Source of the DNA: Halopiger aswanensis
GTDB taxonomy: Archaea > Halobacteriota > Halobacteria > Halobacteriales > Natrialbaceae
Direction: 5' to 3'
NCBI RefSeq assembly: GCF_003610195.1
Contig: NZ_RAPO01000002.1
Coordinates: forward strand, 1 to 64,000
DNA length: 64,000 nucleotides
In this document: in pieces, positions 1 through 64,000 of the stretch
Position numbering within the stretch: position 1 is the first letter of the stretch
Layout of the letters: the number at the start of each line of letters is the position of its first letter
The notes under the pieces: generated by a model
The model's input: only the letters and a program-made list of their open reading frames with translations
What the model was told of the DNA's origin: nothing
Database searches by the model: none
Program-made: the position numbers and the translations under genes

Positions 1-45
1 CGAACGGGTCCAGGCGCTAACTGGACTACACATACACACGGTCAA
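1..45 (+). rRNA. 23S rRNA, 3' end (partial)
   Basis: The first bases carry the block GGCGCTAACTGGACTA, which matches the conserved GCTAACYGG element near the 3' end of 23S rRNA, and 5S rRNA follows at the distance usual for a haloarchaeal rRNA operon. Only the tail of the gene lies in the window. The exact 3' end is not visible and 45 is an estimate; the bases from there to 90 are processed spacer. Confidence 0.55.
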
Positions 46-90
46 TCAACCGATATTGGCATGATCACGGTTCGATTCCGTGAATCGGCG

Positions 91-212
91 TTAGGCGGCC
101 ACAGCGGCGAGGTTCCTCCCGTACCCATCCCGAACACGGAAGATAAGCTCGCCTGCGTATCGGCAACTACTGGAGTGGGCGACCCTCTGGGAACGTCGAT
201 TCGCCGCCCCAC
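91..212 (+). rRNA. rrf: 5S ribosomal RNA
   Basis: About 122 bases beginning TTAGGCGGCCACAGCGG and ending in TTCGCCGCCCC, so the two ends pair as the 5S helix I. The inner blocks CCCGTACCCATCCCGAACAC and ACTGGAGTGGGCGACC are the standard archaeal 5S signatures. It follows the 23S end by about 45 bases and is the last RNA of the operon. The tRNA-Cys found behind 5S in several haloarchaea is absent; a terminator comes next instead. Confidence 0.95.
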
Positions 213-228
213 TCATACTTCATCTTAA

Positions 229-276
229 GCCTCGTCGAGCGACAGCAGTGTCGCTCGGCGGGGCTTTTCGTCTTTT
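229..276 (+). terminator. rRNA operon terminator hairpin
   Basis: Bases 229-244 pair with 249-264 in a 16-bp stem containing two G-T (G-U in RNA) pairs, closed by a four-base loop GCAG. The stem is followed directly by TTTTCGTCTTTT. A long GC-rich stem with a T tract just behind 5S is the expected end of the rRNA transcript. Confidence 0.7.
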
Positions 277-379
277 ATACGCAGAGTACAGCGGCTGTTC
301 GACCTGTATTATACAATAGGTGTACTCGCAACATCCGAGAGTTACAACTACTCGGTGTCGATCGAGTACCGAAAATGTC

Positions 380-575
380 GCCCGGAACACTAACGTCCAG
401 CCTCATCCCGTGGCGGCATGCCGCGTCAGCTGGCTAACCCTCGTGCCGGGCGGATGGCTGTGAGCCATCACCGGTCGGTGGAACGAAGTGATCGTTCCGG
501 TGTATTGCGTGCCTGGGTTCGCCGTACTGTCATCGCACCCGAATGGGTTCACTCGGACGGGGACAAAGGCACGCA
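380..575 (+). ncRNA. Candidate structured RNA of unknown class
   Basis: No convincing protein gene lies between the terminator and 752, but this part folds strongly on paper. Nested helices 380-385/446-451 plus 388-390/443-445 enclose 397-401/429-433 and 413-416/421-424. Then come perfect hairpins 453-469 and 480-498, and a 9-bp long-range helix 506-514/567-575 enclosing hairpin 538-549. I looked for the SRP GGAAG/AGCA loops and for RNase P signature blocks and found neither. The strand is assumed. The remainder of 277-752 holds nothing I can name. Confidence 0.35.
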
Positions 576-752
576 CTCCTGCTAGGGCTGCACGTCGTTT
601 AAACGTTTTCTGCGAGGGATGGCTTTCGTCCACGTTCGATACGGCGCATCTCACTTCGCAAGAGTGGCTTCGCCGAAAATAGTCCCACCGACTGATATTT
701 GATACTGAGTCAAAGAACGGAGAAGAAAACCAGATTCGACTGCTACCGACAG

Positions 753-2144
753 TTAGTAGAAGTACTCGTCTTCCGGGAGTTGTACGTAGCGACCGTCACG
801 GTACTGGAACTTGCGTTTCTTGTAGCTCGCAAGCAGTTTCGTCGCGCCCAGGCCGGCGGAGTAAGTGCGCGAGAACAGCGAGTCGTTACCGTTCTCACCT
901 TGCATCTGGTTGATGATATTAAAGGCGTGGTCCCAGTCGTCGGGCTGGTACTCCTCGACGATGTCCGCAAAGGCGACGTTACGCAGGATTTCGTCGCCGA
1001 TCGCGCGCTTCCAGATGTCGTTATAGTTCTCGAGCGAGTCGGTTCCTGCCAGTCGACCGGCGATCTTGCCCGTGCGGACGGCAACGTGGTAGCCGCCCTC
1101 GTGGAAGGCGGAGGTGGTACCCATTGCGCCGCCGGCGACGGCGATGTTCGCGCCGACGGGGGAGTCGATCGGGCGCGTCGAGGAGATCGGATAGGTTTCG
1201 GTTCCCTTAGATTTGCCGCGGTCCTCGACGATCGGGATGTCCGCCTCGATATCATACTCGTCGCCGTACTCGCGCTCGAGGAGGCGGCGGATGTACTCCG
1301 ATCCTGAAGGAAGTTGGTCGTCGTCGCTGTCGAGCAGTTTGTAAGCGGCGGGGTTATCGACGTCCTCGAGTTCCATCCCGATGGGCATCGTCAGGCCGAC
1401 GCGGGCGACCGTGTCGTCGTTGGGGAAGACCCAGGGGTAAGCGGTTTCGCCGGGCATGTAGCCCCACCAGAACTTGAGTCGGTCTTTGAACTCGTCGAAC
1501 AGCTCGGGGGGGAAGTCCCGATACTCCTGGTAGGCAATGTGGTTCGCTTCGGGCGGCGAGAGGTAGTCGGAGACGCTCCGGCCGGGGGCCGTGAACTGAT
1601 CGAGCGCATCGAGGGTGATTCGGCGCTGCGGGCCGTCCGCGAGGATGACGTACTGGGCCTCGAGTTGCTCGCCGTTCGAGAGCGTCAGCGTGTGGGTCGG
1701 CCCCTTCGGACTCGAGGCGCGGAGGTCGGTCTCGAGGTCCGTAACGCTCGTGCCGACGCGCAGGTCGGCACCGGCGTCTTCGGCGCGCTCGTAGAGCCAG
1801 TCGTCCATCCGGGCGCGGTGGAAGGTGTAGCCGAACTTCGGATAGGTAGCGTCCATCCCCGTCGTCGAAATCTCGACGGCGCTGTTGGGGCCGATGAACT
1901 CGGTGGCCTCGAGTTCCCGGAGGATGACGTCGTCGGGAATCTCCCGATAGTCAAAGTCCATGATGTCGATCCAGTAGTCGAGCATGCCGGCGGCGTCGGT
2001 GGAGTCAGGGCCGAGGTCCTCGCGGTCTTCCCGCGGGACGCCCTGTTCGAAGAGCACCGTCTCGGCGCCGTGGGCGGCTGCCCGCTCAGCTGCGGACGCA
2101 CCCGCGGGGCCACCGCCGACGATCGCGACAGCAACGCGTTCCAT
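753..2144 (-). CDS. Geranylgeranyl reductase family FAD-dependent oxidoreductase
   Basis: 463 residues. The N-terminus has the dinucleotide-binding loop GGGPAG (10-15), and the second FAD motif appears as AGGAMG (337-342) followed by an HEGG stretch. This is the layout of the geranylgeranyl/digeranylgeranylglycerophospholipid reductase family, flavoenzymes that saturate isoprenoid chains of archaeal lipids and quinones. The substrate cannot be told from sequence. The start at 2144 puts the FAD loop at the usual distance from Met1; the open frame continues far upstream but without family resemblance. The gene stands alone and ends toward the rRNA region. Confidence 0.85.
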   Translation of the reverse strand: MERVAVAIVGGGPAGASAAERAAAHGAETVLFEQGVPREDREDLGPDSTDAAGMLDYWIDIMDFDYREIPDDVILRELEATEFIGPNSAVEISTTGMDATYPKFGYTFHRARMDDWLYERAEDAGADLRVGTSVTDLETDLRASSPKGPTHTLTLSNGEQLEAQYVILADGPQRRITLDALDQFTAPGRSVSDYLSPPEANHIAYQEYRDFPPELFDEFKDRLKFWWGYMPGETAYPWVFPNDDTVARVGLTMPIGMELEDVDNPAAYKLLDSDDDQLPSGSEYIRRLLEREYGDEYDIEADIPIVEDRGKSKGTETYPISSTRPIDSPVGANIAVAGGAMGTTSAFHEGGYHVAVRTGKIAGRLAGTDSLENYNDIWKRAIGDEILRNVAFADIVEEYQPDDWDHAFNIINQMQGENGNDSLFSRTYSAGLGATKLLASYKKRKFQYRDGRYVQLPEDEYFY

Positions 2145-2396
2145 ACACCAGTGGCACTCAGTGGGGCGTATTAAACCGCATGAAATTCGCGGCGACGGAG
2201 AGTTTCGGCTGCTCGCGAGCGGGTCCCGAATCGACTGGTCGAACATTCGTCGATGCGCTATGATCGTTCCTCGAGAGCGCTCTGTCTGGACACTTGCGGA
2301 CTCGAGTACGCTACCCTGCCGAACCGTCGTTGCAGTGCGACATCGGATCTGGGATGAACGTTTTTGACGGTTCCCCTCGAGACCACGACCGGGAAC

Positions 2397-3404
2397 ATGA
2401 GTGAACGCGACAGCGATGGCGACGGTGACGACGAAAGCGACGCCGACGTGCTCGTTCTCCGGCGGGGAACGCACGGCGTCCCGGTCGAACAGTACGCCGC
2501 GGCGATCCGCGAGCGGCTTCCCGATCGGACCGTGCGGCTCGCGCGAACGCCGGCCGAGGAGCGCGAGGCGATCCGCAACGCCCAGTACGTCACCGGAATG
2601 ACCCTCGAGGAAGATCTCCTCGAGGGCGCAGAGCACCTCGAGGTGTTCGCCTGCGCGTACGCGGGCACCGGCCACCTGCCGATGGACCGACTCGAGGAGC
2701 GGGGCGTGACGGTAACGAACGCGTCGGGCGTGCACGGGCCGAACATCGGCGAACACGTGCTCGGCGCGATTCTCCACTTTACCCGCCGGTTCCACGTCGC
2801 GGAGCGCAGACAGCGCCGCCGGGAGTGGCGCCACTACCAGGCCCACGAACTCGCGGAGTCGACCGTAACGATCGTCGGCCTCGGCGCGATCGGGCAGGCA
2901 GTCGCGGAGCGCCTCGAGCCCTTCGACGTCGAGACGGTCGGCGTCCGCTACACGCCCGAGAAGGGCGGGCCGACGGACGAGGTGATCGGATTCGAGGGCG
3001 ACGCGTTCGACGACGCACTGGCACGGACGGACTACCTCGTGTTGGCCTGCCCGCTGACCGAGACGACCCGCGGGCTGGTCGACCGCGAGGAATTCGTGAC
3101 GATCGATCCCGAAGCGGTGCTGGTCAACGTCGCTCGGGGGCCGGTCGTCGATACCGACGCGCTCGTCGAGGCGCTGCGCGGGAATCAGATTCGCGGGGCC
3201 TCGCTGGACGTGACGGATCCCGAGCCCCTGCCGGAGGAGCACCCGCTCTGGAACTTCGGGAACGTCCAGATCACGCCGCACAACGCCGGACACACGCCGA
3301 AGTACTACGATCGGCTGGCTAATATCGTCGCCGAGAACGCCCGCCGGTTCGACGAGGGCGGGTCGGGCGCAGAGTTTGAGAATCAGGTCAGTTTCAGTTC
3401 CTGA
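2397..3404 (+). CDS. D-2-hydroxyacid dehydrogenase (NAD-dependent)
   Basis: 335 residues with the two-domain fold of D-isomer-specific 2-hydroxyacid dehydrogenases. NAD loop GLGAIG at 151-156 and catalytic triad Arg237 (VNVARGP), Glu266 (TDPEP) and His285 (TPHNAGH). Such enzymes interconvert 2-oxo and D-2-hydroxy acids; the substrate (glycerate, phosphoglycerate or another) is not evident, and no ACT domain for serine feedback is present. The start at 2397 is chosen over 2364 because TTTTTGA at 2361-2367 is about 33 bases upstream, giving a very short leader, and because residues before it would be inside the promoter. Confidence 0.9.
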   Translation: MSERDSDGDGDDESDADVLVLRRGTHGVPVEQYAAAIRERLPDRTVRLARTPAEEREAIRNAQYVTGMTLEEDLLEGAEHLEVFACAYAGTGHLPMDRLEERGVTVTNASGVHGPNIGEHVLGAILHFTRRFHVAERRQRRREWRHYQAHELAESTVTIVGLGAIGQAVAERLEPFDVETVGVRYTPEKGGPTDEVIGFEGDAFDDALARTDYLVLACPLTETTRGLVDREEFVTIDPEAVLVNVARGPVVDTDALVEALRGNQIRGASLDVTDPEPLPEEHPLWNFGNVQITPHNAGHTPKYYDRLANIVAENARRFDEGGSGAEFENQVSFSS

Positions 3405-3500
3405 GCGCGAGCGAGACCGGTACGCGACTGCGATCGGAGTACTAGGAGACGACACCGATCTCGCGTGTACCTTTTTGACGCCACACCGCCAAGCGCCGGT

Positions 3501-3578
3501 ATGATTCAGGGACTCGATTCCGCTCGTGGATCGCTTCCGAACGATGCGACGCCGATGCACGGAGAGGGTCGTCGATGA
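3501..3578 (+). CDS. 25-residue upstream ORF coupled to the stress protein gene
   Basis: ATG at 3501 lies 26 bases behind a TTTTTGA box (3472-3478), the spacing of a leaderless haloarchaeal start. The frame runs 25 codons and its TGA overlaps the ATG of the next gene as ATGA. The peptide has no recognisable family. Function is inferred only: it could couple translation of the downstream universal stress protein to a leaderless message. It may simply be a fortuitous frame in the leader. Confidence 0.45.
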   Translation: MIQGLDSARGSLPNDATPMHGEGRR

Positions 3579-4012
3579 CGCTCTCGTTCGACGGGACGAT
3601 CGTCGTCCCGGTTGGGGATCCCGACGATGGAGAGCGGACCGCGGCGGCGCTGGCCCCTTACCTCGAGCCGACGAGCACGGTTGTCATCATCAACGTGATC
3701 GAGAAGGCCGGGGGCGCGCCGGACAAGGCGTCGATGGAACAGCGCGAGGAGTACGCCGAAGAGATATTCGATCGCACGCGAGAACCGTTCGCGGAATCGC
3801 CGGCGTCCGTCGAGACGGCGATCCTGTACGGTACCGATGTTGTCGACCGTATCTTCGCAGAAGCGACGGATCGAAACGCTGACGCCGTCGTCTTCGTTCC
3901 ACGGGAGGGGAGCCGCTTCGTCGAGTTGCTGACCGGGAGTGTAGCTCGTCGACTGGTGAAGGAGGCGTCGATGCCGGTCGTCGCGCTGCCTCGCGGCGTA
4001 TCCGAAAACTAG
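3575..4012 (+). CDS. Universal stress protein (UspA family)
   Basis: 145 residues with the alpha/beta Usp fold: an N-terminal strand (TIVVPVGDP) and a C-terminal nucleotide-loop region PREGSRFVELLTGSVARRL followed by MPVVALP. This corresponds to the G-x2-G-x9-G-(S/T) type ATP motif, but the first glycine region reads REGSR, so ATP binding is not assured. Usp proteins are small cytoplasmic stress-associated dimers; haloarchaea have dozens. The start overlaps the preceding 25-codon frame as ATGA. Confidence 0.85.
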   Translation: MTLSFDGTIVVPVGDPDDGERTAAALAPYLEPTSTVVIINVIEKAGGAPDKASMEQREEYAEEIFDRTREPFAESPASVETAILYGTDVVDRIFAEATDRNADAVVFVPREGSRFVELLTGSVARRLVKEASMPVVALPRGVSEN

Positions 4013-4039
4013 CGGTAGAGTGCCGTCGATGGCTTCGGG

Positions 4040-4489
4040 TTACGCCACGGTTGCGCTCTCGAGTGACTCCGTCTGGGCCAGCAGTTCCGAACCGCGGTCG
4101 CGGAGGGAGACGGTGTTCGCGTCGATGTCGAAGTCGACGGCGCCGGCGTCCGCCAGTTTCGGAACGTGAACGTGGCGAAGCGAGATCTGGACGCGTCGAC
4201 GCGTCCCGAGGAGCGCATCGCCCCACTCGGCGAGTCGGCTGCTCGGGTGCGCTGCGTCCCGGTCGCCGCCCTCGCGTTCGATCGTCAGGTGGTCGGCGAG
4301 TTCGGCGAGTGCAACCGGTGACTCGTTGTCGGCCAGATATCGGAGGACAGCACGGCGGTGTGGGTCGGCGAGTGCGCCGAACGACTCCGTCTCGCCTGTC
4401 TCGTCGGGTTCGGCGCCGTCGGAAACTGTAGTATCGGCGTCGGCGCCGGGTGTCGACAGGGATTCGGCGTCGGAAACCACGGGGATCAT
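4040..4489 (-). CDS. Haloarchaeal winged-helix regulator (DUF7344-like)
   Basis: 149 residues. The middle reads FGALADPHRRAVLRYLAD, the first helix-turn-helix segment typical of haloarchaeal regulators that start with a 'DPxRRxVLxYL' block. A second part, VPKLADAGAVDFD, resembles the recognition wing with its Leu-Ala-Asp-x-Gly turn, as in the DUF7344 family. It probably binds DNA, but no target is evident. The start at 4489 removes a 31-residue Arg-rich extension that has no resemblance to the family. It is convergent with the stress protein gene. Confidence 0.6.
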   Translation of the reverse strand: MIPVVSDAESLSTPGADADTTVSDGAEPDETGETESFGALADPHRRAVLRYLADNESPVALAELADHLTIEREGGDRDAAHPSSRLAEWGDALLGTRRRVQISLRHVHVPKLADAGAVDFDIDANTVSLRDRGSELLAQTESLESATVA

Positions 4490-4649
4490 ACCTGCTGTTG
4501 GGGGGGTTCGTACTTGTGCCCGCCGCCAAAGTGTGCAGGGTGGTCGACGGCGCCGATCGCTCGAGTCGGATTCGACGGTCACCGAACAGACAGCACAAAG
4601 AGGACGAATGCGCCCGAAACCGCAGCTGGCCGCGTTAGCCTCGAACGCG

Positions 4650-5684
4650 TTAGATGTAGCCGTTCTCGAGCAGCAGTTCGCCGTTCAGGACGCTGGCGCC
4701 GGCGGCGCCGCGGATCGTGTTGTGGGCCAGGCAGTTGTACTGCAGGCCGAACGGCGACTCCTGAAGGCCGCCGGCGGCGATGGCCATCCCGTCGCCGAGC
4801 GTGCGGTCCATCCGGGGCTGGGGCCGGTCCGGTTCCTCGAAGACGTGGATGAGCGGGTCGGGCGAGGACCGCAGATCCAGCGAGGGGTACTCGCGCATGG
4901 CCTCGGCGGCCGCGTCCGCGGTCAGGTCGTCCTCGGTTTCGACCCAGACGTTCTCGAGGTGGCCGTCGATGGTCGGGATGCGGTTACAGGAGGCCGAGAC
5001 GGCCATGCTGTTGTGAGAGAGTTCGGCGCCGTCGAAGTCGCCGAGCAGCTTGCGCGACTCGGTCTCGAGTTTGTCCTCCTCGCTGCCGATGAAGGGGATG
5101 GCGTTGTCGATGATCTCCATCGAGGTGACGCCGTCGTAGCCCGCGCCGGAGACGGCCTGCAGGGTCGAGACGTGGACCTTCTCGAGGCCGTACTCCGCCA
5201 GCGCGGCCAGGGTCGGGACGAAGGTGATCGTCGAGCAGTTGGGGTTCTTTACCATCGCGCCGTCCCAGCCGCGCTCGTCGCGTTGGACCTCGAGCAGGTC
5301 GAGGTGGTCGGCGTTGACCTCCGGGATGACGAGCGGGATGTCGTCGTCCATCCGGCCGTTCGAGGAGTTCGAGGAGACGACGTAGCCGGCCTCGCAGAAC
5401 GGCGGCTCGACCTCCGCGCCGACGCTCGAGGGGAGCGACGAGAAGATGAGGTCGACGTCGTTGGGGACGTCGTCCGGGTCGGTCTCCCGGACGGTCATCT
5501 CCGCGACGTCCTCGGGAATGGGACTGTCGACGCGCCACTTGGCGGCCTGTCTGTACGTCTTCCCGGCACTGGATTCGCTCGCGGTCAACGCGGCGATTTC
5601 GAAGTCCGGGTGGGGGTCGAGAAGCTGAATCAGTCGTTGTCCGACGGCACCGGTTGCGCCGAGTACGCCTACTCGTACTGCCAT
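4650..5684 (-). CDS. asd: Aspartate-semialdehyde dehydrogenase
   Basis: 344 residues, normal for the archaeal-type enzyme that reduces aspartyl phosphate to aspartate semialdehyde for lysine, threonine and methionine synthesis. NADP loop GATGAVG at 9-15, catalytic Cys150 in NPNCST, and the substrate-binding histidine in RIPTIDGH (His242). The start at 5684 (MAVRVGV) gives the glycine loop its usual position; the open frame upstream adds 19 unrelated residues. Ribosomal protein S17e lies on the same strand upstream, past a small convergent membrane-protein gene. Confidence 0.95.
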   Translation of the reverse strand: MAVRVGVLGATGAVGQRLIQLLDPHPDFEIAALTASESSAGKTYRQAAKWRVDSPIPEDVAEMTVRETDPDDVPNDVDLIFSSLPSSVGAEVEPPFCEAGYVVSSNSSNGRMDDDIPLVIPEVNADHLDLLEVQRDERGWDGAMVKNPNCSTITFVPTLAALAEYGLEKVHVSTLQAVSGAGYDGVTSMEIIDNAIPFIGSEEDKLETESRKLLGDFDGAELSHNSMAVSASCNRIPTIDGHLENVWVETEDDLTADAAAEAMREYPSLDLRSSPDPLIHVFEEPDRPQPRMDRTLGDGMAIAAGGLQESPFGLQYNCLAHNTIRGAAGASVLNGELLLENGYI

Positions 5685-5971
5685 TTTCCCGTATTCCGAG
5701 TTGAGCCCGCAAAACCGTTTGGGTTTTCGTCTCATTCCCATGATCGAATATCAGGTTCGAGCTCGAACTCCCCGGACGGCGCCGCTGGCCGGCGTCACCG
5801 GAGCGTATAGAAGAAATTAAGAAAACGGAGCGCCACCGACGAACAAATGCATCACCGACAGGCCCAGTCCGGAACCGCCGTTGGACGGCCGGCTGACTGC
5901 CCTTCGAGACACAGCCGGGACTCGATCTCAACCTCGACTACAACCGATCGCCGATCGGCGGGGTGGTCCCG

Positions 5972-6229
5972 ATGACGAGCGCGACCACGAGTTCGGCTGA
6001 CTCGGGGCTGTTCGATACGCCCTTTAGTATCGGCGCGGCCGTCGTCGCCCTCCTGTGTTTCCTCGTCGGGATCTTCATGGCGTGGACCGGCTATCAGGGT
6101 GGTACGCTTCCGGTCGCCGGGACAGAACTGAACATCGTCACGGGCATGGCCGGCCTCATGATCACCGCGTTCTTCGGCGTGGTCGCGCTTTTCGCCGCGA
6201 TCTACATGGAACCCGGCTTCGATCACTGA
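5972..6229 (+). CDS. Small two-helix membrane protein
   Basis: 85 residues. Two hydrophobic segments are visible, roughly 18-40 (ending MAWTGYQGG) and 52-80, joined by a short polar turn containing TELNIVTG. The ends are short. I do not recognise a function. ATG at 5972 is preferred over the in-frame GTG at 5963 because GGGGTGG lies 6-12 bases upstream of it and can act as a ribosome-binding site. It sits between asd and rps17e on the opposite strand. Confidence 0.65.
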   Translation: MTSATTSSADSGLFDTPFSIGAAVVALLCFLVGIFMAWTGYQGGTLPVAGTELNIVTGMAGLMITAFFGVVALFAAIYMEPGFDH

Positions 6230-6474
6230 TCCGTTCTCGACCGCTGCTCTTTCGGTCTCGCTCGCCGTTCCGTTTTTCTGCTCGGTTTCGACTCGGTTTC
6301 GACGCACTCGCCATCGTCATCTCTACCCGTTCGAGACGGTGATGGCCCACTAGTGGAAGTGAAAGCGTTCGAGCCGTGCTCGTGAGAAAGAACAAGCGAC
6401 AAACGATCGGCTCACCAGTTGCTCGAGGTCGAACTGGTGATGCTGGTGAACTCGAGACAAGACAAAACGCTGCC

Positions 6475-6666
6475 TTACGCGGTCGCCTGCGAACCCTTCT
6501 TCCGCGTCACGTAGCCTGCAATACGGTTCCGAACGCCCTTGGACTCGACGTTCGTGAGTTTCTCGACGCTGTCCTTGTTCTGTTCGAAGTCGGTCGTGAA
6601 CGCGTCCGGGTACCGCTCCAGGAGGAGGTTCCCGGTCTTCTTGACGTAGGCCGGTTTGATTGCCAT
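6475..6666 (-). CDS. rps17e: 30S ribosomal protein S17e
   Basis: 63 residues beginning [20 protein letters not shown] and containing [18 protein letters not shown], which match archaeal and eukaryotic S17e closely. It is a component of the small ribosomal subunit head. The start at 6666 is fixed by the family N-terminus; the open frame upstream is much longer but without homology. It is transcribed away from the divergent membrane protein at 6928. Confidence 0.97.
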
Positions 6667-6927
6667 GTGGGGAGGTTCCGTCCAGAGGCTCTTAATCCCT
6701 TTCTCTTGTTCGTCCGCGGAGCCCGCCCTCTCGACGGTCCACGGGAGTCGCGATATCCAGGACCCGTCTGCGGCCGTGACGCGTCCCTCTCGAGTCCGAA
6801 CCCGACCGCTCGATGCGAGCCGTGCACTGACGTCGGCCGCCGACTCGGATAGTTTCTTGCCAACGCCCCGTTCGAACACAGCTACTGGTGTTCGAATTTA
6901 AATAGGATGGGCAGGGAAATGGGGGCG

Positions 6928-7926
6928 ATGGTCTTACACTTCAAGGAAGCAACGAGCGTGTACAGGAAGACGCTCCCGTACGTCCTCCTGCAGTTCGGTA
7001 TCGGTGTCGTGTTTGCACTCTTCGGGATCGTTTACCTCAGCCTCGTCGCGTGGCTGGGCGCCAGATTCCTGTGGGGCGACGGCGGCACGAGTCTGCTCAT
7101 CGTTGCGCTGGTGATGCTGATCGCGCTGGCGTCTTTCGCGTACGTGTGGCGACTGATACAGAAGTACGCCCTCTACATGGTCAAGACCGGCCACATCGCC
7201 GTCATCGCACACATCGTCACGGAGGACGAAGTGCCGGAAAACCAGATCAAGTACGGGATGACGCAGGTCGGCGAGTACTTCAAATCCGCCAGCGGCCTGT
7301 GGGTCGCCAGCGAAGTGATCGACGCGGTGCTCAAACAGTTCAACAGGGCGGTCGCACGGCTCGAGAAGATGATTCCGGTCCCGATCCCCCAGCAGTTACA
7401 GACGCTGGTAACGATCGTCCAGAAGTCGATCGTTCTGGCGGTCCGCTACCTCGACAACGCGATCATCGCGTACATGTTCGTCGACCGTGACGAGAATCGC
7501 TGGAAATCGGCCCGCGACGGACTCGTCCTGTATGCCAAGACCTGGAAGATGGTGCTCGGTTCGACGCTGGTGATCGTCGTGGGGATGTACATCCTCTCGT
7601 TCGTCCTCCTGTCGCTGCTCGCGCCGGTCTCCGTCGCACTCGACTTCCTCCCGACCTCGCTCGAGATGATCTCGTGGCTGCTGGTCGGCGGGATGGTCGC
7701 CGTCGTCCACACCGGCGTCGTCAAGCCGTGGGTGAAGACGGTCGTCATCACGACCTTCCTCATCGAGCAGCGCGACGAGACGCCCGACAGCGAGACGATG
7801 GTCTGGATCGCCGAGCGCTCCGAGAAGTTCCGCGAAGTGGTGACGAAAGCCGAAAACAACGACCCGCTCGGCGACGAGCAGTCGGAGACCGGCGGCCGGA
7901 CCGAGGTTCCCGAACCGACCAGCTAA
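6928..7926 (+). CDS. Polytopic membrane protein of unknown function
   Basis: 332 residues. Hydrophobic segments near 13-38, 46-70, 215-240 and 255-275 flank a soluble middle part with HIVTEDEVPENQIKYGM and a long amphipathic stretch; the C-terminus is hydrophilic and Glu/Asp-rich. The pattern is typical of conserved haloarchaeal membrane proteins of unknown role. A clear TATA element TTTAAATA at 6897-6904 lies 28 bases from ATG 6928, which decides this start over the earlier in-frame ATG at 6907. Confidence 0.7.
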   Translation: MVLHFKEATSVYRKTLPYVLLQFGIGVVFALFGIVYLSLVAWLGARFLWGDGGTSLLIVALVMLIALASFAYVWRLIQKYALYMVKTGHIAVIAHIVTEDEVPENQIKYGMTQVGEYFKSASGLWVASEVIDAVLKQFNRAVARLEKMIPVPIPQQLQTLVTIVQKSIVLAVRYLDNAIIAYMFVDRDENRWKSARDGLVLYAKTWKMVLGSTLVIVVGMYILSFVLLSLLAPVSVALDFLPTSLEMISWLLVGGMVAVVHTGVVKPWVKTVVITTFLIEQRDETPDSETMVWIAERSEKFREVVTKAENNDPLGDEQSETGGRTEVPEPTS

Positions 7927-8001
7927 CGTCCCGGTCGAGCCGTCGAAATCGAATCGGCTCGAGGTCCCCAAGCTCCCTCCGTCACCAGTCTTACTCGGCG
8001 G

Positions 8002-8655
8002 TCACCAATCGGCACACTCGCGAACGCGCTCGAGCGCGGCGCGCTCCCGTGGACCGCCGGCGCGCTCGACGACCGATTCGCAGTACGCGAGCCGCTCGCG
8101 GAGCTGATCGTCGTCGTAGCCGACTACGCCGAGCCGGGAAGCGGCGACGGTAGCCTCGACGACGGCGCCGAACCCGCGGTTAATCGTCGGCACCGTCTCG
8201 CGCTCGATCGCGGACTCGAGCGGGCGGAGACGCCACGCCACCCACTCAGTTCCGTTCTCGGTTCCGCGGTCGATCGACTCGACGGCGACCCGCGTCCAGG
8301 CGGCCGCCGACTCGAGGACCGGCGCTTCGTGTTCGGAGATCGAGAGCGCGGCGTCGACGAAGGTGACGGGGTCGTCGACAAACTGGACGTAACCCTCGCC
8401 CTGGCGGCGGAAGTTGCGGCGGGTGCGGGTGTTGCCCCACGTTTTGGCGGTCGCCGTCGGCGGCTTCGAGGCCGCCCCGGAGTCGCTGTCACCGTCCTCG
8501 TCGCCGGTGAATACGCCGAGTGCGGCGGCGTTCCACAGGCCGTTGGGTCCGAGCGTCGTCACGACGGTTTCGGTGACGCCGGTGAGGTCGACGGGCCACC
8601 CCCCGGCTCCGTCTGCAGCGGCTCCGGCTCGCTCGTCGGGTCCGTTGCCGCTCAT
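8002..8655 (-). CDS. DUF447 domain protein
   Basis: 217 residues. After an acidic linker the protein has VTETVVTTLGPNGLWNAAALGV, then RRNFRRQGEGYVQFVDDP and a C-terminal helical part. This matches the split-barrel, flavin-reductase-like DUF447 family found in archaea and C1-metabolising bacteria, where it clusters with methanopterin-type cofactor genes. No enzyme activity is established that I know of. Its ATG overlaps the stop of the upstream CitG-like gene as ATGA, so the two are translationally coupled. Confidence 0.75.
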   Translation of the reverse strand: MSGNGPDERAGAAADGAGGWPVDLTGVTETVVTTLGPNGLWNAAALGVFTGDEDGDSDSGAASKPPTATAKTWGNTRTRRNFRRQGEGYVQFVDDPVTFVDAALSISEHEAPVLESAAAWTRVAVESIDRGTENGTEWVAWRLRPLESAIERETVPTINRGFGAVVEATVAASRLGVVGYDDDQLRERLAYCESVVERAGGPRERAALERVRECADW

Positions 8656-9509
8656 AGCTCGAGCACCCCGCGCTCGAGCGCGATGAACAGTCCGGCCGCA
8701 GTAATGTCGGCCGTCGTTCCGGGGTTGATTCCCCGGTCGACGAGTTCGTCCCCGAAGCTCTCGACGGCCTCGCGGTCGGTCTCGAGCGCCCGCCGCTCGT
8801 GCAGTTCCGCGGCGCGCTCTTTGACCTCCCCCGCCACGTCCTCGCCGTGTTTGTCCGCGACGAGCGTGTCGGGGCGCTCGGCGAGCAGGGTGAGGAAGAC
8901 TGCCGCGGCCCGCTCGAGCGGCGGGCCCTCGGCCTCGGCCAGCCGTTCGGCTGCGCCGAAGGACCGCTCGAATCCCGTCACCCACTCCCGGGCGACGTCG
9001 TCGCCGGGGACGCTGCCCGCCATTATATCAAGCAGCGTCAGACCGCGCTCCTCTAAGGCCGGCACGGCGTCGGCACCGCGGCGGACGTCGAGCGGTTCCA
9101 GATCTTCGGGGGGATCGGCGACGAAGACGTCGACGTGTTCGAACGCGCGGTAGAAGGCGGCGGCGTCCGCGACGGTCGTGTCCTCGACGACGGCCTCGAC
9201 GACCGGCTGGGAGAGGTCGTCGCCCGCAGCCTTCGTCAGGGGCACGAGCAGCAACAGTGCGCCGAACTGGGTGTTGCCCCCGCCCTGGGCTGACATTCCC
9301 TCGACGGCGCGCTCGAAGGCGGGCCCGACCGCCGCACCCTCGGCCGCCATCTCGAGGCCCCGCTGGGCGCCGACGGTTCCCGCGAGGAAGTGGTCGAACC
9401 GCAGGTCCGCGAGGTCGCGGTGGCGGTCGACGTTCCCCGGCTTGGGCGTGCCCGCGACCTCGAGCAGGAGCGCCAGTTGGGCGTGTTGGGCTGGCGTTCG
9501 CGTTCGCAT
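8652..9509 (-). CDS. CitG/MdcB-like triphosphoribosyl-dephospho-CoA synthase family protein
   Basis: 285 residues. Family landmarks: GTPKPGNVDRHRD near residue 20, the segment SAQGGGNTQFGALLLL, and near the C-terminus RGINPGTTADITAAGLF. Bacterial CitG joins ATP and dephospho-CoA to make the citrate lyase prosthetic-group precursor, but no citrate or malonate lyase is nearby. The archaeal branch, coupled to DUF447, probably acts in another cofactor pathway (inference). The start at 9509 removes a 32-residue Arg-rich extension. Confidence 0.75.
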   Translation of the reverse strand: MRTRTPAQHAQLALLLEVAGTPKPGNVDRHRDLADLRFDHFLAGTVGAQRGLEMAAEGAAVGPAFERAVEGMSAQGGGNTQFGALLLLVPLTKAAGDDLSQPVVEAVVEDTTVADAAAFYRAFEHVDVFVADPPEDLEPLDVRRGADAVPALEERGLTLLDIMAGSVPGDDVAREWVTGFERSFGAAERLAEAEGPPLERAAAVFLTLLAERPDTLVADKHGEDVAGEVKERAAELHERRALETDREAVESFGDELVDRGINPGTTADITAAGLFIALERGVLEL

Positions 9510-9639
9510 GTGTCGTATACCCGCCACGTGGTGGCGCGGCGGCTTAGGGTTACGGTTCGACCGGGCGGGGCCCCGTCGTCGACGCCGCGTTCGGTTCCGG
9601 ATCACTACCCCTAAACCGCCGCTGGCCCAAGTGCCGGCG

Positions 9640-10569
9640 ATGAGTGATACGGCGGCGGACTCGGCGTGGCGCCTCCCCGACGACCGCGAGGCCGTCCGCG
9701 CGGCGCTGATCGAGTGGTACGAGGACGACCACCGCGACTACCCCTGGCGCCGAACCGACGACCCCTACGAGATCCTCGTCAGCGAGGTGATGAGCCAGCA
9801 GACGCAACTCGACCGCGTCGTCGCGGCCTGGGAGGAGTTCCTCGAGCGCTGGCCGACGACGGCCGACCTCGCCGACGCCGATCGAGCGGACGTCGTCGGC
9901 TTCTGGACGGACCACAGCCTCGGCTACAACAACCGGGCGAAGTACCTCCACGAGGCGGCCCGGCAGGTTGAGGACGAATACGACGGCGAGTTTCCGGAGA
10001 CGCCCGACGAGCTGCAGGAGCTGATGGGCGTCGGTCCCTACACCGCGAACGCGGTCGCAAGTTTCGCCTTCAACAACGGCGACGCGGTCGTCGATACGAA
10101 CGTCAAGCGAGTGCTCTACCGGGCGTTCGACGTGCCGGACGACGACGCGGCCTTCGAGGAGGCCGCGGGCGAACTCATGCCCGAGGGCCGATCGCGAGTC
10201 TGGAACAACGCGATCATGGAACTGGGCGGGGTCGCCTGCGAGCAGACGCCGAAGTGCGACGGCGCGGGCTGTCCCTGGCGCGAGTGGTGTGACGCGTACG
10301 CCAGCGGCGACTTCACGGCCCCCGACGTCCCCACGCAGCCCTCTTTCGAGGGGAGCCGCCGCCAGTTCCGCGGACGCGTCATCGGTACCCTGCGGGAGTA
10401 CGACGAACTCGAGCTCGACACGCTCGGCCACCGAATCCGGGTCGACTACGCGCCGGACGGCGAGTACGGCCGCGAGTGGCTCGAGGGCCTGCTTTCCGAC
10501 CTCGAGGACGACGGACTTGTCGAAACTGACGAGCGCGACGGGGAGTTCGTGGCGCGACTGCGCCGGTAG
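9640..10569 (+). CDS. mutY: A/G-specific adenine DNA glycosylase
   Basis: 309 residues. MutY removes adenine mispaired with 8-oxoguanine. Catalytic Glu49 sits in SEVMSQQTQ, the helix-hairpin-helix is MGVGPYTANAVASF (129-142), and catalytic Asp152 sits in VVDTNVKR. The iron-sulphur loop has Cys200, Cys206, Cys211 and Cys217. The C-terminal part (about 225-309) is shorter than in bacterial MutY but keeps a winged-helix-like end. TAAAC about 28 bases before ATG 9640 suggests a leaderless message, and upstream frame extension lacks homology. Confidence 0.93.
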   Translation: MSDTAADSAWRLPDDREAVRAALIEWYEDDHRDYPWRRTDDPYEILVSEVMSQQTQLDRVVAAWEEFLERWPTTADLADADRADVVGFWTDHSLGYNNRAKYLHEAARQVEDEYDGEFPETPDELQELMGVGPYTANAVASFAFNNGDAVVDTNVKRVLYRAFDVPDDDAAFEEAAGELMPEGRSRVWNNAIMELGGVACEQTPKCDGAGCPWREWCDAYASGDFTAPDVPTQPSFEGSRRQFRGRVIGTLREYDELELDTLGHRIRVDYAPDGEYGREWLEGLLSDLEDDGLVETDERDGEFVARLRR

Positions 10570-10613
10570 CTCGGTTGGGTCGAGAGTCCGGCCAGGACGA
10601 CGATCGTGACCGA

Positions 10614-11558
10614 TCACCGAACGTCCGAACTCGAAGCCCGCGAGAGCAGGTAGACCGCGACGAGCCCGAGTGCGATGTCCAGCCCGGCAAGAACGAGGAC
10701 GCCGGGGACGACGCCGTTTAACGCCCCGTCGAACCAGGCCACCTCGACGACCGTCATCACGTCCCTGTCGAGCATGAGCGACCGGGCGGCGTCGACGCCG
10801 TAGGTGACGGGGTTGAACCGGGCGAACGTCTGGATCCAGCCGGGCAGCGTCTCGAGCGGGAGGAAGGCGCTCGAGAGGAACAGTAGCGGAAACTGGAGGA
10901 GGTTCGCGCCGATGATCGTCGACTCCTGATCGCGGGTGAGGATCGCCAGGGCGTTCGAGAACGCGATAAACCACAGCGAGAACAGGATGCCGACCCCGAT
11001 GATCCCGAGCGCGCCGGTGAGTCCCGTCGCGATCTCCGCACCCAGCAGAACGCCGAGGCCGAGGATGATCGCGACCTGCACCGCGATCCGGAACACCTCG
11101 GCGGCCGTTTTCCCGACGAACACCGCGGTGCGGTTCATCGGGGAGACCAGCACCTTCTCGAACATGCCGTTCTCGATGTCGTTGACCAGCCCGATCCCGG
11201 AGGTGACCGCGGCGGCCAGCGCGACTTGGATCGCGATCGCGGGGACGAGGTACGTCTCGTAGCCGATCCCCGGAATGCCCCGGTTGACCGCGTCGCCGGC
11301 GACGTTGCCGAACACCTCGGTAAACAGGATGAGGAAGATGATCGGCTGGACGAGCGAGACCACGAGGACGAACGGGTTCCGGACCGCCTTGAGATTCCAC
11401 CGCTTGAAGTTCACCCAGACGTCGCCGAGGAACGTGTTTGCGGTTCGGTCGACGGTGGCGGTGGCGCCGCCGGTCTCGGTTGCCCCAGCCGTCTCGGCGC
11501 CGCCGGGGGTCGCCGCCGCATCCCGCGAGTCCGCCCCGCCGGAGTCCGGCGGACTCAT
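10614..11558 (-). CDS. ABC-2 type exporter permease (DrrB-like)
   Basis: 314 residues. After an Ala/Thr/Gly-rich N-terminus come six hydrophobic segments; the family-typical DVWVNFKRWNLKAVRNP before helix 1, the ENGMFEKVLVSPMNR loop, and FLSSAFLPLETLPGW before the last helices all match daunorubicin-resistance type permeases. It forms the membrane channel of an exporter with the ATPase upstream, to which it is coupled by an ATGA overlap. The cargo (drug, lipid or polysaccharide) is unknown. Confidence 0.88.
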   Translation of the reverse strand: MSPPDSGGADSRDAAATPGGAETAGATETGGATATVDRTANTFLGDVWVNFKRWNLKAVRNPFVLVVSLVQPIIFLILFTEVFGNVAGDAVNRGIPGIGYETYLVPAIAIQVALAAAVTSGIGLVNDIENGMFEKVLVSPMNRTAVFVGKTAAEVFRIAVQVAIILGLGVLLGAEIATGLTGALGIIGVGILFSLWFIAFSNALAILTRDQESTIIGANLLQFPLLFLSSAFLPLETLPGWIQTFARFNPVTYGVDAARSLMLDRDVMTVVEVAWFDGALNGVVPGVLVLAGLDIALGLVAVYLLSRASSSDVR

Positions 11559-12655
11559 CGCGACACCTCCCCGCGGAGGATCTCAGACTCCGTGTCCGCC
11601 TCGAGCCCCTCCCCGGTGATCGCGAGGAACACGTCGTCGAGCGTCGGCGAGCGGACGTTGAAGCCGGTGACGGTCAACCCCGCGTCCCGGAGCGCGACCA
11701 GCAGATCCGTCCCGCGCTGGCGGGCCGCCTCGGCGGTCACGCTGACGCCCTCCTCGGTCACCGTCACGGTCGCGTCCTCGAAGCCGTCGAACTCGCGGGC
11801 GATCTCGGCGGCCCGGTCCCGCGCCGAGCGGCCGCCGTCCAGTTCGAGGTCGAGCACTTCGCCGCCCACCCGGCGCTTGAGCGCCGCCGGACTCCCGTCG
11901 GCGACGATTTCACCGTCTAAGATGACCGCCAGTCGGTCACAAAGCTGGTCGGCCTCCTCGAGGTACTGGGTCGTCAGGAAGATGGTCGTGCCCCGATCGT
12001 TGATGTCCCGGAAGTAGTCCCAGAGTCGGTTTCGCGCCTTCGGATCGAGCCCGGTCGTCGGCTCGTCGAGGAAGACCAGCGGCGGCCGGTGGACCAGCGC
12101 CGTCGCCGCGTCGAGGCGCTTTTTCATTCCGCCGGAGAACTCGTCGGCTCGCTTGTCGGCGACGTCGGTGAGGTCGACGAGATCCAGCAGTTCGGCGACG
12201 CGGTCGGCTCGCTCCCCGCGGGGGACGCCGTAGGCCTCGCAGGCGAACTTCAGGTTCTCTTCGGCGGTGAGTTCGGGATCGACGCTCGTCTCCTGGGCCA
12301 TGTAGCCGATCGACTCCCGGATCTTTCGGGGCTCCGACTGCACGTCGAACCCGTTGACCCGAACCTCGCCGTCGGTCGGCGAGAGCAGCGTCGCGAACAC
12401 CTTGATCGTCGTCGTCTTCCCCGCGCCGTTGGGCCCCAGAAAGCCGAAGAACTCGCCCTCGGGGACGGTCAGATCGACGCCGCTGACGGCCGCGGTCCCG
12501 TCCGCGTAGACCAGCCGCAGGTCGTCGACGTCGATCGCCGGCGGCTCTCGTCCTCGTTCCTGTCCCCGCGCGTCGGCCTCGAGGGCGGCGTCGGGCCGGT
12601 TTCTCGTCTCGTCGTCACCGCCTCGAGCGGCACCGTCCGGTCGATTCGATCCCAT
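11555..12655 (-). CDS. ABC exporter ATP-binding protein (DrrA-like)
   Basis: 366 residues. Walker A GPNGAGKTT at 74-82, Q-loop MAQETS, signature EFSGGMKKRLDAA, Walker B FLDEPTTGLD, and a switch histidine replaced in the stretch FLTTQYLEEAD, as is usual for the DrrA/ABC-2 group. The C-terminal 80 residues form the regulatory tail common in this family. It powers the permease encoded next. An HxlR-type repressor gene lies just upstream on the same strand, and the promoter carries a sequence also found before the reductase operon (12684-12700). Confidence 0.92.
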   Translation of the reverse strand: MGSNRPDGAARGGDDETRNRPDAALEADARGQERGREPPAIDVDDLRLVYADGTAAVSGVDLTVPEGEFFGFLGPNGAGKTTTIKVFATLLSPTDGEVRVNGFDVQSEPRKIRESIGYMAQETSVDPELTAEENLKFACEAYGVPRGERADRVAELLDLVDLTDVADKRADEFSGGMKKRLDAATALVHRPPLVFLDEPTTGLDPKARNRLWDYFRDINDRGTTIFLTTQYLEEADQLCDRLAVILDGEIVADGSPAALKRRVGGEVLDLELDGGRSARDRAAEIAREFDGFEDATVTVTEEGVSVTAEAARQRGTDLLVALRDAGLTVTGFNVRSPTLDDVFLAITGEGLEADTESEILRGEVSR

Positions 12656-12683
12656 ACCGTCTCTACGGGGCGTGTGGCAATAG

Positions 12684-12700
12684 ACTTACAGCTTCGAATC
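12684..12700 (-). promoter_or_regulatory. Candidate HxlR operator before the ABC exporter
   Basis: Read on the minus strand this is GATTCGAAGCTGTAAGT. Bases 13251-13267 on the plus strand, before the reductase operon, read GATTCGAAGTTGCAAGT, identical at 15 of 17 positions. It lies 29-45 bases before the ATPase start, where the TATA element and upstream region belong. A shared operator for the repressor encoded in between is a natural reading but is inferred. Confidence 0.45.
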
Positions 12701-12765
12701 GTTCAGGTTACTACGAAATTCGAAATTATGACCGATGGCCGACTTATGGTCGATGTTCGACGCCG

Positions 12766-13164
12766 TCAGAGTTCGTACTCGAGCGCCCAGTGGTGGAGGT
12801 GGCCGAACACCGGAAACAGTGCCGCGGCCCGCTCGGTCGGCTCGTACTCGACTCGGGGCGGAATCTCGTCGTAGGACTCCCGGTTCAGCAGGCCGGCGTC
12901 GGTCAACTCCTGCAGCCGCGCCGAGAGCGTGTTCGGCGCGATCTCGAGGTCGTCTTCGAGGTCGCTGAATCGCAGCGGGCCGTCGGCGAACGCGAACGCG
13001 CTCAGGACGGCCATCGCGTGGGCCTTCCCGAGCAGGTCCAGCAGTTCCGCAACCGTTCGTTCGACCTGCCGTCGTTTCGCCGGCTCGAGCGATTCGCGAA
13101 GTTCGACGGCCTCCTCCCGGGAAAACCGCGATTGCAGTTCGAGCGCGTCTGGCGGGTCGCTCAT
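12766..13164 (-). CDS. HxlR/ArsR-type winged-helix transcriptional regulator
   Basis: 132 residues. The C-terminal two-thirds has the HxlR winged helix: LGKAHAMAVLSAFAF, then RFSDLEDDLEIAPNTLSARL as recognition helix, LTDAGLLNRESY, and PRVEYEPTERAAALFPVF as the wing. These regulators respond to redox or electrophile stress and usually repress oxidoreductase genes next door, which fits the divergent reductase operon. The start at 13164 gives the normal length. The HTH is preceded by a 45-residue helical extension. Confidence 0.85.
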   Translation of the reverse strand: MSDPPDALELQSRFSREEAVELRESLEPAKRRQVERTVAELLDLLGKAHAMAVLSAFAFADGPLRFSDLEDDLEIAPNTLSARLQELTDAGLLNRESYDEIPPRVEYEPTERAAALFPVFGHLHHWALEYEL

Positions 13165-13182
13165 GTCGCGTCCCGCTACGGG

Positions 13183-13282
13183 CTCGAGAACGTAATACTT
13201 GCACGGTTGTATTATTGTCTGAGCGCCGCTCGCGGCGCCAATACTTCGATGATTCGAAGTTGCAAGTATATGCGTTCTCGAG
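13183..13282. promoter_or_regulatory. Symmetric divergent promoter of the HxlR gene and reductase operon
   Basis: Bases 13183-13203 and 13261-13282 are near-perfect inverted copies of each other: both genes have TGCAAGTAT, two or three variable bases, then CGTTCTCGAG in front of them. The AAGTAT part sits at TATA distance (27-39 bases) from both starts. Between them lie the short inverted repeats CTTCGA-TGAT-TCGAAG (13244-13259) and CGCCG-CTCG-CGGCG. This arrangement suggests one regulator binding both promoters. Confidence 0.6.
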
Positions 13283-13296
13283 GCGTAGAATCGGCC

Positions 13297-13932
13297 ATGC
13301 GTCTCACCGTATTCGGCGCGTCCGGGCGGACGGGCGAACCCCTCGTCGAGCAGGCGATCGATCGCGGCCACGAGGTCGTCGCCTTCGTCCGGTCGCCGGA
13401 GAAGCTACAGGTGGAGTCGCCGTCGCTGACGGTCGTGACCGGCGACGCCTACACCGGCGCGGGCGTCCCGGCAGCTGTCGACGGCGCGGACGCCGTCGTC
13501 TCCGTTCTCGGCCAGACGAGCGCGGGCCCGGACGATCTGCTGACCGTCGCGGGAGACAACGTCGTCGACGCAATGGGCGAGGCGAACGTCGATCGGTTCG
13601 TCACCCTCGTCGGCGCCGGCGTTCGCGAGGAGGGCGAACGCGTCTCGCTGTCGGGAAAGGTGATGGGTGTCCTCCTGAAAGTCCTCGCTCGAGACGTCCT
13701 CGAAGACGCGGCCGAACACGTCGACCGCGTCCGCGCGACGGACCTCGACTGGACGGTCGTTCGCGCACCGCGGCTGACCGACGCCGAGGGGACGGGCGAG
13801 TACCGAGCCGGGAATCTCGATCTCGGCTTCGAGTCCATCCCGCGGGCCGACGTCGCCCGGTTCGTGCTCGACTGCCTCGAGGACGAGCAGTTCGTCCGAA
13901 AGATGCCGAAGGTGGGACCGCATGACGGCTGA
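13297..13932 (+). CDS. NAD(P)-binding SDR/NmrA-like reductase
   Basis: 211 residues with the Rossmann start MRLTVFGASGRTGEPLVEQA and the segments DGADAVVSVLG and RFVTLVGAGV typical of atypical short-chain dehydrogenases of the NmrA/BVR-B type. These bind NADP(H) and act as reductases or redox sensors. It is the first gene of a three-gene operon divergent from an HxlR regulator. The leaderless spacing from AAGTATA (13264-13270) decides the start at 13297. Confidence 0.85.
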   Translation: MRLTVFGASGRTGEPLVEQAIDRGHEVVAFVRSPEKLQVESPSLTVVTGDAYTGAGVPAAVDGADAVVSVLGQTSAGPDDLLTVAGDNVVDAMGEANVDRFVTLVGAGVREEGERVSLSGKVMGVLLKVLARDVLEDAAEHVDRVRATDLDWTVVRAPRLTDAEGTGEYRAGNLDLGFESIPRADVARFVLDCLEDEQFVRKMPKVGPHDG

Positions 13933-14347
13933 CGTGACCACGGTCGATTCCGCGGCGGACTCGAGGCGGTCGTTCCCGATCCGCGCGGCGATCGCGACCG
14001 TCCTGTCGGTCGTCGTGAACGTGGGCATCGTCGCCGCGGCCGGCGCGTTCGACGTCGCACCCGGGTTTCAGGCGCTTACCGTTCCGCCGGTCGCCTTCCT
14101 CTCGGCCGTCGGCGCGATCGGGGCCGTCCTCGTCTATCTGCTGCTTCGTCGGGTATCGTCCAGCCCCGATCGGACGTTCAGGCGAGTCGCAGTAGCCGTG
14201 CTGGTCCTCTCATTCCTCCCCGATATCGGGCTGCTGTTCGCCGACGAGACGGCGACGCCGCTCGGCGTGGGACTGCTGATGGCGATGCACGTCACGGTCG
14301 CGGCGATCTGCATCGGACTGCTTCCCGGGGGTGGTCCCCGACGATGA
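13922..14347 (+). CDS. DUF6069-like membrane protein
   Basis: 141 residues with four hydrophobic helices (about 21-43, 58-80, 92-108, 114-135) and an Arg-rich loop in the middle. The order of short helices with a LFADETATPLGVG loop is like the small DUF6069 family. Function unknown. Its start overlaps the end of the preceding reductase gene by 11 bases and its stop overlaps the next start as ATGA, so it belongs to the same operon. Confidence 0.7.
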   Translation: MTADVTTVDSAADSRRSFPIRAAIATVLSVVVNVGIVAAAGAFDVAPGFQALTVPPVAFLSAVGAIGAVLVYLLLRRVSSSPDRTFRRVAVAVLVLSFLPDIGLLFADETATPLGVGLLMAMHVTVAAICIGLLPGGGPRR

Positions 14348-15255
14348 GCCACACCGTCCTCGTCACCGCGGCGAGCGGGACGGTCGGCCGACACGTCGTC
14401 GAAACGCTGCTCGAGAGCGACGCGGTCGTGAAGGCGGGCTCTCGGAATCCGCACAGGGCCGGCGAACGGCTATCGGGGCTCGAGGGACTCGACGGTGTCC
14501 TCCTCGAGCGTGGCGACGACCCGTTCGTCGAGTTCGATTTCGAGCGGCCAGAGACCTGGGGATCCGCGCTGGACGGCGTCGATTCCCTTTTTCTCGTCCG
14601 CCCACCCGGCGTCGCCGTGGACGACCTGACGGCGTTCGTCGACGCCGCGGTGCGGGTCGGCGCCGACCGGATCGTCTACCTCTCGACGCTCGGCGCCGAT
14701 CGGAACGTCCTGCTGCCACACCACCGGATCGAACGCCACGTCGCTGCGTCGGGTGCAACGTATACCCTCCTCCGGGCGTCGTTTTTCATGCAGAACCTCC
14801 ACGAGGTGCACGGTCGGGATATCGTCGAGCGCGACGAGATCTTCGTCCCGGCGGGCGCCGGCGGGACGAGTTTCGTCGACGCCAGAGACGTCGGCGAAAT
14901 CGCCGCGCGCGTGCTCGCCGAGTCCGGGTCGGAATCTGGGTCGCGATCGGCCCACCGAAACGTCGCCTACGACGTAACGGGAGCGGACGCGCTCACTTAC
15001 GACGAGGTCGCCGCCGCGTTCTCCCGCGTCTTGGATCGGCAAGTAACGTACGCGGATCCCTCGATTCCCACCTTCGTCGCCCGAATGCACGCTCGCGGGC
15101 ACCCGATCGGATTCGTGCTCCTGATGGTCGGCATCTACACGACGGCGCGACTCGGCCTCGCCGATCGCGTGACCGACGACGCGGCGCGGCTCCTCGGTCG
15201 TCAGCCGAGAGGGATCGAGGAGTACGTCGCGGATTACGCCGACGAGTTCCGCTGA
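14344..15255 (+). CDS. NmrA-type NAD(P)-binding oxidoreductase
   Basis: 303 residues. The N-terminal loop VTAASGTVGRHVVETLL binds NADP, and the middle has RIVYLSTLGADRN, HHRIERHVAASG and YTLLRASFFMQNL, which match NmrA-like atypical SDRs such as quinone oxidoreductase 2. The C-terminal third resembles the substrate lid. It is the third gene of the HxlR-controlled operon; two NAD(P)-binding reductases and a membrane protein suggest a response to quinone or electrophile stress (inference). Confidence 0.85.
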   Translation: MSHTVLVTAASGTVGRHVVETLLESDAVVKAGSRNPHRAGERLSGLEGLDGVLLERGDDPFVEFDFERPETWGSALDGVDSLFLVRPPGVAVDDLTAFVDAAVRVGADRIVYLSTLGADRNVLLPHHRIERHVAASGATYTLLRASFFMQNLHEVHGRDIVERDEIFVPAGAGGTSFVDARDVGEIAARVLAESGSESGSRSAHRNVAYDVTGADALTYDEVAAAFSRVLDRQVTYADPSIPTFVARMHARGHPIGFVLLMVGIYTTARLGLADRVTDDAARLLGRQPRGIEEYVADYADEFR

Positions 15256-15355
15256 GACGAGACTGCGAGGGCCGAACGGGAAACGAGCGACGCGAGCGAA
15301 CCGCCGCCGACCGTCACCGGTATATTTCACGCTCGCTCGCCTTAGTAAAGCTACG

Positions 15356-15946
15356 ATGGACGGAGACGTTCACATCGCCGCCGTCTGTGGCAGCCTCCGC
15401 GACGCGAGCGCGACGCGTCTCGCCCTCGAGCGCGTCCTCGAGGCCGCGGCCGAGGGTGGCGCAACGACCGAACTGATCGACTTGCGAGAGTACGACCTGC
15501 CGACGTTCGATCCCGATCGGGATCGCGAGGACGCCGGCGACGCCGCGGCGCTCGCGACGCGACTCCGCGAGGCCGACGCGATCGTGCTGGGGACGCCGAT
15601 GTACCACGGCTCCTACTCGTCGCCGCTGAAGGCCGCGCTCGACTACTGCGGGTTCGACGAGTTCCGGGACAAGACGGTCGGACTGCTCGCGGTCTCGGGC
15701 GGCGCCTTCCCGGTGACGGCCCTCGAGCACCTCCGATCGGTCTGCCGAGCGTTGAACGCGTGGGTCCTTCCCCACGAGGTCGCGATCCCGAAGTCCCACT
15801 CGGCGTTCGAGGACGGGGAGTTCGTCGATCCGAGCCTCGAGGAGCGGACCGCGACGCTCGGCCGCCGCGTGGTCCAGTACGCGACGATCGAACCGGACCC
15901 GGACTCCTTCGAGAGCGACCAGAACGTCGGTGCCGAGGGGAAATAG
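15356..15946 (+). CDS. NADPH-dependent FMN reductase
   Basis: 196 residues of flavodoxin-like fold. AAVCGSLRDASATRLAL is the phosphate loop for FMN, GTPMYHGSYSSPLKAALDYC is the second flavin contact characteristic of the family, and VSGGAFPVTALEHLR completes the pattern. Such enzymes reduce FMN, quinones or azo compounds with NADPH. A TATATTT box at 15322-15328 lies about 31 bases before the start. The gene may be stress-related like its neighbours but has its own promoter. Confidence 0.9.
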   Translation: MDGDVHIAAVCGSLRDASATRLALERVLEAAAEGGATTELIDLREYDLPTFDPDRDREDAGDAAALATRLREADAIVLGTPMYHGSYSSPLKAALDYCGFDEFRDKTVGLLAVSGGAFPVTALEHLRSVCRALNAWVLPHEVAIPKSHSAFEDGEFVDPSLEERTATLGRRVVQYATIEPDPDSFESDQNVGAEGK

Positions 15947-15952
15947 TCGGGG

Positions 15953-16645
15953 TCAGGGGCAGCGCTCGAGCAGTCGCTGGAACCGGCGCTGGTGGGCGAG
16001 GAACGCGAAGCACCCGAAGACCACGACGCCGATCTGGACCGCCTCGATTCGAACGATCAGCGTTGCGACTTCGACCGACAGCGGGGGCGACGTGATCGAC
16101 CAGTCGACGAACCAGGCCGCCGAGAGCAGCGCCGACGCGCCGAGTGCCAGCAACACAGCCGGAACGATCGGCACGAACGAGCAGTGGCGGATCGAGCGCC
16201 GGCCGAACGCGCGCCGCTCGAACGTGAACTGGCAGGTGAGGAGGACGGTGAGCGTCCCCGTCGCGAGTGCGAGTCCAGCCTGGCCCCCGATGCGGTCCGC
16301 GACGAACAGCCAGAGGACCCAACACGCCGTCAGCAACGTCGCAGCACCGAGGCGGCGCGGTTCGAGCAGATCCTGTAGGTGGTTGACCGTCGCCCCGAAG
16401 ATGCTCGCCCTGAGCAGGGCGCCACAGAAGAGGATCCCCAGACCGGCGAGTGCCGTCGAGGTCGTCCGAGAGCCGGCGACGAGGCCGAACCAGAGCCCGA
16501 CGGCGAGCGTTTCCAGCGCCGCAGCCGACAGCGCTGCGGTGATCCCCACGACGCGCTGGCGGGTGGTCCGGCCGAGCACGCCGGGCTGGCGAATGACGCT
16601 CATACTCAGCCACTCAGCGACGTCGGGTTTCGTTATGCGACTCAT
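15953..16645 (-). CDS. Six-helix membrane protein of unknown function
   Basis: 230 residues with about six hydrophobic helices and an Arg-rich loop (FERRAFGRRSIRHC). The last helix ends in LAHQRRFQRLLERCP. I do not recognise the family. TATAAATT read on the minus strand (16680-16673) is 32 bases before ATG 16645, which supports this start over the internal ATG at 16603. It converges on the flavin reductase gene, with only six bases between stops. Confidence 0.65.
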   Translation of the reverse strand: MSRITKPDVAEWLSMSVIRQPGVLGRTTRQRVVGITAALSAAALETLAVGLWFGLVAGSRTTSTALAGLGILFCGALLRASIFGATVNHLQDLLEPRRLGAATLLTACWVLWLFVADRIGGQAGLALATGTLTVLLTCQFTFERRAFGRRSIRHCSFVPIVPAVLLALGASALLSAAWFVDWSITSPPLSVEVATLIVRIEAVQIGVVVFGCFAFLAHQRRFQRLLERCP

Positions 16646-17071
16646 TACTGGACCGAACGGTCAGCGTTCACGAATTTATAGGGCAGAAATACGACGTTTA
16701 CGCGACCAGTTTGTCCCACGCGGCGAGCGATTGAGTGACTGACGGCGATGGTCTCGTCACGCCGACACACCATTCGATTAGAATATTCGACTGAGCTGCT
16801 CGCTCGTTTAGCAGAACTGGTGGCGCTTCCATCCCGAGTACGCCGTGATCGGTCGTACACGGTCTTTCATGCCTCGGTACGTGTTGATCCGCCAGCTGGC
16901 GATACTGTACCGGCGAGCGTTCGGTGGGCGACAGTATCGCCGTCCCGGCTCGTTATCGATCGGTTACGACCGTCGCTCGTTCGCGTAGCGCGCTCGTAAC
17001 TGCTCGTTAGGCACTCAAAATCGTTGAAACGTTGGGTAGAATTATGTACGGCGGTGTGGTCGTGGATGATT
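16646..17071. other. Intergenic stretch with a long hairpin
   Basis: 426 bases without a gene I can support. It holds the TATA element of the leftward membrane protein gene (16673-16680), an 11-bp perfect inverted repeat GGCGATACTGT/ACAGTATCGCC (16898-16908 and 16931-16941, loop 22), and the promoter of the gene at 17072. The short open frames inside show no protein-like composition. Confidence 0.5.
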
Positions 17072-17632
17072 ATGCCCGAAACGGAACAACAAGACAAGTC
17101 GCTGTCGGAGATCGTCGTCAAGGAAGCAGTCGGGAAGGGGCTGGACTCTCCCCTCCGAGACTCTATTCTCGAGGCCGTCGAGGAGGCTGACGGCGGCCGA
17201 GGTGGCGGTCGATTCCCGCTTGCCGGCGCCGTCTTCGGTCTGGGTGCGGCGCTCGGCTTCCTCGCGGGGCGGCAGTCGACGGAGTTCGAGGAGTCGCCGC
17301 TCGAGGACATCGAGGAGCCCGAAATCATCGAAGACGTGACGGAACGAGCCGAGTCCCAGATGGTGAGCGACGAAACCGAGACCGAAGCGGAGACCGAAAG
17401 CGAGGAGATGGAGGGCGGCTCTCGCCTGCCGCAGCTGCTGCTCGCGCTGGGCGTCATCGCCGGCGCCGTCTTCCTGCGCCGTCGGATGGGCGGCGAGGAA
17501 GAAGAGGAGTGGGAGCCGATCGAGGAGTTCGAACCGGCGACAAGCGGCGAGGAAGACGAATCCGAGGCGGAAAGCGAGGAAGCGGAAGCCGAGGAGGAAG
17601 AGAACGAGACCGAAGAAGCCGAAGAGGAGTAA
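17072..17632 (+). CDS. Acidic membrane-anchored protein of unknown function
   Basis: 186 residues. Two hydrophobic segments (about 50-65 and 116-132, the latter LPQLLLALGVIAGAVFLRRR) separate an N-terminal helical part, a middle Glu-rich linker and a C-terminal tail that is almost entirely Glu/Ala/Ser. The tail is extreme even for a halophile. The start at 17072 (MPETEQQDKS) is taken because AATTATG lies about 30 bases upstream. Function unknown; the architecture suggests a scaffold with cytoplasmic acidic arms. Confidence 0.7.
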   Translation: MPETEQQDKSLSEIVVKEAVGKGLDSPLRDSILEAVEEADGGRGGGRFPLAGAVFGLGAALGFLAGRQSTEFEESPLEDIEEPEIIEDVTERAESQMVSDETETEAETESEEMEGGSRLPQLLLALGVIAGAVFLRRRMGGEEEEEWEPIEEFEPATSGEEDESEAESEEAEAEEEENETEEAEEE

Positions 17633-17748
17633 CGCGACACCGCTTTCGTTCTCGGTCTCTCGCTCGCGCAGTTACGGCCGTTCTTTTGGACGCGACAGTT
17701 CGTCGGTGACGAAGGAGCTAAGGGGGCGACGCCGACAGTGTGAACGCA

Positions 17749-18813
17749 ATGGAGACGACCCACCGCGTCTTCGTCGGTGATGCGCGCGATCTGTCGGCCG
17801 TCGACGACGAGTCAGTCGAACTCGTCGTCACCTCGCCGCCGTATCCCATGATCGAGATGTGGGACGACCTCTTCGCGGAGCTCGATCCCGCCGTCGAGGA
17901 CGCTCTCGAGGCCGGCGACGGCCGCCGGGCCTTCGAGGCGATGCACGCCCAACTCGACCGGGTCTGGGACGAACTCGAGCGCGTCCTCGTCGACGGCGGC
18001 ATCGCCTGCGTCAACGTCGGCGACGCGACCCGCTCGGTTGACGGCAGTTTCCGCGTCTACCCGAACCACGCGCGGGTGCTCGAGGCCTTCGAGTCCCGCG
18101 GGTTCGATCCGCTACCCGACGTGCTCTGGCGCAAACCGGCCAACAGCGCGGCCAAGTTCATGGGCAGCGGGATGATCCCGCCGAACGCCTACGTTACGCT
18201 GGAACACGAGTACATCCTGGTGTTCCGCAAGGGCGGGGAGAGCCGCGAGTTCGAGCCCGGCGCCGATCGGCGCTACGAGGCCGCCTACTTCTGGGAGGAG
18301 CGCAACCGCTGGTTCTCCGACGTCTGGACCGAGGTGCGAGGCGAACTGCAGGCCCTCGAGTCGCCCGACGACGACCTCCGGGAGCGGTCGGCGGCCTACC
18401 CCCTCGAGATTCCCTACCGGCTGATCTGCATGTACTCGGCGTACGGCGACACCGTGCTCGATCCGTTCTGGGGGACCGGCACGACGACCTTGGCGGCGCT
18501 ATGTGCGGGTCGCGACTCGATCGGCTACGAACTCGAGGAGGCCTTCCTCGAGGTGTTCGAGCAGCAACTCGACGACGTCCCGGGGCTGTCGCGGTCCGTC
18601 GGCCGAACGCGCTTGGAGCGCCACCGCGAGTTCGTCAGCCAGCGCCGCGCGGAGGGTTCCACTTTCGACTACGACGCCGAACACTACGACACGCCGGTCG
18701 TGACGAAGATGGAGCGGAATATCCGACTCCGCGAGATCACCGACCTCGAGGCGCTCGCGGTCGACGACGGGAGCGACTATCGCGCGACCCACGAACCGCT
18801 GTCGCTGGATTGA
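17749..18813 (+). CDS. Cytosine-N4 DNA methyltransferase (solitary)
   Basis: 354 residues. Motif IV TSPPYP (residues 29-34) near the N-terminus and the AdoMet-binding motif DPFWGTGTT at about 240-248 near the C-terminus give the beta-class order. The (T/S)PPY form is typical of N4-cytosine and some N6-adenine enzymes. No restriction endonuclease is encoded nearby, so it is probably a solitary methylase. Haloarchaea share a conserved orphan CTAG N4-cytosine methylase, and this gene is a good candidate for it, but the target cannot be read from sequence. ATG 17749 is chosen over GTG 17740. Confidence 0.82.
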   Translation: METTHRVFVGDARDLSAVDDESVELVVTSPPYPMIEMWDDLFAELDPAVEDALEAGDGRRAFEAMHAQLDRVWDELERVLVDGGIACVNVGDATRSVDGSFRVYPNHARVLEAFESRGFDPLPDVLWRKPANSAAKFMGSGMIPPNAYVTLEHEYILVFRKGGESREFEPGADRRYEAAYFWEERNRWFSDVWTEVRGELQALESPDDDLRERSAAYPLEIPYRLICMYSAYGDTVLDPFWGTGTTTLAALCAGRDSIGYELEEAFLEVFEQQLDDVPGLSRSVGRTRLERHREFVSQRRAEGSTFDYDAEHYDTPVVTKMERNIRLREITDLEALAVDDGSDYRATHEPLSLD

Positions 18814-18894
18814 GTCGTCTGCCGTCCCGAGTCCCTGTAGGGAACGCCGTCGCTAGCTGGCGGTCGCTATCGAGGGCTCGCGCCGATGATTCAC

Positions 18895-19203
18895 TCAGTC
18901 GAGAATCCGTGAATCCGGTGTCGGATCGAACGGTGCGTCGGAGGGACGCTCCGTAACGGTCACGTCGATCCCGTTCGCGTTCCCGATCTCGACTTCGACT
19001 CGATACGTCCGATACGTAAACTCGACCCTCGAAGCGGCGCCATCGAACTGGCCGCCATTGCTGCACAGCGAGTCCGCCAGCGTATCAAGCGCGTCAGGAT
19101 CGAGTACGTCGTACAACGGTGGCTCGAGGTCCGCGGGATCGACACCCTCTGCTGCTGCGATCGCTTCTACAACGCGGACACTCGGTTGCTCCCCCGGTTC
19201 CAT
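18895..19203 (-). CDS. HalOD1 output-domain protein
   Basis: 102 residues. The block VRVVEAIAAAEGVDPADLEPPLYDVLDPDALDTL followed by a strand-rich end (VEFTYRTYRVEVE) is the HalOD1 domain, a small haloarchaeal output domain often found alone or behind receiver domains. Its partners are unknown. The start at 19203 (MEPGEQPSV) removes nine residues upstream. It is convergent with the methyltransferase gene. Confidence 0.85.
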   Translation of the reverse strand: MEPGEQPSVRVVEAIAAAEGVDPADLEPPLYDVLDPDALDTLADSLCSNGGQFDGAASRVEFTYRTYRVEVEIGNANGIDVTVTERPSDAPFDPTPDSRILD

Positions 19204-19425
19204 ACGACGTGCTGTTGGCCGTCGACACATAAACCCAGTGATGGTTTTCTGACGCGCGTCTGCCGTGCGTCAGACGTGCGGCTGACGAACGTGTCGCGAT
19301 AGTATCGAGTGGCGAGTGTCCTCGAGAATGGCCGTGACTGCTCGAAACCGCTATCTCTAGCTGTCAGCAGCGACACGTAGCGCTACGACTCGCCGTGATC
19401 GTCACAACAACTGAGGAAGATGGCA

Positions 19426-19577
19426 TGCCCGGGGAGGGCTCCGAACCCTCGATCTCCGCATGTCCCAGGTTCGAGGCTCGGCGGTCCTCGTGGGGGACAC
19501 GGAGGCTTCCAAGGCGTACCGCACCGAATCTCTGAACCCTATGAGTGCGGCGCTATGTCCAGCTAAGCCACCCGGGC
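19426..19577 (-). tRNA. tRNA-Met (CAU, elongator) with intron
   Basis: Read on the minus strand, GCCCGGG at 19577-19571 pairs with CCCGGGC ending at 19427, with discriminator A at 19426. The anticodon stem CCGCA/TGCGG encloses a loop with CAT. Between anticodon position 37 and 38 lies an intron of about 78 bases, the size known for haloarchaeal elongator tRNA-Met, which is spliced by the archaeal bulge-helix-bulge endonuclease. CCA is not encoded. Confidence 0.92.
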
Positions 19578-19680
19578 TCATTTCCCGGTAGTGGCGTCGT
19601 TCTCTTTAACCTTCTCATTCGAATTCGGCATGCAACGTGGACCCACGGATTTATCACAGGGCCATACGAACTACCGCGAC

Positions 19681-20982
19681 ATGAGCGTTCCCGGTATCGT
19701 CCAATCTACTCTCGGCGACGAGGAAATCGCGGCGCGAGTCTCTCTCGGCAGCGAAGACGAACTCTTCATCACCTCCTCGAGTACCCTCGTCTACCGGTCC
19801 GACGGACTCCTGCGCGACGAATCGGTCGACGAATACCCTCACGAAGCCGACCGCCTCACGCTCTCGGAAGGGCGGCGCAAGACCAAGTTCTCCCTCGAGT
19901 ATCCCCTCGAGGGAACGAAGGAATTCACGGTGCCGTCGGGCAAGACCGACGCGGTGTTGCACCCGGTTCTCGCCGGCGTCCTGAACGGTAACGACATCAC
20001 CGAACCCGGCGAAACCGTCGCCAAGACCTACCGCTTCAGCGAACTGACGCTGATCGTCACGAGCGAGCGGCTGGTCAAACACATCGGCAGCGCCGTCTGG
20101 GACGAGGACTACGAGGAGTACCACTACGAGGACGTGACGAACCTCTCCTTCGAGGACGGCAGCGTCGCAACCCAGATCGTCCTCGAGGTCGACGGCCGCC
20201 CCCAGCGGATCAAAGCACCCAACGAGGAGGCCAACGACCTCCGCGAGCGCCTCCAGCGCGCGCTCTTTGATTACCACGACGTCGGCTCGCTCGAGGAACT
20301 CAACGAGTCGATCGGACTCGACGACGCGGAGGACGATCGCGGCGACAGCGGGGGGACGATGGAATTCGGCTCCGGCGTGGATCCGCTCAACGCAGACCCG
20401 CCGGAACTCGACGATCAAGAGGGGGGCCGCACGGCGACCGGCGATGCGGGTGCGGACGAAGCCGTCGTCGACGCCGCTGCGAGTTCCGAAACGAAAACGA
20501 ACGCGAACGCACGCGGGGACGCGGACACGGACGCAAGCGCAACCGAGTCGAGCGTCCCTGACTCGATCGACGTCCGGTCTGACCGACGGGACGACGCGAG
20601 CGGCGCCACTGCGGCTGAATCGGCCTCTGAGACCAGTACCCCGTCCGAAGCGGTCGACGACGATGCCGATCCGTTCGTGGAGGCAACGGAGTCGCTCAAC
20701 GACGATGCGGCGACCGATGCGACTGCCACGCAGCGTCGCCAGACCCAATCCGCCGAAACCGCCGACACTGCCACCAGCGCCGACTCCGCCGCGCAGTCGT
20801 GGGCGTCCGACGAGTCGACAGCTGAGGCCCCGGCCGACAACCCGGCATCGACCGCGGCGGATCCGGAAGTCCTCGAGCGCCTCGAGGCGCTCGAGACGGC
20901 CGTCGAGCGGCAAAACGACGTCATCGAACAGCAGCAACGGACGATCGAGCAGTTGATCGAAGAGTTGCGGCAGGGCCGATAG
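19681..20982 (+). CDS. Haloarchaeal PH-like domain protein with acidic linker and coiled coil (DUF7115-like)
   Basis: 433 residues. The first 215 or so are strand-rich and contain two similar halves, each reading like a bPH domain (DELFITSSSTLVYRSDGLL and LTLIVTSERLVKHIGS). A 165-residue Ala/Asp/Thr linker follows, then a C-terminal coiled coil from about 400 (LERLEALETAVERQ...IEQLIEEL). This domain order occurs in conserved haloarchaeal proteins of unknown role. TTTATC about 30 bases upstream supports the start. Confidence 0.7.
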   Translation: MSVPGIVQSTLGDEEIAARVSLGSEDELFITSSSTLVYRSDGLLRDESVDEYPHEADRLTLSEGRRKTKFSLEYPLEGTKEFTVPSGKTDAVLHPVLAGVLNGNDITEPGETVAKTYRFSELTLIVTSERLVKHIGSAVWDEDYEEYHYEDVTNLSFEDGSVATQIVLEVDGRPQRIKAPNEEANDLRERLQRALFDYHDVGSLEELNESIGLDDAEDDRGDSGGTMEFGSGVDPLNADPPELDDQEGGRTATGDAGADEAVVDAAASSETKTNANARGDADTDASATESSVPDSIDVRSDRRDDASGATAAESASETSTPSEAVDDDADPFVEATESLNDDAATDATATQRRQTQSAETADTATSADSAAQSWASDESTAEAPADNPASTAADPEVLERLEALETAVERQNDVIEQQQRTIEQLIEELRQGR

Positions 20983-21169
20983 TCCCGGGAGTCGAGGCGT
21001 CGATCATCGACTCCAGGTAGAAGTGCCAGTGTCGATTACAACGGCCTCACGCCGCGGTTCGTTCCTCTCTCGACGATCCACAGTTTGCACCTCGTTATCG
21101 AGTGCATGGCCGATTTTCTACCGCAGTCCGGTTCGACTTCACACGCTACGTTCGGGAATCGACTGCTAG

Positions 21170-21655
21170 TCACTCGCGTCCCGTTACCTTCCGGATGCAC
21201 GAGGAGCCGAACGGGCCTATCTCGCCCGCCTCGAGATCGATGAAGTAGCCGGTCGAAAGCCCCGACCCGCAGCGCTGGCAGGTAAAGTCGCCTTCCTTGG
21301 TGATCACGTCTCGGTCGAAACTGACGTACTGGCGGCTCTTCGGCCGGACGATACCGTCCTCGCGGTCGATGATGCCCCGCAGTTCGGCCTCGTCGAGGAT
21401 CGTTCGGGTCACCGTCGGATCGGCCGTGATCGCTTCGATCCGATCGACGACGTCGGCCAGCGAGAGCGACTCGTGCTCGAGCCGCTCGAGGAGCGCGAGG
21501 CCGAGTTCGACGCGGTCGTCGAGCTCGCCGTATCGGCTACTCGCACTCGCGTCCGTCGATTCGTTCGTGGCCGCGCTCGCGTCCGTCCTCGTCTCGTCAG
21601 TGGTGTTCGCGGTTGCGTCTTCCGCCCCGTCGACGCGGTCGCCGTCACGATCCAT
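21170..21655 (-). CDS. Winged-helix plus zinc-ribbon protein (DUF5830-like)
   Basis: 161 residues. After a disordered Thr/Asp-rich start, residues 47-115 form a helical region (LGLALLERLEHESLSLADVVDRI) that looks like a winged helix, followed by a zinc site: CQRCGSGLSTGYFI and SSCIRKVTGRE give the pattern CxxC...C. This agrees with small haloarchaeal DUF5830 proteins. A DNA- or RNA-binding role is likely but unproven. The open frame upstream of 21655 overlaps the divergent gene at 21762 and is not used. Confidence 0.65.
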   Translation of the reverse strand: MDRDGDRVDGAEDATANTTDETRTDASAATNESTDASASSRYGELDDRVELGLALLERLEHESLSLADVVDRIEAITADPTVTRTILDEAELRGIIDREDGIVRPKSRQYVSFDRDVITKEGDFTCQRCGSGLSTGYFIDLEAGEIGPFGSSCIRKVTGRE

Positions 21656-21761
21656 CGATGAGTGGTGTCGTGCCGTGCCGAATAAACGTTGCGTCGTCCG
21701 GCAGTTCCGAGCGGAAACCGGAGACACAAAGGCTTCAATACTCGCGTGAGAACTCGAGGCG

Positions 21762-22535
21762 ATGTCGACGTTGCCCGGCTCGTCTTCCCCGCTGCGCGCT
21801 CGGGTTCTCCTCGGGCTGCTCGCGGTCGCCGCGATCGTCACCGCGGGCGTGCTCGTCTCCCCCTCGAGGGCGCTCGCGACCCTCGAGTCGCTGGCAGCCG
21901 ATCCGCTCTTGTTCGGGCTCGTCGTCGCCGCCGTCTACCTCGTGCGGCCGCTGCTCGCCTGGCCGACCACGCCGCTGTCGGTCGTCGTCGGCTACGGCTA
22001 CGGCATCGCTCTCGGCGTGCCGATCGCGCTCGGGGGAATTCTCGTGACCGTGCTTCCGGTCTTTTTGGTCGTTCGACTGCTCTCGGAACCGGACAACGGC
22101 ACCACGGAAGCCGGTGCCAACACGGACGCGGGACGAGAGGCTGTCGGGGCCGGCACGCTCGAGCGGGCGCTCCGCCGGACCGACGCTGCCGTCGATCAGT
22201 ACTACGAGACAGCGGGGCCGACCCGCGGCGTGATCGTATCGCGGTTGGCGCCGATCCCTTCGGACGCGGCGACGTGTGCCGCCGCGACGAGCGACGTCCG
22301 ACTCCACCAGTTTCTCCTCGGGACGGCGATCGGCGAACTCCCCTGGACGATCGCCGCGGTCGTCGTCGGCGCCTCGGCGGCGACGATCACGACGGCCGGC
22401 CTCGGCGATCTCGGCCTCCAGCTTTCGATCGGCTGCGGAGCCGCGGCGCTCCTCCTGCTCGCGGGGCCGCTCTATCGCATCGTCCGGACTCGAGTCGGCA
22501 CTACCGATGCGGGATCCGGCCGAGCGAACGGCTAA
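21762..22535 (+). CDS. TVP38/TMEM64 family membrane protein (VTT domain)
   Basis: 257 residues with the SNARE-associated/VTT pattern: LLAWPTTPLSVVVGYGYG at the first re-entrant loop, then a soluble loop, VIVSRLAPIPSDAATCAAATS as the second signature, and LLGTAIGELPWTIAAVVVGA. These proteins are linked to lipid scrambling or undecaprenyl-phosphate transport in DedA relatives. Substrate is unknown. The gene stands alone and diverges from the zinc-ribbon gene. Confidence 0.82.
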   Translation: MSTLPGSSSPLRARVLLGLLAVAAIVTAGVLVSPSRALATLESLAADPLLFGLVVAAVYLVRPLLAWPTTPLSVVVGYGYGIALGVPIALGGILVTVLPVFLVVRLLSEPDNGTTEAGANTDAGREAVGAGTLERALRRTDAAVDQYYETAGPTRGVIVSRLAPIPSDAATCAAATSDVRLHQFLLGTAIGELPWTIAAVVVGASAATITTAGLGDLGLQLSIGCGAAALLLLAGPLYRIVRTRVGTTDAGSGRANG

Positions 22536-22583
22536 TCGGTTGGAACCCGCTTCTGTCCGGTCGCTACCGGAGAAGTCGTGCCG

Positions 22584-23210
22584 TTACGTCGAGTCCGACC
22601 CCGACTGCGATCCGGCCCGGGAATCGGTTCCGGGGCCCGTGGTGGTTCCGTTGCCATCGTCGTCGGTTTCGTCCCCGTTACTGCCCTCGCCGCCGGACGA
22701 GTCGCTCGAGCGTCGTCCGCCGGATCGGGACTGTCGTCGGTCGCTCGCCGCGTACCGCTCGCGGTCCTTCGCGTTTTCCTTCTCGAGGAAGCTCGGCCGT
22801 CGAACGCGGTCGGTACTGTCCGAGGGGAGCGTGTCGATTCGGATCCCCTGCAGGGACTGGGGGAGACCCGTCTTATCGTCGAGATCGAGTTGCTCGTCGT
22901 CGCTCGCCTCGGCCGCGCCGGCCGGGTCCGCCCAGAGGTCGAGTTCGTTCTTCTCCGTGACGAGTTGCGTCCAGATTTCCCGCGGGCTTCCCTCTCCCTC
23001 GAGTTGGCGGACGTGCTGGCGCCCCTTCTGGTAGGCGAGTTCGGCGAAGCTCCGGTCGTAGTTCGTGTCGGTCGCCGCGCTGATCCGCTCGAGTTCGCCG
23101 GGGTGGTCCCTGCCGAGCGCTTCGGCGACGCCGAGCGCGAACGCCCGCCAGAGGACTTCGTCGCGGTCCTCGAGGGTCTCCCAGTCCGTCCCGAAGGTAC
23201 GTTCGTACAT
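22584..23210 (-). CDS. Conserved haloarchaeal protein coupled to the RAD55-like ATPase
   Basis: 208 residues. The first 95 are helical and ordered (LEDRDEVLWRAFALGVAEALG, FAELAYQKGRQHVRQLEGEG); the rest is a long Ser/Gly/Asp disordered tail. I recognise no named domain. It starts two bases after the stop of the RAD55-like gene, so the two are co-transcribed and probably work together. Confidence 0.65.
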   Translation of the reverse strand: MYERTFGTDWETLEDRDEVLWRAFALGVAEALGRDHPGELERISAATDTNYDRSFAELAYQKGRQHVRQLEGEGSPREIWTQLVTEKNELDLWADPAGAAEASDDEQLDLDDKTGLPQSLQGIRIDTLPSDSTDRVRRPSFLEKENAKDRERYAASDRRQSRSGGRRSSDSSGGEGSNGDETDDDGNGTTTGPGTDSRAGSQSGSDST

Positions 23211-23212
23211 GG

Positions 23213-23926
23213 TCAGGACTGGATCTTCTCGTTCGGATCGACGCGCAGGCCGCGCTCGGTGAACTCGATCGGGCGGATGTCGCAGTCGATCTCCGTCCCG
23301 CGCATCTTGATGATCTGGACGCCGCGGGTCATCCCACCGGACTCGAGGTAGTTGTGCATGAAGATGACCCCGTGGGAGAGGTAGTGGCCGTCCGAGTAGG
23401 AGGTCGGATCGGTCATCTCCGAGATCAGCAGAACGGTGGCGTCGGCGCGCTTGAGCTTCGTCAGGAACGTGACGAGGTCGCCGACCTCGTCGGAGAAGTA
23501 GTACTCGAGCAGCATCGTCGAGTCGATGACGATCCGGTCGATTCCCTTCGACTCGATGAACGAGACGAGTTTGTTCGAGAGGTTTTCGACGCTGCCCGGT
23601 CCGTCGCTGCTACCGCGACCGGACGAGGAGGCGAAGAACCGTTTCGTCTCGCTCTCGAAGACGTCCATGAACTTCATCTGGCCGGAGCTTACCGCCTTGT
23701 CGAACCCGAACTCGAAGTTCGTCATGTCGCTGACGAGCTCCTGTTCGGACTCGTGCATGCTCACGTACAGCGCGGTTTCGCCCTCGAAGACGCCCTTGGT
23801 GAGAAACTGCGAGCAGAACGTCGTCTTGCCGCTCCCGGGCGGTCCGCTGACGATGTACAGGCGGTCCCGTAACAGGCCGCCGTCCACCAACTCGTCGAAG
23901 CCCGGAACGCCCGTGGAGAGTCGCAT
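23213..23926 (-). CDS. RAD55/KaiC-like ATPase
   Basis: 237 residues. Walker A GPPGSGKTTF at 28-37 after LSTGVPGFDELVDGGLLRDRLY, and Walker B RIVIDSTMLLEYYF. The two neighbouring strands fit single-domain KaiC/RAD55-type ATPases. In haloarchaea these often act in signalling rather than recombination. ATG 23926 is supported by TATTTAT about 30 bases upstream and by family length; the open frame adds 27 residues upstream. The downstream helical protein may be its partner. Confidence 0.85.
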   Translation of the reverse strand: MRLSTGVPGFDELVDGGLLRDRLYIVSGPPGSGKTTFCSQFLTKGVFEGETALYVSMHESEQELVSDMTNFEFGFDKAVSSGQMKFMDVFESETKRFFASSSGRGSSDGPGSVENLSNKLVSFIESKGIDRIVIDSTMLLEYYFSDEVGDLVTFLTKLKRADATVLLISEMTDPTSYSDGHYLSHGVIFMHNYLESGGMTRGVQIIKMRGTEIDCDIRPIEFTERGLRVDPNEKIQS

Positions 23927-24055
23927 CGTCGAACACAGGGTTCGTGTCGGATAAATAGATTCTGGCAGGTCCCCGGCCCGTATTAAGCGCTCTGGCCGTT
24001 GACTCACCCGATCTTGCCGCCTCTCGCTCGAGACGGTGCTCGATCACGGCACCGA

Positions 24056-24205
24056 TTACCAGAACGTATCCGCACAGTCGTAGATGACGCCGTGTTGCGG
24101 GCAGACGTACTTGCAGTGGCGTTTGTACATCGGCTGCTCGCAGTGGGGACACGGCCTGCCGCCGACCTCGTCACCGTCACCGGTCCCTGCGCTGCCGTCC
24201 GTCAT
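24056..24205 (-). CDS. Small zinc-finger protein (HVO_2523 family)
   Basis: 49 residues. CPHCEQPMYKRHCKYVCPQHG has two Cys pairs and a His that can hold one zinc ion; the end VIYDCADTFW is conserved in haloarchaeal zinc-finger microproteins of the HVO_2523 type. Function is unknown; related microproteins have been implicated in regulation. The start at 24205 is the first Met that leaves a family-like N-terminus. Confidence 0.8.
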   Translation of the reverse strand: MTDGSAGTGDGDEVGGRPCPHCEQPMYKRHCKYVCPQHGVIYDCADTFW

Positions 24206-24336
24206 ACTCTCGCGTTGGATAGCCAGCAGGTAAGTGCTTCGCGTCCGCGAATCACGAGCAGCGCCGCCGAACACCAGTGCAGCGAGAGAAAACGGAGAGA
24301 AATCGCCGCTAGCGACGATGTCGAACGCCGATCAGC

Positions 24337-27300
24337 TTAACACTCGCTCCAGCCACAGGACTCGCAGGTCTTGCAGCCTTCGGAGTAGTACAGCGACAGC
24401 GAGCCGCAGTCGGGACACTCGGGCGACTCGCCGGCGTCGATGAGGTCCTGGGTCGCATCGTCGTCGGCGCTGGACCCGCTCTTGGCGGCCGCGCCGCCGT
24501 CGGTCTTGGGCCCGTCGTAGGTCGCTTCCGCGTCCGCGTCGGTCGACTCCTCGAGCGTCGCCTGCGTCGGGTACGGCTTGTCGATCTCGTCCTCGAGGTA
24601 GCGCCGCATCGCGGTGCCGATGGCGTCCGGGATGGACTGGATCTGTTCGCCCTTGTCCCAGGCGACCTTCGGCGAGCGAGTACCGCAGAGTTCGTCGACG
24701 ATCTCCTCGGGGTCGACGCCCGAGCGCAGCGAGGTCGAGATGACTTTCGCCAGCGCCTCGGTGAAGGAGTTCGTGAAGCCGCCGGAGTGGCCGATGTTGG
24801 CGAACAGCTCGAACGGCTGGCCGGTCTCGGGGTCCTCGTTGATCGTCACGTAGACCTTCCCGTAGCCGGTGTCGATGCGCTGGCTGACGCCCTGAAGAGC
24901 GTCGGGGCGCTCGCGCTTTTCGGTGAAGTCGACCTGAATCGGTTCCTCCGCGTCGTCGGCGAACGAGCCGACGTCCTCCGCGAGAACGTCCTGCACGTCT
25001 TCGTTCTCGAGGAACTGCTCCAAGCCGCCGAAGACGTCCTCGATCTGCTCGACGAGCGCCTCCGCGGCTTCGGTCTCGTCGGCGAAGTCGGTGTTCTTCG
25101 CGCGGGTCGTCAGCACCTGCTTGCTGCGGGTGCCGTCGCGGTAGTAGGTGACGCCCTTGCCGCCGTGCTCGTAGATGTACTCGAAGACGTCCTTGGCGTC
25201 CTCGAGCGTGGAGTCGTTGGGGGCGTTGACGGTCTTCGAGATGGCGGAGTCGACGCCCTGCTGGCAGGCAACCTGCACGCCGGCGTGGTCCTTCGCCGAG
25301 AGGTCGCCGGTGGTGACGAACAGTTCGCCGATGGCGTCGGGCACCGTCGAGAGCCCCTCGACGCCGTTGAACTGGTTGGTCGCCATCTGCTCCTGGGCCT
25401 CCTCCTTGACGGCCTCGACGTCGATGTCGTTGTCCTCGAGGACGCGCAGGAAGTAGTCGTCGAACTCGACGAGCATCTCGTCGCCCTGGACGTCGTCGGA
25501 GACGTTCTTGTAGTAGGCGACGTTGTAGATCGGCTCACAGCCGCCGGTGGTGTTGCCGACCATGCTCGTCGTGCCGGTCGGGGCGATGGTCGTCGTGTTG
25601 TGGTTCCGGATCGGGAACCCGTCCTCCCAGTCCTCGGCGTCGAGCCCGGTCTGGTGTTCGAACCACTCGCGGTACTCGGTCGGGTTCGCGTACTTGGACT
25701 TGTTCCACTCGTCGAAGCTGCCGCGTTCCTCGGCGAGTTCGTGGGAGGTCCACTTCGAGGTGTGGTTGATGTGGGTCATCAGCTGGCGGGCGACCTCGTT
25801 GGAGGCCTCGCTGCCGTACTCCATGCCCAGCTGGATGTACAGCTGCGCCAGACCCATGATGCCCAGCCCGATCTTGCGCATCTCTCGGACCTTCTCCTCG
25901 ATCTTCTCGACCGGGAAGTCCGACATGGTGACGACGTTCTCGAGGAACCGGGTGCCCATCTCGATGCGGCGGTTGAACTCCTCGAAGTCGACGGCCTCCT
26001 CGAGGAAGGCGTCGACCGCGTCCTCGAGGGTGTCGTACTCGTCGCCGTGCTCGTCGTACCAGACGCGCCAGTCCGGCGCCTCCAGGTCCGCGAGCGTCGA
26101 GAGGTTGATGTGCCCGAGGTTACAGGCCTCGTACTCTTCGAGGGGCTGCTCGCCACAGGGGTTCGTCGCGAGGATGCGGTGGTCGGGGTGTTTCTCGACG
26201 TCGAAGGAGTGTTGTTTGTTGACGCGCTCGAGGTAGATGACGCCGGGTTCGCCGTTCTCGTGGGCGCCCTCGACGATGTCGTCCCAGAGTTCCTCGGCCG
26301 GGATCGACAGCTCCTCGCCGACCTCGACGTACTCGCCGAGGCCGAACATCTCGTAGAGTTCCTTGGTCTCCTCGGTGGCGATGTGGGGCTCGCCCGTGCG
26401 CGGGTTCGTGAAGGTGAACTCCTCGTCGTTCTGCAGGGCCTCCATGAAGTCGTCGGTGATGCCGACGGAGATGTTGAAATTCGAGAGGTGGCCCTCGACG
26501 GCGTTACGGAGGTGCTTCGGCACGCGGCCCTCGTCGTCGATGAGTTCGCGAGCTTCCTCGAGAGCTTCCTGGAAGGAGGTGTGCGTGTAGTCGTCGGGGT
26601 CGTTCAGGCGCAGCGTCTCGGCCAGCGAGACGTCCTTGTTCTTGGCGTGGATGAACTGGATGACGTCGGGGTGAGAGACGCGCATGACGCCCATCTGGGC
26701 GCCCCGACGGGCGCCGCCCTGGGCGATCGTCTCGCACATCTGGTCGTACGTGCGCATGAACGTGATCGGGCCCGATGCGATACCGCCGGTCGAGCCGACT
26801 GCGTCGCCGTAGGGGCGCAGACGCCAGAAGGCGTATCCCATGCCGCCGCCGCTCTGGAAGACCTGTGCGGCCTCCTTGGCGGTCTGGTGGATGTCGTCGA
26901 TGTCGTCCTCGGGGGAGTCGACGAAACACGCCGAGAGCTGCTGCAGCTCGTCGCCGGCGTTCATCAGGGTCGGCGAGTTCGGCATGAAATCGAGGTTCTC
27001 CATCATGCCCTGGAACTCGTCGGCGACCTCCTCGACGTGGTCGCGGATCTCGTCGGGGAGTTCGGGGACGACGGTGTCGTAGGCGAACTTGTTGACGTTG
27101 TAGATAGACAGCGTGGTCTCGTCGTCGTCCTCGGCCGTCGTCCCGGCGCCGAACACTTCCGCGGCGAGTTCGTCGCGTCGGGGGTGGTCGGGCTTGAGCT
27201 GGTCGGGCGTGACCGTAATCTCGACGTCCTGCTTGCGCGCCTCGAAGACGGCCTCCGCGAGCGCGATGTTCTTTCCGACGCGCTCGAAGAGATCCTCCTG

Positions 27301-27456
27301 CTCCTCGATCAGGTCGCCGTCCGCGTTCTTTCGGAGGTAGCGGGCGGGGAGAATGTTGTGATAGGCGTTGCCGGTCAGTCGATCCTCGAGCGTGTCGCCT
27401 TCGGTTCGCTTGATCGGCAGGGTCAGTTCTTCCGCGGTGAGTTCGTGCTCGCTCAT
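24337..27456 (-). CDS. nrdJ: Adenosylcobalamin-dependent ribonucleotide reductase (class II)
   Basis: 1,039 residues. It reduces ribonucleotides to deoxyribonucleotides using a cobalamin radical. Visible landmarks: PNSPTLMNAG at 159-168, Cys177 (SACFV) and Cys445 as the redox pair, the radical cysteine Cys434 in NPCGEQ with Glu436, and the phosphate-binding region APTGTTSMVGN. The C-terminus has a Cys-rich redox tail (CPDC...CKTCESCGWSEC). No intein is present, although inteins occur in this gene in other haloarchaea. A 33-codon frame upstream overlaps its start as ATGA. Confidence 0.95.
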   Translation of the reverse strand: MSEHELTAEELTLPIKRTEGDTLEDRLTGNAYHNILPARYLRKNADGDLIEEQEDLFERVGKNIALAEAVFEARKQDVEITVTPDQLKPDHPRRDELAAEVFGAGTTAEDDDETTLSIYNVNKFAYDTVVPELPDEIRDHVEEVADEFQGMMENLDFMPNSPTLMNAGDELQQLSACFVDSPEDDIDDIHQTAKEAAQVFQSGGGMGYAFWRLRPYGDAVGSTGGIASGPITFMRTYDQMCETIAQGGARRGAQMGVMRVSHPDVIQFIHAKNKDVSLAETLRLNDPDDYTHTSFQEALEEARELIDDEGRVPKHLRNAVEGHLSNFNISVGITDDFMEALQNDEEFTFTNPRTGEPHIATEETKELYEMFGLGEYVEVGEELSIPAEELWDDIVEGAHENGEPGVIYLERVNKQHSFDVEKHPDHRILATNPCGEQPLEEYEACNLGHINLSTLADLEAPDWRVWYDEHGDEYDTLEDAVDAFLEEAVDFEEFNRRIEMGTRFLENVVTMSDFPVEKIEEKVREMRKIGLGIMGLAQLYIQLGMEYGSEASNEVARQLMTHINHTSKWTSHELAEERGSFDEWNKSKYANPTEYREWFEHQTGLDAEDWEDGFPIRNHNTTTIAPTGTTSMVGNTTGGCEPIYNVAYYKNVSDDVQGDEMLVEFDDYFLRVLEDNDIDVEAVKEEAQEQMATNQFNGVEGLSTVPDAIGELFVTTGDLSAKDHAGVQVACQQGVDSAISKTVNAPNDSTLEDAKDVFEYIYEHGGKGVTYYRDGTRSKQVLTTRAKNTDFADETEAAEALVEQIEDVFGGLEQFLENEDVQDVLAEDVGSFADDAEEPIQVDFTEKRERPDALQGVSQRIDTGYGKVYVTINEDPETGQPFELFANIGHSGGFTNSFTEALAKVISTSLRSGVDPEEIVDELCGTRSPKVAWDKGEQIQSIPDAIGTAMRRYLEDEIDKPYPTQATLEESTDADAEATYDGPKTDGGAAAKSGSSADDDATQDLIDAGESPECPDCGSLSLYYSEGCKTCESCGWSEC

Positions 27457-27554
27457 GCGCGCACCACCTCGTCGCTATACCGCCGCCGCGCGTCGATTCT
27501 GGCGTAAATCCGAGTCCTGGCTCTCATCATTCGTGACGAAGGTTCAGTATTCAT
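27453..27554 (-). CDS. 33-residue ORF translationally coupled to nrdJ
   Basis: ATG at 27554 is preceded by GAGGGAGG three bases upstream, an unusually good ribosome-binding site for a haloarchaeon. The frame runs 33 codons (many Arg, end YSDEVVRA) and its TGA overlaps the ATG of nrdJ. The composition is basic, unlike normal haloarchaeal proteins, so it may act as a translated leader rather than as a protein. No family is recognised. Confidence 0.4.
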   Translation of the reverse strand: MNTEPSSRMMRARTRIYARIDARRRYSDEVVRA

Positions 27555-27882
27555 GCCTCCCTCATAAATGGTAGTGTTGTTGCGCTACTTTTCTTGAAGT
27601 AGTGCAATTATAGTTGTATAGATGTGTCTGTACTGTCTGATTTCGTTCCGACACGACCGCTGAAACGGCCGCGAGTGCGCCTATCAATGGCTACGGGAGC
27701 CTCCGTCTTAACGATTTTCAGACCGACCTGAAAGTAGAGCCGATCGACGTAATTACCCGCTCCTATCGGGCGATTTCCTCTTTCGCTCGCCATCGGATTC
27801 GTCGACCGAACTGATCGTTCACGAATACCTGTCTGTCACGCTATCCAGAAAGATTACGTCCCTGCAGCACGGGGTCTCGCGT
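27555..27882. promoter_or_regulatory. nrdJ upstream region with a 9-bp inverted repeat
   Basis: 328 bases without a gene. TTGCGCTAC (27580-27588) and GTAGTGCAA (27599-27607) are inverted copies with one mismatch, 10 bases apart. They lie 26-53 bases upstream of the 33-codon frame and about 125-150 bases from nrdJ, overlapping the AT-rich core of the promoter. A further GTAG at 27571 repeats half of the element. The right half holds the promoter of the small membrane protein at 27883 and nothing else I can name. Confidence 0.4.
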
Positions 27883-28065
27883 ATGCCCGAACCATTCACT
27901 GGGTCGACCGTCCTCCTCGCCCTCGCAGCGCTCGCCGCCTTCGCGGTCGCCGTCATCGCGATCCGCATCGCGATCAAACTCGCCGTTCGCGTCGGTATCG
28001 TCGCTGCTGTCGTCCTCGCGGCGCTGTACGCAACCGGCTCGCTCGGCGTCATTCCCGGCGTCTAA
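27883..28065 (+). CDS. Small membrane protein
   Basis: 60 residues, nearly all hydrophobic: one long segment (about 8-32) broken by IRIAIKLAVRV and a second segment (36-55). Short haloarchaeal membrane proteins of this kind are common; none with a known role is recognised. AGATTACG about 30 bases upstream can be its TATA element. Confidence 0.6.
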   Translation: MPEPFTGSTVLLALAALAAFAVAVIAIRIAIKLAVRVGIVAAVVLAALYATGSLGVIPGV

Positions 28066-28179
28066 ACGCCTGCGATCTCACTCCCGTCAGAACAGTCATC
28101 TCGAGTCCGTTCGATCGCCCTCAATTGCTACCGCCGCCTTATGTTTTCGAGCGAGGAGTCAAACCCTGCCGAGTAGCGA

Positions 28180-28839
28180 TCAGCACTGCGCGAGGAAGTT
28201 CTCGATCACGTCGTGACCGACGGCAGTGAGCACGCTCTCGGGGTGGAACTGCACCGCTTCGATCGGATGCTCGCGGTGGCGTACGCCCATCACGAGCGTC
28301 TCATCCCCGTGGTCGGCCGTCGCCGTCACCTCGAAGCAGTCGGGTACCTCGGTCGCGATCAGCGAGTGGTAGCGACCCGCTCGGAAGCCCTGCTCGAGCC
28401 CCTCGAAGACACCCGCCTCGTCGTGGTCGACCGACGAGGCCTTGCCGTGGATCGGTTCAGGGGCGCGGCCGATCGTGCCGCCGTACTCGTGGACGGCGGC
28501 CTCGAGGCCGAGACAGACGCCCAGCGTCGGCACCTCGGGGCTGACCTCCCGAAGTACGGCCATCGTGACGCCGACGTCCCGGTCGTTCTTCGGGTGGCCG
28601 GGGCCGGGACTGACGATGATCGCGTCCGGGTCGACCGCGCGGACGTCCTCGAGCGAGGCGGTGTTTTTCAGCACCTCGGTCTCGGTCCCGGGAAGCTGGC
28701 TGACGTACTCGACGAGGTTGTACGTGAACGAATCGTAGTTGTCGACGAAGAGGACGCGGGTCGTCTCCGCGTCGGCCGTTGAGTCGTCGCCGCTCGAGTC
28801 GTCCGCGGTCGTGTCGTCTCGTTCCTGCGTCGCGCTCAT
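28180..28839 (-). CDS. trpG: Anthranilate synthase component II (glutamine amidotransferase)
   Basis: 219 residues. It supplies ammonia from glutamine to TrpE. Class I amidotransferase triad: Cys109 in GVCLGLEAA, His199 and Glu201 in QFHPES. The nucleophile loop has Leu-Glu where most family members have His-Gln after CLG. A 27-residue acidic Ser/Thr extension precedes the domain (RVLFVDNYDSFTYN). The start overlaps the trpE stop as ATGA. It is the last gene of the trpDFEG operon. Confidence 0.93.
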   Translation of the reverse strand: MSATQERDDTTADDSSGDDSTADAETTRVLFVDNYDSFTYNLVEYVSQLPGTETEVLKNTASLEDVRAVDPDAIIVSPGPGHPKNDRDVGVTMAVLREVSPEVPTLGVCLGLEAAVHEYGGTIGRAPEPIHGKASSVDHDEAGVFEGLEQGFRAGRYHSLIATEVPDCFEVTATADHGDETLVMGVRHREHPIEAVQFHPESVLTAVGHDVIENFLAQC

Positions 28840-30515
28840 TGGCTCACCTCCGTGGTTTCGCGGCGCTCGTCCGGTCCGCTACCGCTCCCGTCGGCCGGCA
28901 GTTCGATCTCCTCGAGAGCGGCCAGAACGCCGCCCATCTTCTTCTCGGTTTCCTCGTACTCCGACTCGGGGTCGCTGTCGGCGACGAGGCCGGCGCCGGC
29001 CTGTACCGTAATGCGATCTTGGTCTCCTTCGTCCTCGACAGTTGCAGTCCGAATCACGATCGCGAAGTCCGCGTCGCCCGTCCAGGAGTAGTAGCCGACG
29101 CCGCCGCCGTAGAGCCCGCGGGGCTGGGCCTCGAGGTCGTCGATGATCTCCATCGCCCGAATTTTGGGTGCCCCGGATAGCGTCCCGGCGGGGAACGACG
29201 CGCGCGTCGCGTCGAAGGCGTCGGAATCCGCCGCGAGGCGGCCCGTCACCGTCGACTCGATGTGCTGGACGTGGCTGTACTTGAGGACGTTCATGAACTC
29301 GTCGACCCGCACCGAGCCCGCCTCCGACACGCGGCGCACGTCGTTGCGCGCCAGATCGACCAACATTGTGTGCTCGGCCCGCTCCTTCTCGTCGGCTAGC
29401 ATCTCCCCTGCGAGGCGGCGATCCTCGACCGGACTCGAGCCGCGGTCGCAGGTGCCGGCGATCGGGTTCGACATGACCTCGCGCCCGCGCACGGAGATCA
29501 GCGTCTCCGGGCTCGCGCCGACGACGGTCAGGTCGTCGTGCTCGAGCAGGTACATGTACGGCGACGGATTCACGTCCCGCATCGCCTCGTAGAAGCCGAG
29601 CGGATCGACGTCGCCGTAGAGTTCGCGCTTCCGGGAGACCACCCCCTGATAAATGTCGCCGTCGAGGACGTGTTCTTTCGCCTTCCGCACGCTCTCTTCG
29701 TAGTCTGCCTTGGGGCCAGCGGTCTCCGATTCCTTGACGAAACCGCCGGTTTCGGGGTGCTCCGCGTCGCGCAGCGTGTCGGCGACCGCGGCGGCTTCCG
29801 CCTCGAGTTCGTCGTAGACCGCGTCCGGGTCGTCACCGGACTCGAGAATCGGCGTGAAGACCAGCGAGACGGTGCCGTCCCGTTCGTCGAACGCGAGCGT
29901 CTTCGTCGTCAGGACGAACTCTGCGTCCGGGAACCGCGACTCGGGTCGCTCGAGGCCGACCTCCTCGAGCCAGAGGTCGTAGACGGCGTCGTAGGCGAGG
30001 AAGCCGACGAGCCCGCCCTCCAGATGCTGGCGGTCGTGCTCGGGAAAGTTCGCCAGTTCGACGTCGGGCATGGCGGCCCGGAGCGCGTCGACGGTGTCGC
30101 CGTCGGCAGCGGTGTCGACGCCGGTCAGTGCAGCGTCCTCGGTCAGCGTCTCGACCTCGGCCTCGCCGGATTCGACCGTCACGACGGCCTCGGGGTCGTA
30201 GCCGACGTAGGAGTATCGTGCGTGGCGGTCGGCCTCCGCTGAACTCGGTCGGAAGGCGCCGTCGGGGTCGCTCGAGGCGGTCTTCTCGGCGCTCTCGAGC
30301 AGGAAGGCGTAGGGCGATCGGTCGCGATTGCTGCCCGCCGAGCGGCCGGTCAGCGCGGCGTAGGCCGCCAGCGGCGTCGTCTCGACCTCGAGGGTTGCGA
30401 CGGTGCGGACGACCGTCGGCCCGTCGTTCCGAGCGGCGTGCTCGCGGAAGGCCTCGCGCTCGAGGTCGAAGGTCGGTACGTCGGTCGCGTCGGTGTCGGT
30501 AGCTGAATCGTGCAT
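28836..30515 (-). CDS. trpE: Anthranilate synthase component I
   Basis: 559 residues. It converts chorismate to anthranilate with TrpG. The C-terminal chorismate-binding domain is complete, with YMYLLEHDDLTVVGASPE, the NPIAGTCDRG loop and AGTLSGAPKIRAMEIIDDLE. The N-terminal half carries TRP-inhibition-type sequence (PYAFLLESAEK and RYSYVGYDPEAVV), so feedback by tryptophan is likely. It lies five bases after trpF and overlaps trpG as ATGA. Confidence 0.95.
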   Translation of the reverse strand: MHDSATDTDATDVPTFDLEREAFREHAARNDGPTVVRTVATLEVETTPLAAYAALTGRSAGSNRDRSPYAFLLESAEKTASSDPDGAFRPSSAEADRHARYSYVGYDPEAVVTVESGEAEVETLTEDAALTGVDTAADGDTVDALRAAMPDVELANFPEHDRQHLEGGLVGFLAYDAVYDLWLEEVGLERPESRFPDAEFVLTTKTLAFDERDGTVSLVFTPILESGDDPDAVYDELEAEAAAVADTLRDAEHPETGGFVKESETAGPKADYEESVRKAKEHVLDGDIYQGVVSRKRELYGDVDPLGFYEAMRDVNPSPYMYLLEHDDLTVVGASPETLISVRGREVMSNPIAGTCDRGSSPVEDRRLAGEMLADEKERAEHTMLVDLARNDVRRVSEAGSVRVDEFMNVLKYSHVQHIESTVTGRLAADSDAFDATRASFPAGTLSGAPKIRAMEIIDDLEAQPRGLYGGGVGYYSWTGDADFAIVIRTATVEDEGDQDRITVQAGAGLVADSDPESEYEETEKKMGGVLAALEEIELPADGSGSGPDERRETTEVSQ

Positions 30516-30520
30516 GCGGG

Positions 30521-31207
30521 TCAGGGCTCCGGGTGCGGTTCCGATTCCGAGTTCGATTTCGCCGACCGCGTCGCGTTCTTGGCCCCGTGCACGAACGATC
30601 GGACGGCTTCGGGGTCCTTGACGCCGCCCTCGGCCTCGACGCCGCTGGCCACGTCGACCGCAAACGGTTCGACCGTTCGCACGGCCTCGGCGACGTTCTC
30701 GGGGGTGAGTCCGCCCGCGAGGATCAGCGGCGACTCGAGGTCGGCGGCGGCCGCTTTCGTTCGCTCCCAGTCGTGGGTCTCGCCGGTGCCGCCCCCGCCC
30801 TCCTCGTCGACCGTATCGACGAGCAGCCCGTCGACGATCTCGTCGTAGCGCTTGACGTCCGCGACCTCGTCGGAATCGATCGCGAGCAATACGTCGGCGT
30901 CGGTATCCGATTTCAGGCGCTCGAGCAGGTCCCGATCCGCGTCGCCGTGGAGCTGGATCGCGTCGGGGCCGACGTCTGCGACCAGTTCCACCGCGCGGTC
31001 GGGGTCCGAGGCCATCGTCACCAGCACGGTCGTCGCGAACGGCGGCGCGCTCGCAACGAGGTCGCGAGCGCGCTCGACCGACACCTCGCGGGGCGTGTCG
31101 ACCGGCACGTCGCAGATGATGCCGACGGCGTCGGCGCCGGCGTCGACGGCCGTCTCGAGGTCGGCCTCGTTCGTGAGGCCGCAGACCTTCACGCGCGTCG
31201 CGGGCAT
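30521..31207 (-). CDS. trpF: Phosphoribosylanthranilate isomerase
   Basis: 228 residues, a single TIM barrel. Catalytic Cys in RVKVCGLTNEADL near the N-terminus, PDAIQLHGDAD in the middle, and the phosphate-binding LAGGLTPENV followed by VDVASGVEAEGG. It performs the Amadori rearrangement in tryptophan synthesis. The start at 31207 gives the family N-terminus; the open frame runs 65 residues upstream inside trpD. It begins four bases after the trpD stop. Confidence 0.95.
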   Translation of the reverse strand: MPATRVKVCGLTNEADLETAVDAGADAVGIICDVPVDTPREVSVERARDLVASAPPFATTVLVTMASDPDRAVELVADVGPDAIQLHGDADRDLLERLKSDTDADVLLAIDSDEVADVKRYDEIVDGLLVDTVDEEGGGGTGETHDWERTKAAAADLESPLILAGGLTPENVAEAVRTVEPFAVDVASGVEAEGGVKDPEAVRSFVHGAKNATRSAKSNSESEPHPEP

Positions 31208-31211
31208 CGAT

Positions 31212-32246
31212 TCAGGCCTCCGGTTCCGCTTCCGGCTCGGGCTCGGGCTCGGTCCCGTGCCGGAGATCCTCGAGCTTCGCCGCCGCGTCGCCCGATTCGA
31301 TCGCCTCGAGTGCAGCGTCGGCACCCGCCTCGAGCGAGTCGGCCTCGTCGGCGACGTAGATGGCCGCCCCGGCGTTCGCGAGGATGACGTCCTGCTTCGC
31401 ACCCGTTACGTCGCCCTCGACGATGCCGCGCATGTCGTCGGCGTTCTCCTCGGGGGACCCGCCGGCGATGTCCGCGATGTCGTGTTCCGCGAGTCCGAGG
31501 TCCGCGGGCTCGACCGTGTACTCCTCGACGGCCTCGCCGTCGACCTCCGCGACGCGGGTCTCGCCGTGGATGGCGATCTCGTCGGTGCCCGAACCGTGGA
31601 CGACCAGCGCGCGCTCGACGTCCATCCGCGAGAGGGCGTCCGCCAGAACGGGGACGAGGTCGGGATCGTAGACGCCGACGACCTGCGCGTCCGCGCCGGC
31701 GGGATTCGTCAGCGGGCCGAGCACGTTGAAGATCGTCCGCATGCCGAGTTCCTTGCGCGGGCCGATGACGGCCTTCATCGCCGGGTGGAACACCGGCGCG
31801 AGCATGAACCCGATGCCGTCGTCCTCGATTGCCTCCTCGACGGCCGGCGGCTCGGCCTCGACGTTGACGCCGACCTCCTCGAGCACGTCCGCGCTGCCGG
31901 ACGAGGAGGAGACGGAGTAGTTGCCGTGCTTGGCGACCGGCACGCCGGCGCCGGCGGCGACGATCGCGCTCGTCGTCGAGACGTTGATCGTGTCGTAGTC
32001 GTCTCCGCCCGTGCCGCAGGTGTCGACCAGCGGCTCGCGGTCGGGCGAAATCGTCCGCGCGGCCTCGCGCATGCCCTGTGCGAAGCCGGCGATCTCGGCC
32101 TCCGTCTCGCCTTTCGCCCGCAGCGCGGCCAGCAGCGCGCCGATCTGCGCTTCGGTCGCTCCCTCGAAAACAGCCGTGGAGGCCGCTCGAGCGTCTTCCT
32201 GTGTCAGATCCTCGCCCTCGGTCACGCGTTCGACGTACTCCTTCAT
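31212..32246 (-). CDS. trpD: Anthranilate phosphoribosyltransferase
   Basis: 344 residues. It joins anthranilate and PRPP. The PRPP loop CGTGGD is at 77-82, followed by the DTINVST strand, KHGN and the FHPAMKAVIGPRKELG region. A Glu/Pro-repeat tail (PEPEPEAEPEA) ends the protein. The start at 32246 is preferred to 32285, because TTGTAAGA (minus strand, 32278-32271) lies 28 bases upstream, making the message leaderless. It is the first gene of trpDFEG. Confidence 0.95.
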   Translation of the reverse strand: MKEYVERVTEGEDLTQEDARAASTAVFEGATEAQIGALLAALRAKGETEAEIAGFAQGMREAARTISPDREPLVDTCGTGGDDYDTINVSTTSAIVAAGAGVPVAKHGNYSVSSSSGSADVLEEVGVNVEAEPPAVEEAIEDDGIGFMLAPVFHPAMKAVIGPRKELGMRTIFNVLGPLTNPAGADAQVVGVYDPDLVPVLADALSRMDVERALVVHGSGTDEIAIHGETRVAEVDGEAVEEYTVEPADLGLAEHDIADIAGGSPEENADDMRGIVEGDVTGAKQDVILANAGAAIYVADEADSLEAGADAALEAIESGDAAAKLEDLRHGTEPEPEPEAEPEA

Positions 32247-32257
32247 AGTGGACACCA

Positions 32258-32295
32258 ATGTACGTAGTTGTCTTACAATGCTCAAATCAGTACAT
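32258..32295 (-). promoter_or_regulatory. trpDFEG promoter with flanking inverted repeat
   Basis: The TATA-like TTGTAAGA (32278-32271) is flanked by ATGTAC (32258-32263) and GTACAT (32290-32295), which are inverted copies. A regulator bound to both halves would cover the TATA element. A tryptophan-responsive switch is plausible but inferred. Confidence 0.4.
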
Positions 32296-32436
32296 CAACT
32301 TAAGCGTATCGGAGGTGAGGGTGCGTGGGGCCGACTCGCGTACGGCGTCCGATTCGAAACCTTCAATTATGGTGGCCAGCAACCAATGAGTGCAGACGAC
32401 GTGGCGACGCGCGCCACGAGGTAAGCAAAACCAGGC

Positions 32437-32511
32437 GGGTTGGTGGTCTAGTCTGGTTATGACACCTCCTTGACATGGAGGAGGCCGGCAGTTCAAATCT
32501 GCCCCAACCCA
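32437..32511 (+). tRNA. tRNA-Val (GAC)
   Basis: 75 bases. Acceptor GGGTTGG pairs with CCAACCC; the D arm contains GGTCTAGTCTGGTTATGAC; the anticodon stem CCTCC/GGAGG closes a loop TTGACAT with anticodon GAC; the T arm reads GGCAGTTCAAATCTGCC. Discriminator A at 32511. No intron; CCA not encoded. A T tract follows directly. Confidence 0.96.
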
Positions 32512-32651
32512 TTTTTGACGACACAATACCGACGAGCGAAGCGAGGAGTTCGTGTCGTCCAAAATTGTTACGAGTAGTTTGAACCAGCCGAGACGCGCGC
32601 AGCCATGCGAGCACGTCTCGGCGTAGTTCAAATCTGTCCCAACCCATTTTT
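32490..32651 (+). repeat. 27-bp direct repeat of the tRNA-Val 3' end (att-like)
   Basis: Bases 32490-32516 (T loop to the ATTTTT after the gene) recur at 32625-32651 with one difference (C to T). The second copy is not attached to a tRNA. Between the copies are only 108 bases, with two inverted repeats: GACGACAC/GTGTCGTC and CCGAGACG/CGTCTCGG. A duplicated tRNA 3' end is the footprint that tyrosine-recombinase integration leaves. No integrase gene is in the window, so this looks like a remnant. Confidence 0.6.
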
Positions 32652-32763
32652 CGAGCGACATAACAGGAGAGGATAACGACGGACGTGTCGCTCGAAGGGT
32701 CGTTCTCGGACCCTAGCCTGGACTGCCACAATTACTATCTTAGTCGCCCGCACTGGTACGTCC

Positions 32764-34935
32764 ATGCTCGAGAACGTTCTCCTCGCGTTAATATTTGCAA
32801 GCGCGGGGATCGGCTTTCTACTCGGGCACGTCGCTTGGAGACGGACCGAGGTTCCGGGCGGACGCACGTATGCCGTCCACATGGTCGTACACGGACTGTG
32901 GTCGCTGTTCTACGGCGGTCAGCTCGCCAGCGACTCTGCGACGGGGATGGCGGTGTTCGACGCGGCGACGGCGACCGCCTCCGTCTTCGCGGCGTTCACG
33001 TGGCTCGTCTTCGTCCTCGAGTACACCGGCCGGACCGAGTGGCTGTCGCCTCGTCGGCTCGCCCCGATGTTCGCACAGCCCGCCGCGTACGCCGCGCTGT
33101 ACGTTACCAATCCCGTCCACGGACTCGTCTACGACGCCGTGACCGTCGAGCGAGGCTGGGGGGTTTCGTACGTCGTCGTCGAGGGATCGTCGCTGTTCTA
33201 CTTGCAGATCCTCGTCATCTACACGGTACTGGCCGTCGGAGTCGCCCTGCTCGGCTCGTTCGTCCTCCGCTCGCGGAACCTCTACCGGCGGCAGACGGCG
33301 ACCATCCTCATCGCGGCGCTGGTGGTCATCGCCGGCAATCTCCTGTGGGTCGCGAGCCTCGAGGGCGGGGAAAACGGGCTTGACCTGACGCCGCTTTTCT
33401 TCGGCGTGAACGGGATCGTCATCGGGTGGGCGCTGTTCCGGTACGACTTCCTCAACCTGGTACCGGTCGCCGCGGACACGCTGATCGAAGCGATGGACGA
33501 TCCGGTGCTCGTCTTCGACGACGAGCGGCGACTGATCGACTACAACCGGAGTGCCCAGGCCGTCTTCTCGCTCGAGGACGACGACTTCGAGGAGCCGATC
33601 GAGCCACTCCTCGCGGACGTCGACGCGGAGACGGAACGATCGGTTCGGGTCACCGGCGGATCGATCGAGCGAAACGACGGGGACGACGCGATCGAACCGG
33701 AGCGCGGAGACGCCGTCTACCAGCCGAGCCGAACGGCGCTCACGGACCACCGTGACGTGACCCGCGGTGAACTGATCGTGTTCCGGGATGTCACCGCCCA
33801 GAAACGACGCGAGGCCGATCTCGAGGAGCTACAGGCGGGCACGCGGGACCTCATGGAAGCGGAAACGAGAGAGGCGGTCGCCGCGGCGACGATGGAGAAG
33901 GCCCGATCGATCCTCGGTGACCCGTTCGTCGGCGTGCTTCTGTACGACGACGAGCGGGAGGAACTGGTCTCGGCGAGCCTTTCCGACGAAACGTATCTGG
34001 AACTCGAGGACAAGGAGATGTGCGTCGACGGCGGGATCGTCTGGGAGACGTACGAGCGCGGGGAGACGAGGATCCTCGGGCGCGACGCACTCGGGCGCGG
34101 ACAGTACGCGCACCTCCCACTCGAGGCAGTGTTGCTGTACCCGCTGGCCGACCACGGCGTCATCGGTGTAGGGATCGAAGAGGGAGCCGACGTGGCGTTT
34201 TCCGACGACGACGTCCGCTTGATCGAGATCCTGGGACTGACTGCCGAAGCGGCGATGGACAGAGCTGCGCGCGAGGAGGAACTCGAGGCCCGCCGCGCCG
34301 AACTGGCAGAGCGCAACGAACGACTCGACGAGTTCGCGAACGTCGTCTCCCACGACCTTCGGAACCCGCTGAACACCGCCGACGGCTACCTCGAGTTGGC
34401 TCGGTCGGCGTCGACGGGCGGGGACGAACACTTCGATCGAATCGAGAGCGCGCACGCCCGCATGAAGAGACTGATCGACGACGTGTTGACCCTCGCCAGG
34501 CAGGGTACCGACGTAACCGATCCCGATCCGGTGGCGGTTGCGGACGCCGCCCGGGCCGCCTGGGGGACGGCCGGAGCGCAGGAGGGACACCTCGAAGTCG
34601 AGATCGACGCCGTCGTCCGCGCCGACGAACAGCGGCTTCGGACCGTCTTCGAGAACCTCTTTCGAAACGCCCGTGAACATGCCGGCGAGCAGGCGACGGT
34701 CACGGTCGGTGCAGACGAGGACCGACTCTTCGTCGCAGACGACGGGCCGGGAATCGACCCCGACCGGTGCGAGGAGGTCTTCGAGCGTGGGTACTCGACG
34801 CGGGCCGACGGGACCGGATTCGGACTCAGCATCGTCGAGCGGATCGCGACCGCCCACGGCTGGACGATCTCGGTTGGCGAGAGCGCGGCAGGCGGTGCCG
34901 TGTTCACGTTCCACGGGGTGGAGTTCGAGGACTGA
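32764..34935 (+). CDS. Membrane sensor histidine kinase (7TM-PAS-GAF-HisKA)
   Basis: 723 residues. Residues 1-225 hold seven hydrophobic helices of the histidine-kinase 7TM type. A PAS domain follows (about 235-355: LIEAMDDPVLVFDDERRLIDYN), then a GAF-like domain (about 370-510), then the dimerisation helix with phospho-acceptor His530 in VVSHDLRNPLN and the ATPase domain with ENLFRNAREH, DDGPGID and GTGFGLSIVE. It autophosphorylates in response to an unknown signal. No response regulator is adjacent. Confidence 0.92.
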   Translation: MLENVLLALIFASAGIGFLLGHVAWRRTEVPGGRTYAVHMVVHGLWSLFYGGQLASDSATGMAVFDAATATASVFAAFTWLVFVLEYTGRTEWLSPRRLAPMFAQPAAYAALYVTNPVHGLVYDAVTVERGWGVSYVVVEGSSLFYLQILVIYTVLAVGVALLGSFVLRSRNLYRRQTATILIAALVVIAGNLLWVASLEGGENGLDLTPLFFGVNGIVIGWALFRYDFLNLVPVAADTLIEAMDDPVLVFDDERRLIDYNRSAQAVFSLEDDDFEEPIEPLLADVDAETERSVRVTGGSIERNDGDDAIEPERGDAVYQPSRTALTDHRDVTRGELIVFRDVTAQKRREADLEELQAGTRDLMEAETREAVAAATMEKARSILGDPFVGVLLYDDEREELVSASLSDETYLELEDKEMCVDGGIVWETYERGETRILGRDALGRGQYAHLPLEAVLLYPLADHGVIGVGIEEGADVAFSDDDVRLIEILGLTAEAAMDRAAREEELEARRAELAERNERLDEFANVVSHDLRNPLNTADGYLELARSASTGGDEHFDRIESAHARMKRLIDDVLTLARQGTDVTDPDPVAVADAARAAWGTAGAQEGHLEVEIDAVVRADEQRLRTVFENLFRNAREHAGEQATVTVGADEDRLFVADDGPGIDPDRCEEVFERGYSTRADGTGFGLSIVERIATAHGWTISVGESAAGGAVFTFHGVEFED

Positions 34936-35020
34936 CCGACGGCTGCCGGCGGATTGCCATTCCGTCCCACGGACTCGAGAGACCGAACGGTAGAAATGCA
35001 CGAATCGACTGGACCGGTGT

Positions 35021-35929
35021 ATGGAGGTCGTAAGCCGGTTGCTGGCGCTGCTCGTGTTGTTGCTGCTCGGGGCCGGCCTGCGCACGACCGGCATCCTGAA
35101 CACGAGGCGGACGGCCACGCTGAACGCCGTCGCGTACTACGTGGCCCTGCCGGCGCTGATCTTCGTCTCGACGTACGACCGCGATATCGGCGAACTGCTG
35201 TCGCCGGCGCTGCTCGGCGGCTTGCTCTTCGTCCTCTTTGCGACGGCCGGGATCGCCTGGCTCGTCCACCGCAATCGGTCGTCGACGCCGCGACGCAGCG
35301 TCGCGATCGTCCAGTCGTACCACTCGAACCTCGGCTACCTCGGACTCCCGTTGGTGGCCGCGACATTCAACGACGACGTGACCGCGATCGCCAGCGTCGT
35401 CCTCGGCGTCGTCACGCTGACGCAGTTACCGCTGACGATCGTCGTCCTCTCGACGCTCAATGGCGCCGGCGCCGCGATCGGGGACGAGATCCGCGGGCTC
35501 GCGACCAACCCCGTCTTGGCGGCGCTGGTCGGCGGACTCGCGGTCGGTTCCGTCGGCATCTCGATTCCCGGTCCGGCCGCGACCGGGCTGGACGTGCTCG
35601 GGATGCTGTCGCTGCCGCTGGCGCTGCTCTGCGTCGGCGCGTCGCTGCAGGTCGATCTCCCGTCGGTCGACCTCGGCGCAACCGGGTCCGTGATCGCGCT
35701 CAAGATCGTCTGTATGCCCGCCATCGCGTGGCTCGTCTTCTCCGTACTCGCCGTCGATGCGACGACGCTCACGGCAACCGTCGTGATGCTCGGAACGCCG
35801 TCGGCGGTCTCGACGTTCGTCTTCGCGACCGAACTCGGCGGCGATAAGGAGTTCGCGTCGCTGAACGTCTTTCTGACGACGCTGGTCTCGATCGCGACGC
35901 TGTTCGTACTGATTACGTTCGTGGGCTAA
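35021..35929 (+). CDS. AEC-family permease (auxin efflux carrier type)
   Basis: 302 residues, about ten hydrophobic helices in two halves of five with opposite orientation. VQSYHSNLGYLGLPLVAATF and the second-half counterpart VVMLGTPSAVSTFVFATELGGD are the crossing regions of the bile/auxin-type fold. Bacterial members move dicarboxylates such as malate. The substrate here is unknown. It is probably monocistronic, 85 bases behind the kinase. Confidence 0.87.
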   Translation: MEVVSRLLALLVLLLLGAGLRTTGILNTRRTATLNAVAYYVALPALIFVSTYDRDIGELLSPALLGGLLFVLFATAGIAWLVHRNRSSTPRRSVAIVQSYHSNLGYLGLPLVAATFNDDVTAIASVVLGVVTLTQLPLTIVVLSTLNGAGAAIGDEIRGLATNPVLAALVGGLAVGSVGISIPGPAATGLDVLGMLSLPLALLCVGASLQVDLPSVDLGATGSVIALKIVCMPAIAWLVFSVLAVDATTLTATVVMLGTPSAVSTFVFATELGGDKEFASLNVFLTTLVSIATLFVLITFVG

Positions 35930-36050
35930 CGAGCGAACTGGTGGGGTTCTTCGGGCTCGAGGTCGGATTCCAAAGACCGTTGCCGATCGGTACTACTCCC
36001 GCGATCCGGAGACGAAACCCGTGAGAAGAGCCCACTGACTGGAGTCGCGT

Positions 36051-36974
36051 CTATGAGAAGAATCGCTTGAGACGACTGAGAATGCCGCCCTCGCCCTGCT
36101 CGTCATCGGTCCCGTCGTCCGTGCCGCTCGAGTCGCCGGTTCCACCGGTGTCCGTCCCGGTATTCCCGTCGATCGACCCGGCGAGCGGCCCGGCGGTGGA
36201 ACTCGTTGCGGGTCCGCTGACCTCCGCTGCGCCGGTCTCTAAGTCGTCCATCGAGAGGTCGACGTCGTCGATTTCGGGCGTCGATTCGCGCCCGTCGCCG
36301 GCTTCGGCGGCTCGAACGTCGGCGCCGGTGACGTCGCCGCGTTCGATACGGGCGGCGAGGTCTTCCTCGGCGCCGTTCTCGGTATCTGCCGCAGCCCCGT
36401 CCTGCGGCTGCGGATCGTCGGTCTCGAGTTCGGTCGATTCGTCGTCGCCGTTGTCCCCGTTCTCTTCGGACGACGGCTCCACGTCCTGAACCGGCGTTGC
36501 ACTCGAGTCGTCGCCGGCCGTTGTCGATTCGGATTTCACATCCGCTTCATCGCTGGCGCCTGTCTCTGCGGTCGTTCCTTCGGGCTCAGACGCAGGATCC
36601 GGAACCGCAGTTCCGGTCTCGATCTGTGGCGCCGGGACGTCGTCCTCGTCGAATTCGGCTGTAACCGACTCGAGAGGATCCGAGTCGGATTCGACGGTCG
36701 TGGTGGTTGCAGCGGCGCCGCTCGAGTTCGAACCGGCGTCCGCGGCATCGGTCGTCGAGTCGTCGTCAGCGTCGGCCTTCGACCCAGTATCGGTGTCGTC
36801 GAGCGACGCGAGAATGTCGTCGACGCTCTTGTCCGAGACGACGCGGCGAGGGCCGCCGCCGGGCTCGAGACTGTCGGTCTCGTCGACGTGGCCCCGCTCG
36901 TCCTCGTCCTCGCCCCCGTCGCCGTCGGGGGCCGGTTCGTCGTCCCCCGACGGGCGTGATTGCTCGTTGCTCAT
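36051..36974 (-). CDS. Acidic low-complexity protein with amphipathic C-terminus
   Basis: 307 residues, mostly Asp/Glu/Ser/Thr/Gly and probably disordered. Two more ordered islands are visible: SDKSVDDILASLDD near residue 48 and ARIERGDVTGADVRAAEAG near 215. The last ten residues, GGILSRLKRFFS, form a short basic amphipathic helix that could touch the membrane. I do not recognise a function; similar haloarchaeal proteins exist. Confidence 0.6.
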   Translation of the reverse strand: MSNEQSRPSGDDEPAPDGDGGEDEDERGHVDETDSLEPGGGPRRVVSDKSVDDILASLDDTDTGSKADADDDSTTDAADAGSNSSGAAATTTTVESDSDPLESVTAEFDEDDVPAPQIETGTAVPDPASEPEGTTAETGASDEADVKSESTTAGDDSSATPVQDVEPSSEENGDNGDDESTELETDDPQPQDGAAADTENGAEEDLAARIERGDVTGADVRAAEAGDGRESTPEIDDVDLSMDDLETGAAEVSGPATSSTAGPLAGSIDGNTGTDTGGTGDSSGTDDGTDDEQGEGGILSRLKRFFS

Positions 36975-37058
36975 TGTGGGGCTCTGGCGGTGCCGAGACC
37001 ATAATCTTTCTCCCGTCGGCGCGTGAAAACGAGTCGACGTATTTCGCGGGATCGGCGG

Positions 37059-37841
37059 TCACTCGGCCAGGGCCGGCCGCGCCCGAACGACGTTGAGGAC
37101 GGCGCCCAGCAGCAGGATGATCCCGGCGAAGTAGAGCCAGGTGACGAACAGCAACACGGCGCCGACGGCGCCGTAGGCCTGGTACTGCCCGGCGTTAGCC
37201 GCGTAGATCTGGAAGCCGATCTGGAGGATCGTCCAGCCGACAGCCGCGAAGACCGTCCCCGGCCAGATCTCGCCGATTGCGACCGGGACCGGCGGCAACA
37301 CGTAGTAGATCGGCAGAAAAACCAACACGAGTCCGAGCAATAGCGTCACCCAGCTCAGCGTGTCGGCGAAGGGAACGGCGTCGGCCGCGATGCTGAGAAC
37401 GGCACCGATCGCGAGCATCAACGCGAGCGCGCCCGTCCCCGCGAAGATCACGGTGAGACCGTCGCGGATCTGGTCGAGCAGCGAGTCGTCCGCGACCTCG
37501 TCGTAGACCATATCGAAGGCGAGACTGAGGCCGCGAAAGACCTTGAGCGCACCCCAGGTCGCGACGACGAGCGCGACGACGGTCGCCTCAGCGCGCCCCG
37601 ATTCGGCCGAGAGAGCATTGATGACGAGCGTTTCGCCGGCCTCCGGCAGGAAATCGCCGGCGACCAGAATCAGGCGTTCGGCCGCGTTCTCGCCGCCGAC
37701 CAGCGACCCGACGACGAGCGCGAGCAACACCATCGGAATCAGCGAGACGAACGCGTAGTAGGCGAAACCCGCCGCGAGAAAGGTGATCTCGCGGTCGCTC
37801 GCCGTCCGGTAGATCGCGGTGAGTGTCTCCCTCGCGTCCAT
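37059..37841 (-). CDS. YihY/BrkB family membrane protein
   Basis: 260 residues with six helices. Typical stretches: ITFLAAGFAYYAFVSLIPMVL near the start, KVFRGLSLAFDMVYDE after helix 3, YYVLPPVPV and AANAGQYQAYGAVGAVLLFVTWLYF near the end. The family was once called ribonuclease BN by mistake; its transport or lipid function is unproven. The start at 37841 (MDARETLTAIY) is the only family-like Met. Confidence 0.85.
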   Translation of the reverse strand: MDARETLTAIYRTASDREITFLAAGFAYYAFVSLIPMVLLALVVGSLVGGENAAERLILVAGDFLPEAGETLVINALSAESGRAEATVVALVVATWGALKVFRGLSLAFDMVYDEVADDSLLDQIRDGLTVIFAGTGALALMLAIGAVLSIAADAVPFADTLSWVTLLLGLVLVFLPIYYVLPPVPVAIGEIWPGTVFAAVGWTILQIGFQIYAANAGQYQAYGAVGAVLLFVTWLYFAGIILLLGAVLNVVRARPALAE

Positions 37842-37924
37842 GTCGATGTCCCCGACTACGGAGGGCAGCCCAAAGAACCTCGGACTCGTTCGCAGCGAGT
37901 GTACCCGGAGCGATCGGTAGTCCC

Positions 37925-38716
37925 TCACCAGGTGAGACAGAAGTTGTGCGACGCATAGACCGCGCCGTCGTCGCCGACGTAGACGCCGACGCCGCCTCGG
38001 TCCCAGCCGTGGTCGCCGTGTTCCTCGAGGATGGCCTCCCGATGGGCGGTGGAGTTCATCCACTGGTTGACCAGCCCGGTCGCGAGCCGTTCGGCGGTCC
38101 GGTACTCGACGACTTCGTTGCCGCCGGGTCGCTCGACCGGTCTGTCGACCCACGTCAGCGCGATGTTCTCGCCGTAGGCGCGACAGTAGTCGTCGACCTC
38201 AGTAAAGCGGTCGTGCGGCCCCTGGCCATCGGGATTCGTGTGTGCGAAGTAGTCCCGCTGGGCCATGTCGGCGCTGTGAGCGCGCGCGACCGAGGCGACG
38301 GTCCCGTCCCACGCCAGCGGCTCGAGGCCGTGTTCGGCCCGGCGTTCGTTGACCTCGGCGTGGACGAAGTCCTCGACGGTCACCGAGTCGATCGTCTCGA
38401 CGTCGGTTTCGTAACTCGAGCGGCCGGGATCGTCGGCGTCCGTTACCTCGGGGTTGCGCTCGCCGGCCGGCGGCGGCTCGGAACTGGGGCTCGGCGCGGA
38501 ATCGAAGCCGCCCTCGATCCGAATGTCGTCGGGGTCCTCGAGATCCTCGAGGGTAATCGGCGAGACGAGCAGTGTTCCAACCGCGAGCGCCCCGATCAGC
38601 AGGATGACGACGGCGAGGTTAAACAGAGCCCGGAGGACCGCGCGATCAGCACCGGCGCCGTTGCTCCGATCGGTGTCCGCCCCGCTCGTCCGGGTTGACG
38701 GGTCTCGCCGGTCCAT
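37925..38716 (-). CDS. CAP-domain (SCP/PR-1) membrane-anchored protein
   Basis: 263 residues. One signal anchor at about 28-51, a Pro/Ser/Asp linker, then the CAP domain from about 110: VHAEVNERRAEHGLEPLAWD, VARAHSADMAQRDYFAHTNPDG, YGENIAL and NQWMNSTAHREAILEEH. The His and Glu of the CAP cleft are present. CAP proteins outside the cell are peptidase-like or lipid-binding, though the activity is seldom clear. It lies upstream of the YihY gene on the same strand. Confidence 0.87.
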   Translation of the reverse strand: MDRRDPSTRTSGADTDRSNGAGADRAVLRALFNLAVVILLIGALAVGTLLVSPITLEDLEDPDDIRIEGGFDSAPSPSSEPPPAGERNPEVTDADDPGRSSYETDVETIDSVTVEDFVHAEVNERRAEHGLEPLAWDGTVASVARAHSADMAQRDYFAHTNPDGQGPHDRFTEVDDYCRAYGENIALTWVDRPVERPGGNEVVEYRTAERLATGLVNQWMNSTAHREAILEEHGDHGWDRGGVGVYVGDDGAVYASHNFCLTW

Positions 38717-38817
38717 CGTACCTACGTGAGGCCATCACGAAGCGGCATAAGGGAGCCGCGGTCGGTTGCAGCACGTGATAAGCACGTTGCAGTGTGTTCC
38801 GCGTCGTGGCGCTTGGG

Positions 38818-39123
38818 CTACGCCTCTCCGGTGCCGAAGATCGTCTCGTGGATCCCGATCACGAGCCCCGGAACGACGGCCATGAAGAGGTGTTCCTCGA
38901 GCGGGATGCCGGCGATCTCGATACCCGTACGCAGTTTGATGTCGAAGACGCCGACGGCGAGGGTGTAGCGATCCCAGACGTACGCGATCGGGTACAGCGC
39001 GAGGATCGTGACCGCAGCCCGCCGGAGCGCGTTGGCCCGACGCAACAGGAGGGCGGCGACGGTCCCCCAGAACAGTTCGGTCGCGAGGTAGGTGTAGCGG
39101 CCGAAGACGCTGATATCGACCAT
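38818..39123 (-). CDS. Single lycopene cyclase domain protein (CrtYc/CrtYd-like)
   Basis: 101 residues with three hydrophobic helices. RRAAVTILALYPIAYVWDRY and GIPLEEHLFMAVVPGLVIGI contain the PLEEH motif found in each half of archaeal and fungal carotenoid cyclases. The full haloarchaeal enzyme has two such domains in about 240 residues; this gene has only one, as in actinobacterial heterodimeric CrtYc/CrtYd. No partner subunit is in the window. The start is ATG 39123; GTG at 39126 precedes it directly. Confidence 0.75.
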   Translation of the reverse strand: MVDISVFGRYTYLATELFWGTVAALLLRRANALRRAAVTILALYPIAYVWDRYTLAVGVFDIKLRTGIEIAGIPLEEHLFMAVVPGLVIGIHETIFGTGEA

Positions 39124-39231
39124 CACGCGCCCAGCTTCAACGCCGACACCAAAAATCCCCCTACTAATCGCCGCTTGGATAAAACGGGCAGCACGTTAAA
39201 TACCTCGGCGACAGTACGTCTATCCAGAAGG

Positions 39232-40389
39232 ATGAATATCGCTGATATCGCCACCCAGGAGTACATCGAAGTCGACGTCGGCACGCGCATGGGGAAAGTC
39301 CGTTCTATGTTCGAGGACGGCAACCCCAAAGGAATCATCGTCACCAACGACGGGGAATACGAGGGCGTCATCAGCGAGCGGGAGGTCCTCCAGTCGCACG
39401 TCGAGGACGACGCCAAGGTGAAGGCGCTGACGAAGCCGAGCCGGAACGCGCCGGCCCCGCAGGTCGACCGCGAGGAAGACGTCCGCGAGACCGCACGCGT
39501 GCTGGTCGAGAGCAACGCGAAGGTCGCGCCGGTCTTCGAGAACGGCGACCTCTGGGGCGTCATCACCGACGACGCCATCCTCGAGGCCGTGATCGAGAAC
39601 CTCGATACGCTGACCGTCGAGGACATCTACACGGCCGATCCGGTCACGATCGAGGAGGACGACGGCATCGGCCGCGCGATCAACTACCTCCGGGAGAACG
39701 GCATCTCTCGGCTGCCGGTCCTCAACGAGAACGGCTACCTCTCCGGCGTCGTGACGACCCACGATATCGCCGACTTCGTCATCCGCGAGAGCAACTCGAC
39801 GACGACCGGCGACCGCGTGGGCGACAGCCAGCGGATGCTCGACGTGCCGGTCTACGACATCATGAACAGCCCCGTCGAGACCATCAACCTCGACGCCACC
39901 GCGAAGGACGCCGTCGAGGTCATGCTCGAGAAGGACTACGCGGGGCTGATCGTCACGCCGGAGGACGACGATCGCATCGTCATCGGCGTCATCACCAAGA
40001 CGGACGTCCTCCGGGCGCTGACGTTCACCGAGGAGGAGCGCATGGACGTCCAGATCACCAACATCTCGATGCTCGACACCATCTCCCGCGAGGGCGTCGT
40101 CGAGGGCATCGAGGAGGTCGCGGACAAGTACCAGGACATGCAGGTCCACCACGCCCACGTCCGCTTCAAGGAACACAAGGAGAAACTCCGCGGGACCCCG
40201 CTGGTCCACTGCCAGATCCGCCTGCGCACGAACAAGGACCAGGTCGCCGGCACCGGCGAAGGCTACGGCGCCGAGAACGCGTTCCGGGTGGCACTCGAGA
40301 AACTCGAGCGCAACGTCTTAGAGATGAAAGGCGTCGCCAGCGACGAGGAGTACCGCGGCCAACTCCTCCGGAAGCTGAACGAACTGTAA
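39232..40389 (+). CDS. Four-CBS-domain protein with C-terminal HPF-like domain
   Basis: 385 residues. Four CBS motifs in tandem (about 1-60, 72-125, 132-185, 205-268: each with a 'GVIT' strand and a polar helix) form two Bateman modules that normally bind adenine nucleotides. Residues 290-385 (VHHAHVRFKEHKEKLRGTPLVHCQIRL...) resemble the S30AE/hibernation-factor fold. Energy sensing linked to ribosome state is an attractive inference. TTAAATA lies about 33 bases upstream. Confidence 0.85.
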   Translation: MNIADIATQEYIEVDVGTRMGKVRSMFEDGNPKGIIVTNDGEYEGVISEREVLQSHVEDDAKVKALTKPSRNAPAPQVDREEDVRETARVLVESNAKVAPVFENGDLWGVITDDAILEAVIENLDTLTVEDIYTADPVTIEEDDGIGRAINYLRENGISRLPVLNENGYLSGVVTTHDIADFVIRESNSTTTGDRVGDSQRMLDVPVYDIMNSPVETINLDATAKDAVEVMLEKDYAGLIVTPEDDDRIVIGVITKTDVLRALTFTEEERMDVQITNISMLDTISREGVVEGIEEVADKYQDMQVHHAHVRFKEHKEKLRGTPLVHCQIRLRTNKDQVAGTGEGYGAENAFRVALEKLERNVLEMKGVASDEEYRGQLLRKLNEL

Positions 40390-40412
40390 CGGTTCGACCC
40401 CGCGGCCGGTCG

Positions 40413-41105
40413 CTACCGGCCGCTAAATAGCAACGACAGCAGTTTTCGCTCGGCCGACCGCAGGTGCTCGTGGAAGGTCGTCGCCGAAACGTCCATTTCG
40501 GCGGCGAGTTCTTCCCCGGTCGTCTTCCGCGGCCAGTCGTAAAACCCGTTCACGTACGCCAGCAGCAGCGCCTCGTGCTGGCGGGATGTCAGCATTCCCA
40601 TGACCGTCTCGTAGAGCTCCCGCTGCTGAAACAGCGGGACGGCGTAGGACTTCTGGCGCCGAGCGACGATCTCCACGTCCGGATACGCCGCCTGAAACTC
40701 CTCGATCACGTCCGAGGCGGAGTAGATCGACGGAATCTCGGCGACGATGCGAGCAGTGCCGTCGTGACTGCTCAACTCCGTTGGAATCGCTCCGGCGTCG
40801 GTTAACCCGACCGTGAAGAATTCGCCCGCCTCCTCGATTCGAACTTCGATGATGGCGTCCTCGCCGCCGCTCACGATGCGCCCCTCGATCCCCTCGTAGT
40901 CTTCGATCACCTCGAGAAACCGTTCCGGCGGTGCGCCGGAAACGCGATGGAAGATCGTATAGGCGCCCTCGCTGCGCGGCAGCAGCTGGATGAGCGTCAC
41001 GTCGCCGCCGGTTTCGTCGGACATGGCGACGAGCGGATATCGAGCATCGGTAACCGTGAACTCGACTTCGACGACCGTATCGTCGGGGTTGTTTCCCTGT
41101 GACAC
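40413..41105 (-). CDS. Bat-type (HTH_10) transcriptional regulator
   Basis: 230 residues. The C-terminus LTSRQHEALLLAYVNGFYDWPR...TTGEELAAEMDVSATTFHEHLRSAERKLL is the bacterio-opsin-activator HTH. The N-terminal 150 residues (VTLIQLLPRSEGAYTIFHRVSG, MLTSR preceding) form a Bat-associated sensing domain. It controls an unknown regulon. The start codon is GTG at 41105, with TGTAAGTC about 32 bases upstream. It is convergent with the CBS gene. Confidence 0.88.
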   Translation of the reverse strand: MSQGNNPDDTVVEVEFTVTDARYPLVAMSDETGGDVTLIQLLPRSEGAYTIFHRVSGAPPERFLEVIEDYEGIEGRIVSGGEDAIIEVRIEEAGEFFTVGLTDAGAIPTELSSHDGTARIVAEIPSIYSASDVIEEFQAAYPDVEIVARRQKSYAVPLFQQRELYETVMGMLTSRQHEALLLAYVNGFYDWPRKTTGEELAAEMDVSATTFHEHLRSAERKLLSLLFSGR

Positions 41106-41175
41106 GGTTACACACCACTAGGTAACGGAGCGACTTACAGATTGGCGTGCCGTCCGGGACGAATCGGCGCCCGGT

Positions 41176-41937
41176 TCAGAGTTGTGGACTTTCCTCGCCG
41201 CCCTCGAGGCCGCGGTCCGTGATCCGGAACTGGACGGACTCGCCGGCGGGTTTCGATCGGTGTTTCTCGAGGGTCGCGCGCCGGTTGCCGCCGCGGAACC
41301 GCTCGAGGCGGAGCACGACGCCGGTCCAGTGCTCCAAGGTGTTCCCGCCCAGCGGCCGCGTCCGGTCCGAATCGGGGTCGGAGAACACCTGGTTCGTCAG
41401 GACGACCGCGAGGTCGTACTTGCGCGCGAGCGAGAGCAGGTGGGTCACTTGCCGGGCGACCGTCCGCAGCGCCTCGCCCTCGTCGCCGGCGCCGGTACGC
41501 TCGAGGCGGTAGAAACCGGTCGCGCTGTCTACGACGATCAGGTCCGCGCGCTCGGCGAACTCTTCGGCGTCGCGGACCGCTTCGGCCTGTTCCTCGAAGT
41601 CGAGCGCGTCCTCGATGACGATCCTCGAGGCGACGGTTTCGACGTCGGGGTTGGTATCGCCGGCGCCCGAATCCGCTCCGTCGGACCGCGCGGCCGTCGA
41701 CTCGTCCTCGACGCGAGCCGAGAGCAGTTGTTCGAACCGGTCGACCGAGACGCCCTCGGTGTCGATGTAGACCGCCGTCCCGTCGGCGACGGCCGTCTCG
41801 ACGGCCGCCGAGAGCGCGAGGTTCGTCTTCCCCGCGGCCGGCGGGCCGTACACCTGCGTGACGGTCCCGCGTTCGAACCCCCCACCGAGCAGCTCGTCGA
41901 CCGGGCCACAGCCGGTCGGAATCGCCTCCTCGTTCAC
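41176..41937 (-). CDS. radB: DNA repair and recombination protein RadB
   Basis: 253 residues, a RadA paralogue without the N-terminal HhH domain. PTGCGPVDELLGGGFERGTVTQVYG leads into Walker A GPPAAGKT (31-38), and Walker B is DLIVVDSATGFY; LAVVLTNQVFSDPDSD is the RecA L2-region equivalent. It assists RadA in recombination. The start is GTG 41937, since TTTTTGC lies 26 bases upstream and no ATG fits. The divergent gene at 42106 also starts with a leaderless GTG. Confidence 0.93.
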   Translation of the reverse strand: MNEEAIPTGCGPVDELLGGGFERGTVTQVYGPPAAGKTNLALSAAVETAVADGTAVYIDTEGVSVDRFEQLLSARVEDESTAARSDGADSGAGDTNPDVETVASRIVIEDALDFEEQAEAVRDAEEFAERADLIVVDSATGFYRLERTGAGDEGEALRTVARQVTHLLSLARKYDLAVVLTNQVFSDPDSDRTRPLGGNTLEHWTGVVLRLERFRGGNRRATLEKHRSKPAGESVQFRITDRGLEGGEESPQL

Positions 41938-42105
41938 GGGCGTGCTTGGGCCGGTCGGCGCAAAAACCCCCCGAAACCCGCCGGCGCCGCGCAAAACGCC
42001 CGCCGCCGTCGGGACGACCGGGGCTCGAGACGATCCGGTTGCCCCGGCCTCGGCCCCGGGCCGAACACGTACACGTTTATTCGCCGCGACCACGAAGGCC
42101 GACCC

Positions 42106-42909
42106 GTGATCGTCGTCGCAACGTCGGACTTCGAGGTGTACCACGGCGTCGTCAACGAGCTTCGCGACCGCGGCACCGAGTTCACGACCGTCGAGCCGGA
42201 CGCGGAGCTCCCCGAGCGGACCGCGGTCGTCGTCACCGGCGCCGACCACGCCGACGACTTCGCCGACGTCACCACGATCGTCGCCGATCCCGACGATCCG
42301 CGGCGGGCCGTCGATCAGGCGCTGACCGCGGTCCGGGGCGACGGCGGCCGGACGATCATCGGCGTCGATCCGGGGCGCAAACCCGGCATCGCCGTCCTCG
42401 CGGGCGAGATGGTCGTCGCCGCCTTCCAGGTGCCCCTGGCCGACGCCGTCGAGGTGATCGAGCGCGAGGCCAGCGAAGCCGCCGATCCGGTCGTCCGCAT
42501 CGGCGACGGCTCCCGGCTCCAGAGCGCCACGCTCGTCAACGACCTCGAGGACGTCCGCGTCGAACTCGTCGACGAGACCGGGACGACGCCCTACCTCGGC
42601 ACGGGCGCGCGCGGAATGGAAGACGTGCTTGCGGCAGTCAACATCGCGCGCCTCGAGGGCGAGGTGGTCGACACGCGAGAGATCGAACCGACCGCGGGGG
42701 AACTCCAGCGGATCAAGGACCGCTCGCGCGAGGAGAGCGAGCACAACCGCGCGATCGACGAGGTGTTGGCCCGCCGGGTCGCGGTCGGTGAGTTGACGAT
42801 CGACGAGGCGCTGGCCGAACACCGGGGCGACGCGGATTCGGCGGACGGAGCCGATACGGATGGCGACGCCGCCACCGAGGGCAACGCCGACGCCGATGCC
42901 GACGAGTAG
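42106..42909 (+). CDS. RNase-H-fold (RuvC/YqgF-like) conserved protein
   Basis: 267 residues. Residues 1-75 form a small alpha/beta domain. Then GRTIIGVDPGRKPGIAVLAG (81-100) gives the first acidic strand of an RNase-H fold with Asp88, followed by VVRIGDGSRLQSATLVNDL and the helical GTGARGMEDVLAAVNIARLEG. The layout is that of RuvC/YqgF nucleases, and it sits back-to-back with radB. An acidic tail ends it. Nuclease activity is inferred from the motif only. The start is GTG 42106, 28 bases behind GTTTATT. Confidence 0.65.
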   Translation: MIVVATSDFEVYHGVVNELRDRGTEFTTVEPDAELPERTAVVVTGADHADDFADVTTIVADPDDPRRAVDQALTAVRGDGGRTIIGVDPGRKPGIAVLAGEMVVAAFQVPLADAVEVIEREASEAADPVVRIGDGSRLQSATLVNDLEDVRVELVDETGTTPYLGTGARGMEDVLAAVNIARLEGEVVDTREIEPTAGELQRIKDRSREESEHNRAIDEVLARRVAVGELTIDEALAEHRGDADSADGADTDGDAATEGNADADADE

Positions 42910-42947
42910 TGGCCGCTCCGCTCTGCTCGATCGGCGACATCCTTTGA

Positions 42948-43079
42948 GACCTGAATCCTCGAGACGAGTACCGCGAGTCGTCGCTCTGCAACGAGATCGG
43001 AAAGCGCTACATCACGCTGCTGAACGAGGCCGGCGTGAATCGCGGACCGCCGCCCGCTCACTCGAGAACCGCCGGGACA
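42948..43079 (+). pseudogene. Coding remnant of unknown family
   Basis: An open frame of 44 codons lacking a start, immediately behind a stop at 42945. It reads DLNPRDEYRESSLCNEIGK and continues with RYITLLNEAGVNRG, a composition like real protein and unlike noncoding DNA. It is cut off by the convergent lipoprotein gene at 43081. I take it as the stump of a lost gene; the family is not recognised. Confidence 0.35.
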
Positions 43080-43080
43080 G

Positions 43081-43734
43081 TTAACAGGACGTCGTCGTGT
43101 TCGTCTTGATCCCGCTGTCAGTAAACGAGACGACCGTCCGTGACTCCTCGCAGGGCGATCCCGATCGCGAGATCGACGACGTGTTTCTGACCCCGTCGGT
43201 CTCGAGCGTCGTCTCGTAGGTCCCCGGCTCGCCGATGATGATCTCGAGGGCCGTCTCGGCGGGCAGTTCGTTCGTCCCCTCGAGCACGGTCGTCTCGTCG
43301 CGATCGATCCGGATCGAGAGGTCGCGACCGCGATCCGATTCGTTCTCGATCGTGAGACGGTGATAGATGGTCTCGTCATCGATAGCTGCCGTCACGTCGG
43401 CAGCTTCCTCGTCGTCTGTCACGTTTTCGTCCTCGTCCTCATCCTCGTCCTCGTCCTCGTCTTCGGAGTCGTCGAGCACCGTCGTCGCAATCAGCACGAA
43501 CGGGTCAGTTTCGAGCGTCTCGAAGGTCAGTTCCGTGTCGTCCTCGAGCACGTTGTTCGCCTCGGTTTCAGTCTTGTTTTCAGCGTTTGCTCCGGTCTGT
43601 CCCGCTGTCTCCGTCGATTCGTTCCCCCCGGTATCGCCGCCGCCGTTCGACGAGTCATCAGCGGCACCGAGACAGCCTGCGAGGAGCCCGAGTCCGACGC
43701 CGGATGCGATCCGAACGAGCGTGCGACGGTCCAT
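43081..43734 (-). CDS. Predicted Tat lipoprotein with acidic linker
   Basis: 217 residues. Signal MDRRTLVRIASGVGLGLLAG with the lipobox Leu-Ala-Gly-Cys at Cys21 and twin Arg at 3-4: a Tat-exported lipoprotein. A disordered Gly/Glu/Asn part follows and an (ED)n run of about 14 residues encoded by repeated TCG-TCC triplets (about 43426-43465). The C-terminal 100 residues are strand-rich (IYHRLTIENESDRGRDLSIRID) and look like a small beta-sandwich. Function unknown. Confidence 0.7.
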   Translation of the reverse strand: MDRRTLVRIASGVGLGLLAGCLGAADDSSNGGGDTGGNESTETAGQTGANAENKTETEANNVLEDDTELTFETLETDPFVLIATTVLDDSEDEDEDEDEDEDENVTDDEEAADVTAAIDDETIYHRLTIENESDRGRDLSIRIDRDETTVLEGTNELPAETALEIIIGEPGTYETTLETDGVRNTSSISRSGSPCEESRTVVSFTDSGIKTNTTTSC

Positions 43735-44102
43735 ATTCGGTGGGGCCACATCGAGGGTCAAACCACTTTTTCATCGATCCGTGACCGTCAGTCCCGCCGA
43801 TACGCAGGACCGTTCGGTCCCGATTCATCGGTTCGGCTGTCTCGAGGCCCTGCTCTACGATCATCTGCGGACAACGTATTGGCACCCGTGAGAGACCGGT
43901 TCGGCGACCGTTTTGGGTCTCCTTACCGCACTGGCAGCCGGCTATCTTTCATCCGGGTCACATGACCGGACGGAGACCCGATCTGCGCGCAAAGTTTCGA
44001 CTACAGCGTCGCAATCGAGTGTTTGGCTTGCAAACGATAGCCCTCGTTTATTCCCGTTTCCAGTGAACGCCCGGTGCCCGTTGCGGGCAGATACACCTAC
44101 CC
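43735..44102. other. Intergenic stretch without genes
   Basis: 368 bases between the lipoprotein and the first exported protein of the fibre locus. The only element I can point to is TTTATT at about 44047-44052, which may serve the rightward gene with a leader of about 30 bases. No repeat or structured element stands out. Confidence 0.4.
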
Positions 44103-44450
44103 ATGTTTGGACGGAAGATCGGTCAGCGGCTACTCACAGTGATGGTCGTCGCCGGACTGCTGGCGATGACCGTCGGAATCGGCGCGGTAACAGCACAGGA
44201 AAGCGACGCGGTCGAAGAGTCGGTCGAGACCGGCGATGAAACCGAGAGCGTCTCGATCCAAAACGAGAGTACGCAAACGGTCGAGGAGAGCGTGACGGAG
44301 ACCGAAACGTCGTTCGCGACGGACGGAACCGACGACTCGTCTGACGGCGATGGCAGCATCGTCGACTTCGACGATGACTTCGCGAGCGGCGGCTTCGCCA
44401 CCGATATCGTCGATCAGACGCTCGGAAACGTCGGCAGCATGTTCGAATAA
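44103..44450 (+). CDS. Small acidic exported protein
   Basis: 115 residues. A Sec signal (about 1-31: RRLLTVMVVAGLLAMTVGIG-type core, cleavage after VTAQ) followed by a Glu/Thr/Ser stretch and an Asp-rich end with hydrophobic patches (FASGGFATDIVDQTLGNVGSMF). It shares the '...TAQE' cleavage context with the paralogues at 46854, 48338 and 49604. It is convergent with the repeat protein gene, which suggests membership of the same locus (inference). Confidence 0.65.
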   Translation: MFGRKIGQRLLTVMVVAGLLAMTVGIGAVTAQESDAVEESVETGDETESVSIQNESTQTVEESVTETETSFATDGTDDSSDGDGSIVDFDDDFASGGFATDIVDQTLGNVGSMFE

Positions 44451-44609
44451 CCGGTCTCGTTTCGATTCGTCTCGACGGGAACGCCCGTCGCAGTCCATTT
44501 TTCACGCTGTCGACCGACGCTCGCGGCTTCGGTCGTGCAACGGACGGCAAAAAACAGGATACCGAAAGAGGTGGATAGCTGATCGAACGACGATCGCGTA
44601 ACGGTTCAG

Positions 44610-46166
44610 TTACGCTGCAGTCCAGAGGTTCGTCGCGGCGACGGAACCGAACTGGATGTTCTCGTTCTCCTGCATGGTCACCTGTGCAGCGTCGGCGCTG
44701 TCACCGTTTTCGGCCACGGCGATGGCGGCCTGCTGCTCGTTGACGTTCTCCTGCGTGATGAACTGCACCTGGGCGAGCTGGGCGCTCGCGTGCTGCTGGG
44801 CGTCGTTCGTCTGCAGCGCGTCGGTGTCGTACGAGAGGCCTTCGATGCCGTCGACGTCTTCGCCGCCCACGGTCACGCTCGTGGTCGAAGTCACGACCGC
44901 GTTCTCGTACTGGTGGCTCGGGCCGGCGTAGACGTTCAGCGCGTCCGCGAAGCCGACCTGCGAGTTGATGTTGGACTGGTAGGCCAACTGGACGGCGGTG
45001 GCGTCGCTCTCGTTGGTCGCGAGCGCCAGCGCCGTGTTCTGCAGGTTGACGTTCATCTGTTCGGCGGTCTGGTTCTGGGCCACCTCGGAGGTCGCCGTCT
45101 GGACCTTCTCGCCGCTCTTCTTGTGGTGGTCTCCCTCCTTGTCGGCGAGCAGCGTCTCGACCGAGCGCTCGGTGTCGAGGACCTGGGTGTCGTCGTCGAG
45201 TCCCGCGGTCGCGACGTTCATGCCGCCGAGCGACTGGATGACGTTTTCGGCAGTCGCGCTGCCGAGCTGCTCGTTGAGGTTCGTCTGTTCCGTGATCTGG
45301 ATGGCGGTCGCGACGCTGCCGTTGCCGACGGCGATTGCGACGGCGCCGTCCTGCTGGTTGATGTTCTCCTGGGTGACCGCCTGACCCTGCTGGACCGCCG
45401 CCGACGCGGCCTGGTCCTCGAACTGGCCGTTACCCACGTAGACGTTCGTCGCGTTCGCAACGCCCCGCTGCAGGTTCTCGTTGGACTGCTGGGACTGCTG
45501 GAGGGCGGTCGCTTCGCTGTTGTTCTCCGCGATCGCGAACGCGATGTTCTGTTCGTTGTAGTTGAGCTGGCCGACTTCCTGGACCTGCGTCACTTCGGCT
45601 TCAGCCGTCTGGTCGGCGTCGTCGGCGTCGAGTGCCGCCTTATCGCCCTTCTTGTCGGCGATGCCCCAGCCGTCGAACGACTTGCCGTCGCCGTCGCCGA
45701 TGAGGATCGTGACCTCACCGACGTCCTCGAACTGCGTCTGGACCGCGTGGGCGCTGTCCGCGGCGACGTCAGCGTTCTGCTGGTTGTCGTTGTACTGCGA
45801 GGCCTCCTGCACCGCCGTGGCCTCGCCGCCGTCGATCGAGATCGACGTCGCGTTCTCCTGCTGGTTGATGTTGACCTGATCGACGTCCTGGTACTGCGAG
45901 ACCTCGACGTCGTTCAGCTCGTCGCCGGACGCGTGCGCGTCGATGTATTCCTCGAGGGTCATATCCCCGAGGTCGGCGCCGAAGACCAGGTACAGGCCTT
46001 CGTCGTCCTCGAGCACGTGGTGCGTGCCGGCGTTCGCGTTGCCCTCAGTCTCGGCTTCTTCGGCGGCGGCGGCCGCCGGTAGACCGACCGAGAGCATCGC
46101 TACGGCGACTATACATGCCATAAGAACCGTCGTACACTGTGAACGTATCGTCGTCGTGTTTGTCAT
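44610..46166 (-). CDS. Exported Q/N-ladder repeat protein (candidate amyloid fibre subunit)
   Basis: 518 residues with a Sec signal (about 1-35, ending AAAAAEE). Five modules, at about 87-140, 188-245, 254-312, 358-415 and 459-515, each contain two copies of Q-x3-Q-x-N-x-N-x-Q. All ten copies fit exactly: core Gln at 97, 124, 200, 227, 266, 294, 370, 397, 472 and 499, with 27-28 residues inside each module. Between them run AxAxA strands. Regular Gln/Asn ladders with alternating small residues are what curlin-type beta-solenoid amyloids show; this is not a canonical CsgA repeat. Membrane or matrix location is inferred. Confidence 0.75.
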   Translation of the reverse strand: MTNTTTIRSQCTTVLMACIVAVAMLSVGLPAAAAAEEAETEGNANAGTHHVLEDDEGLYLVFGADLGDMTLEEYIDAHASGDELNDVEVSQYQDVDQVNINQQENATSISIDGGEATAVQEASQYNDNQQNADVAADSAHAVQTQFEDVGEVTILIGDGDGKSFDGWGIADKKGDKAALDADDADQTAEAEVTQVQEVGQLNYNEQNIAFAIAENNSEATALQQSQQSNENLQRGVANATNVYVGNGQFEDQAASAAVQQGQAVTQENINQQDGAVAIAVGNGSVATAIQITEQTNLNEQLGSATAENVIQSLGGMNVATAGLDDDTQVLDTERSVETLLADKEGDHHKKSGEKVQTATSEVAQNQTAEQMNVNLQNTALALATNESDATAVQLAYQSNINSQVGFADALNVYAGPSHQYENAVVTSTTSVTVGGEDVDGIEGLSYDTDALQTNDAQQHASAQLAQVQFITQENVNEQQAAIAVAENGDSADAAQVTMQENENIQFGSVAATNLWTAA

Positions 46167-46235
46167 GATTCGTTTGACGTGAACCGTGAGAGTCTTCCTT
46201 TCTGTAACTCCACGGCGTAAACCGTCGTATCCCGA

Positions 46236-46257
46236 TGACAGACTTTGTTATCTGTCA
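46236..46257 (-). promoter_or_regulatory. Inverted repeat upstream of the Q/N-ladder gene
   Basis: TGACAGA (46236-46242) and TCTGTCA (46251-46257) are perfect inverted copies with an 8-base spacer. They lie 70-91 bases before the start of the repeat-protein gene, upstream of a possible TATA region, where haloarchaeal activators or repressors bind. It is not repeated elsewhere in the locus. The rest of 46258-46636 shows nothing I can name. Confidence 0.45.
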
Positions 46258-46636
46258 GTTTCGGCAAATATGAAGCGACCTACCGTCTCGAAGGCCGATA
46301 CTTACGGCGAGAAACGGGTTGCTTCGCTTGCAGGCGGTTCGATCTGATGGTGTGCTAACGCACCTCAGTCGCTAGTCAGCCGTCACTGGCGCTCTCGAGG
46401 CCTCGAAATCGCCGGCTACGTATCGAAAGGAGTGACTGTTTCACGGGACAAAGGCCGAGGTTACCGGAAACTGCTCCCAAACCGCCGCGGGTCATACTCG
46501 GTATTTCGGGGACGGCGCCGCGTAATTCTGTTGGCACAACGAGGAGCGAACAGTTTGCTAAGCCAATTGTATCGATCGGAGTGTACGGTTGCGGTGAGTA
46601 AAAGCAAAACCAACAGATTGAGATTGATGGTTCCAG

Positions 46637-46853
46637 CGCTTCTAATGCGAGTCTTCCCCTGAAACTGTGGTCCGGGTTGAAGTAGAACTCCGTGATGAGC
46701 AGCGATTGGGCAACGCGTCACAGCGGGGATGCGTCGGGAGTCGGTTGGTACCTCCCGCGACGAGCGGCGGTCTCGCGGTATGGGGTCGACGTTCCGTTGC
46801 GGAGCTGGTACTCCCGTGTGATGCGTGCCTCGTAAACAGCTAAAAACTCAACT
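46637..46853 (+). repeat. Conserved leader, copy 1 (fibre paralogue unit)
   Basis: Starts around CTTCTAATGCGAGT and, from CCCTGAAACTG (46657), runs nearly unchanged to the ATG at 46854. The same leader precedes the genes at 48338 and 49604. It contains a conserved hairpin CGTCGGGAG...CTCCC-GC-GACG and ends with an AT-rich box (CGTAAACAG). Its length and conservation are unusual for haloarchaea, whose messages are mostly leaderless. Confidence 0.75.
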
Positions 46854-47438
46854 ATGAAGCGCGCACTCGCAATCACACTGACGGTAGCAATCTTCGGCGC
46901 CCTTGCAGTCATGGGGGCGACCGGAGCGGTTATGGCACAGGAAGACGGAAACGCGACGAACGTCTCCGATCTCATCGACCAGACTCAGGACGTCGACGCG
47001 GATCAGGACCTCGAGTCGGGTGACGCGAACGTCGACGTGAATGTCGACCAGACGAACAACAACGCGCAGACGGCCAGCGCGACGTCCGGTGACGCGGTCG
47101 CTGGTAGCTCCGGTGGCGGTGCCGGTGCCGCGGCCGCTGCGGACCACTACAAGGGCGGCGGTGGCGCTGTCGCTACTGATGCCGGCGCCAGTACTGGTTC
47201 GACGGCGTTCTCCACCGCTGAAGTCGCTCAGAACCAGGACGTCGATCAGACCAACGCTGCGCAGGTCGACGCTACTGCCGACACCAGCATTGAGGCTGAG
47301 CAGAACGTCGAACCCGAGCAAGAGGCTGACGTCGAAGACAACACGTTCAACGAGCCCGGTGACGACCTCGACGAGGACACTCTGGCAAGCATCGACGCTA
47401 ACCTGCAGGAACTCGTCGACGAGTTCGTCAGTTCCTAA
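46854..47438 (+). CDS. Exported Q/N-motif protein, paralogue 1
   Basis: 194 residues. Sec signal MKRALAITLTVAIFGALAVM...VMAQ (cleavage after 29). The mature part has Q66-x-N68-x-N70-x-Q72, a Gly/Ala-rich segment (84-110), Q128-x3-Q132-x-N134 in EVAQNQDVDQTN, and an acidic C-terminus with a short helix. EVAQNQ also occurs in the 518-residue repeat protein (361-366), so both belong to one sequence group. It is 80-90 percent identical by eye to paralogue 3. The role of a minor or nucleating subunit is inferred. Confidence 0.72.
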   Translation: MKRALAITLTVAIFGALAVMGATGAVMAQEDGNATNVSDLIDQTQDVDADQDLESGDANVDVNVDQTNNNAQTASATSGDAVAGSSGGGAGAAAAADHYKGGGGAVATDAGASTGSTAFSTAEVAQNQDVDQTNAAQVDATADTSIEAEQNVEPEQEADVEDNTFNEPGDDLDEDTLASIDANLQELVDEFVSS

Positions 47439-47456
47439 TTCAGTATATACTGAATT
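47437..47456 (+). terminator. 20-bp perfect palindrome at the stop of paralogue 1
   Basis: AATTCAGTATATACTGAATT is its own reverse complement and begins inside the TAA stop codon (47436-47438). In RNA it can form a 10-bp or looped stem at the 3' end of the message. Paralogues 2 and 3 do not have it. It may be a terminator or stabiliser, or a site for a DNA-binding protein. Confidence 0.45.
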
Positions 47457-47486
47457 TAATTCGCCTACCTACTTTTATTGCGCCAA

Positions 47487-48075
47487 TTATAGCGCGTCAA
47501 CTGCTGTTGTTTCTGCCTGGATAATCACGTCTCGAATCGCCAAATTAGCCTCTCGAGCCACGGCCTTCGCGTCTTCGTACTCGACACTGACATCGTAGAC
47601 CTCGCCGTCGACGTCGCTCGCGATTTTCACGGTCACTTCGTAGGTCTCGCCGTCGATTTCGAGATCGACCGTTATCGAACACCCGCTGTACAATCCACCG
47701 ATGCGTCCCCCACATCCTGCACTCCTAACGTCCTCGTCTCCTCAAGCATTACCAGTCATACGTCGAGCGACGCGCTGCCGATCCTCGGGCTTGCAGATGA
47801 CCTTCACGAGGTGGCCCGGGCGGTACTTCTTCATCGTCGCCGGGAGAACGAAACGTCACGCGCGTCCGCGAGCGTCTCCGGCAGATCGCCAGCATCCCCG
47901 GCGTCGCGTCGTCAAGATTCGTCTCGAGGACGGCGATGTCGTTTTTCACGAGCGACCTGTCGCCCTCGCCGACCAGCACCCGGAACACGTTCGGATGCGG
48001 ATCGAGGTCGTAGCCGCCGGCGCCGTAGCCCGACGCCGCGACCTCGAGCGCCCCGGTCGCCGTCTCGATCGAAGG
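47487..48075 (-). pseudogene. larC: larC 3' remnant A
   Basis: Matches about 50291-50870 of the intact larC along its length. The last 66 codons are still open (SITVDLEIDGETYEVTVKIA... ending DVIIQAETTAVDAL), but upstream of 47690 the frame is broken by small insertions and deletions, so it cannot encode the enzyme. It carries the 3' third of the gene only. It is the trailing part of a duplicated unit. Confidence 0.85.
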
Positions 48076-48131
48076 TGTAGCGTTAGGAACGATGAAATAT
48101 TCATGGGTGGAAACGGATCAACGGTTGTAGT

Positions 48132-48337
48132 GGTTCTAATACGAGTATTGCCCTGAAACTGTAGTCCGGGTTGAAGTAGGACTCCGTGATGAGCAGCGAC
48201 TGGGCAACGCGTCACAGCGGGGATGCGTCGGGAGTCGGTTGGTACCTCCCGCGACGAGCCGCGGCCCCGCCGAACGGGGTCAACGTTCCGTTGTGGAGCG
48301 GTACCCCCGTGTGGTGTATGCCTTATAAACATCAACT
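48132..48337 (+). repeat. Conserved leader, copy 2
   Basis: Second copy of the leader, from GGTTCTAATACGAG to the ATG at 48338, with a few substitutions and a 10-15 base deletion just before the start (TTATAAACATCAACT instead of the longer A-rich spacer). The stem CGTCGGGAG/CTCCCGCGACG is kept. The junction with the larC remnant (48072-48131) matches that of copy 3. Confidence 0.75.
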
Positions 48338-48664
48338 ATGAAGCGCGCACTCGCAATTACATTGACGGTAGCGATCTTCGGCGCCCTCGCAGTCATGGGG
48401 GCCACCGGAGCAGTTGTGGCACAGGAGACGGCGTTCTCCACCGCTGAGGTCGCGCAGAACCAGGACGTCGATCAGACCAACGTTGCTGACGTCGACGCTA
48501 CTGCCGACACCAGCATCGACGCCGAGCAGACCGTCGAACCCGAACAGGAGGCTGACGTCGAAGACAACACGTTCAACGAGCCCGGTGACGACCTCGAGGA
48601 GGAGACGCTGGCAAACATTGACGCTAACATAGAGGAACTCCTCGATATCATCCGTAACGGTTAG
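48338..48664 (+). CDS. Exported Q/N-motif protein, paralogue 2 (shortened)
   Basis: 108 residues. The signal peptide is almost identical to those of paralogues 1 and 3, but Gln29-Glu30 is joined directly to TAFSTAEVAQNQDVDQTN; the first Q/N motif and the Gly-rich segment (about 86 residues) are missing as one in-frame deletion. The acidic C-terminus is retained and ends earlier. It may still be made and exported, possibly as a capping variant, or may be decaying. Confidence 0.65.
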   Translation: MKRALAITLTVAIFGALAVMGATGAVVAQETAFSTAEVAQNQDVDQTNVADVDATADTSIDAEQTVEPEQEADVEDNTFNEPGDDLEEETLANIDANIEELLDIIRNG

Positions 48665-48758
48665 TGGCTAATAACGGGGTGGGATTCATTTATCCACTCT
48701 TATTACACTAAAAATTACGAACAGTAGCAACTGTTCGCCCAAATATTGGTTTGAGAAA

Positions 48759-49322
48759 TCACAGTATCCCAACTGCTGCCGTTTCTGCCTGGCAGATTAC
48801 ATCTTGGATTGCCAAGTCAGTCTCTTGAGCCACGGCCTTCGCGTCCTCGTACTCGGTATTGATGTCGTAACCTCGGCTCCGCTCGCGATTTTCACGGGTG
48901 CCTCGTACGTCTCTCCTCGAGTTTCAACTCCATCGTCTCGAACTCCCGCTATGTAATCCACTGATGTGTCACTCCCAGATCCCGCCCCCAACGTCCCGGT
49001 CTCCTCGGTGTGCGCTCGAGCGACGCGCTGCAGTCTTCGAGCTTGGAAGTGACCCTCACGAGGTAGCCCGAGCGGGACCTCTTTTTATCACTACAGGATG
49101 GATGTCACGCGCGCTCGCATCCGAGAACGCCTCCAGGCGCCCAGTACCTCCGCACCGCGCCATCGAGGTTCGGTTCGAGGACGGCAACGTCGTCCTTCAT
49201 GAGTATCCTCTCCTCGGCTGACGAGCGCCGGGAGTACGTTCGAGTGTGGATCGAGGCCGTCGCCCCGGCGCCGTAGCTAGATACCTCGAACTCAAGCGCA
49301 GGGAGTTCGCCGGCTCGATCAA
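48759..49322 (-). pseudogene. larC: larC 3' remnant B
   Basis: Aligns with the 3' third of larC (about 50291-50890) but is more eroded than remnant A: many substitutions, several frame breaks and a run of missing bases near 48870. It ends at the same sequence junction as remnant A (CTCGATC-AAAG-TGTAGC), so both copies descend from a unit that already carried this junction. Confidence 0.8.
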
Positions 49323-49381
49323 AGATGTAGCATTAGGAACAATAAAATTTCCCATCAAAGGTAACAGATCAACAGCTGTAG

Positions 49382-49603
49382 CACTCCTAGGTCACGTATA
49401 TCCCTGAAACTGTGGTCCGGGTTGAAGTAGGACTCCGTGATGAGCAGCGACTGGGCAACGCGTCACAGCGGGAATGCGTCGGGAGTCGGTTGGGACCTCC
49501 CGTGACGAGCGGCGACCCCACCGAACGGGGCCGACGTTCCGTTACGGAGCTGGTACCCCCGTGTGATGCGTGCCTCATAAACAGCAACAGCAAACACTCA
49601 ACT
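49382..49603 (+). repeat. Conserved leader, copy 3
   Basis: Third copy of the leader, from CTCCTAGGTCACG to the ATG at 49604, with CCCTGAAACTGTGGTCCGG at 49402 onward. It has the longest spacer between CATAAACAG and ATG (about 26 bases). It precedes the copy next to intact larC and is probably closest to the ancestral arrangement. Confidence 0.75.
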
Positions 49604-50209
49604 ATGAAGCGCGCACTCGCGATTACACTGACGGTAGCAATCTTCGGCGCCCTCGCAGTCATGGGGGCGACCGGAGCGGTTATGGCACAGGAAGACGGAA
49701 ACGAGACGAACGTCACCGACCTCATCAACCAGGCCCAAGATGTCGATGCGGATCAGGACATCGAGTCGGGCGACGCGAACGTCGACGTGAGCGTTGACCA
49801 GACGAACAACAACGCGCAGACGGCCAGCGCGACGTCCGGTGACGCGTTCGCCGCTGACGGCTCCGGTGGCGGTGCTGGCGCTGCGGCCACTTCGGATCAC
49901 GCCAAGCAGAAGGGTGGCGGCGCTGCGGCTGCCGCTGACGGTGGCGGCGCTGGTGCGACGGCGTTCTCCACCGCTGAGGTCGCGCAGAACCAAGACGTCG
50001 ATCAGACCAACGCTGCTGACGTCGACGCTACTGCCGACACCAGCATTGACGCCAACCAGACCGTCGAACCCGAGCAGGAGGCTGACGTCGAAGACAATAC
50101 GTTCAACGAGCCCGGTGACGACCTCGACGAAGACACTCTGGCAAACATCGACGCTAACCTGGAGGAACTCCTCGATATCTTCGACGGGAGTGTAGTGTCT
50201 AACAGCTAG
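49604..50209 (+). CDS. Exported Q/N-motif protein, paralogue 3
   Basis: 201 residues, close to paralogue 1: the same signal peptide to VMAQ, Q-x-N-x-N-x-Q in VDQTNNNAQTA, a Gly/Ala/Lys segment slightly different in sequence (KQKGGGAAAAADGGG), EVAQNQDVDQTN, and the acidic tail NEPGDDLDEDTLANID ending in a short helix. It converges on intact larC, 81 bases from its stop. The identity of the mature N-terminal half with paralogue 1 despite decay of the larC copies suggests selection or gene conversion. Confidence 0.72.
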   Translation: MKRALAITLTVAIFGALAVMGATGAVMAQEDGNETNVTDLINQAQDVDADQDIESGDANVDVSVDQTNNNAQTASATSGDAFAADGSGGGAGAAATSDHAKQKGGGAAAAADGGGAGATAFSTAEVAQNQDVDQTNAADVDATADTSIDANQTVEPEQEADVEDNTFNEPGDDLDEDTLANIDANLEELLDIFDGSVVSNS

Positions 50210-50290
50210 GTAGAATCCATTTCTCCCCTTTTATTGCACTACTCATTACGAAGAGTGGCAACTATTCACCCAAAATAGTGACTTGGGAAA

Positions 50291-51652
50291 TTACAGTACC
50301 CCAACTGCTGCCGTTTCTGTCTGGATGATTACATCCCGAATCGCCAAGCCAGTCTCTCGAGCAACGGTCTTCGCGTCGTCGTACTCGGCACTGACGTCGT
50401 AGACCTCGCCGTCGGAATCCCTCGCGATTTTCACGGTGACCTCATACGTCTCGCCGTTAAGTTCCAACTCCACCGTCTCGAACTCCCGTTTGGCAATCCA
50501 CCGATGCGTCGCTCCCGCATCCCGCACCCCTAACGTCCCCGTCTCCTCGGCGAGCGCTCGAGCGACGCGCTGCCGATCTTCGGGTTTGCAGATGACCTTC
50601 ACCAGATGCCCCGGCCGGGATTTCTTCATCGTCGCCGGCAGAATCGAAACGTCACGTGCGCCCGCGTCCACGAGGGTTTCTTGCAGTCCGCCCAGGACCT
50701 CCGGCGTCGCGTCGTCCAAGTTCGTCTCGAGGACGGCGATATCGTCTTTCACGAGCGACCCCTCACCTTTCCCGACCAGCGCCCGGAGCACGTTCGGGTG
50801 CGGATCGAGGTCGTAGCCGCCGGCGCCGTAGCCCGACGCCTCGAGCTCGAGCGAGGGGAGTTCCTCGACGCCGTCGGCGAAGTGCGCGAGGATCGCCGCG
50901 CCGGTCGGGGTCAGGAGTTCGCGGTCGACGGGGCCGCCGCGCAGCGACCAGTCCGCGTTTTGGGCGATCTCGACCACCGCGGGCGTGGGGACGGGGTACT
51001 CGCCGTGGCTCATCCCGACGGTGCCGCCGCCGGTCGCCAGCGGCGTCGTGACGATGCGATCGGGCTCGAGGTCGTTGACTAACGCCGCCGCGCCGACGAT
51101 GTCCGCGATCGCGTCGTCGGCTCCGACCTCGTGGAAGTGAATGTCCTCGAGCGACTCGCCGTGGACGCTGGCCTCGGCCTCGCCGAGACGCTTAAAGATC
51201 GCGAGCGCGTCGTCTTCGACGGCAGCGGGGAGGTCCATCTCCGCGACGATGTCACGGACTTCCTGATAACTGCGGTGTGGCCCGTGGCCTTCGGCGTGGA
51301 CGTGGTCGTGGTTGTGATCGTGCTCATGGTCGTCGTCCGCGTGGTCGTGCCCGTGATCGCCGTGATCCTCGTGACTATGATCGTGACCGCGGTCGTGATC
51401 GTGTCCGTGTCCGTGTTCGTGTCCCTGGCCGCTCGAGTCGCCGTCGCCGGTCAGCAGCACGTCGACCGTCGTCGACGCGATCCCGCACTTGACCGTCTCG
51501 TCGATCCGGTACTCGAGTTCGAGCGCGGCTTCGACCGGCTCGAGGGCGTCGGGGTCGGCCCCGGCGTCGAGCAGCGCGGCGAGGAGCATGTCGCCGCTGG
51601 CACCCATCCGGCCGTCGAACGCGAGGACGTTCGCGCCAGTGTTCGTGGTCAT
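50291..51652 (-). CDS. larC: Nickel-pincer cofactor synthesis protein LarC
   Basis: 453 residues. LarC (DUF111) inserts nickel into the lactate-racemase pincer cofactor with CTP. N-terminal block VLAFDGRMGASGDMLLAALLDAG, metal-site region GADDAIADIVGAAAL and GGGTVGMSHGEYPVPTPAV, and C-terminal ETNLDDATPEVLGGL and GVRDAGATHRW. A linker (78-126) carries about 20 histidines alternating with Asp/Gly, likely nickel storage. larA and larB are not in the window. The start at 51652 removes a 20-residue extension. Confidence 0.93.
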   Translation of the reverse strand: MTTNTGANVLAFDGRMGASGDMLLAALLDAGADPDALEPVEAALELEYRIDETVKCGIASTTVDVLLTGDGDSSGQGHEHGHGHDHDRGHDHSHEDHGDHGHDHADDDHEHDHNHDHVHAEGHGPHRSYQEVRDIVAEMDLPAAVEDDALAIFKRLGEAEASVHGESLEDIHFHEVGADDAIADIVGAAALVNDLEPDRIVTTPLATGGGTVGMSHGEYPVPTPAVVEIAQNADWSLRGGPVDRELLTPTGAAILAHFADGVEELPSLELEASGYGAGGYDLDPHPNVLRALVGKGEGSLVKDDIAVLETNLDDATPEVLGGLQETLVDAGARDVSILPATMKKSRPGHLVKVICKPEDRQRVARALAEETGTLGVRDAGATHRWIAKREFETVELELNGETYEVTVKIARDSDGEVYDVSAEYDDAKTVARETGLAIRDVIIQTETAAVGVL

Positions 51653-51769
51653 ACGTACGCCGGGGAGGTGAACGGCAAAAAAGCCATCTGCTCGCCGATC
51701 CGGTCCCGCCAAAACCGTCCGATGCCGTCACATCTATGTAGTCACCTCCCTAAGTCAGATGTGGTAGCA

Positions 51770-51817
51770 TCTAGCACAACTAGAGCTAGCAAAAAACCTA
51801 TCCGATCACGAATCGGA
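51770..51817 (+). promoter_or_regulatory. cdc48 upstream cluster of CTAG and 5-base-spaced inverted repeats
   Basis: TCTAG-CACAA-CTAGA (51770-51784), GCTAGC (51785-51790) and TCCGAT-CACGA-ATCGGA (51801-51817) lie within 48 bases, 30-77 bases before the cdc48 ATG. Both inverted repeats have 5-base spacers. Three CTAG tetramers occur at 51771, 51780 and 51786. CTAG is otherwise rare in the window, so this is likely a protein binding site or methylation-sensitive site. Confidence 0.5.
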
Positions 51818-51846
51818 GTGACTGACATCGCCGTCCATCCCGAATC

Positions 51847-54078
51847 ATGAACGAAGTTCAACTGGAGGTTGCCAAAGCGTACCCGAACGACTCGGGTCGT
51901 GGTATCGCCCGACTCGACCCGGACACGCTGTTGCATTTGAAGCTGAGTCCGGGCGACATCATCGAGATCGAAGGTGCGGACACCACCGCCGCGAAGGTGT
52001 GGCGCGCCGACCGGCAGGACTGGAACACGGACACCGTCCGCATCGACGGCTTCACCCGACAGAACGCCGACGTGGGCATCGGCGAGCGCGTGACGATCCG
52101 GAAGGCCGAAGCGACGAAAGCCGACAAGCTCACCCTCGCGCCGCCGGAGGAGGCGTCGGTCCAGTTCGGCTCCGACGCCGCCGGCATGGTCAAACGGCAG
52201 ATCCTGAAGCGACCGGTCGTCGGTCGCGACATCGTCCCCGTAATGAGCTCGACGAATCACCCCTTCATGCGATCGCCGGGGCAGGCCATCCCGCTGATCG
52301 CCGTCGAGACGGAACCGGAAGGGGTGGTCCTCATCACTGAGGACACCGACGTCGAACTCCGCGAGGAGCCGATCTCCGGCTTCGAGAAGACCGGCGGCGG
52401 CATCACCTACGAGGATATCGGCGGACTCCAAAGCGAGATCCAGCGGGTCCGGGAGATGGTCGAACTTCCGATGAAACATCCGCAGATCTTCAAGAAGCTC
52501 GGCATCGAGCCGCCGCAGGGCGTCCTCCTGCACGGCCCGCCGGGCACCGGGAAGACGCTGCTCGCGAAGGCCGTCGCCAACGAGACCTCCGCGAGTTTCT
52601 TCTCCATCGCGGGCCCGGAGATCATCTCCAAGTACTACGGCGAGTCCGAACAACAGTTACGCGAGATCTTCGAGGACGCGACGGAGGAGTCGCCGTCGAT
52701 CATCTTCATCGACGAACTCGACTCGATCGCCCCCAAGCGCGAGGACGTCACCGGCGAGGTCGAGCGCCGCGTCGTCGCCCAACTGCTGACCATGATGGAC
52801 GGCCTCGAGTCGCGCGGGCAGGTCATCGTCATCGCCGCCACGAACCGCGTCGACTCGGTCGACCCCGCCCTCCGTCGCCCCGGCCGATTCGACCGCGAGA
52901 TCGAGATCGGCGTTCCCGACGAGACCGGCCGCGAGGAGATCCTGCAGATCCACACCCGCGGGATGCCGCTCAGCGACGACGTCAACCTCGGCCATCTGGC
53001 CGACGAGACCCACGGCTTCGTCGGCGCCGACATCGAGAGCCTGACGAAGGAAGCCGCGATGAAGGCCCTGCGGCGGTACCTCCCCGAGATCGATCTCGAC
53101 GAGGAGGACATCCCGCCGAGCCTGATCGACCGGATGATCGTCAAGCGCGAGGACTTCCGCGGCGCCCTGAATGAGGTGGAGCCGTCGGCGATGCGGGAGG
53201 TCCTCGTCGAACTCCCGAAGATCTCCTGGGACGACGTCGGCGGCCTCCACGAGGCCAAAGAGCAAGTCCAGGAATCCGTCGAGTGGCCCCTCTCGAGCCC
53301 CGAACGGTTCGACCGGCTGGGCGTCGACCCGCCGGCCGGCGTCCTGCTGTACGGGCCGCCCGGCACCGGCAAGACGCTGATGGCGAAGGCCGTCGCCAAC
53401 GAGACGAACGCGAACTTCATCTCGGTGCGCGGCCCGCAACTGCTCAGCAAGTGGGTCGGCGAATCGGAGAAGGCCATCCGGCAGACCTTCCGCAAGGCCC
53501 GCCAGGTCTCGCCGACGGTGATCTTCTTCGACGAGTTAGACGCCCTCGCCCCCGGCCGCGGCGGCGGCGAAACCGGGTCGAACGTCTCCGAGCGGGTCGT
53601 CAACCAGCTGCTGACCGAACTCGACGGCCTCGAGGACATGGAGGACGTGATGGTCATCGGCGCGACCAACCGCCCGGACATGATCGACCCCGCACTGCTG
53701 CGCTCGGGTCGGTTCGACCGCCTCGTGATGATCGGCGAACCCGACGTCGAGGGCCGCGAGCGCATCCTCGAGATCCACACGCAGGACACGCCGCTGGCCG
53801 CGGACGTCTCCCTGCGCGAGATCGCCGAGATCACGGACGGCTACGTCGGCAGCGACCTCGAGTCGATCGCCCGCGAGGCGGCTATCGAGGCGCTGCGCGA
53901 GGACGAGGAAGCGGACGTCGTCGAGATGCGCCACTTCCGACAGGCCATGGAGAACGTCCGGCCGACGATCACCGAGGACATCCTCGACTACTACGAGCGC
54001 ATCGAGGACGAGTTCCAGGGCGGCTCGGGCGGCCCGGAGCCAACCGGTCGCCGCGGCAGCCGGATCGGCTTCCAGTAA
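51847..54078 (+). CDS. cdc48: CDC48/p97-type AAA ATPase
   Basis: 743 residues, N domain plus two AAA modules. Walker A GPPGTGKT at 230-237 and 503-510; Walker [13 protein letters not shown] and [12 protein letters not shown]; second-region-of-homology stretches [20 protein letters not shown] and [20 protein letters not shown]. The N-terminal 200 residues form the double-psi barrel ([16 protein letters not shown]). It unfolds proteins for the proteasome. The C-terminus is short and Gly-rich. Confidence 0.95.
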
Positions 54079-54257
54079 CCGCGGCGCACCGGGTGGCCTC
54101 CACCCGCACCTGCGGTACCTGACGCCGCTCGTGGACGGCGGGCGGTTTCGGATCGGTCTTTTATGCACCGTTTTCGTTCGTATTCGGTCACCTGTAGCGA
54201 CAGTTCGCCCTCGAATGAGAATGTTGATAGTGTTGGATCGGCGAGGACAACCATCGA

Positions 54258-55271
54258 ATGCCGGTCGAGCAACTGGAACTGCTACTGACCGATCCCGCGA
54301 TGCAGGAAGCGCTCGCGGTCGTCGTCGAACGATCCGAGGACGGGGACGGCACCGAGGAACTCGAGTGGCGCGACGTAAAGGACACCCTCTCGAGCGAGCA
54401 GTGGGGGCGACTCCTCGAGCACGAGGTGCTCGTGAGTACGAGCGCGGGTACGGGATTTGCGCTCGCAGAGCCGGACCGCGTTCGCGAGCGGTTGGCCGCG
54501 GAGACCGATGAGGGCCTCGAAATCGAAGGCGAGGATGCTGCTGCGACTGGAGGCGAAACCGAGTCCGACCCAGAATCCGACGCTGGCGGCGAGGACGACC
54601 CCCTTTCGCCTGCGGCCCTCGAGCAACTCGCGAACGACGGTATCGAACCGCAGCGGTGGTCGACGATGGACAAAGCGGCGGGTGCGTTCGCACTCGCCCT
54701 CTTTGCCGGCTACTGGAGCACGTCGCTTCGCAACGTTATCGCGTCGGTCGAGAGCGTCGTCTTGGGGCCGATCACTGGCGTCGTCCCCTTCCACGAACTG
54801 ATACTGCTCCTCGCTGTCGCCACCGGCCTCTACTCGACCGTGCTGCAATCCCGGCTGAGCGACCGCGACGTCATCGAACACCACCGCGAACGGATGACGG
54901 AACTCCAGGAGCGAAAACAGATCGCCGAGGAACGCGGCGACGAAGACGCCCTCGAGCGGGTCCGCGAGGCCCAAACGGCGGCCGCAGCCGATCAGCTCAA
55001 ACTGTTCAAAGTGCAGTTCCGGCCGACGGTCTGGATCATGCTGCTCACTATTCCCGTCTTCCTCTGGCTTCGCTGGAAGGTCAGGGGCGGCCACCTCGGC
55101 GCCGCCGAAACGGGATTGGTCGTTCCGATCGCGGGGGCCGTCTCCTGGCAGGACCCGCTGCTCGGCCCGATGTCGACGTGGATCGTCTGGTACTTCCTCG
55201 GATCGATGGCCTCGCGCCAACTCATCCGGAAGCTCTACGACTTCTGGGCCGCCGAAGGCGGCCCCGTGTAG
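54258..55271 (+). CDS. DUF106 / EMC3-like membrane insertase
   Basis: 337 residues. Residues 1-85 look like a small helical domain, followed by an acidic linker. From 165 the DUF106 core begins: a helix, a long charged coiled coil (200-245: REMTELQERKQIAEERGDED-like heptads), and two more helices with VQFRPTVWIMLLTIPVFLWL and DPLLGPMSTWIVWYF. The Oxa1/EMC3/Get1 fold inserts membrane proteins. It follows cdc48 on the same strand with its own upstream region, suggesting a possible link to membrane-protein quality control (inference). Confidence 0.82.
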   Translation: MPVEQLELLLTDPAMQEALAVVVERSEDGDGTEELEWRDVKDTLSSEQWGRLLEHEVLVSTSAGTGFALAEPDRVRERLAAETDEGLEIEGEDAAATGGETESDPESDAGGEDDPLSPAALEQLANDGIEPQRWSTMDKAAGAFALALFAGYWSTSLRNVIASVESVVLGPITGVVPFHELILLLAVATGLYSTVLQSRLSDRDVIEHHRERMTELQERKQIAEERGDEDALERVREAQTAAAADQLKLFKVQFRPTVWIMLLTIPVFLWLRWKVRGGHLGAAETGLVVPIAGAVSWQDPLLGPMSTWIVWYFLGSMASRQLIRKLYDFWAAEGGPV

Positions 55272-55510
55272 CGGGCCCATAATCCGGTACTAGCCTCCGG
55301 TAGCTGCCACCTACTCCCGTTTTCTTCGGGTGTGTGACCGAGTAACACTGGTTGCGGGTCGGGTATCTGTATCGTCGTCTCGAGGCGCAGTACGAACGAT
55401 CATCGGGCGTACACCCCGCTGGACTCGCGTGAATCGCGGCTAGCGGATCGAAAGCGTCGCGGCGATATATGGGGCTCGGACACGGTATTTCGACCGTCTC
55501 AGGTGTTTCG

Positions 55511-55810
55511 ATGTCGGATTCCTCAGCGACAAGCGATCGACGGTCGACTTCGAGTTCGCCCTCGATCAGCAACAGAGCGGGCAGCGCCGACAGCGGCGAC
55601 GACCATCGCCTCGAGCGAGCGGCGCCGACGATCGCATCCTCGGTCCGGAAGACGTGTTTCTGGGGGGCGATCCTGCTGCCGTTTCTCCACGTGCCGCTGT
55701 TGCTCACCGGGTTAGCGACCCCGGCGGAGACGGCGGTGTTTTTCGGACTGTTGACCATCAACTTCGTCGCGCTCTACGTCGGCCACGCCTACGAGAAGGA
55801 CACACAGTAG
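55511..55810 (+). CDS. Small two-helix membrane protein
   Basis: 99 residues. A Ser/Thr-rich N-terminus, then IASSVRKTCFWGAILLPFLHVPLLLTG and TAVFFGLLTINFVALYVGH as two transmembrane helices. I do not recognise a role; haloarchaeal genomes have related small membrane proteins. ATG 55511 is used instead of an upstream frame start at 55469. Confidence 0.6.
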   Translation: MSDSSATSDRRSTSSSPSISNRAGSADSGDDHRLERAAPTIASSVRKTCFWGAILLPFLHVPLLLTGLATPAETAVFFGLLTINFVALYVGHAYEKDTQ

Positions 55811-55875
55811 CGTCGGCGCCCGGTAGCGTCGGCGCTCGGTAGCGTCGGCGGTCGCGTTGCGGTCGCCGACTTCAG

Positions 55876-56817
55876 TCAGTCGCCCGACACCCACCGCTGC
55901 ACGTGGCCGAACTCCTCGCGGATCGCCCGCCGCTTCACGAGGAGGAACCCGACGACGATCAGGCCGAACCCGATCAGCGTCGTCGCGTCGACGACCTCGT
56001 CAAGGTAGAGCCAGCCGACGACCGCGGCGAAGATCGGCGCGACGTACGACACCATATTGATCTCGACGGCGCCGAGTCGCTCGAGCAGGTCGAAGTACAG
56101 CAGGAAGCCGATCGCGCTCGCGCCGACCGCCAGGTACGCGAGCGCACCGAGCGCCTGCGGGTCGGTCCAGGTCGCCGGCTCGAAGGGTTCGCCCAGCGAG
56201 AGGCTCACGCCGTGGAGCAGGACGGCGCCGCCGAGCATCGACCAGGCTTCCATCGTCTCGATGGGCAGCGAAGCGTCGATGCGGCGGGTCAGCACGCTCC
56301 CGAGGGCGAACGACGCCGCGGCCAGGAAGACCAGCAGTTTAGCGACGGCGTCGGTCGCGAACAGGTTCGAGGGGTCGGGCTGAGCGATGACCGCCACCCC
56401 GACGAGCCCGATACAGACGCCGGCCATGCCCGCGGGCGAGAGCGCGTCCGAGGGCATTAGCAGCCGCGCGAAGCCGGTCGTGAGGACCGGCGAGAGGCTG
56501 ACCACGATCGAGGCGGCTGCAGCGGTCGTGTGCTGCTGCCCGACGAAGAGAAAGGCGTGGTAGGCGGCGATCAACAGCGCGGCGCCGACCGCTGCAGTCG
56601 CCCACTCGTCGCGTCCCCTGGGATACCACGTCGCGCCGTCCGCGCCGTCGACGGCGTAGGCCGCGTAGCCGAGCATCAGGAGGCCCGCGACGTCGTACCG
56701 CAGCGCCGCGAACAGCACCGGCGGGAGATGCTCGAGGCCGGCGCTGATCGCGACGAAGGCGGTTCCCCAGAGGGCCGACAACACCAGGAAGAGTCCGAAG
56801 TTCCGATAGCGGCTCAC
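55876..56817 (-). CDS. EamA/DMT-family permease
   Basis: 313 residues, ten hydrophobic helices in two EamA repeats. SRYRNFGLFLVLSALWGTAFVAI starts the first half and LVFLAAASFALGSVLTRRI the second; AAIVVSLSPVLTTGFARLL is the typical helix 4 region. It probably exports metabolites. No ATG exists at the N-terminus; I choose GTG 56817 (first residues MSRYRNF) over TTG 56844 because it matches family starts. Confidence 0.82.
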   Translation of the reverse strand: MSRYRNFGLFLVLSALWGTAFVAISAGLEHLPPVLFAALRYDVAGLLMLGYAAYAVDGADGATWYPRGRDEWATAAVGAALLIAAYHAFLFVGQQHTTAAAASIVVSLSPVLTTGFARLLMPSDALSPAGMAGVCIGLVGVAVIAQPDPSNLFATDAVAKLLVFLAAASFALGSVLTRRIDASLPIETMEAWSMLGGAVLLHGVSLSLGEPFEPATWTDPQALGALAYLAVGASAIGFLLYFDLLERLGAVEINMVSYVAPIFAAVVGWLYLDEVVDATTLIGFGLIVVGFLLVKRRAIREEFGHVQRWVSGD

Positions 56818-57081
56818 AGCGGCGGTTACCGCGGCACCGTTCAATGTGTTTCGATTCGAATTACACGCTGCTCGAGGACGGCGGTTTAGCCGAGACCGTT
56901 CGCTCGGCTATCGGTTCTGGCAGGCCGGGGCCGAGTACAAGTGTCGGGTACAGGTACGAGGTCGAGACGGCGCCGTCTCGAGTCGGTATCGAGAGGAAAG
57001 AGAAGGGGTGACTGCGCCGCGGTATCGGTAGGGAAGTATCGCGACGGTCGCGGTCGATCGCTGAGATCGGCTCTCAGCCGC

Positions 57082-57444
57082 TTACAGGACCGGACGCTTG
57101 CGGATCTCCGGCACGTCTTCGGTCTGTTTGAACTGCTTGAGCAGCGGCTTGATGTCCTCGAAGCCCTCGGCGAGGACGATGTCGCCGCTTCGGAGGTCGT
57201 ACTCGACGATGTCGTAGTCGGCGAGGCGGGGTAGGTGGTTGTGGACCAGCGTTACGTACACGCGCTGGCGGGCTTCCTTCTCGATCGCGTCGACCGGCAG
57301 TTCGTGTTCCCAGGCGGTGATCTGCGTGATGAGGTCCTCGATGTTCTCCTCGCCGTCCTCCGCGAGCAGGTAGAGCAGGTAGCGACGCTTCGATTCCGCG
57401 AGTAAGGAACAGGCGGCCTCCATCCGGGTAGCGCTCGTCGTCAT
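57082..57444 (-). CDS. Haloarchaeal winged-helix protein (DUF7344-like)
   Basis: 120 residues: ACSLLAESKRRYLLYLLAEDGEENIEDLITQITAWE, then RQRVYVTLVHNHLPRLADYDIVEYDL with the Leu-Ala-Asp turn. This matches the DUF7344 winged-helix family. It is related in layout to the regulator at 4040-4489. Targets are unknown; it lies just downstream of the dpp operon on the same strand. Confidence 0.75.
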   Translation of the reverse strand: MTTSATRMEAACSLLAESKRRYLLYLLAEDGEENIEDLITQITAWEHELPVDAIEKEARQRVYVTLVHNHLPRLADYDIVEYDLRSGDIVLAEGFEDIKPLLKQFKQTEDVPEIRKRPVL

Positions 57445-57585
57445 AGTAGAGTGGATGCATCGGGTGGTATTACACCTACTGCCAATACAGATAGGACGGC
57501 TCTGCCGTACAATCAGCGATTTTGATCAGTGTGGCGCGCACCGAATCGAGCGGCGGTGTCGACTACGGCGCGGACGATCGACGCC

Positions 57586-59013
57586 TCACTCGCGCCACGA
57601 ACTGGGGTCGACGGCGTTCGGCGGTGACTCGCCGTAGAGGTGGCAGGCGACCGGCTGGTGCTGGTTGGGCGCGGATTGCTCCTCGGTTCGCAGGTCCGGA
57701 TGGACGCGCTCACAGACGCTCTCGTACTCCGCCCGCAGTCGTTCGGCTGCGGCGTCCCAGTTCGAGTCGGCCAGTTCCGCGAGCGCCTCCTCGACGATCT
57801 CGTCGTGGGGCGACGGCAGGTCGCGATCGAGCAGCCGCTCTTTCAGCGCCGCGACGAATCCGGGGACGTCACTGCCCTGAATCGAGCCGTCCTCGAACGC
57901 GAACTGCCCGTCCTCGCCGACCGACTCGAGGGAGATGTCCTCACCCTCGATCCGCTGGCGGAGATCCATGATTTCGCGGTACGCGTCTTGCTCGATCTCG
58001 AGGTCTTCAGGTGGGATCACGGCCGGACAGCGGGTGCGGAACCGACAACCGCTGGGCGGGTCCCGCGGGGAGGGAACGTCGCCGGTGAGCGTCTCTCGCT
58101 CTCGGTTCCGCTCGTCGGTCGAGGCCCGCGGCACGCTCTCGAGGAGGGCCTTCGTATAGGGGTGTTTCGGCGCCTCGAAGATGTCGGCGACGGGGCCGAC
58201 CTCGACGATCTCGCCGAGGTACATCACGGCGACGCGGTCGCAGACGTGACGGATCACCGAGAGGTCGTGGCTGATCAGCAGGTAGGTGAGGTCGAACTCG
58301 TCTTGCAGATCGTCCAGCAGGTTCAGCACCTGGGCCTGGACGGAGACGTCCAGCGCCGAAGTCGGCTCGTCGAGCACGAGGAAATCGGGCTCGAGGGCCA
58401 GCGCGCGGGCGATGCCGATGCGCTGGCGCTGGCCGCCGGAGAACTCGTGGGGGTAGCGGTCGAGTTGATCGACCGAGAGGCCGACCCGCTCGAGCAGGTC
58501 CCGAACCCGTTCGCGGCGTTCGTCCTCGGTGCCGATGTCGTGGATGTCCAGGGGCTGCTGGACGATGTCGCCGATCGTCATCCGCGGGTCGAGACTCGAG
58601 AAGGGATCCTGGAAGACGACCTGCGCATCGGTGCGGAACTCGGTGAGGGCCTCGCCCGCGAGGTCGTAGACGTTCCGTCCCTCGAACTCGACCCGGCCGT
58701 CGGTGGGTTCCTGCAGTCGGAGCAGCGTCTCGCCGGTAGTCGACTTCCCGCAGCCGGACTCGCCGACGAGACCGAGGGTCTCGCCCTCGTGGATGTCGAA
58801 GCTGACGCCGTCGACGGCGCGGACGGCGACCCGGTCGTTGCCGAGCAGGCGGTCGAGCAGCGAGTCGTTCTCCCAGAAGTACTTCTGCAGGTTTCGGACG
58901 CGGACGAGTGGCTCGTCCGATCGTTGCTCGACCGCTCCATTATCGTCTGCGTCTGCATTCCCGTCCGTGTCCCCGTTCGCGTTCGTCCCTGATTGCGGTG
59001 TGTCGGTACTCAT
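57586..59013 (-). CDS. dppF: Peptide ABC transporter ATPase (DppF-like)
   Basis: 475 residues. Walker [13 protein letters not shown] signature [17 protein letters not shown] and Walker [13 protein letters not shown]; the OppF/DppF-type C-terminal element has [12 protein letters not shown] and the HPDL region near Cys438-His (oligopeptide/dipeptide C-terminal domain). Extra 100-residue acidic insertion between them is larger than usual. It starts as ATGA overlap with dppD and is the last gene of the operon. Confidence 0.92.
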
Positions 59014-60305
59014 CGCAGTTCACCTCCGGTGCCCGCATCGTCGGCGGCAGGCTGCGTCCGATCGTCCGCCGTCGCTTCGCCGGGCTCCGCGTCCTCGGGG
59101 TCGGCGTGCTTGTCCCCCGCCGGCCGTTCGTCTTCGCCGAAGTAGCCGTCGGGCAGCGCTCGCGATTCGTCGTACGCCGTTTCGGCGAGCACGCAGCGGG
59201 CTGCATGGTACTCGCTCCCCGCGGCGTCGTATTCGGGCGGGTGCTCGAGGCAGTCCTCCATCGCCTTCGGGCAGCGGTCGGCGAAGTGACACCGGTCGCC
59301 CATCTCGTGGTCGAGCAGGCTGGGGACGTTCCCCGGAATCGGATCGAGGCGGCCGCCCGCGTCCTCGAGGTCGGGAATCGAGCCGAGCAGCCCCTCGGTG
59401 TAGGGGTGGACGTGGTCGTCGAAGACGTCCGCCAAGGTGCCCCGTTCGACGATTTCGCCGGCGTACATCACGCCGACGCGGTCGCACATCCGCGCGATGA
59501 CGCCGAGGTTGTGCGTGATCAGGAGAATCGTCATGCCGGTCTCCTCCTGGAGTTCGTCCAGCAGGTCGAGCACCTGCGCCTGGATCGTCACGTCCAGCGC
59601 GGTCGTCGGCTCGTCGGCGATCAGCACGTCGGGTTCGCCGGCCAACGCCTGCGCGATCATCGCTCGTTGGAGCATCCCGCCGGAGTACTCGTGGGGGTAC
59701 TCGTCGGCCCGTTCGACCGGGTCGGGAATGCCGACCAGCTCGAGCAGTTCGACGGCGCGCTCGCGGCTCTCCTCGGTGACGTACTTCTGGGAGGGGAGGA
59801 CGGTCGAGAGCACGAAATTGCCGAGCGAGTACTCCGAGGACTCGGTTCGGGCGCGCGTCGAGCGCGGGTTGGCGCTGGCCCGGCGCTGGACCTCCACGGC
59901 CTCGGCGAGCTGTTCGCCGACCGTGAGGCTCGGGTTGAAACTGCTCTCGGGGTCCTGGAAGATCATGCTGAAGGAAGTGCCCCGGAGCGAGCGGCGGATT
60001 CGGTCGGGAATCGCCTGCAGGTCGACGAAGTTACCGTCGACCGCCTCGGGATGGTCCTCGCGGACCCGGTCGGCAAGATCGGCGTCGTTGAACTCGATCG
60101 TCCCGGCGACGATCTCGCCGGGCGAGTCGATCAGATCCATGATCGACCGGGCGGTGACGCTCTTGCCGGAGCCGCTCTCGCCGACGATGCCGAAGACCTC
60201 GCCGCGTTCGATCCGCAGGTCGAGGTCGTCGACGGCGTTTACCTGTCCCTGTTCGGTGAAGTAGCGAGTCGAGAGTCCGGTAACGCGAATGATATCCTCG
60301 GGCAT
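59010..60305 (-). CDS. dppD: Peptide ABC transporter ATPase (DppD-like)
   Basis: 431 residues. Walker [10 protein letters not shown], signature [17 protein letters not shown], Walker [13 protein letters not shown], and the C-terminal four-Cys loop [14 protein letters not shown] found in DppD/OppD. An insertion of about 40 residues precedes the signature. ATG 60305 is chosen over GTG 60314: GGAGGTG ends six bases upstream, a clear ribosome-binding site that lies inside the end of dppC. Confidence 0.92.
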
Positions 60306-60306
60306 C

Positions 60307-61317
60307 TTAGACACCTCCTTCGCCCTCGATGTTCGGGTCGAGGGAGTCCCGTAGCCAGTCGCCGAGCAGATTGATGCTGATCACGGCAAGCACGATCGCG
60401 ATCCCGGGGATCGTCGAGATCCACCAGGCGGTCCGCAGGTAGTCCTGGCCCTGGCTGATCTCGTACCCCCACGAGAGCGTCGTCCCGGAGAACCCCAGGT
60501 ACGAGAGGGAACTCTCGAGGAGGATGATCGCCGCGACCTGTAGCGTCGCGAGGACGATGATCGGCGTGAGGCTGTTCGGCAGGACGTGTTTGAGGAGGAT
60601 CGTCCGGTTGCTCGCGCCGAGGCTCTTGGCGGCTTTGACGTACTCCTCGTTGCGGATCGAGAGCGCCTCCCCGCGAGCGACGCGGGCGAACCAGACCCAG
60701 TTGACCAAGGCGACGACGAGGGTCACGGTCCCCGGGAGCACGGCGTACTCGGGCATCCCGTCGACGAGGCCCGACAGCACGATCGGATCCGGAATGTACT
60801 GGACGCTCCGCCCGAAGACGCCGATCAGCGCGATCGCGAGCACGAGCGACGGGAACGCCAACATGATGTCGGCGATCCGCATCATCGAGTCGTCGATCCG
60901 GCCGCTGAAGTAGCCCGCGACCAGCCCGAACGGCACCCCGACCGCCGCGGCCAGCCCCGTTCCGATCAGGCCGACCAGCAGCGACGTTCGGGCGCCGTAG
61001 AGCAGCCTCGAGTAGACGTCCTGGCCGAGGTTGTTCGTTCCGAGGATGTGCTCGCTCGTCGCCTCGACGGTGTGGGAGACGCGTTCCCGGCCGTCGTCGG
61101 TGTCCTCCCAGGTGTGGGTCTCGTAGTCGAAGCCGACCGGCGGGTACGAACTCCCCTCTTCGTCGAAGTAGCCGGTCGTGTTCGGATTGTGCGTCGCGAG
61201 TATCGGTGCGAACGTCGCGACCAGAATGATCACGACGGCGATCGAGAGCCCGAGTTTCGCCATCAGGCTCCGGTCGAACTCCCGCTTGAGATTCGATTTG
61301 AGTCGGTCCGAGATCAT
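60307..61317 (-). CDS. dppC: Peptide ABC transporter permease (DppC-like)
   Basis: 336 residues. The N-terminal helix (LGLSIAVVIILVATFAPIL) is followed by a soluble loop, then the BPD transporter domain with the EAA-type coupling loop EYVKAAKSLGASNRTILLKHVLPNSL. It pairs with DppB to make the channel. The ATGA overlap with dppB and the dppD ribosome-binding site in its own 3' end show tight operon structure. Confidence 0.93.
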   Translation of the reverse strand: MISDRLKSNLKREFDRSLMAKLGLSIAVVIILVATFAPILATHNPNTTGYFDEEGSSYPPVGFDYETHTWEDTDDGRERVSHTVEATSEHILGTNNLGQDVYSRLLYGARTSLLVGLIGTGLAAAVGVPFGLVAGYFSGRIDDSMMRIADIMLAFPSLVLAIALIGVFGRSVQYIPDPIVLSGLVDGMPEYAVLPGTVTLVVALVNWVWFARVARGEALSIRNEEYVKAAKSLGASNRTILLKHVLPNSLTPIIVLATLQVAAIILLESSLSYLGFSGTTLSWGYEISQGQDYLRTAWWISTIPGIAIVLAVISINLLGDWLRDSLDPNIEGEGGV

Positions 61318-62303
61318 TCGTCGGTCACCCGTGGGTTGAGCGTCGCGTACAGTGCGTCGACGACGACGTTGATGACGACGAACCCGACGCCGATGAAGAT
61401 GAGCACGCCCTGGATGACGGGCCAGTCACCGGCGTAGAGCGCGTCGATCAGTCGGCGGCCGAGGCCGGGCCAGTCGAAGACGGATTCGGTGATGACCGCA
61501 CCGCCGATCAGCGTCCCCAGTTGCAGGCCGAGCACCGTGATGATCGGAATCATCGTGTTCCGCAGGACGTGTTTGAACCGGATCAGGACGCCCGGCAGCC
61601 CCTTCGCCTCGGTCGCCGTCACGTACGGCTTCCCGAGTTCGTCGATCATCCCGCTGCGGGTCAGCCGCGTGATGAGGGCCGTGAAGTACGTCCCAAGCGT
61701 GATCGCGGGCAGCGTGATGTGTCTGAACCACGCGATAAGGTCGTTGAAGTAGCCCGTCGTCACCAGCGAGTACACCGCCGGCCCGAAGCCGACCGGACGC
61801 TGGCTCACCGGAAAGACGCCGAGCTGGACCGGCAACAGCAGGATCAGCATGATCCCCAGCCAGAAGTTCGGCGTACTGATCCCGACCAGCGAGAACAGCG
61901 TCGCGCCGTAGTCGGCGGGCTCGTGGCGTCTGGTCGCGCTGATGACGCCCAGCGGAATGGCGATCATGATCGCGACGATCGTCGCCGCGATAGCTAACTC
62001 GAGGGTCGCGGGGACGCGCTCGAGGACCATGACGGTCACGTCGCGACGCGATTGGTACGAGTAGCCCAGGTCGCCGACGAAGATGCCCTGGACGTAGTCG
62101 ACGTACTGGACGTAGAGCGGTTCGTTCAATCCCATCTCCTGGCGGATCTGTTCGCGCACCTCGGGGGACGTCGACGGATCGACGATCAGGTCGATCGGGT
62201 CCCCCGGGGCGACCGCTCTGAGGCCGAACGTCACCGTGATGACGCCCCAGATGACGAACACGCCCTGGAGAAGACGTTTGATCAGAAACTTGGCGAGAGA
62301 CAT
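61314..62303 (-). CDS. dppB: Peptide ABC transporter permease (DppB-like)
   Basis: 329 residues. FLIKRLLQGVFVIWGVITVTFGLRAVAPGDP is the typical DppB/OppB start; the C-terminal half has EAKGLPGVLIRFKHVLRNTMIP as the coupling loop. Six helices. It is the first permease gene behind the binding-protein gene, with 158 bases between, which may hold an internal promoter or a processing site. Confidence 0.93.
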   Translation of the reverse strand: MSLAKFLIKRLLQGVFVIWGVITVTFGLRAVAPGDPIDLIVDPSTSPEVREQIRQEMGLNEPLYVQYVDYVQGIFVGDLGYSYQSRRDVTVMVLERVPATLELAIAATIVAIMIAIPLGVISATRRHEPADYGATLFSLVGISTPNFWLGIMLILLLPVQLGVFPVSQRPVGFGPAVYSLVTTGYFNDLIAWFRHITLPAITLGTYFTALITRLTRSGMIDELGKPYVTATEAKGLPGVLIRFKHVLRNTMIPIITVLGLQLGTLIGGAVITESVFDWPGLGRRLIDALYAGDWPVIQGVLIFIGVGFVVINVVVDALYATLNPRVTDE

Positions 62304-62461
62304 CGATTCCTTCTACCTGATAGTTTTGGGGTGGTGTGCGATTACACCGCTTTCGAACTCCGGCGCGGCGGTCGGCCGACGACGCGATGACGGTCGACGC
62401 CGTTCGTCGGCGTTCGATAGTCGGAGGGCGATTCTAATGCCGGATCTCGTTTCGCGACCGA

Positions 62462-64000
62462 TTACCTGCTCATCTCGTCCAGGAAGATACTCTCGTCGGC
62501 GCGGGGGTTCCAATCGACGTCGGAGCGGATCCCGTAGATGCTCTCCTCGCGGTGGAGGAAGACCCACGGCGCCGCTTCGTGGAGATCGGCGTTAATCTCC
62601 TGGAGCAACTGCTCGCGCTCGTCCGGATCGGTCGTCTGCTGGCTCTCGAGGATCTTCTCCTCGATCTCCTCGTCCTCGAAGTTGTAGGCGGCCTGGCCGC
62701 TGACGAACCACGGCGCGAGTCCGTAGTCCGCGTCGTAGGTCGGGTTGCCCCAGCCGATCAGGAAGAAGTCCGGCGAGGTCGACGGATCGGCGTCGAGCGA
62801 CGATTCGGTGATCGTCTCGAAGTCCGTGATCTGGAAGTCACACGAGACGTTCTCGAGTTGGTCGATCTGCTGGGCCGCCGTCTCCGCGACCTCCGTGTCG
62901 TTGAGGTAGCGCCCTTCCGGCGACTCGAGGGTGATCTCGACGCCGCTGTAGCCGCTGTCCTCGACGAGCTGTTCGGCCTGCTCGGGGTCGTGCGGGTACG
63001 GGTCGAGGTCGTCGTTGTAGCCGAAAATCCCCTCTGGGATCGGCTGGGAGGTCGGCGAGCCGAAGCCGTCGAGGACGTTCTCGATGATCGCGTCGACGTC
63101 GACGGCGTAGTTCATCGCCTGGCGGAACTCCTGGCTGTCGAACGGCTCGTCGTCGTTGGGCATCACCAGGAAGATGTTCCGGAGGCTCGTGACGGTCCGC
63201 ACCTCGACGCCGTCGGCCTCGTCGATGTTGGCGACGTCCGACGGCGGTACGTTGACGATCAGGTCGCTTTCCCCCGTCTCGAGTTCGGAGACGCGGGTGC
63301 TCGCCTCGCTGGCGCCGCGGAACCGGACCGGATCGAGGTCGGGCACCTCGCCCCAGTAGTCGTCGAACGTGGTGAACGTGATCTCTTCGTCCGGGGTATA
63401 CTCCTCGACCTGATACGGCCCGGTTCCGTTGAGCTCCTCGTTAACCGGCTGCTCGCGCTCTTCCATCCACTCCTCGCTGACGACGGTGGCGACGGTCGCT
63501 ACGTTGAACTCGACGATCGAGGGGACCGACTCGTGCTCGATCACGACCGTCGTGTCGTCCGGGGCTTCGGCGCCGACGACGCCGGGGTAGCGGTCGGCCT
63601 GCTCGCTGGCGATGCCGACGTCCTCGTCGACGGCGCGGTTGATCGTGTAGGCAACATCCGAGGCCGTCATCTCCTGGCCCTCGTGGAAGACGACGTCGTC
63701 CCGGACGGTCAGTTCCATCGTGCTGTCGTCGGGGTGGCTCCACTCCTCGACGATCCGCGGCTCGAGTTCGCCGTCGGGCGTGATGTCCCACAGCGGCTCG
63801 TAGACCTGATCGAGCACGTTGTACGTCGGCGCGTCGTTGTGGCCGTTCGGATCGACGGTCGTGGCGAACTCTCCTTGCGTCACCACGAACTCGTCGTCCG
63901 AGCCGCCGCCGGAGTCGTCGATACACCCCGCCATCGAGGTGAGTCCGGCAGTCGTCGCGATGCCGGTAAGCTGGAGGAATCGTCGCCGATCCAATTCGTT
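62462..64000 (-). CDS. Peptide ABC transporter binding protein (Tat lipoprotein, 5' end cut)
   Basis: At least 511 residues of an SBP_bac_5 protein. Near the N-terminus DRRRFLQLTG is a Tat twin-arginine signal and TSMAGC is the lipobox. The mature part has the family layout: FHEGQEMTASDVAYTINRAVD, EFNVATVATVVSEEWM and a C-terminal lobe. The only start in view is TTG 63994; the frame is open to the window edge (NELDRRRF), so the true ATG is probably just outside. It delivers peptides to DppBCDF. Confidence 0.9.
   Translation of the reverse strand, partial: NELDRRRFLQLTGIATTAGLTSMAGCIDDSGGGSDDEFVVTQGEFATTVDPNGHNDAPTYNVLDQVYEPLWDITPDGELEPRIVEEWSHPDDSTMELTVRDDVVFHEGQEMTASDVAYTINRAVDEDVGIASEQADRYPGVVGAEAPDDTTVVIEHESVPSIVEFNVATVATVVSEEWMEEREQPVNEELNGTGPYQVEEYTPDEEITFTTFDDYWGEVPDLDPVRFRGASEASTRVSELETGESDLIVNVPPSDVANIDEADGVEVRTVTSLRNIFLVMPNDDEPFDSQEFRQAMNYAVDVDAIIENVLDGFGSPTSQPIPEGIFGYNDDLDPYPHDPEQAEQLVEDSGYSGVEITLESPEGRYLNDTEVAETAAQQIDQLENVSCDFQITDFETITESSLDADPSTSPDFFLIGWGNPTYDADYGLAPWFVSGQAAYNFEDEEIEEKILESQQTTDPDEREQLLQEINADLHEAAPWVFLHREESIYGIRSDVDWNPRADESIFLDEMSR

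Follow-up and report, generated by a model that had tools for sequence, protein, structure and literature searches.

A conserved locus of secreted Gln/Asn-repeat proteins in Halopiger aswanensis, a candidate surface assembly system of haloarchaea

Organization of the Locus

The window, a 64,000-nucleotide stretch of the Halopiger aswanensis genome, contained at positions 44103–50209 a locus with one large and three small genes for secreted proteins. All ORFs of the locus were found where the initial annotation had placed them. The features were as follows:

44103..44450, plus strand: acidic exported protein, small and motif-free, a doubtful member; no unit match, homologues adjoining the large gene in a subset only
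44610..46166, minus strand: large five-unit secreted protein of 518 aa; ten QxNxNxQ strands (motif count, alignment, AF2)
45747..45914, minus strand: strand-turn-strand unit 1; unit profile E = 2.3e-18
45438..45605, minus strand: strand-turn-strand unit 2; unit profile E = 1.4e-20
45237..45407, minus strand: strand-turn-strand unit 3; unit profile E = 1.9e-19
44928..45095, minus strand: strand-turn-strand unit 4; unit profile E = 5.1e-19
44622..44789, minus strand: strand-turn-strand unit 5; unit profile E = 5.9e-19
46854..47438, plus strand: small secreted protein 1, 194 aa; comprises a Sec-like signal, a B-type strand, a Gly/Ala-rich linker and an A-type strand; strand A unit profile E = 0.5
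47498..48050, minus strand: decayed larC remnant from the 3' end, with 82% identity to that part of the gene; moved with the tandem duplication
48338..48664, plus strand: small secreted protein 2, 108 aa; Sec-like signal and A-type strand; unit profile E = 0.07
48761..49308, minus strand: another decayed larC remnant from the 3' end, with 77% identity to that part of the gene
49604..50209, plus strand: small secreted protein 3, 201 aa; comprises a Sec-like signal, a B strand, a linker and an A strand; unit profile E = 0.6
50291..51712, minus strand: intact larC-type nickel-insertion gene, flanking and outside the system; PF01969 E = 2.6e-134

The three small genes were recent tandem duplicates of a 1.2–1.5 kb block that took in the 3' end of larC as well as upstream DNA. 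The near-identity of their Sec signals, noted initially, reflects this duplication and does not count as independent evidence. A larC-type gene flanked the locus in most relatives, and the conserved neighborhood, whose flanks were larC, Cdc48 and RadB-like genes, held no dedicated assembly or secretion gene. The gene at 44103–44450, initially counted among the five clustered exported proteins, is a doubtful member of the system: it had no motif or unit match, and its conservation was patchy.

The Large Protein and Its Family

The motif QxNxNxQ occurred exactly 10 times in the large protein, against a mean of 0.07 and a maximum of 2 in 2000 shuffles, in agreement with the ten Gln/Asn half-repeats first described. 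Located at residues 97/124, 200/227, 266/294, 370/397 and 472/499, the motifs paired into five units, each a strand-turn-strand element about 56 residues long. Alignment of homologues revealed a conserved LYLVFGADL block at the N-terminus, and inspection of the large and the three small proteins revealed Sec-like N-terminal signals, which predict export.

Homologues of the large protein came from haloarchaea only, mostly Natrialbaceae, plus Haladaptataceae and Halegenticoccus, and the scan found no relative of the unit outside haloarchaea. All 80 distinct large homologues examined had exactly five units. The haloarchaeal five-unit QxNxNxQ proteins can be defined as a family by an N-terminal LYLVFGADL-like block followed by five units, to which the large protein of H. 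aswanensis belongs. In alignments of the large protein (25–48 homologues), Gln and Asn were invariant or nearly so in all five units (48 sequences), and the linkers between units varied in length. Two export types were found, Sec-type and, in a sister clade, Tat-type. According to Pfam, 4 of the 48 large homologues carried PGF-CTERM, which in large members that have it follows a charged spacer; the H. aswanensis protein had no such end (C-terminal PGF motif, transmembrane segment and basic end). The family matched no described family, and no haloarchaeal curli-like system or Natrialbaceae amyloid of this kind was described in the papers searched, consistent with the earlier statement that no such haloarchaeal system was known.

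Small Secreted Proteins and Linkage

Among loci with enough flanking sequence, small secreted genes with a Gln/Asn pattern divergently adjoined the large gene in 39 of 43 Sec-type loci and in none of the 15 Tat-type loci. They differed strongly between genera and varied in number, with five small proteins in tandem in Haladaptatus salinisoli. Some relatives had clean single-unit small proteins, and the unit alignment of these with the large protein showed invariant Q7, Q9, Q13, N15, Q19, Q40, N42, N44 and Q46.

A unit-profile scan of the whole 4.87 Mb genome recovered the large protein's five units at E values of 1e-18 to 1e-20, and the sole other matches at E ≤ 10 were the three small genes, each weak (E 0.07–0.6) and all in the locus. 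With the strand A profile small protein 2 scored 13.3 bits, and with the strand B profile small protein 3 scored 13.2 bits, neither score being reached in 200 shuffles; the small proteins of relatives also scored far above shuffles with the strand profiles. Short matches were confined to genomes that also held the large protein. EVAQNQ, as first reported, was shared by the large protein and every one of the small ones; QxNxNxQ was found in the small proteins at 46854 and 49604 but not in that at 48338, which had lost in frame the region with this strand, so that the B strand and the linker, half the unit, were gone. The genes of the locus are under purifying selection, with dN/dS of 0.30 for small gene 1 against copy 3, 0.21 for small gene 2, and 0.21–0.39 across all gene pairs tested. 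Weak matches of the small proteins to Pfam and NCBIfam entries, such as SpaH pilin (E = 0.00026, 19.9 bits against a cut-off of 95), were judged to be chance effects of composition or signal peptide, and a match to the phoQ sensor in the PDB (E = 0.015), covering one strand only, was likewise attributed to chance.

Predicted Structure

AlphaFold (AF2) predicted for the large protein ten strands, each 25–30 residues long and paired into five strand-turn-strand units, instead of the stacked solenoid of 27-residue coils suggested initially. In the full-length model pLDDT exceeded 90 in much of the repeats, with a pTM of 0.54; a 131-residue segment of two units, chosen to leave out disordered loops, had only moderate confidence (pLDDT 67, pTM 0.43), lower than the repeats in the full model. 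Fold searches of PDB and viral libraries gave nothing significant (best E 0.33 and 0.07, TM-scores 0.04–0.22). The top PDB matches of two models, also non-significant, were FapC and CsgA fibrils, FapC first; for the segment model they were followed by parallel beta-solenoids, and an ice-binding beta-solenoid was among the fold matches. The predicted strands could equally form antiparallel hairpins, and coevolution gave a mixed signal on parallel versus antiparallel pairing from too shallow a set to tell the two apart (151 non-redundant units, effective number 76).

Proposed Function and Alternatives

Of the initial interpretation as a curli-like fibre locus, membership in curli is not retained; what stands is a multi-protein locus under selection, with predicted export, one Gln/Asn module in large and small proteins, and family-wide conservation. 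We give about an even chance to a haloarchaeal surface system that is secreted, modular and beta-structured, with stacked Gln/Asn-ladder units that probably assemble extracellularly. Counted in its favor were the excess of motifs, the constant five units with their conserved Gln and Asn, the invariant residues in common with single-unit small proteins, the strand-profile scores of small proteins in relatives, the linkage and co-occurrence of small and large genes, the low dN/dS, the ten long predicted strands, the PGF-CTERM ends, and FapC and CsgA as the best, though non-significant, fold matches. The large protein would cross the membrane by Sec, or by Tat in the sister clade, and outside the cell would fold as five strand-turn-strand units. 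The conserved Gln, Asn, Ala and Val of the units may lie on one side and stack as ladders, possibly in parallel, and in some relatives the PGF-CTERM anchor would tether the protein. Each small protein, which holds a whole unit, a permuted pair of its strands or a single strand, would most likely add to, cap or extend exposed edges of the large protein. The assembly that may result, on the surface of the cell or within the matrix, would probably be a cross-beta fibre or mat and have a putative matrix or adhesion role. Points counted against fibre assembly were the non-significant fold matches, the moderate confidence of the segment and the pTM of 0.54 of the full model, the equal fit of antiparallel hairpins to the predicted strands, the lack of a dedicated assembly or secretion gene in the conserved neighborhood, and the weak unit match of the H. 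aswanensis small proteins. A more specific version, possible though clearly short of an even chance, is an independently evolved archaeal fibre system. In it the five-unit protein, held by an anchor in some species, would act as a pre-stacked template on which the single-unit, permuted or half-unit secreted proteins polymerize edge to edge; lacking an outer membrane, the cells would need no dedicated secretion channel.

A non-polymerizing surface or secreted beta-repeat protein, whose flat Gln/Asn face binds another cell, a polysaccharide, or the surface of a mineral or salt, and whose small partners are separate binders with the same module, appears rather unlikely. Five units in every member would suit a monomer complete in itself no less than a subunit of a fibre, the ice-binding solenoid among the non-significant fold matches fits a binder, and PGF-CTERM anchoring and Tat export suit a cell-attached folded protein. 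Tat export normally means folding before export, so the Tat-exported sister clade counts against the assembly reading. A binder, however, leaves unexplained the upkeep of adjoining single- or half-unit versions with the same core residues, and FapC, with a unit number fixed at three, still forms fibres (PMC12822426). An improbable reading is a system for recognition or competition, acting by kin discrimination or as a secreted antimicrobial peptide, in which the small genes would be the diversifying part and the large protein a receptor or scaffold. Secretion, variable number, local duplication in H. aswanensis and divergence between genera would fit, but the dN/dS values indicate constraint and not diversifying selection, the small proteins have their core residues in common with the large one, and neighborhood comparison of relatives showed no conserved immunity or processing gene nearby.

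True membership in the curli system is highly improbable, despite Sec export, subunits of two sizes and imperfect repeats with a Gln/Asn ladder. Curlin (PF07012) had no match in the H. aswanensis genome or in the locus proteins (P0001–P0005), and was absent among the matches listed for the 48 large homologues (E ≤ 1); CsgG (PF03783) had no match in the genome, with positive controls. Comparison of the profile with the E. coli Csg repeats gave an hhalign probability of 0.5% over six aligned columns, and curlin-type spacing in the large protein did not exceed chance (QxGxxN, 1 vs 0.37; QX10Q, 7 vs 6.0). The unit of about 56 residues with two QxNxNxQ strands also differs from that of curli, which has 22–23 residues and the pattern N-x-psi-x-psi-x-Q.

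Significance

To our knowledge, the protein behind the stained putative amyloid of haloarchaeal biofilms has not yet been firmly identified. The five-unit family supplies named, widely conserved candidate genes for material of this kind in other haloarchaea, and the single-unit small member is a minimal form ideal for structural work. If the proteins polymerize, their Gln/Asn-ladder fibres would have arisen separately from those of curli and Fap, would work in saturated salt with no export channel, and would reveal what is essential in a functional amyloid. If they do not, they still constitute a widespread, undescribed family of surface proteins in Natrialbaceae.

Comparison With Known Systems

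The haloarchaeal proteins resemble curli (CsgA/CsgB) in being secreted, in their imperfect Gln/Asn strand-turn-strand repeats, and in having a major and a minor subunit with a common module. They differ in lacking sequence or profile similarity to the curli repeat (X6-Q-X-G-X2-N-X10) and in a unit number fixed at five, whereas that of CsgA varies widely (PMC10192328, PMC3521004). A 2012 survey reported one archaeal protein with curli-like repeats (PMC3521004), which may or may not belong to this family. The archaeal sheath amyloids of Methanospirillum (SH/MspA) and Methanosaeta (MspA) are likewise extracellular beta-rich repeat proteins in which G, A, N and Q are conserved (PMC6242892, PMC10593813), but have two repeats of about 80 residues and form the tubular sheaths of methanogens. 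The biofilm matrix of Haloferax volcanii, which is Congo red and thioflavin T positive and contains a putative amyloid (PMC4180959), is likewise extracellular haloarchaeal material; the homologue scan returned no Haloferax locus, and the five-unit family is therefore not a candidate for that amyloid. Some large homologues share the C-terminal end of archaeosortase (PGF-CTERM) surface proteins, whereas the H. aswanensis member and most others do without it.

With Fap (FapC/FapB), the family has in common long imperfect repeats, flexible linkers and conserved hydrogen-bonding Asn and Gln residues (PMC12822426). No fapA–F genes were recognized beside the locus (neighborhood only), P0001 and profile A3 used as queries matched no FapC chain in the PDB, and the small partners are single-unit proteins as opposed to the three-repeat FapB. 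Both systems nevertheless keep a near-constant unit number, three in Fap (PMC12822426) and five in the haloarchaeal family, a likeness best regarded as analogy rather than homology.

Large Repeat Protein and Its Unit

The open reading frames on which the initial annotation based a curli-like fiber locus were present as called. The large repeat protein (518 aa) and the three small genes are arranged as follows.

Features of the repeat-protein locus
44610-46166, minus strand, large protein with QxNxNxQ repeats
46854-47438, plus strand, small gene, copy 1
47498-48050, decayed larC 3' fragment, 82% identical to intact larC
48338-48664, plus strand, small gene, copy 2
48761-49308, decayed larC 3' fragment, 77% identical to intact larC
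49604-50209, plus strand, small gene, copy 3
50291-51712, intact larC (PF01969)

The large protein contained exactly ten QxNxNxQ motifs (residues 97, 124, 200, 227, 266, 294, 370, 397, 472, and 499), against a mean of 0.07 and a maximum of 2 in shuffles of its own composition. Because the motifs were paired at a spacing of 27–28 residues, the true repeat unit is the motif pair, about 56 residues with the consensus AxAxVxQxQxVxQxNxNxQxxAxAIAx(D)GSxATAxQxxxQxNxNxQxGxAxAxNVx, and linkers of highly variable length separated the units. AlphaFold2 (48 homologues) predicted ten long strands of 25–30 residues each, one per motif, paired via turns of three to four residues, with confidence >90 over much of the repeats and low in the linkers and N-terminus.

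The unit profile found exactly five units in 80 of 80 distinct homologues. The Gln and Asn in every unit were invariant or nearly so across 48 sequences with identity to the window protein down to 37%, and an N-terminal block ahead of the units (LYLVFGADL) was conserved in both major clades. Comparison of the large gene with two relatives gave dN/dS of 0.24–0.25. Given this constancy and dN/dS, low-complexity sequence was rejected as a reading of the repeats, which are a selected structure.

Small Genes and Tandem Duplication

The three small genes, with Sec signals, diverge from the large gene, and export of both kinds of protein is predicted from signals identified by inspection. Across the whole genome, the unit profile recovered the five large-protein units and then, at E ≤ 10, only the three small genes (E-values of 0.07, 0.5, and 0.6). 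Individually, the small proteins in the window resemble the unit weakly; in 48338 strand A outscored 200 of 200 shuffles, as did strand B in 49604, and 46854 was not distinguished from shuffles in this strand-profile comparison. The resemblance was unmistakable in other species, unlike in the window, with one complete unit per small protein in Haloterrigena (L091), Halegenticoccus (L116), and Haladaptatus (L114). In many Natrialbaceae, as in the window, the unit had a permuted order of B-type strand, Gly- or charge-rich linker and A-type strand.

Haladaptatus salinisoli (L136:7902-9858) encodes five secreted small proteins in tandem on the same DNA strand; four of these have a complete unit and the other has only a single strand of it. 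The array is attractive as a minimal system for structural studies. Near-perfect charged repeat inserts (DDRKHADDKK, NDNGENDNGEN) occurred in small proteins at L070:4941-5486 and L050:9586-10320, which suggests that linkers or tails expand freely.

By a uniformly applied criterion (Sec-like signal, Gln/Asn content, and Q.[QN] motifs), a small gene lay divergently upstream, usually at 0.5–0.9 kb, in 39 of 43 Sec-type loci with flanking sequence and in none of 15 Tat-type loci. Short unit matches across the order occurred only in genomes also having the large protein. Since both profiles were built on large-protein sequence, they undercount small proteins that have diverged.

The three small genes arose by copying of a 1.2–1.5 kb block that spans the gene itself, ∼200 bp of DNA upstream of it and the 3' end of the neighboring larC, and the larC fragments among them mark successive tandem duplications that captured part of larC. 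The near-identical signals pointed out in the initial annotation are present; their reason is shared recent origin as tandem copies. The small genes retained open frames, with dN/dS of 0.21–0.30 between copies, while the larC pieces decayed; the copies are maintained by selection. Copy 2 has an in-frame deletion of one strand and linker and is still constrained (dN/dS 0.21); this one-strand version may be useful.

Surroundings and Distribution

Housekeeping genes flank the locus. On one side lie larC and the genes for a Cdc48-type ATPase and an EMC3-like membrane protein, and on the other a RadB-like gene and one for a Bat/HTH_10 regulator; larC and Cdc48 also flank it in most relatives. No export or assembly gene conserved with the locus was seen in the neighborhoods of the window and relatives. 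The small acidic exported protein at 44103-44450 lacked the unit in profile comparison, and only some genera had a homologue of it close to the large gene. Homologues of a lipobox-bearing twin-arginine-like protein (43081-43761) were likewise near the large gene in a subset of genera.

The large protein was found in 29 of 61 relatives' genomes, all of one family, and in 62 of 293 genomes of the order, in three families only. A scan of bacteria and archaea, one genome per species, yielded 64 loci. All were from haloarchaea, chiefly Natrialbaceae, plus Haladaptatus, Halomicrococcus, and Halegenticoccus; the scan relies on peptide patterns, so distant relatives were possibly missed. Matches of the unit profile in a 345-genome phylum sample were confined to the window's own family.

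The tree separated a main Sec-type clade, in which the window protein neighbors Salinadaptatus and Halopiger, from a mostly Tat-type clade (RR signal). In this sister clade (L117, L119-L128, L130, L132, L133, L135), most members had twin-arginine signals, linked small genes were absent, and C-terminal tails were often charged; some genomes held several copies, with up to 8 matches in one (G174). Large proteins at L105, L108-L113, L129, L054, L057, and L058 ended in a PGF-CTERM anchor (or PGL variant) after a charged spacer, which their relatives lacked. Pfam recognized PGF-CTERM in 4 of 48 members, and in plasmid records that contain relatives these are annotated as hypothetical or PGF-CTERM proteins. 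PGF/PGL endings appeared on separate parts of the tree, and the anchor was gained or lost more than once.

Proposed Assembly and Comparison With Known Systems

Conserved side chains, both small and amide, may turn to one side and stack as ladders, with units stacking upon each other. Small proteins would add at open edges, giving an extracellular assembly that the PGF-CTERM anchor could tether in some species. Strands may pair either in parallel, forming stacked arches like those of CsgA and FapC, or in antiparallel hairpins. Against the PDB, the full model matched FapC, CsgA, and FapC best (E 0.33–1.7, TM-score ≤0.22), and a two-unit segment matched FapC, Escherichia coli CsgA, then parallel beta-helices (E 0.07–10, TM-score ≤0.22); with such weak values, these are a hint and not evidence. 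The chances that the repeat system forms fibers are about even.

The module, its number, its presence in both large and small secreted proteins, their linkage and the selection upon them were shown. The initial observation was confirmed and emerged stronger than was visible from the window sequence alone. A new, conserved secreted repeat system of haloarchaea is well supported. No published description of the family was found in a literature search that covered few subscription journals or preprints. Tests with curlin, CsgG, repeat-spacing, and Csg profiles ruled out membership in curli; the proposed likeness holds solely as an analogy. Amyloid-type staining is on record for biofilms of Haloferax volcanii (PMC4180959), and the scan of one genome per species returned no Haloferax locus. 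Neither the large protein nor the unit profile matched FapC chains in the PDB by sequence. Archaeal sheath amyloids are another earlier example of beta-repeat proteins outside the cell (PMC6242892, PMC10593813), and nearest in style is Fap, which shares long imperfect repeats, flexible linkers and a constant repeat number (PMC12822426).

Follow-up and report, generated by a model that had tools for sequence, protein, structure and literature searches.

A large secreted protein built of Gln/Asn ladder repeats, encoded in a 64,000-nucleotide stretch of the Halopiger aswanensis genome (this stretch is referred to here as the window), belongs to a real, conserved and previously unnamed haloarchaeal secreted family with linked small partners. 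The repeats, their conservation, an alternation of charge along the units, secretion-type N-termini, the linkage to partners and variants with a PGF-CTERM tail were all observed. The link between the large ladder gene and the small secreted partner genes is new, and no description of the ladder family or of similar haloarchaeal relatives was found in searches of open-licence full texts. That the two kinds of protein form a curli-like two-component extracellular beta-solenoid system, as a surface or matrix structure, is a reading given an even chance of being correct.

Repeat architecture of the large protein

The large protein and its five modules, the latter delimited by motifs and HMMs, are encoded as follows.

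44610..46166, minus strand: large ladder protein (518 aa) with a Sec-like signal at the N-terminus and five modules, each made of two 27-28 residue units
45762..45917, minus strand: module 1, residues 84-135, cores 97/124
45432..45611, minus strand: module 2, residues 186-245, cores 200/227
45231..45413, minus strand: module 3, residues 252-312, cores 266/294
44925..45104, minus strand: module 4, residues 355-414, cores 370/397
44619..44798, minus strand: module 5, residues 457-516, cores 472/499

Ten exact copies of Q-x3-Q-x-N-x-N-x-Q in five pairs were found in the 518-residue frame, with the core Gln residues where the earlier note had placed them and with core spacings of 27, 27, 28, 27 and 27 residues within the pairs, confirming the pairing at 27-28 residues. 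The spacers, which had been described as variable, bring the core-to-core distance to 75-76 residues at three gaps, but the spacer between modules 2 and 3 is nearly absent (core to core, 39 residues), and the AxAxA runs said to lie between the copies are looser than claimed, module 1 reading ATSIS. The C-terminus lies two residues past module 5. Gln makes up 10.8% and Asn 8.3% of the protein, and the spacers are acidic.

Module HMMs, one per module, were built from 11 relatives with the window sequence left out. These retrieved 5/5 modules of the window protein with scores of 15.7-112.8 bits (best score among 200 shuffles, 3.1 bits), and the ladder repeats are therefore real and recovered without use of the motif itself. 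Composition-preserving shuffles of residues 31 onward averaged 0.04 occurrences of QxNxNxQ, the shorter core, with a maximum of 2 (5000 shuffles). Units within the window protein share an amino acid identity of 0.37-0.59 and a nucleotide identity of 0.58-0.74 (seven pairs compared). Chance or recent duplication as the origin of the ten units was ruled out by the shuffles, the divergence of the units and the relatives-only HMMs. Among 39 long homologues, the window protein included, ten strict copies were counted in 18, eleven in one and 4-9 in the rest; the ten-unit layout is old.

No support was obtained for a suspected short repeated domain (YLVFGAD...) preceding modules 1 and 2, a second match above 3 bits being found in 0/48 homologues. 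Separately, a Cys at residue 18 (46113-46115), in the signal region, is invariant across the 12-sequence alignment and lies seemingly too early for a usual lipobox.

Unit consensus and charge alternation

The module consensus reads QxAxAxVxQxQxVxQxNxNxQxxAxAxAx(turn)SxATAxQxxxQxNxNxQxGxAxAxNV. Charged residues were counted at positions -10 to +14 with five selected columns left out. In second units (n=185, from 48 homologues) the positions of ladder parity were charged in 9/1480 cases as against 537/2220 for the alternate parity, and in first or lone units (n=239) the corresponding counts were 71/1912 and 690/2868, with the alternation fading past +8. Since charge is nearly absent on one parity, the pattern fits a strand that is buried on one side and faces the brine on the other. 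Comparison with a sister species identified no change at any of the 50 ladder residues, whereas 51/466 other residues had changed, and across the relatives compared the motif positions are exact while spacers and alternate residues diverge.

Relatives, range and secretion types

A full-protein profile built from 12 full-length sequences matched 98/392 genomes of the order, of which 87 hold genuine relatives; the count of relatives leaves out 11 N-terminal-only matches (about the first 40-110 positions), which fall in family f5 and in the g55 genomes of f4. By family, 74 of the 87 genomes belong to that of the window, 10 to f17, 2 to f14 and 1 to f4. The module profile, run against 392 genomes from across the phylum, gave matches in 15, every one in the window's family. 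The large protein is a conserved secreted haloarchaeal protein, mainly of Natrialbaceae and of some Haladaptataceae. Named matches come from Natronorubrum, Natrononativus, Haloterrigena and plasmids of Haladaptatus and Halomicrococcus, and are annotated either as 'hypothetical protein' or as 'PGF-CTERM sorting domain-containing protein'; further Natrialbaceae contigs matched as well.

Among 48 long homologues, a PGF tail was found in 6, a twin-arginine pattern in 10 and neither in 32. The tail is absent from the window protein by pattern, Pfam and NCBIfam, and TIGR04126 exceeded the NCBIfam cut-off in 3/4 tailed relatives tested, as did PF18204. This tail is shared with the PGF-CTERM (TIGR04126/PF18204) archaeosortase substrates; the ladder family differs from these in being defined by its repeats, not by a tail. 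Two of the Tat-type copies (L044 and L045) have strongly lysine-rich C-terminal tails, which is odd for an acidic halophile proteome.

Small partner proteins and the locus

The small partner genes, overlooked in the earlier note, say more about function than the repeats do. In the window these are arranged divergently from the large gene, the intergenic region being defined by ORF positions and the start of the third small protein being chosen to match the first.

46167..46853, no strand: intergenic region separating the large gene from the first, divergent small gene
46854..47438, plus strand: small ladder protein 1 (secreted, 194 aa), divergent partner
48338..48664, plus strand: small ladder protein 2 (secreted, 108 aa), weak module-profile match (E 0.53 genome-wide)
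49604..50209, plus strand: small ladder protein 3 (secreted, 201 aa), weak module-profile match (E 7.5)

The three small genes are tandem duplicates that include about 200 nt of upstream sequence, with 79-96% identity (window 46635-50175), the intergenic part 46635-46840 recurring upstream of the other two small genes. The duplicated stretches also contain a repeated piece (47498-47597 and 48770-48869), and a minus-strand frame at 47487-47693 has matches on the LarC side of the locus in 20/33 loci; this frame and the repeated piece look like remnants of the 3' part of LarC that the duplications left behind.

ORFs called mechanically at 48 loci were taken as small ladder proteins if they were 80-400 aa long, net acidic, and carried a signal-like hydrophobic run and the ladder motif. 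Passing ORFs numbered 53/423 in the divergent 0-5 kb upstream of the large gene versus 2/2,515 elsewhere, that is, in all other positions and orientations at the 48 loci with bins summed. At least one divergent small partner was present in 30/48 loci, the other 18/48 having none by the same criteria. A partner adjoins 28/32 copies with neither PGF nor Tat features, 2/6 PGF copies and 0/10 Tat-type copies, counts that ignore kinship and include some PGF and Tat loci with little upstream sequence (e.g. L039, L045 and L101). The module profile of the large protein scored at least 10 bits on 35/53 small proteins and on 0/528 of the listed shuffled copies. Three partners at other loci (L053 12100-13095, L031 3487-4452 and L035 6621-7568) carry an additional cysteine-containing domain C-terminal to the ladder.

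The cluster lies between RadB and LarC/CDC48 in most Natrialbaceae loci, the flank frames in 33 loci including RadB in 20, LarC in 21 and CDC48 in 23. On two Haladaptataceae plasmids, of Haladaptatus and Halomicrococcus, the neighbours are others (MmgE/PrpD, phosphosulfolactate synthase) and the small divergent genes are still present. This linkage, kept despite different neighbours, is the best evidence that the large and small proteins act together. Two further genes beside the large gene in the window, one for a lipoprotein-like acidic protein (43081-43761, minus strand) and one for a 115-aa secreted acidic protein (44103-44450, plus strand), were found in only 5/33 and 3/33 loci, respectively.

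Structure prediction

An AlphaFold2 model from the 12-row alignment had a mean pLDDT of 46.3, with the repeat blocks mostly at 50-70 and the modules nearly all strand. Modules 2 and 3 were also modelled with 36 rows, yielding a mean pLDDT of 52.3 and a first core of each pair that was partly coil. Both models are of low confidence and give mostly strand in the modules, and they disagree on the first unit of the pair; the average given for published CsgA models is 83 +/- 9 (PMC10192328). A Foldseek search of the PDB with the first model returned seven matches, none of them significant (best E 2.9), among which were FapC, a subunit of curli and further proteins of beta-helical build; these were given no weight as evidence. 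The pattern that had been called the signature of a stacked solenoid, an invariant polar ladder with freedom elsewhere, holds, but the fold is one that we infer from sequence.

Comparison with curli and other known systems

The earlier note had proposed a family separate from CsgA, and this is borne out by the PF07012 and hhalign results. PF07012 reached its cut-off in 0/41 haloarchaeal genomes and 0/60 modules and gave no match to the window protein; in a control set of 14 genomes one was over the cut-off, and the three with any signal include E. coli. Comparison of A2 and A3 with E. coli K-12 CsgA/CsgB by hhalign gave a probability of 0.1, with a target alignment of two rows only. CsgG (PF03783) was absent from the one genome searched, that of the window itself, and a haloarchaeon would not be expected to have a pore of the outer-membrane type. 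Curlin membership was rejected on these three grounds, and by every sequence test made the ladder family lies outside the curlin family. The ladder unit ([S/A]-x5-Q-x3-Q-x5-Q) is closer to curlin (S-x5-Q-x4-N-x5-Q in E. coli CsgA) than the earlier note had thought.

Like curli, the ladder proteins are secreted, are built of short repeats in which every other position of the ladder holds an invariant Gln or Asn and the ladder face carries small residues, and come as two subunit types with neighbouring genes. The curli kernel is given as N-x-psi-x-psi-x-Q-X-G-X-X with a period of 23 +/- 5 residues (PMC10192328), and the ladder unit profile shows a related spacing but neither this canonical kernel nor its period. 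The ladder unit spans 27-28 residues instead of the curli period reported there (PMC10192328), its first linker has three residues where that of curli has four, its second strand reads Q-N-N-Q, Asn standing where curli has a hydrophobic core pair, and its units come in pairs set apart by spacers.

Two further systems described in the literature resemble the family in part. The CS-class CsgA-like proteins, exemplified in Sinorhizobium, have a hydrophilic core, the inner face of their curli-type kernel being polar, and occur outside csg operons and with no csg machinery (PMC10192328); as described there, they retain the canonical N-x-psi-x-psi-x-Q-x-G-x-x kernel, which the ladder family does not. 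The sheath protein SH of Methanospirillum hungatei, likewise archaeal and extracellular, is an amyloid-like beta-arch protein, as the ladder protein may be, and its sheath is made of antiparallel beta-arches (PMC10593813), unlike the build proposed for the ladder family.

Proposed assembly and alternative explanations

In the curli-like reading, the large protein would be an extracellular structural protein whose 27-28 residue units would most likely each be a single coil of a beta-arch or beta-solenoid, with small residues and the amides Q-Q-N-N-Q on one strand face, stacking into ladders, and an acidic opposite face exposed to brine. Its partners, small secreted proteins with one or two related units encoded divergently alongside, would stack with it edge to edge to give an extracellular fibre, coat or matrix. 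The large protein may act as scaffold or nucleator, tethered to the cell surface in some species by an archaeosortase anchor, and the small proteins as added subunits, by analogy with CsgB/CsgA. The solenoid fold, the co-assembly, fibre formation and a role in biofilm or at the surface are all parts that we infer, and the low pLDDT, the partly coiled first units of the second model, the lack of a significant Foldseek match, the lack of a partner at 18/48 loci (all 10 Tat-type copies among them), the weak matches of the small proteins in the window's genome and the lack of a secretion or assembly helper are points against them. A more specific version is put forward tentatively: a haloarchaeal functional amyloid of two components that shares no descent with curli, with a five-module nucleator or scaffold that in some lineages is fixed by archaeosortase, small single-module fibre subunits that duplicate in tandem and change fast, and a core zipper made largely of asparagine amides, suiting folding in saturated brine.

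The strongest alternative, which we regard as rather unlikely, is a surface or secreted adhesin that does not polymerise, its modules being five short self-contained beta-solenoids strung as beads and the small proteins being paralogues or ligand-binding decoys. The variable acidic spacers between modules would suit such a design, as would the mixture of PGF-CTERM-anchored copies and copies with Tat-like signals, which serve the export of folded proteins, and the ten Tat-type copies with no partner nearby. It is opposed by the divergent small partner at 28/32 copies of the group with neither feature, which favours joint function, and by the open edges that two-unit modules would have, which would tend to stack.

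A component of an envelope lattice, such as an S-layer-associated or sheath-like coat in place of free fibres, is improbable. PGF-CTERM anchoring is the route taken by haloarchaeal S-layer glycoproteins and occurs in 6/48 copies, yet the window copy has no anchor, and the absence of the family from most sampled genomes of the order argues against a core part of the envelope. The Methanospirillum sheath provides a precedent for an amyloid-like archaeal coat (PMC10593813), but its protein is built differently, of antiparallel beta-arches, in the same account (PMC10593813).

It is very unlikely that the product is a low-complexity, Q/N-rich acidic protein of no defined fold whose repeats are kept by biased composition and duplication. 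The low AlphaFold2 confidence, the Gln and Asn content with acidic spacers, and the recent tandem duplication of the adjoining small genes could be read in this way, but motif positions remain exact while spacers and alternate residues diverge, the units are only 0.37-0.59 identical in amino acids and 0.58-0.74 in nucleotides (seven pairs), and one parity is nearly free of charge. A true but divergent CsgA/CsgB homologue brought into haloarchaea, already disfavoured, is scarcely credible given the PF07012, hhalign and CsgG results, in spite of the unit spacing near that of E. coli and of the one archaeal protein with regularly spaced curli-like repeats reported in an earlier survey (PMC3521004), which could itself be a relative of the ladder family.

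If the curli-like fold is true, the curli principle of amide ladders on a beta-solenoid, with a nucleator and a subunit, would have arisen again in archaea, and would have done so with no outer membrane, by a simpler route of export and anchoring. Biofilms of Haloferax volcanii show amyloid staining, HVO_1403 being one genetic candidate named (PMC4180959); for an amyloid-like matrix in other haloarchaea, the ladder family offers candidates that are secreted and genetically linked.

Family searches and a related protein

None of the Pfam, NCBIfam, PHROG or PDB sequence families covers the large protein. The Pfam/NCBIfam matches were weak, scattered and all below cut-off, with Coat_X giving sub-cut-off matches in 8/60 modules (best E 0.018), and matches to a PhoQ PDB profile (E 0.034 and 0.24) were taken as chance. 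A viral origin was rejected, with no match among phage records and no PHROG for the large protein, and Rfam gave no match in 43000-51000. The idea of an antimicrobial precursor was dropped because the known haloarchaeal example, as described, acts through alpha-helices (PMC12893001). Elsewhere in the genome of the window, a separate Tat-type protein (L098 8203-8865; G000 contig C3, about 482.2-482.9 kb) has at its end a short segment of Q/N ladder like that of the small partners (59% over 49 residues), and the segment seems to be fused in this protein to other domains.
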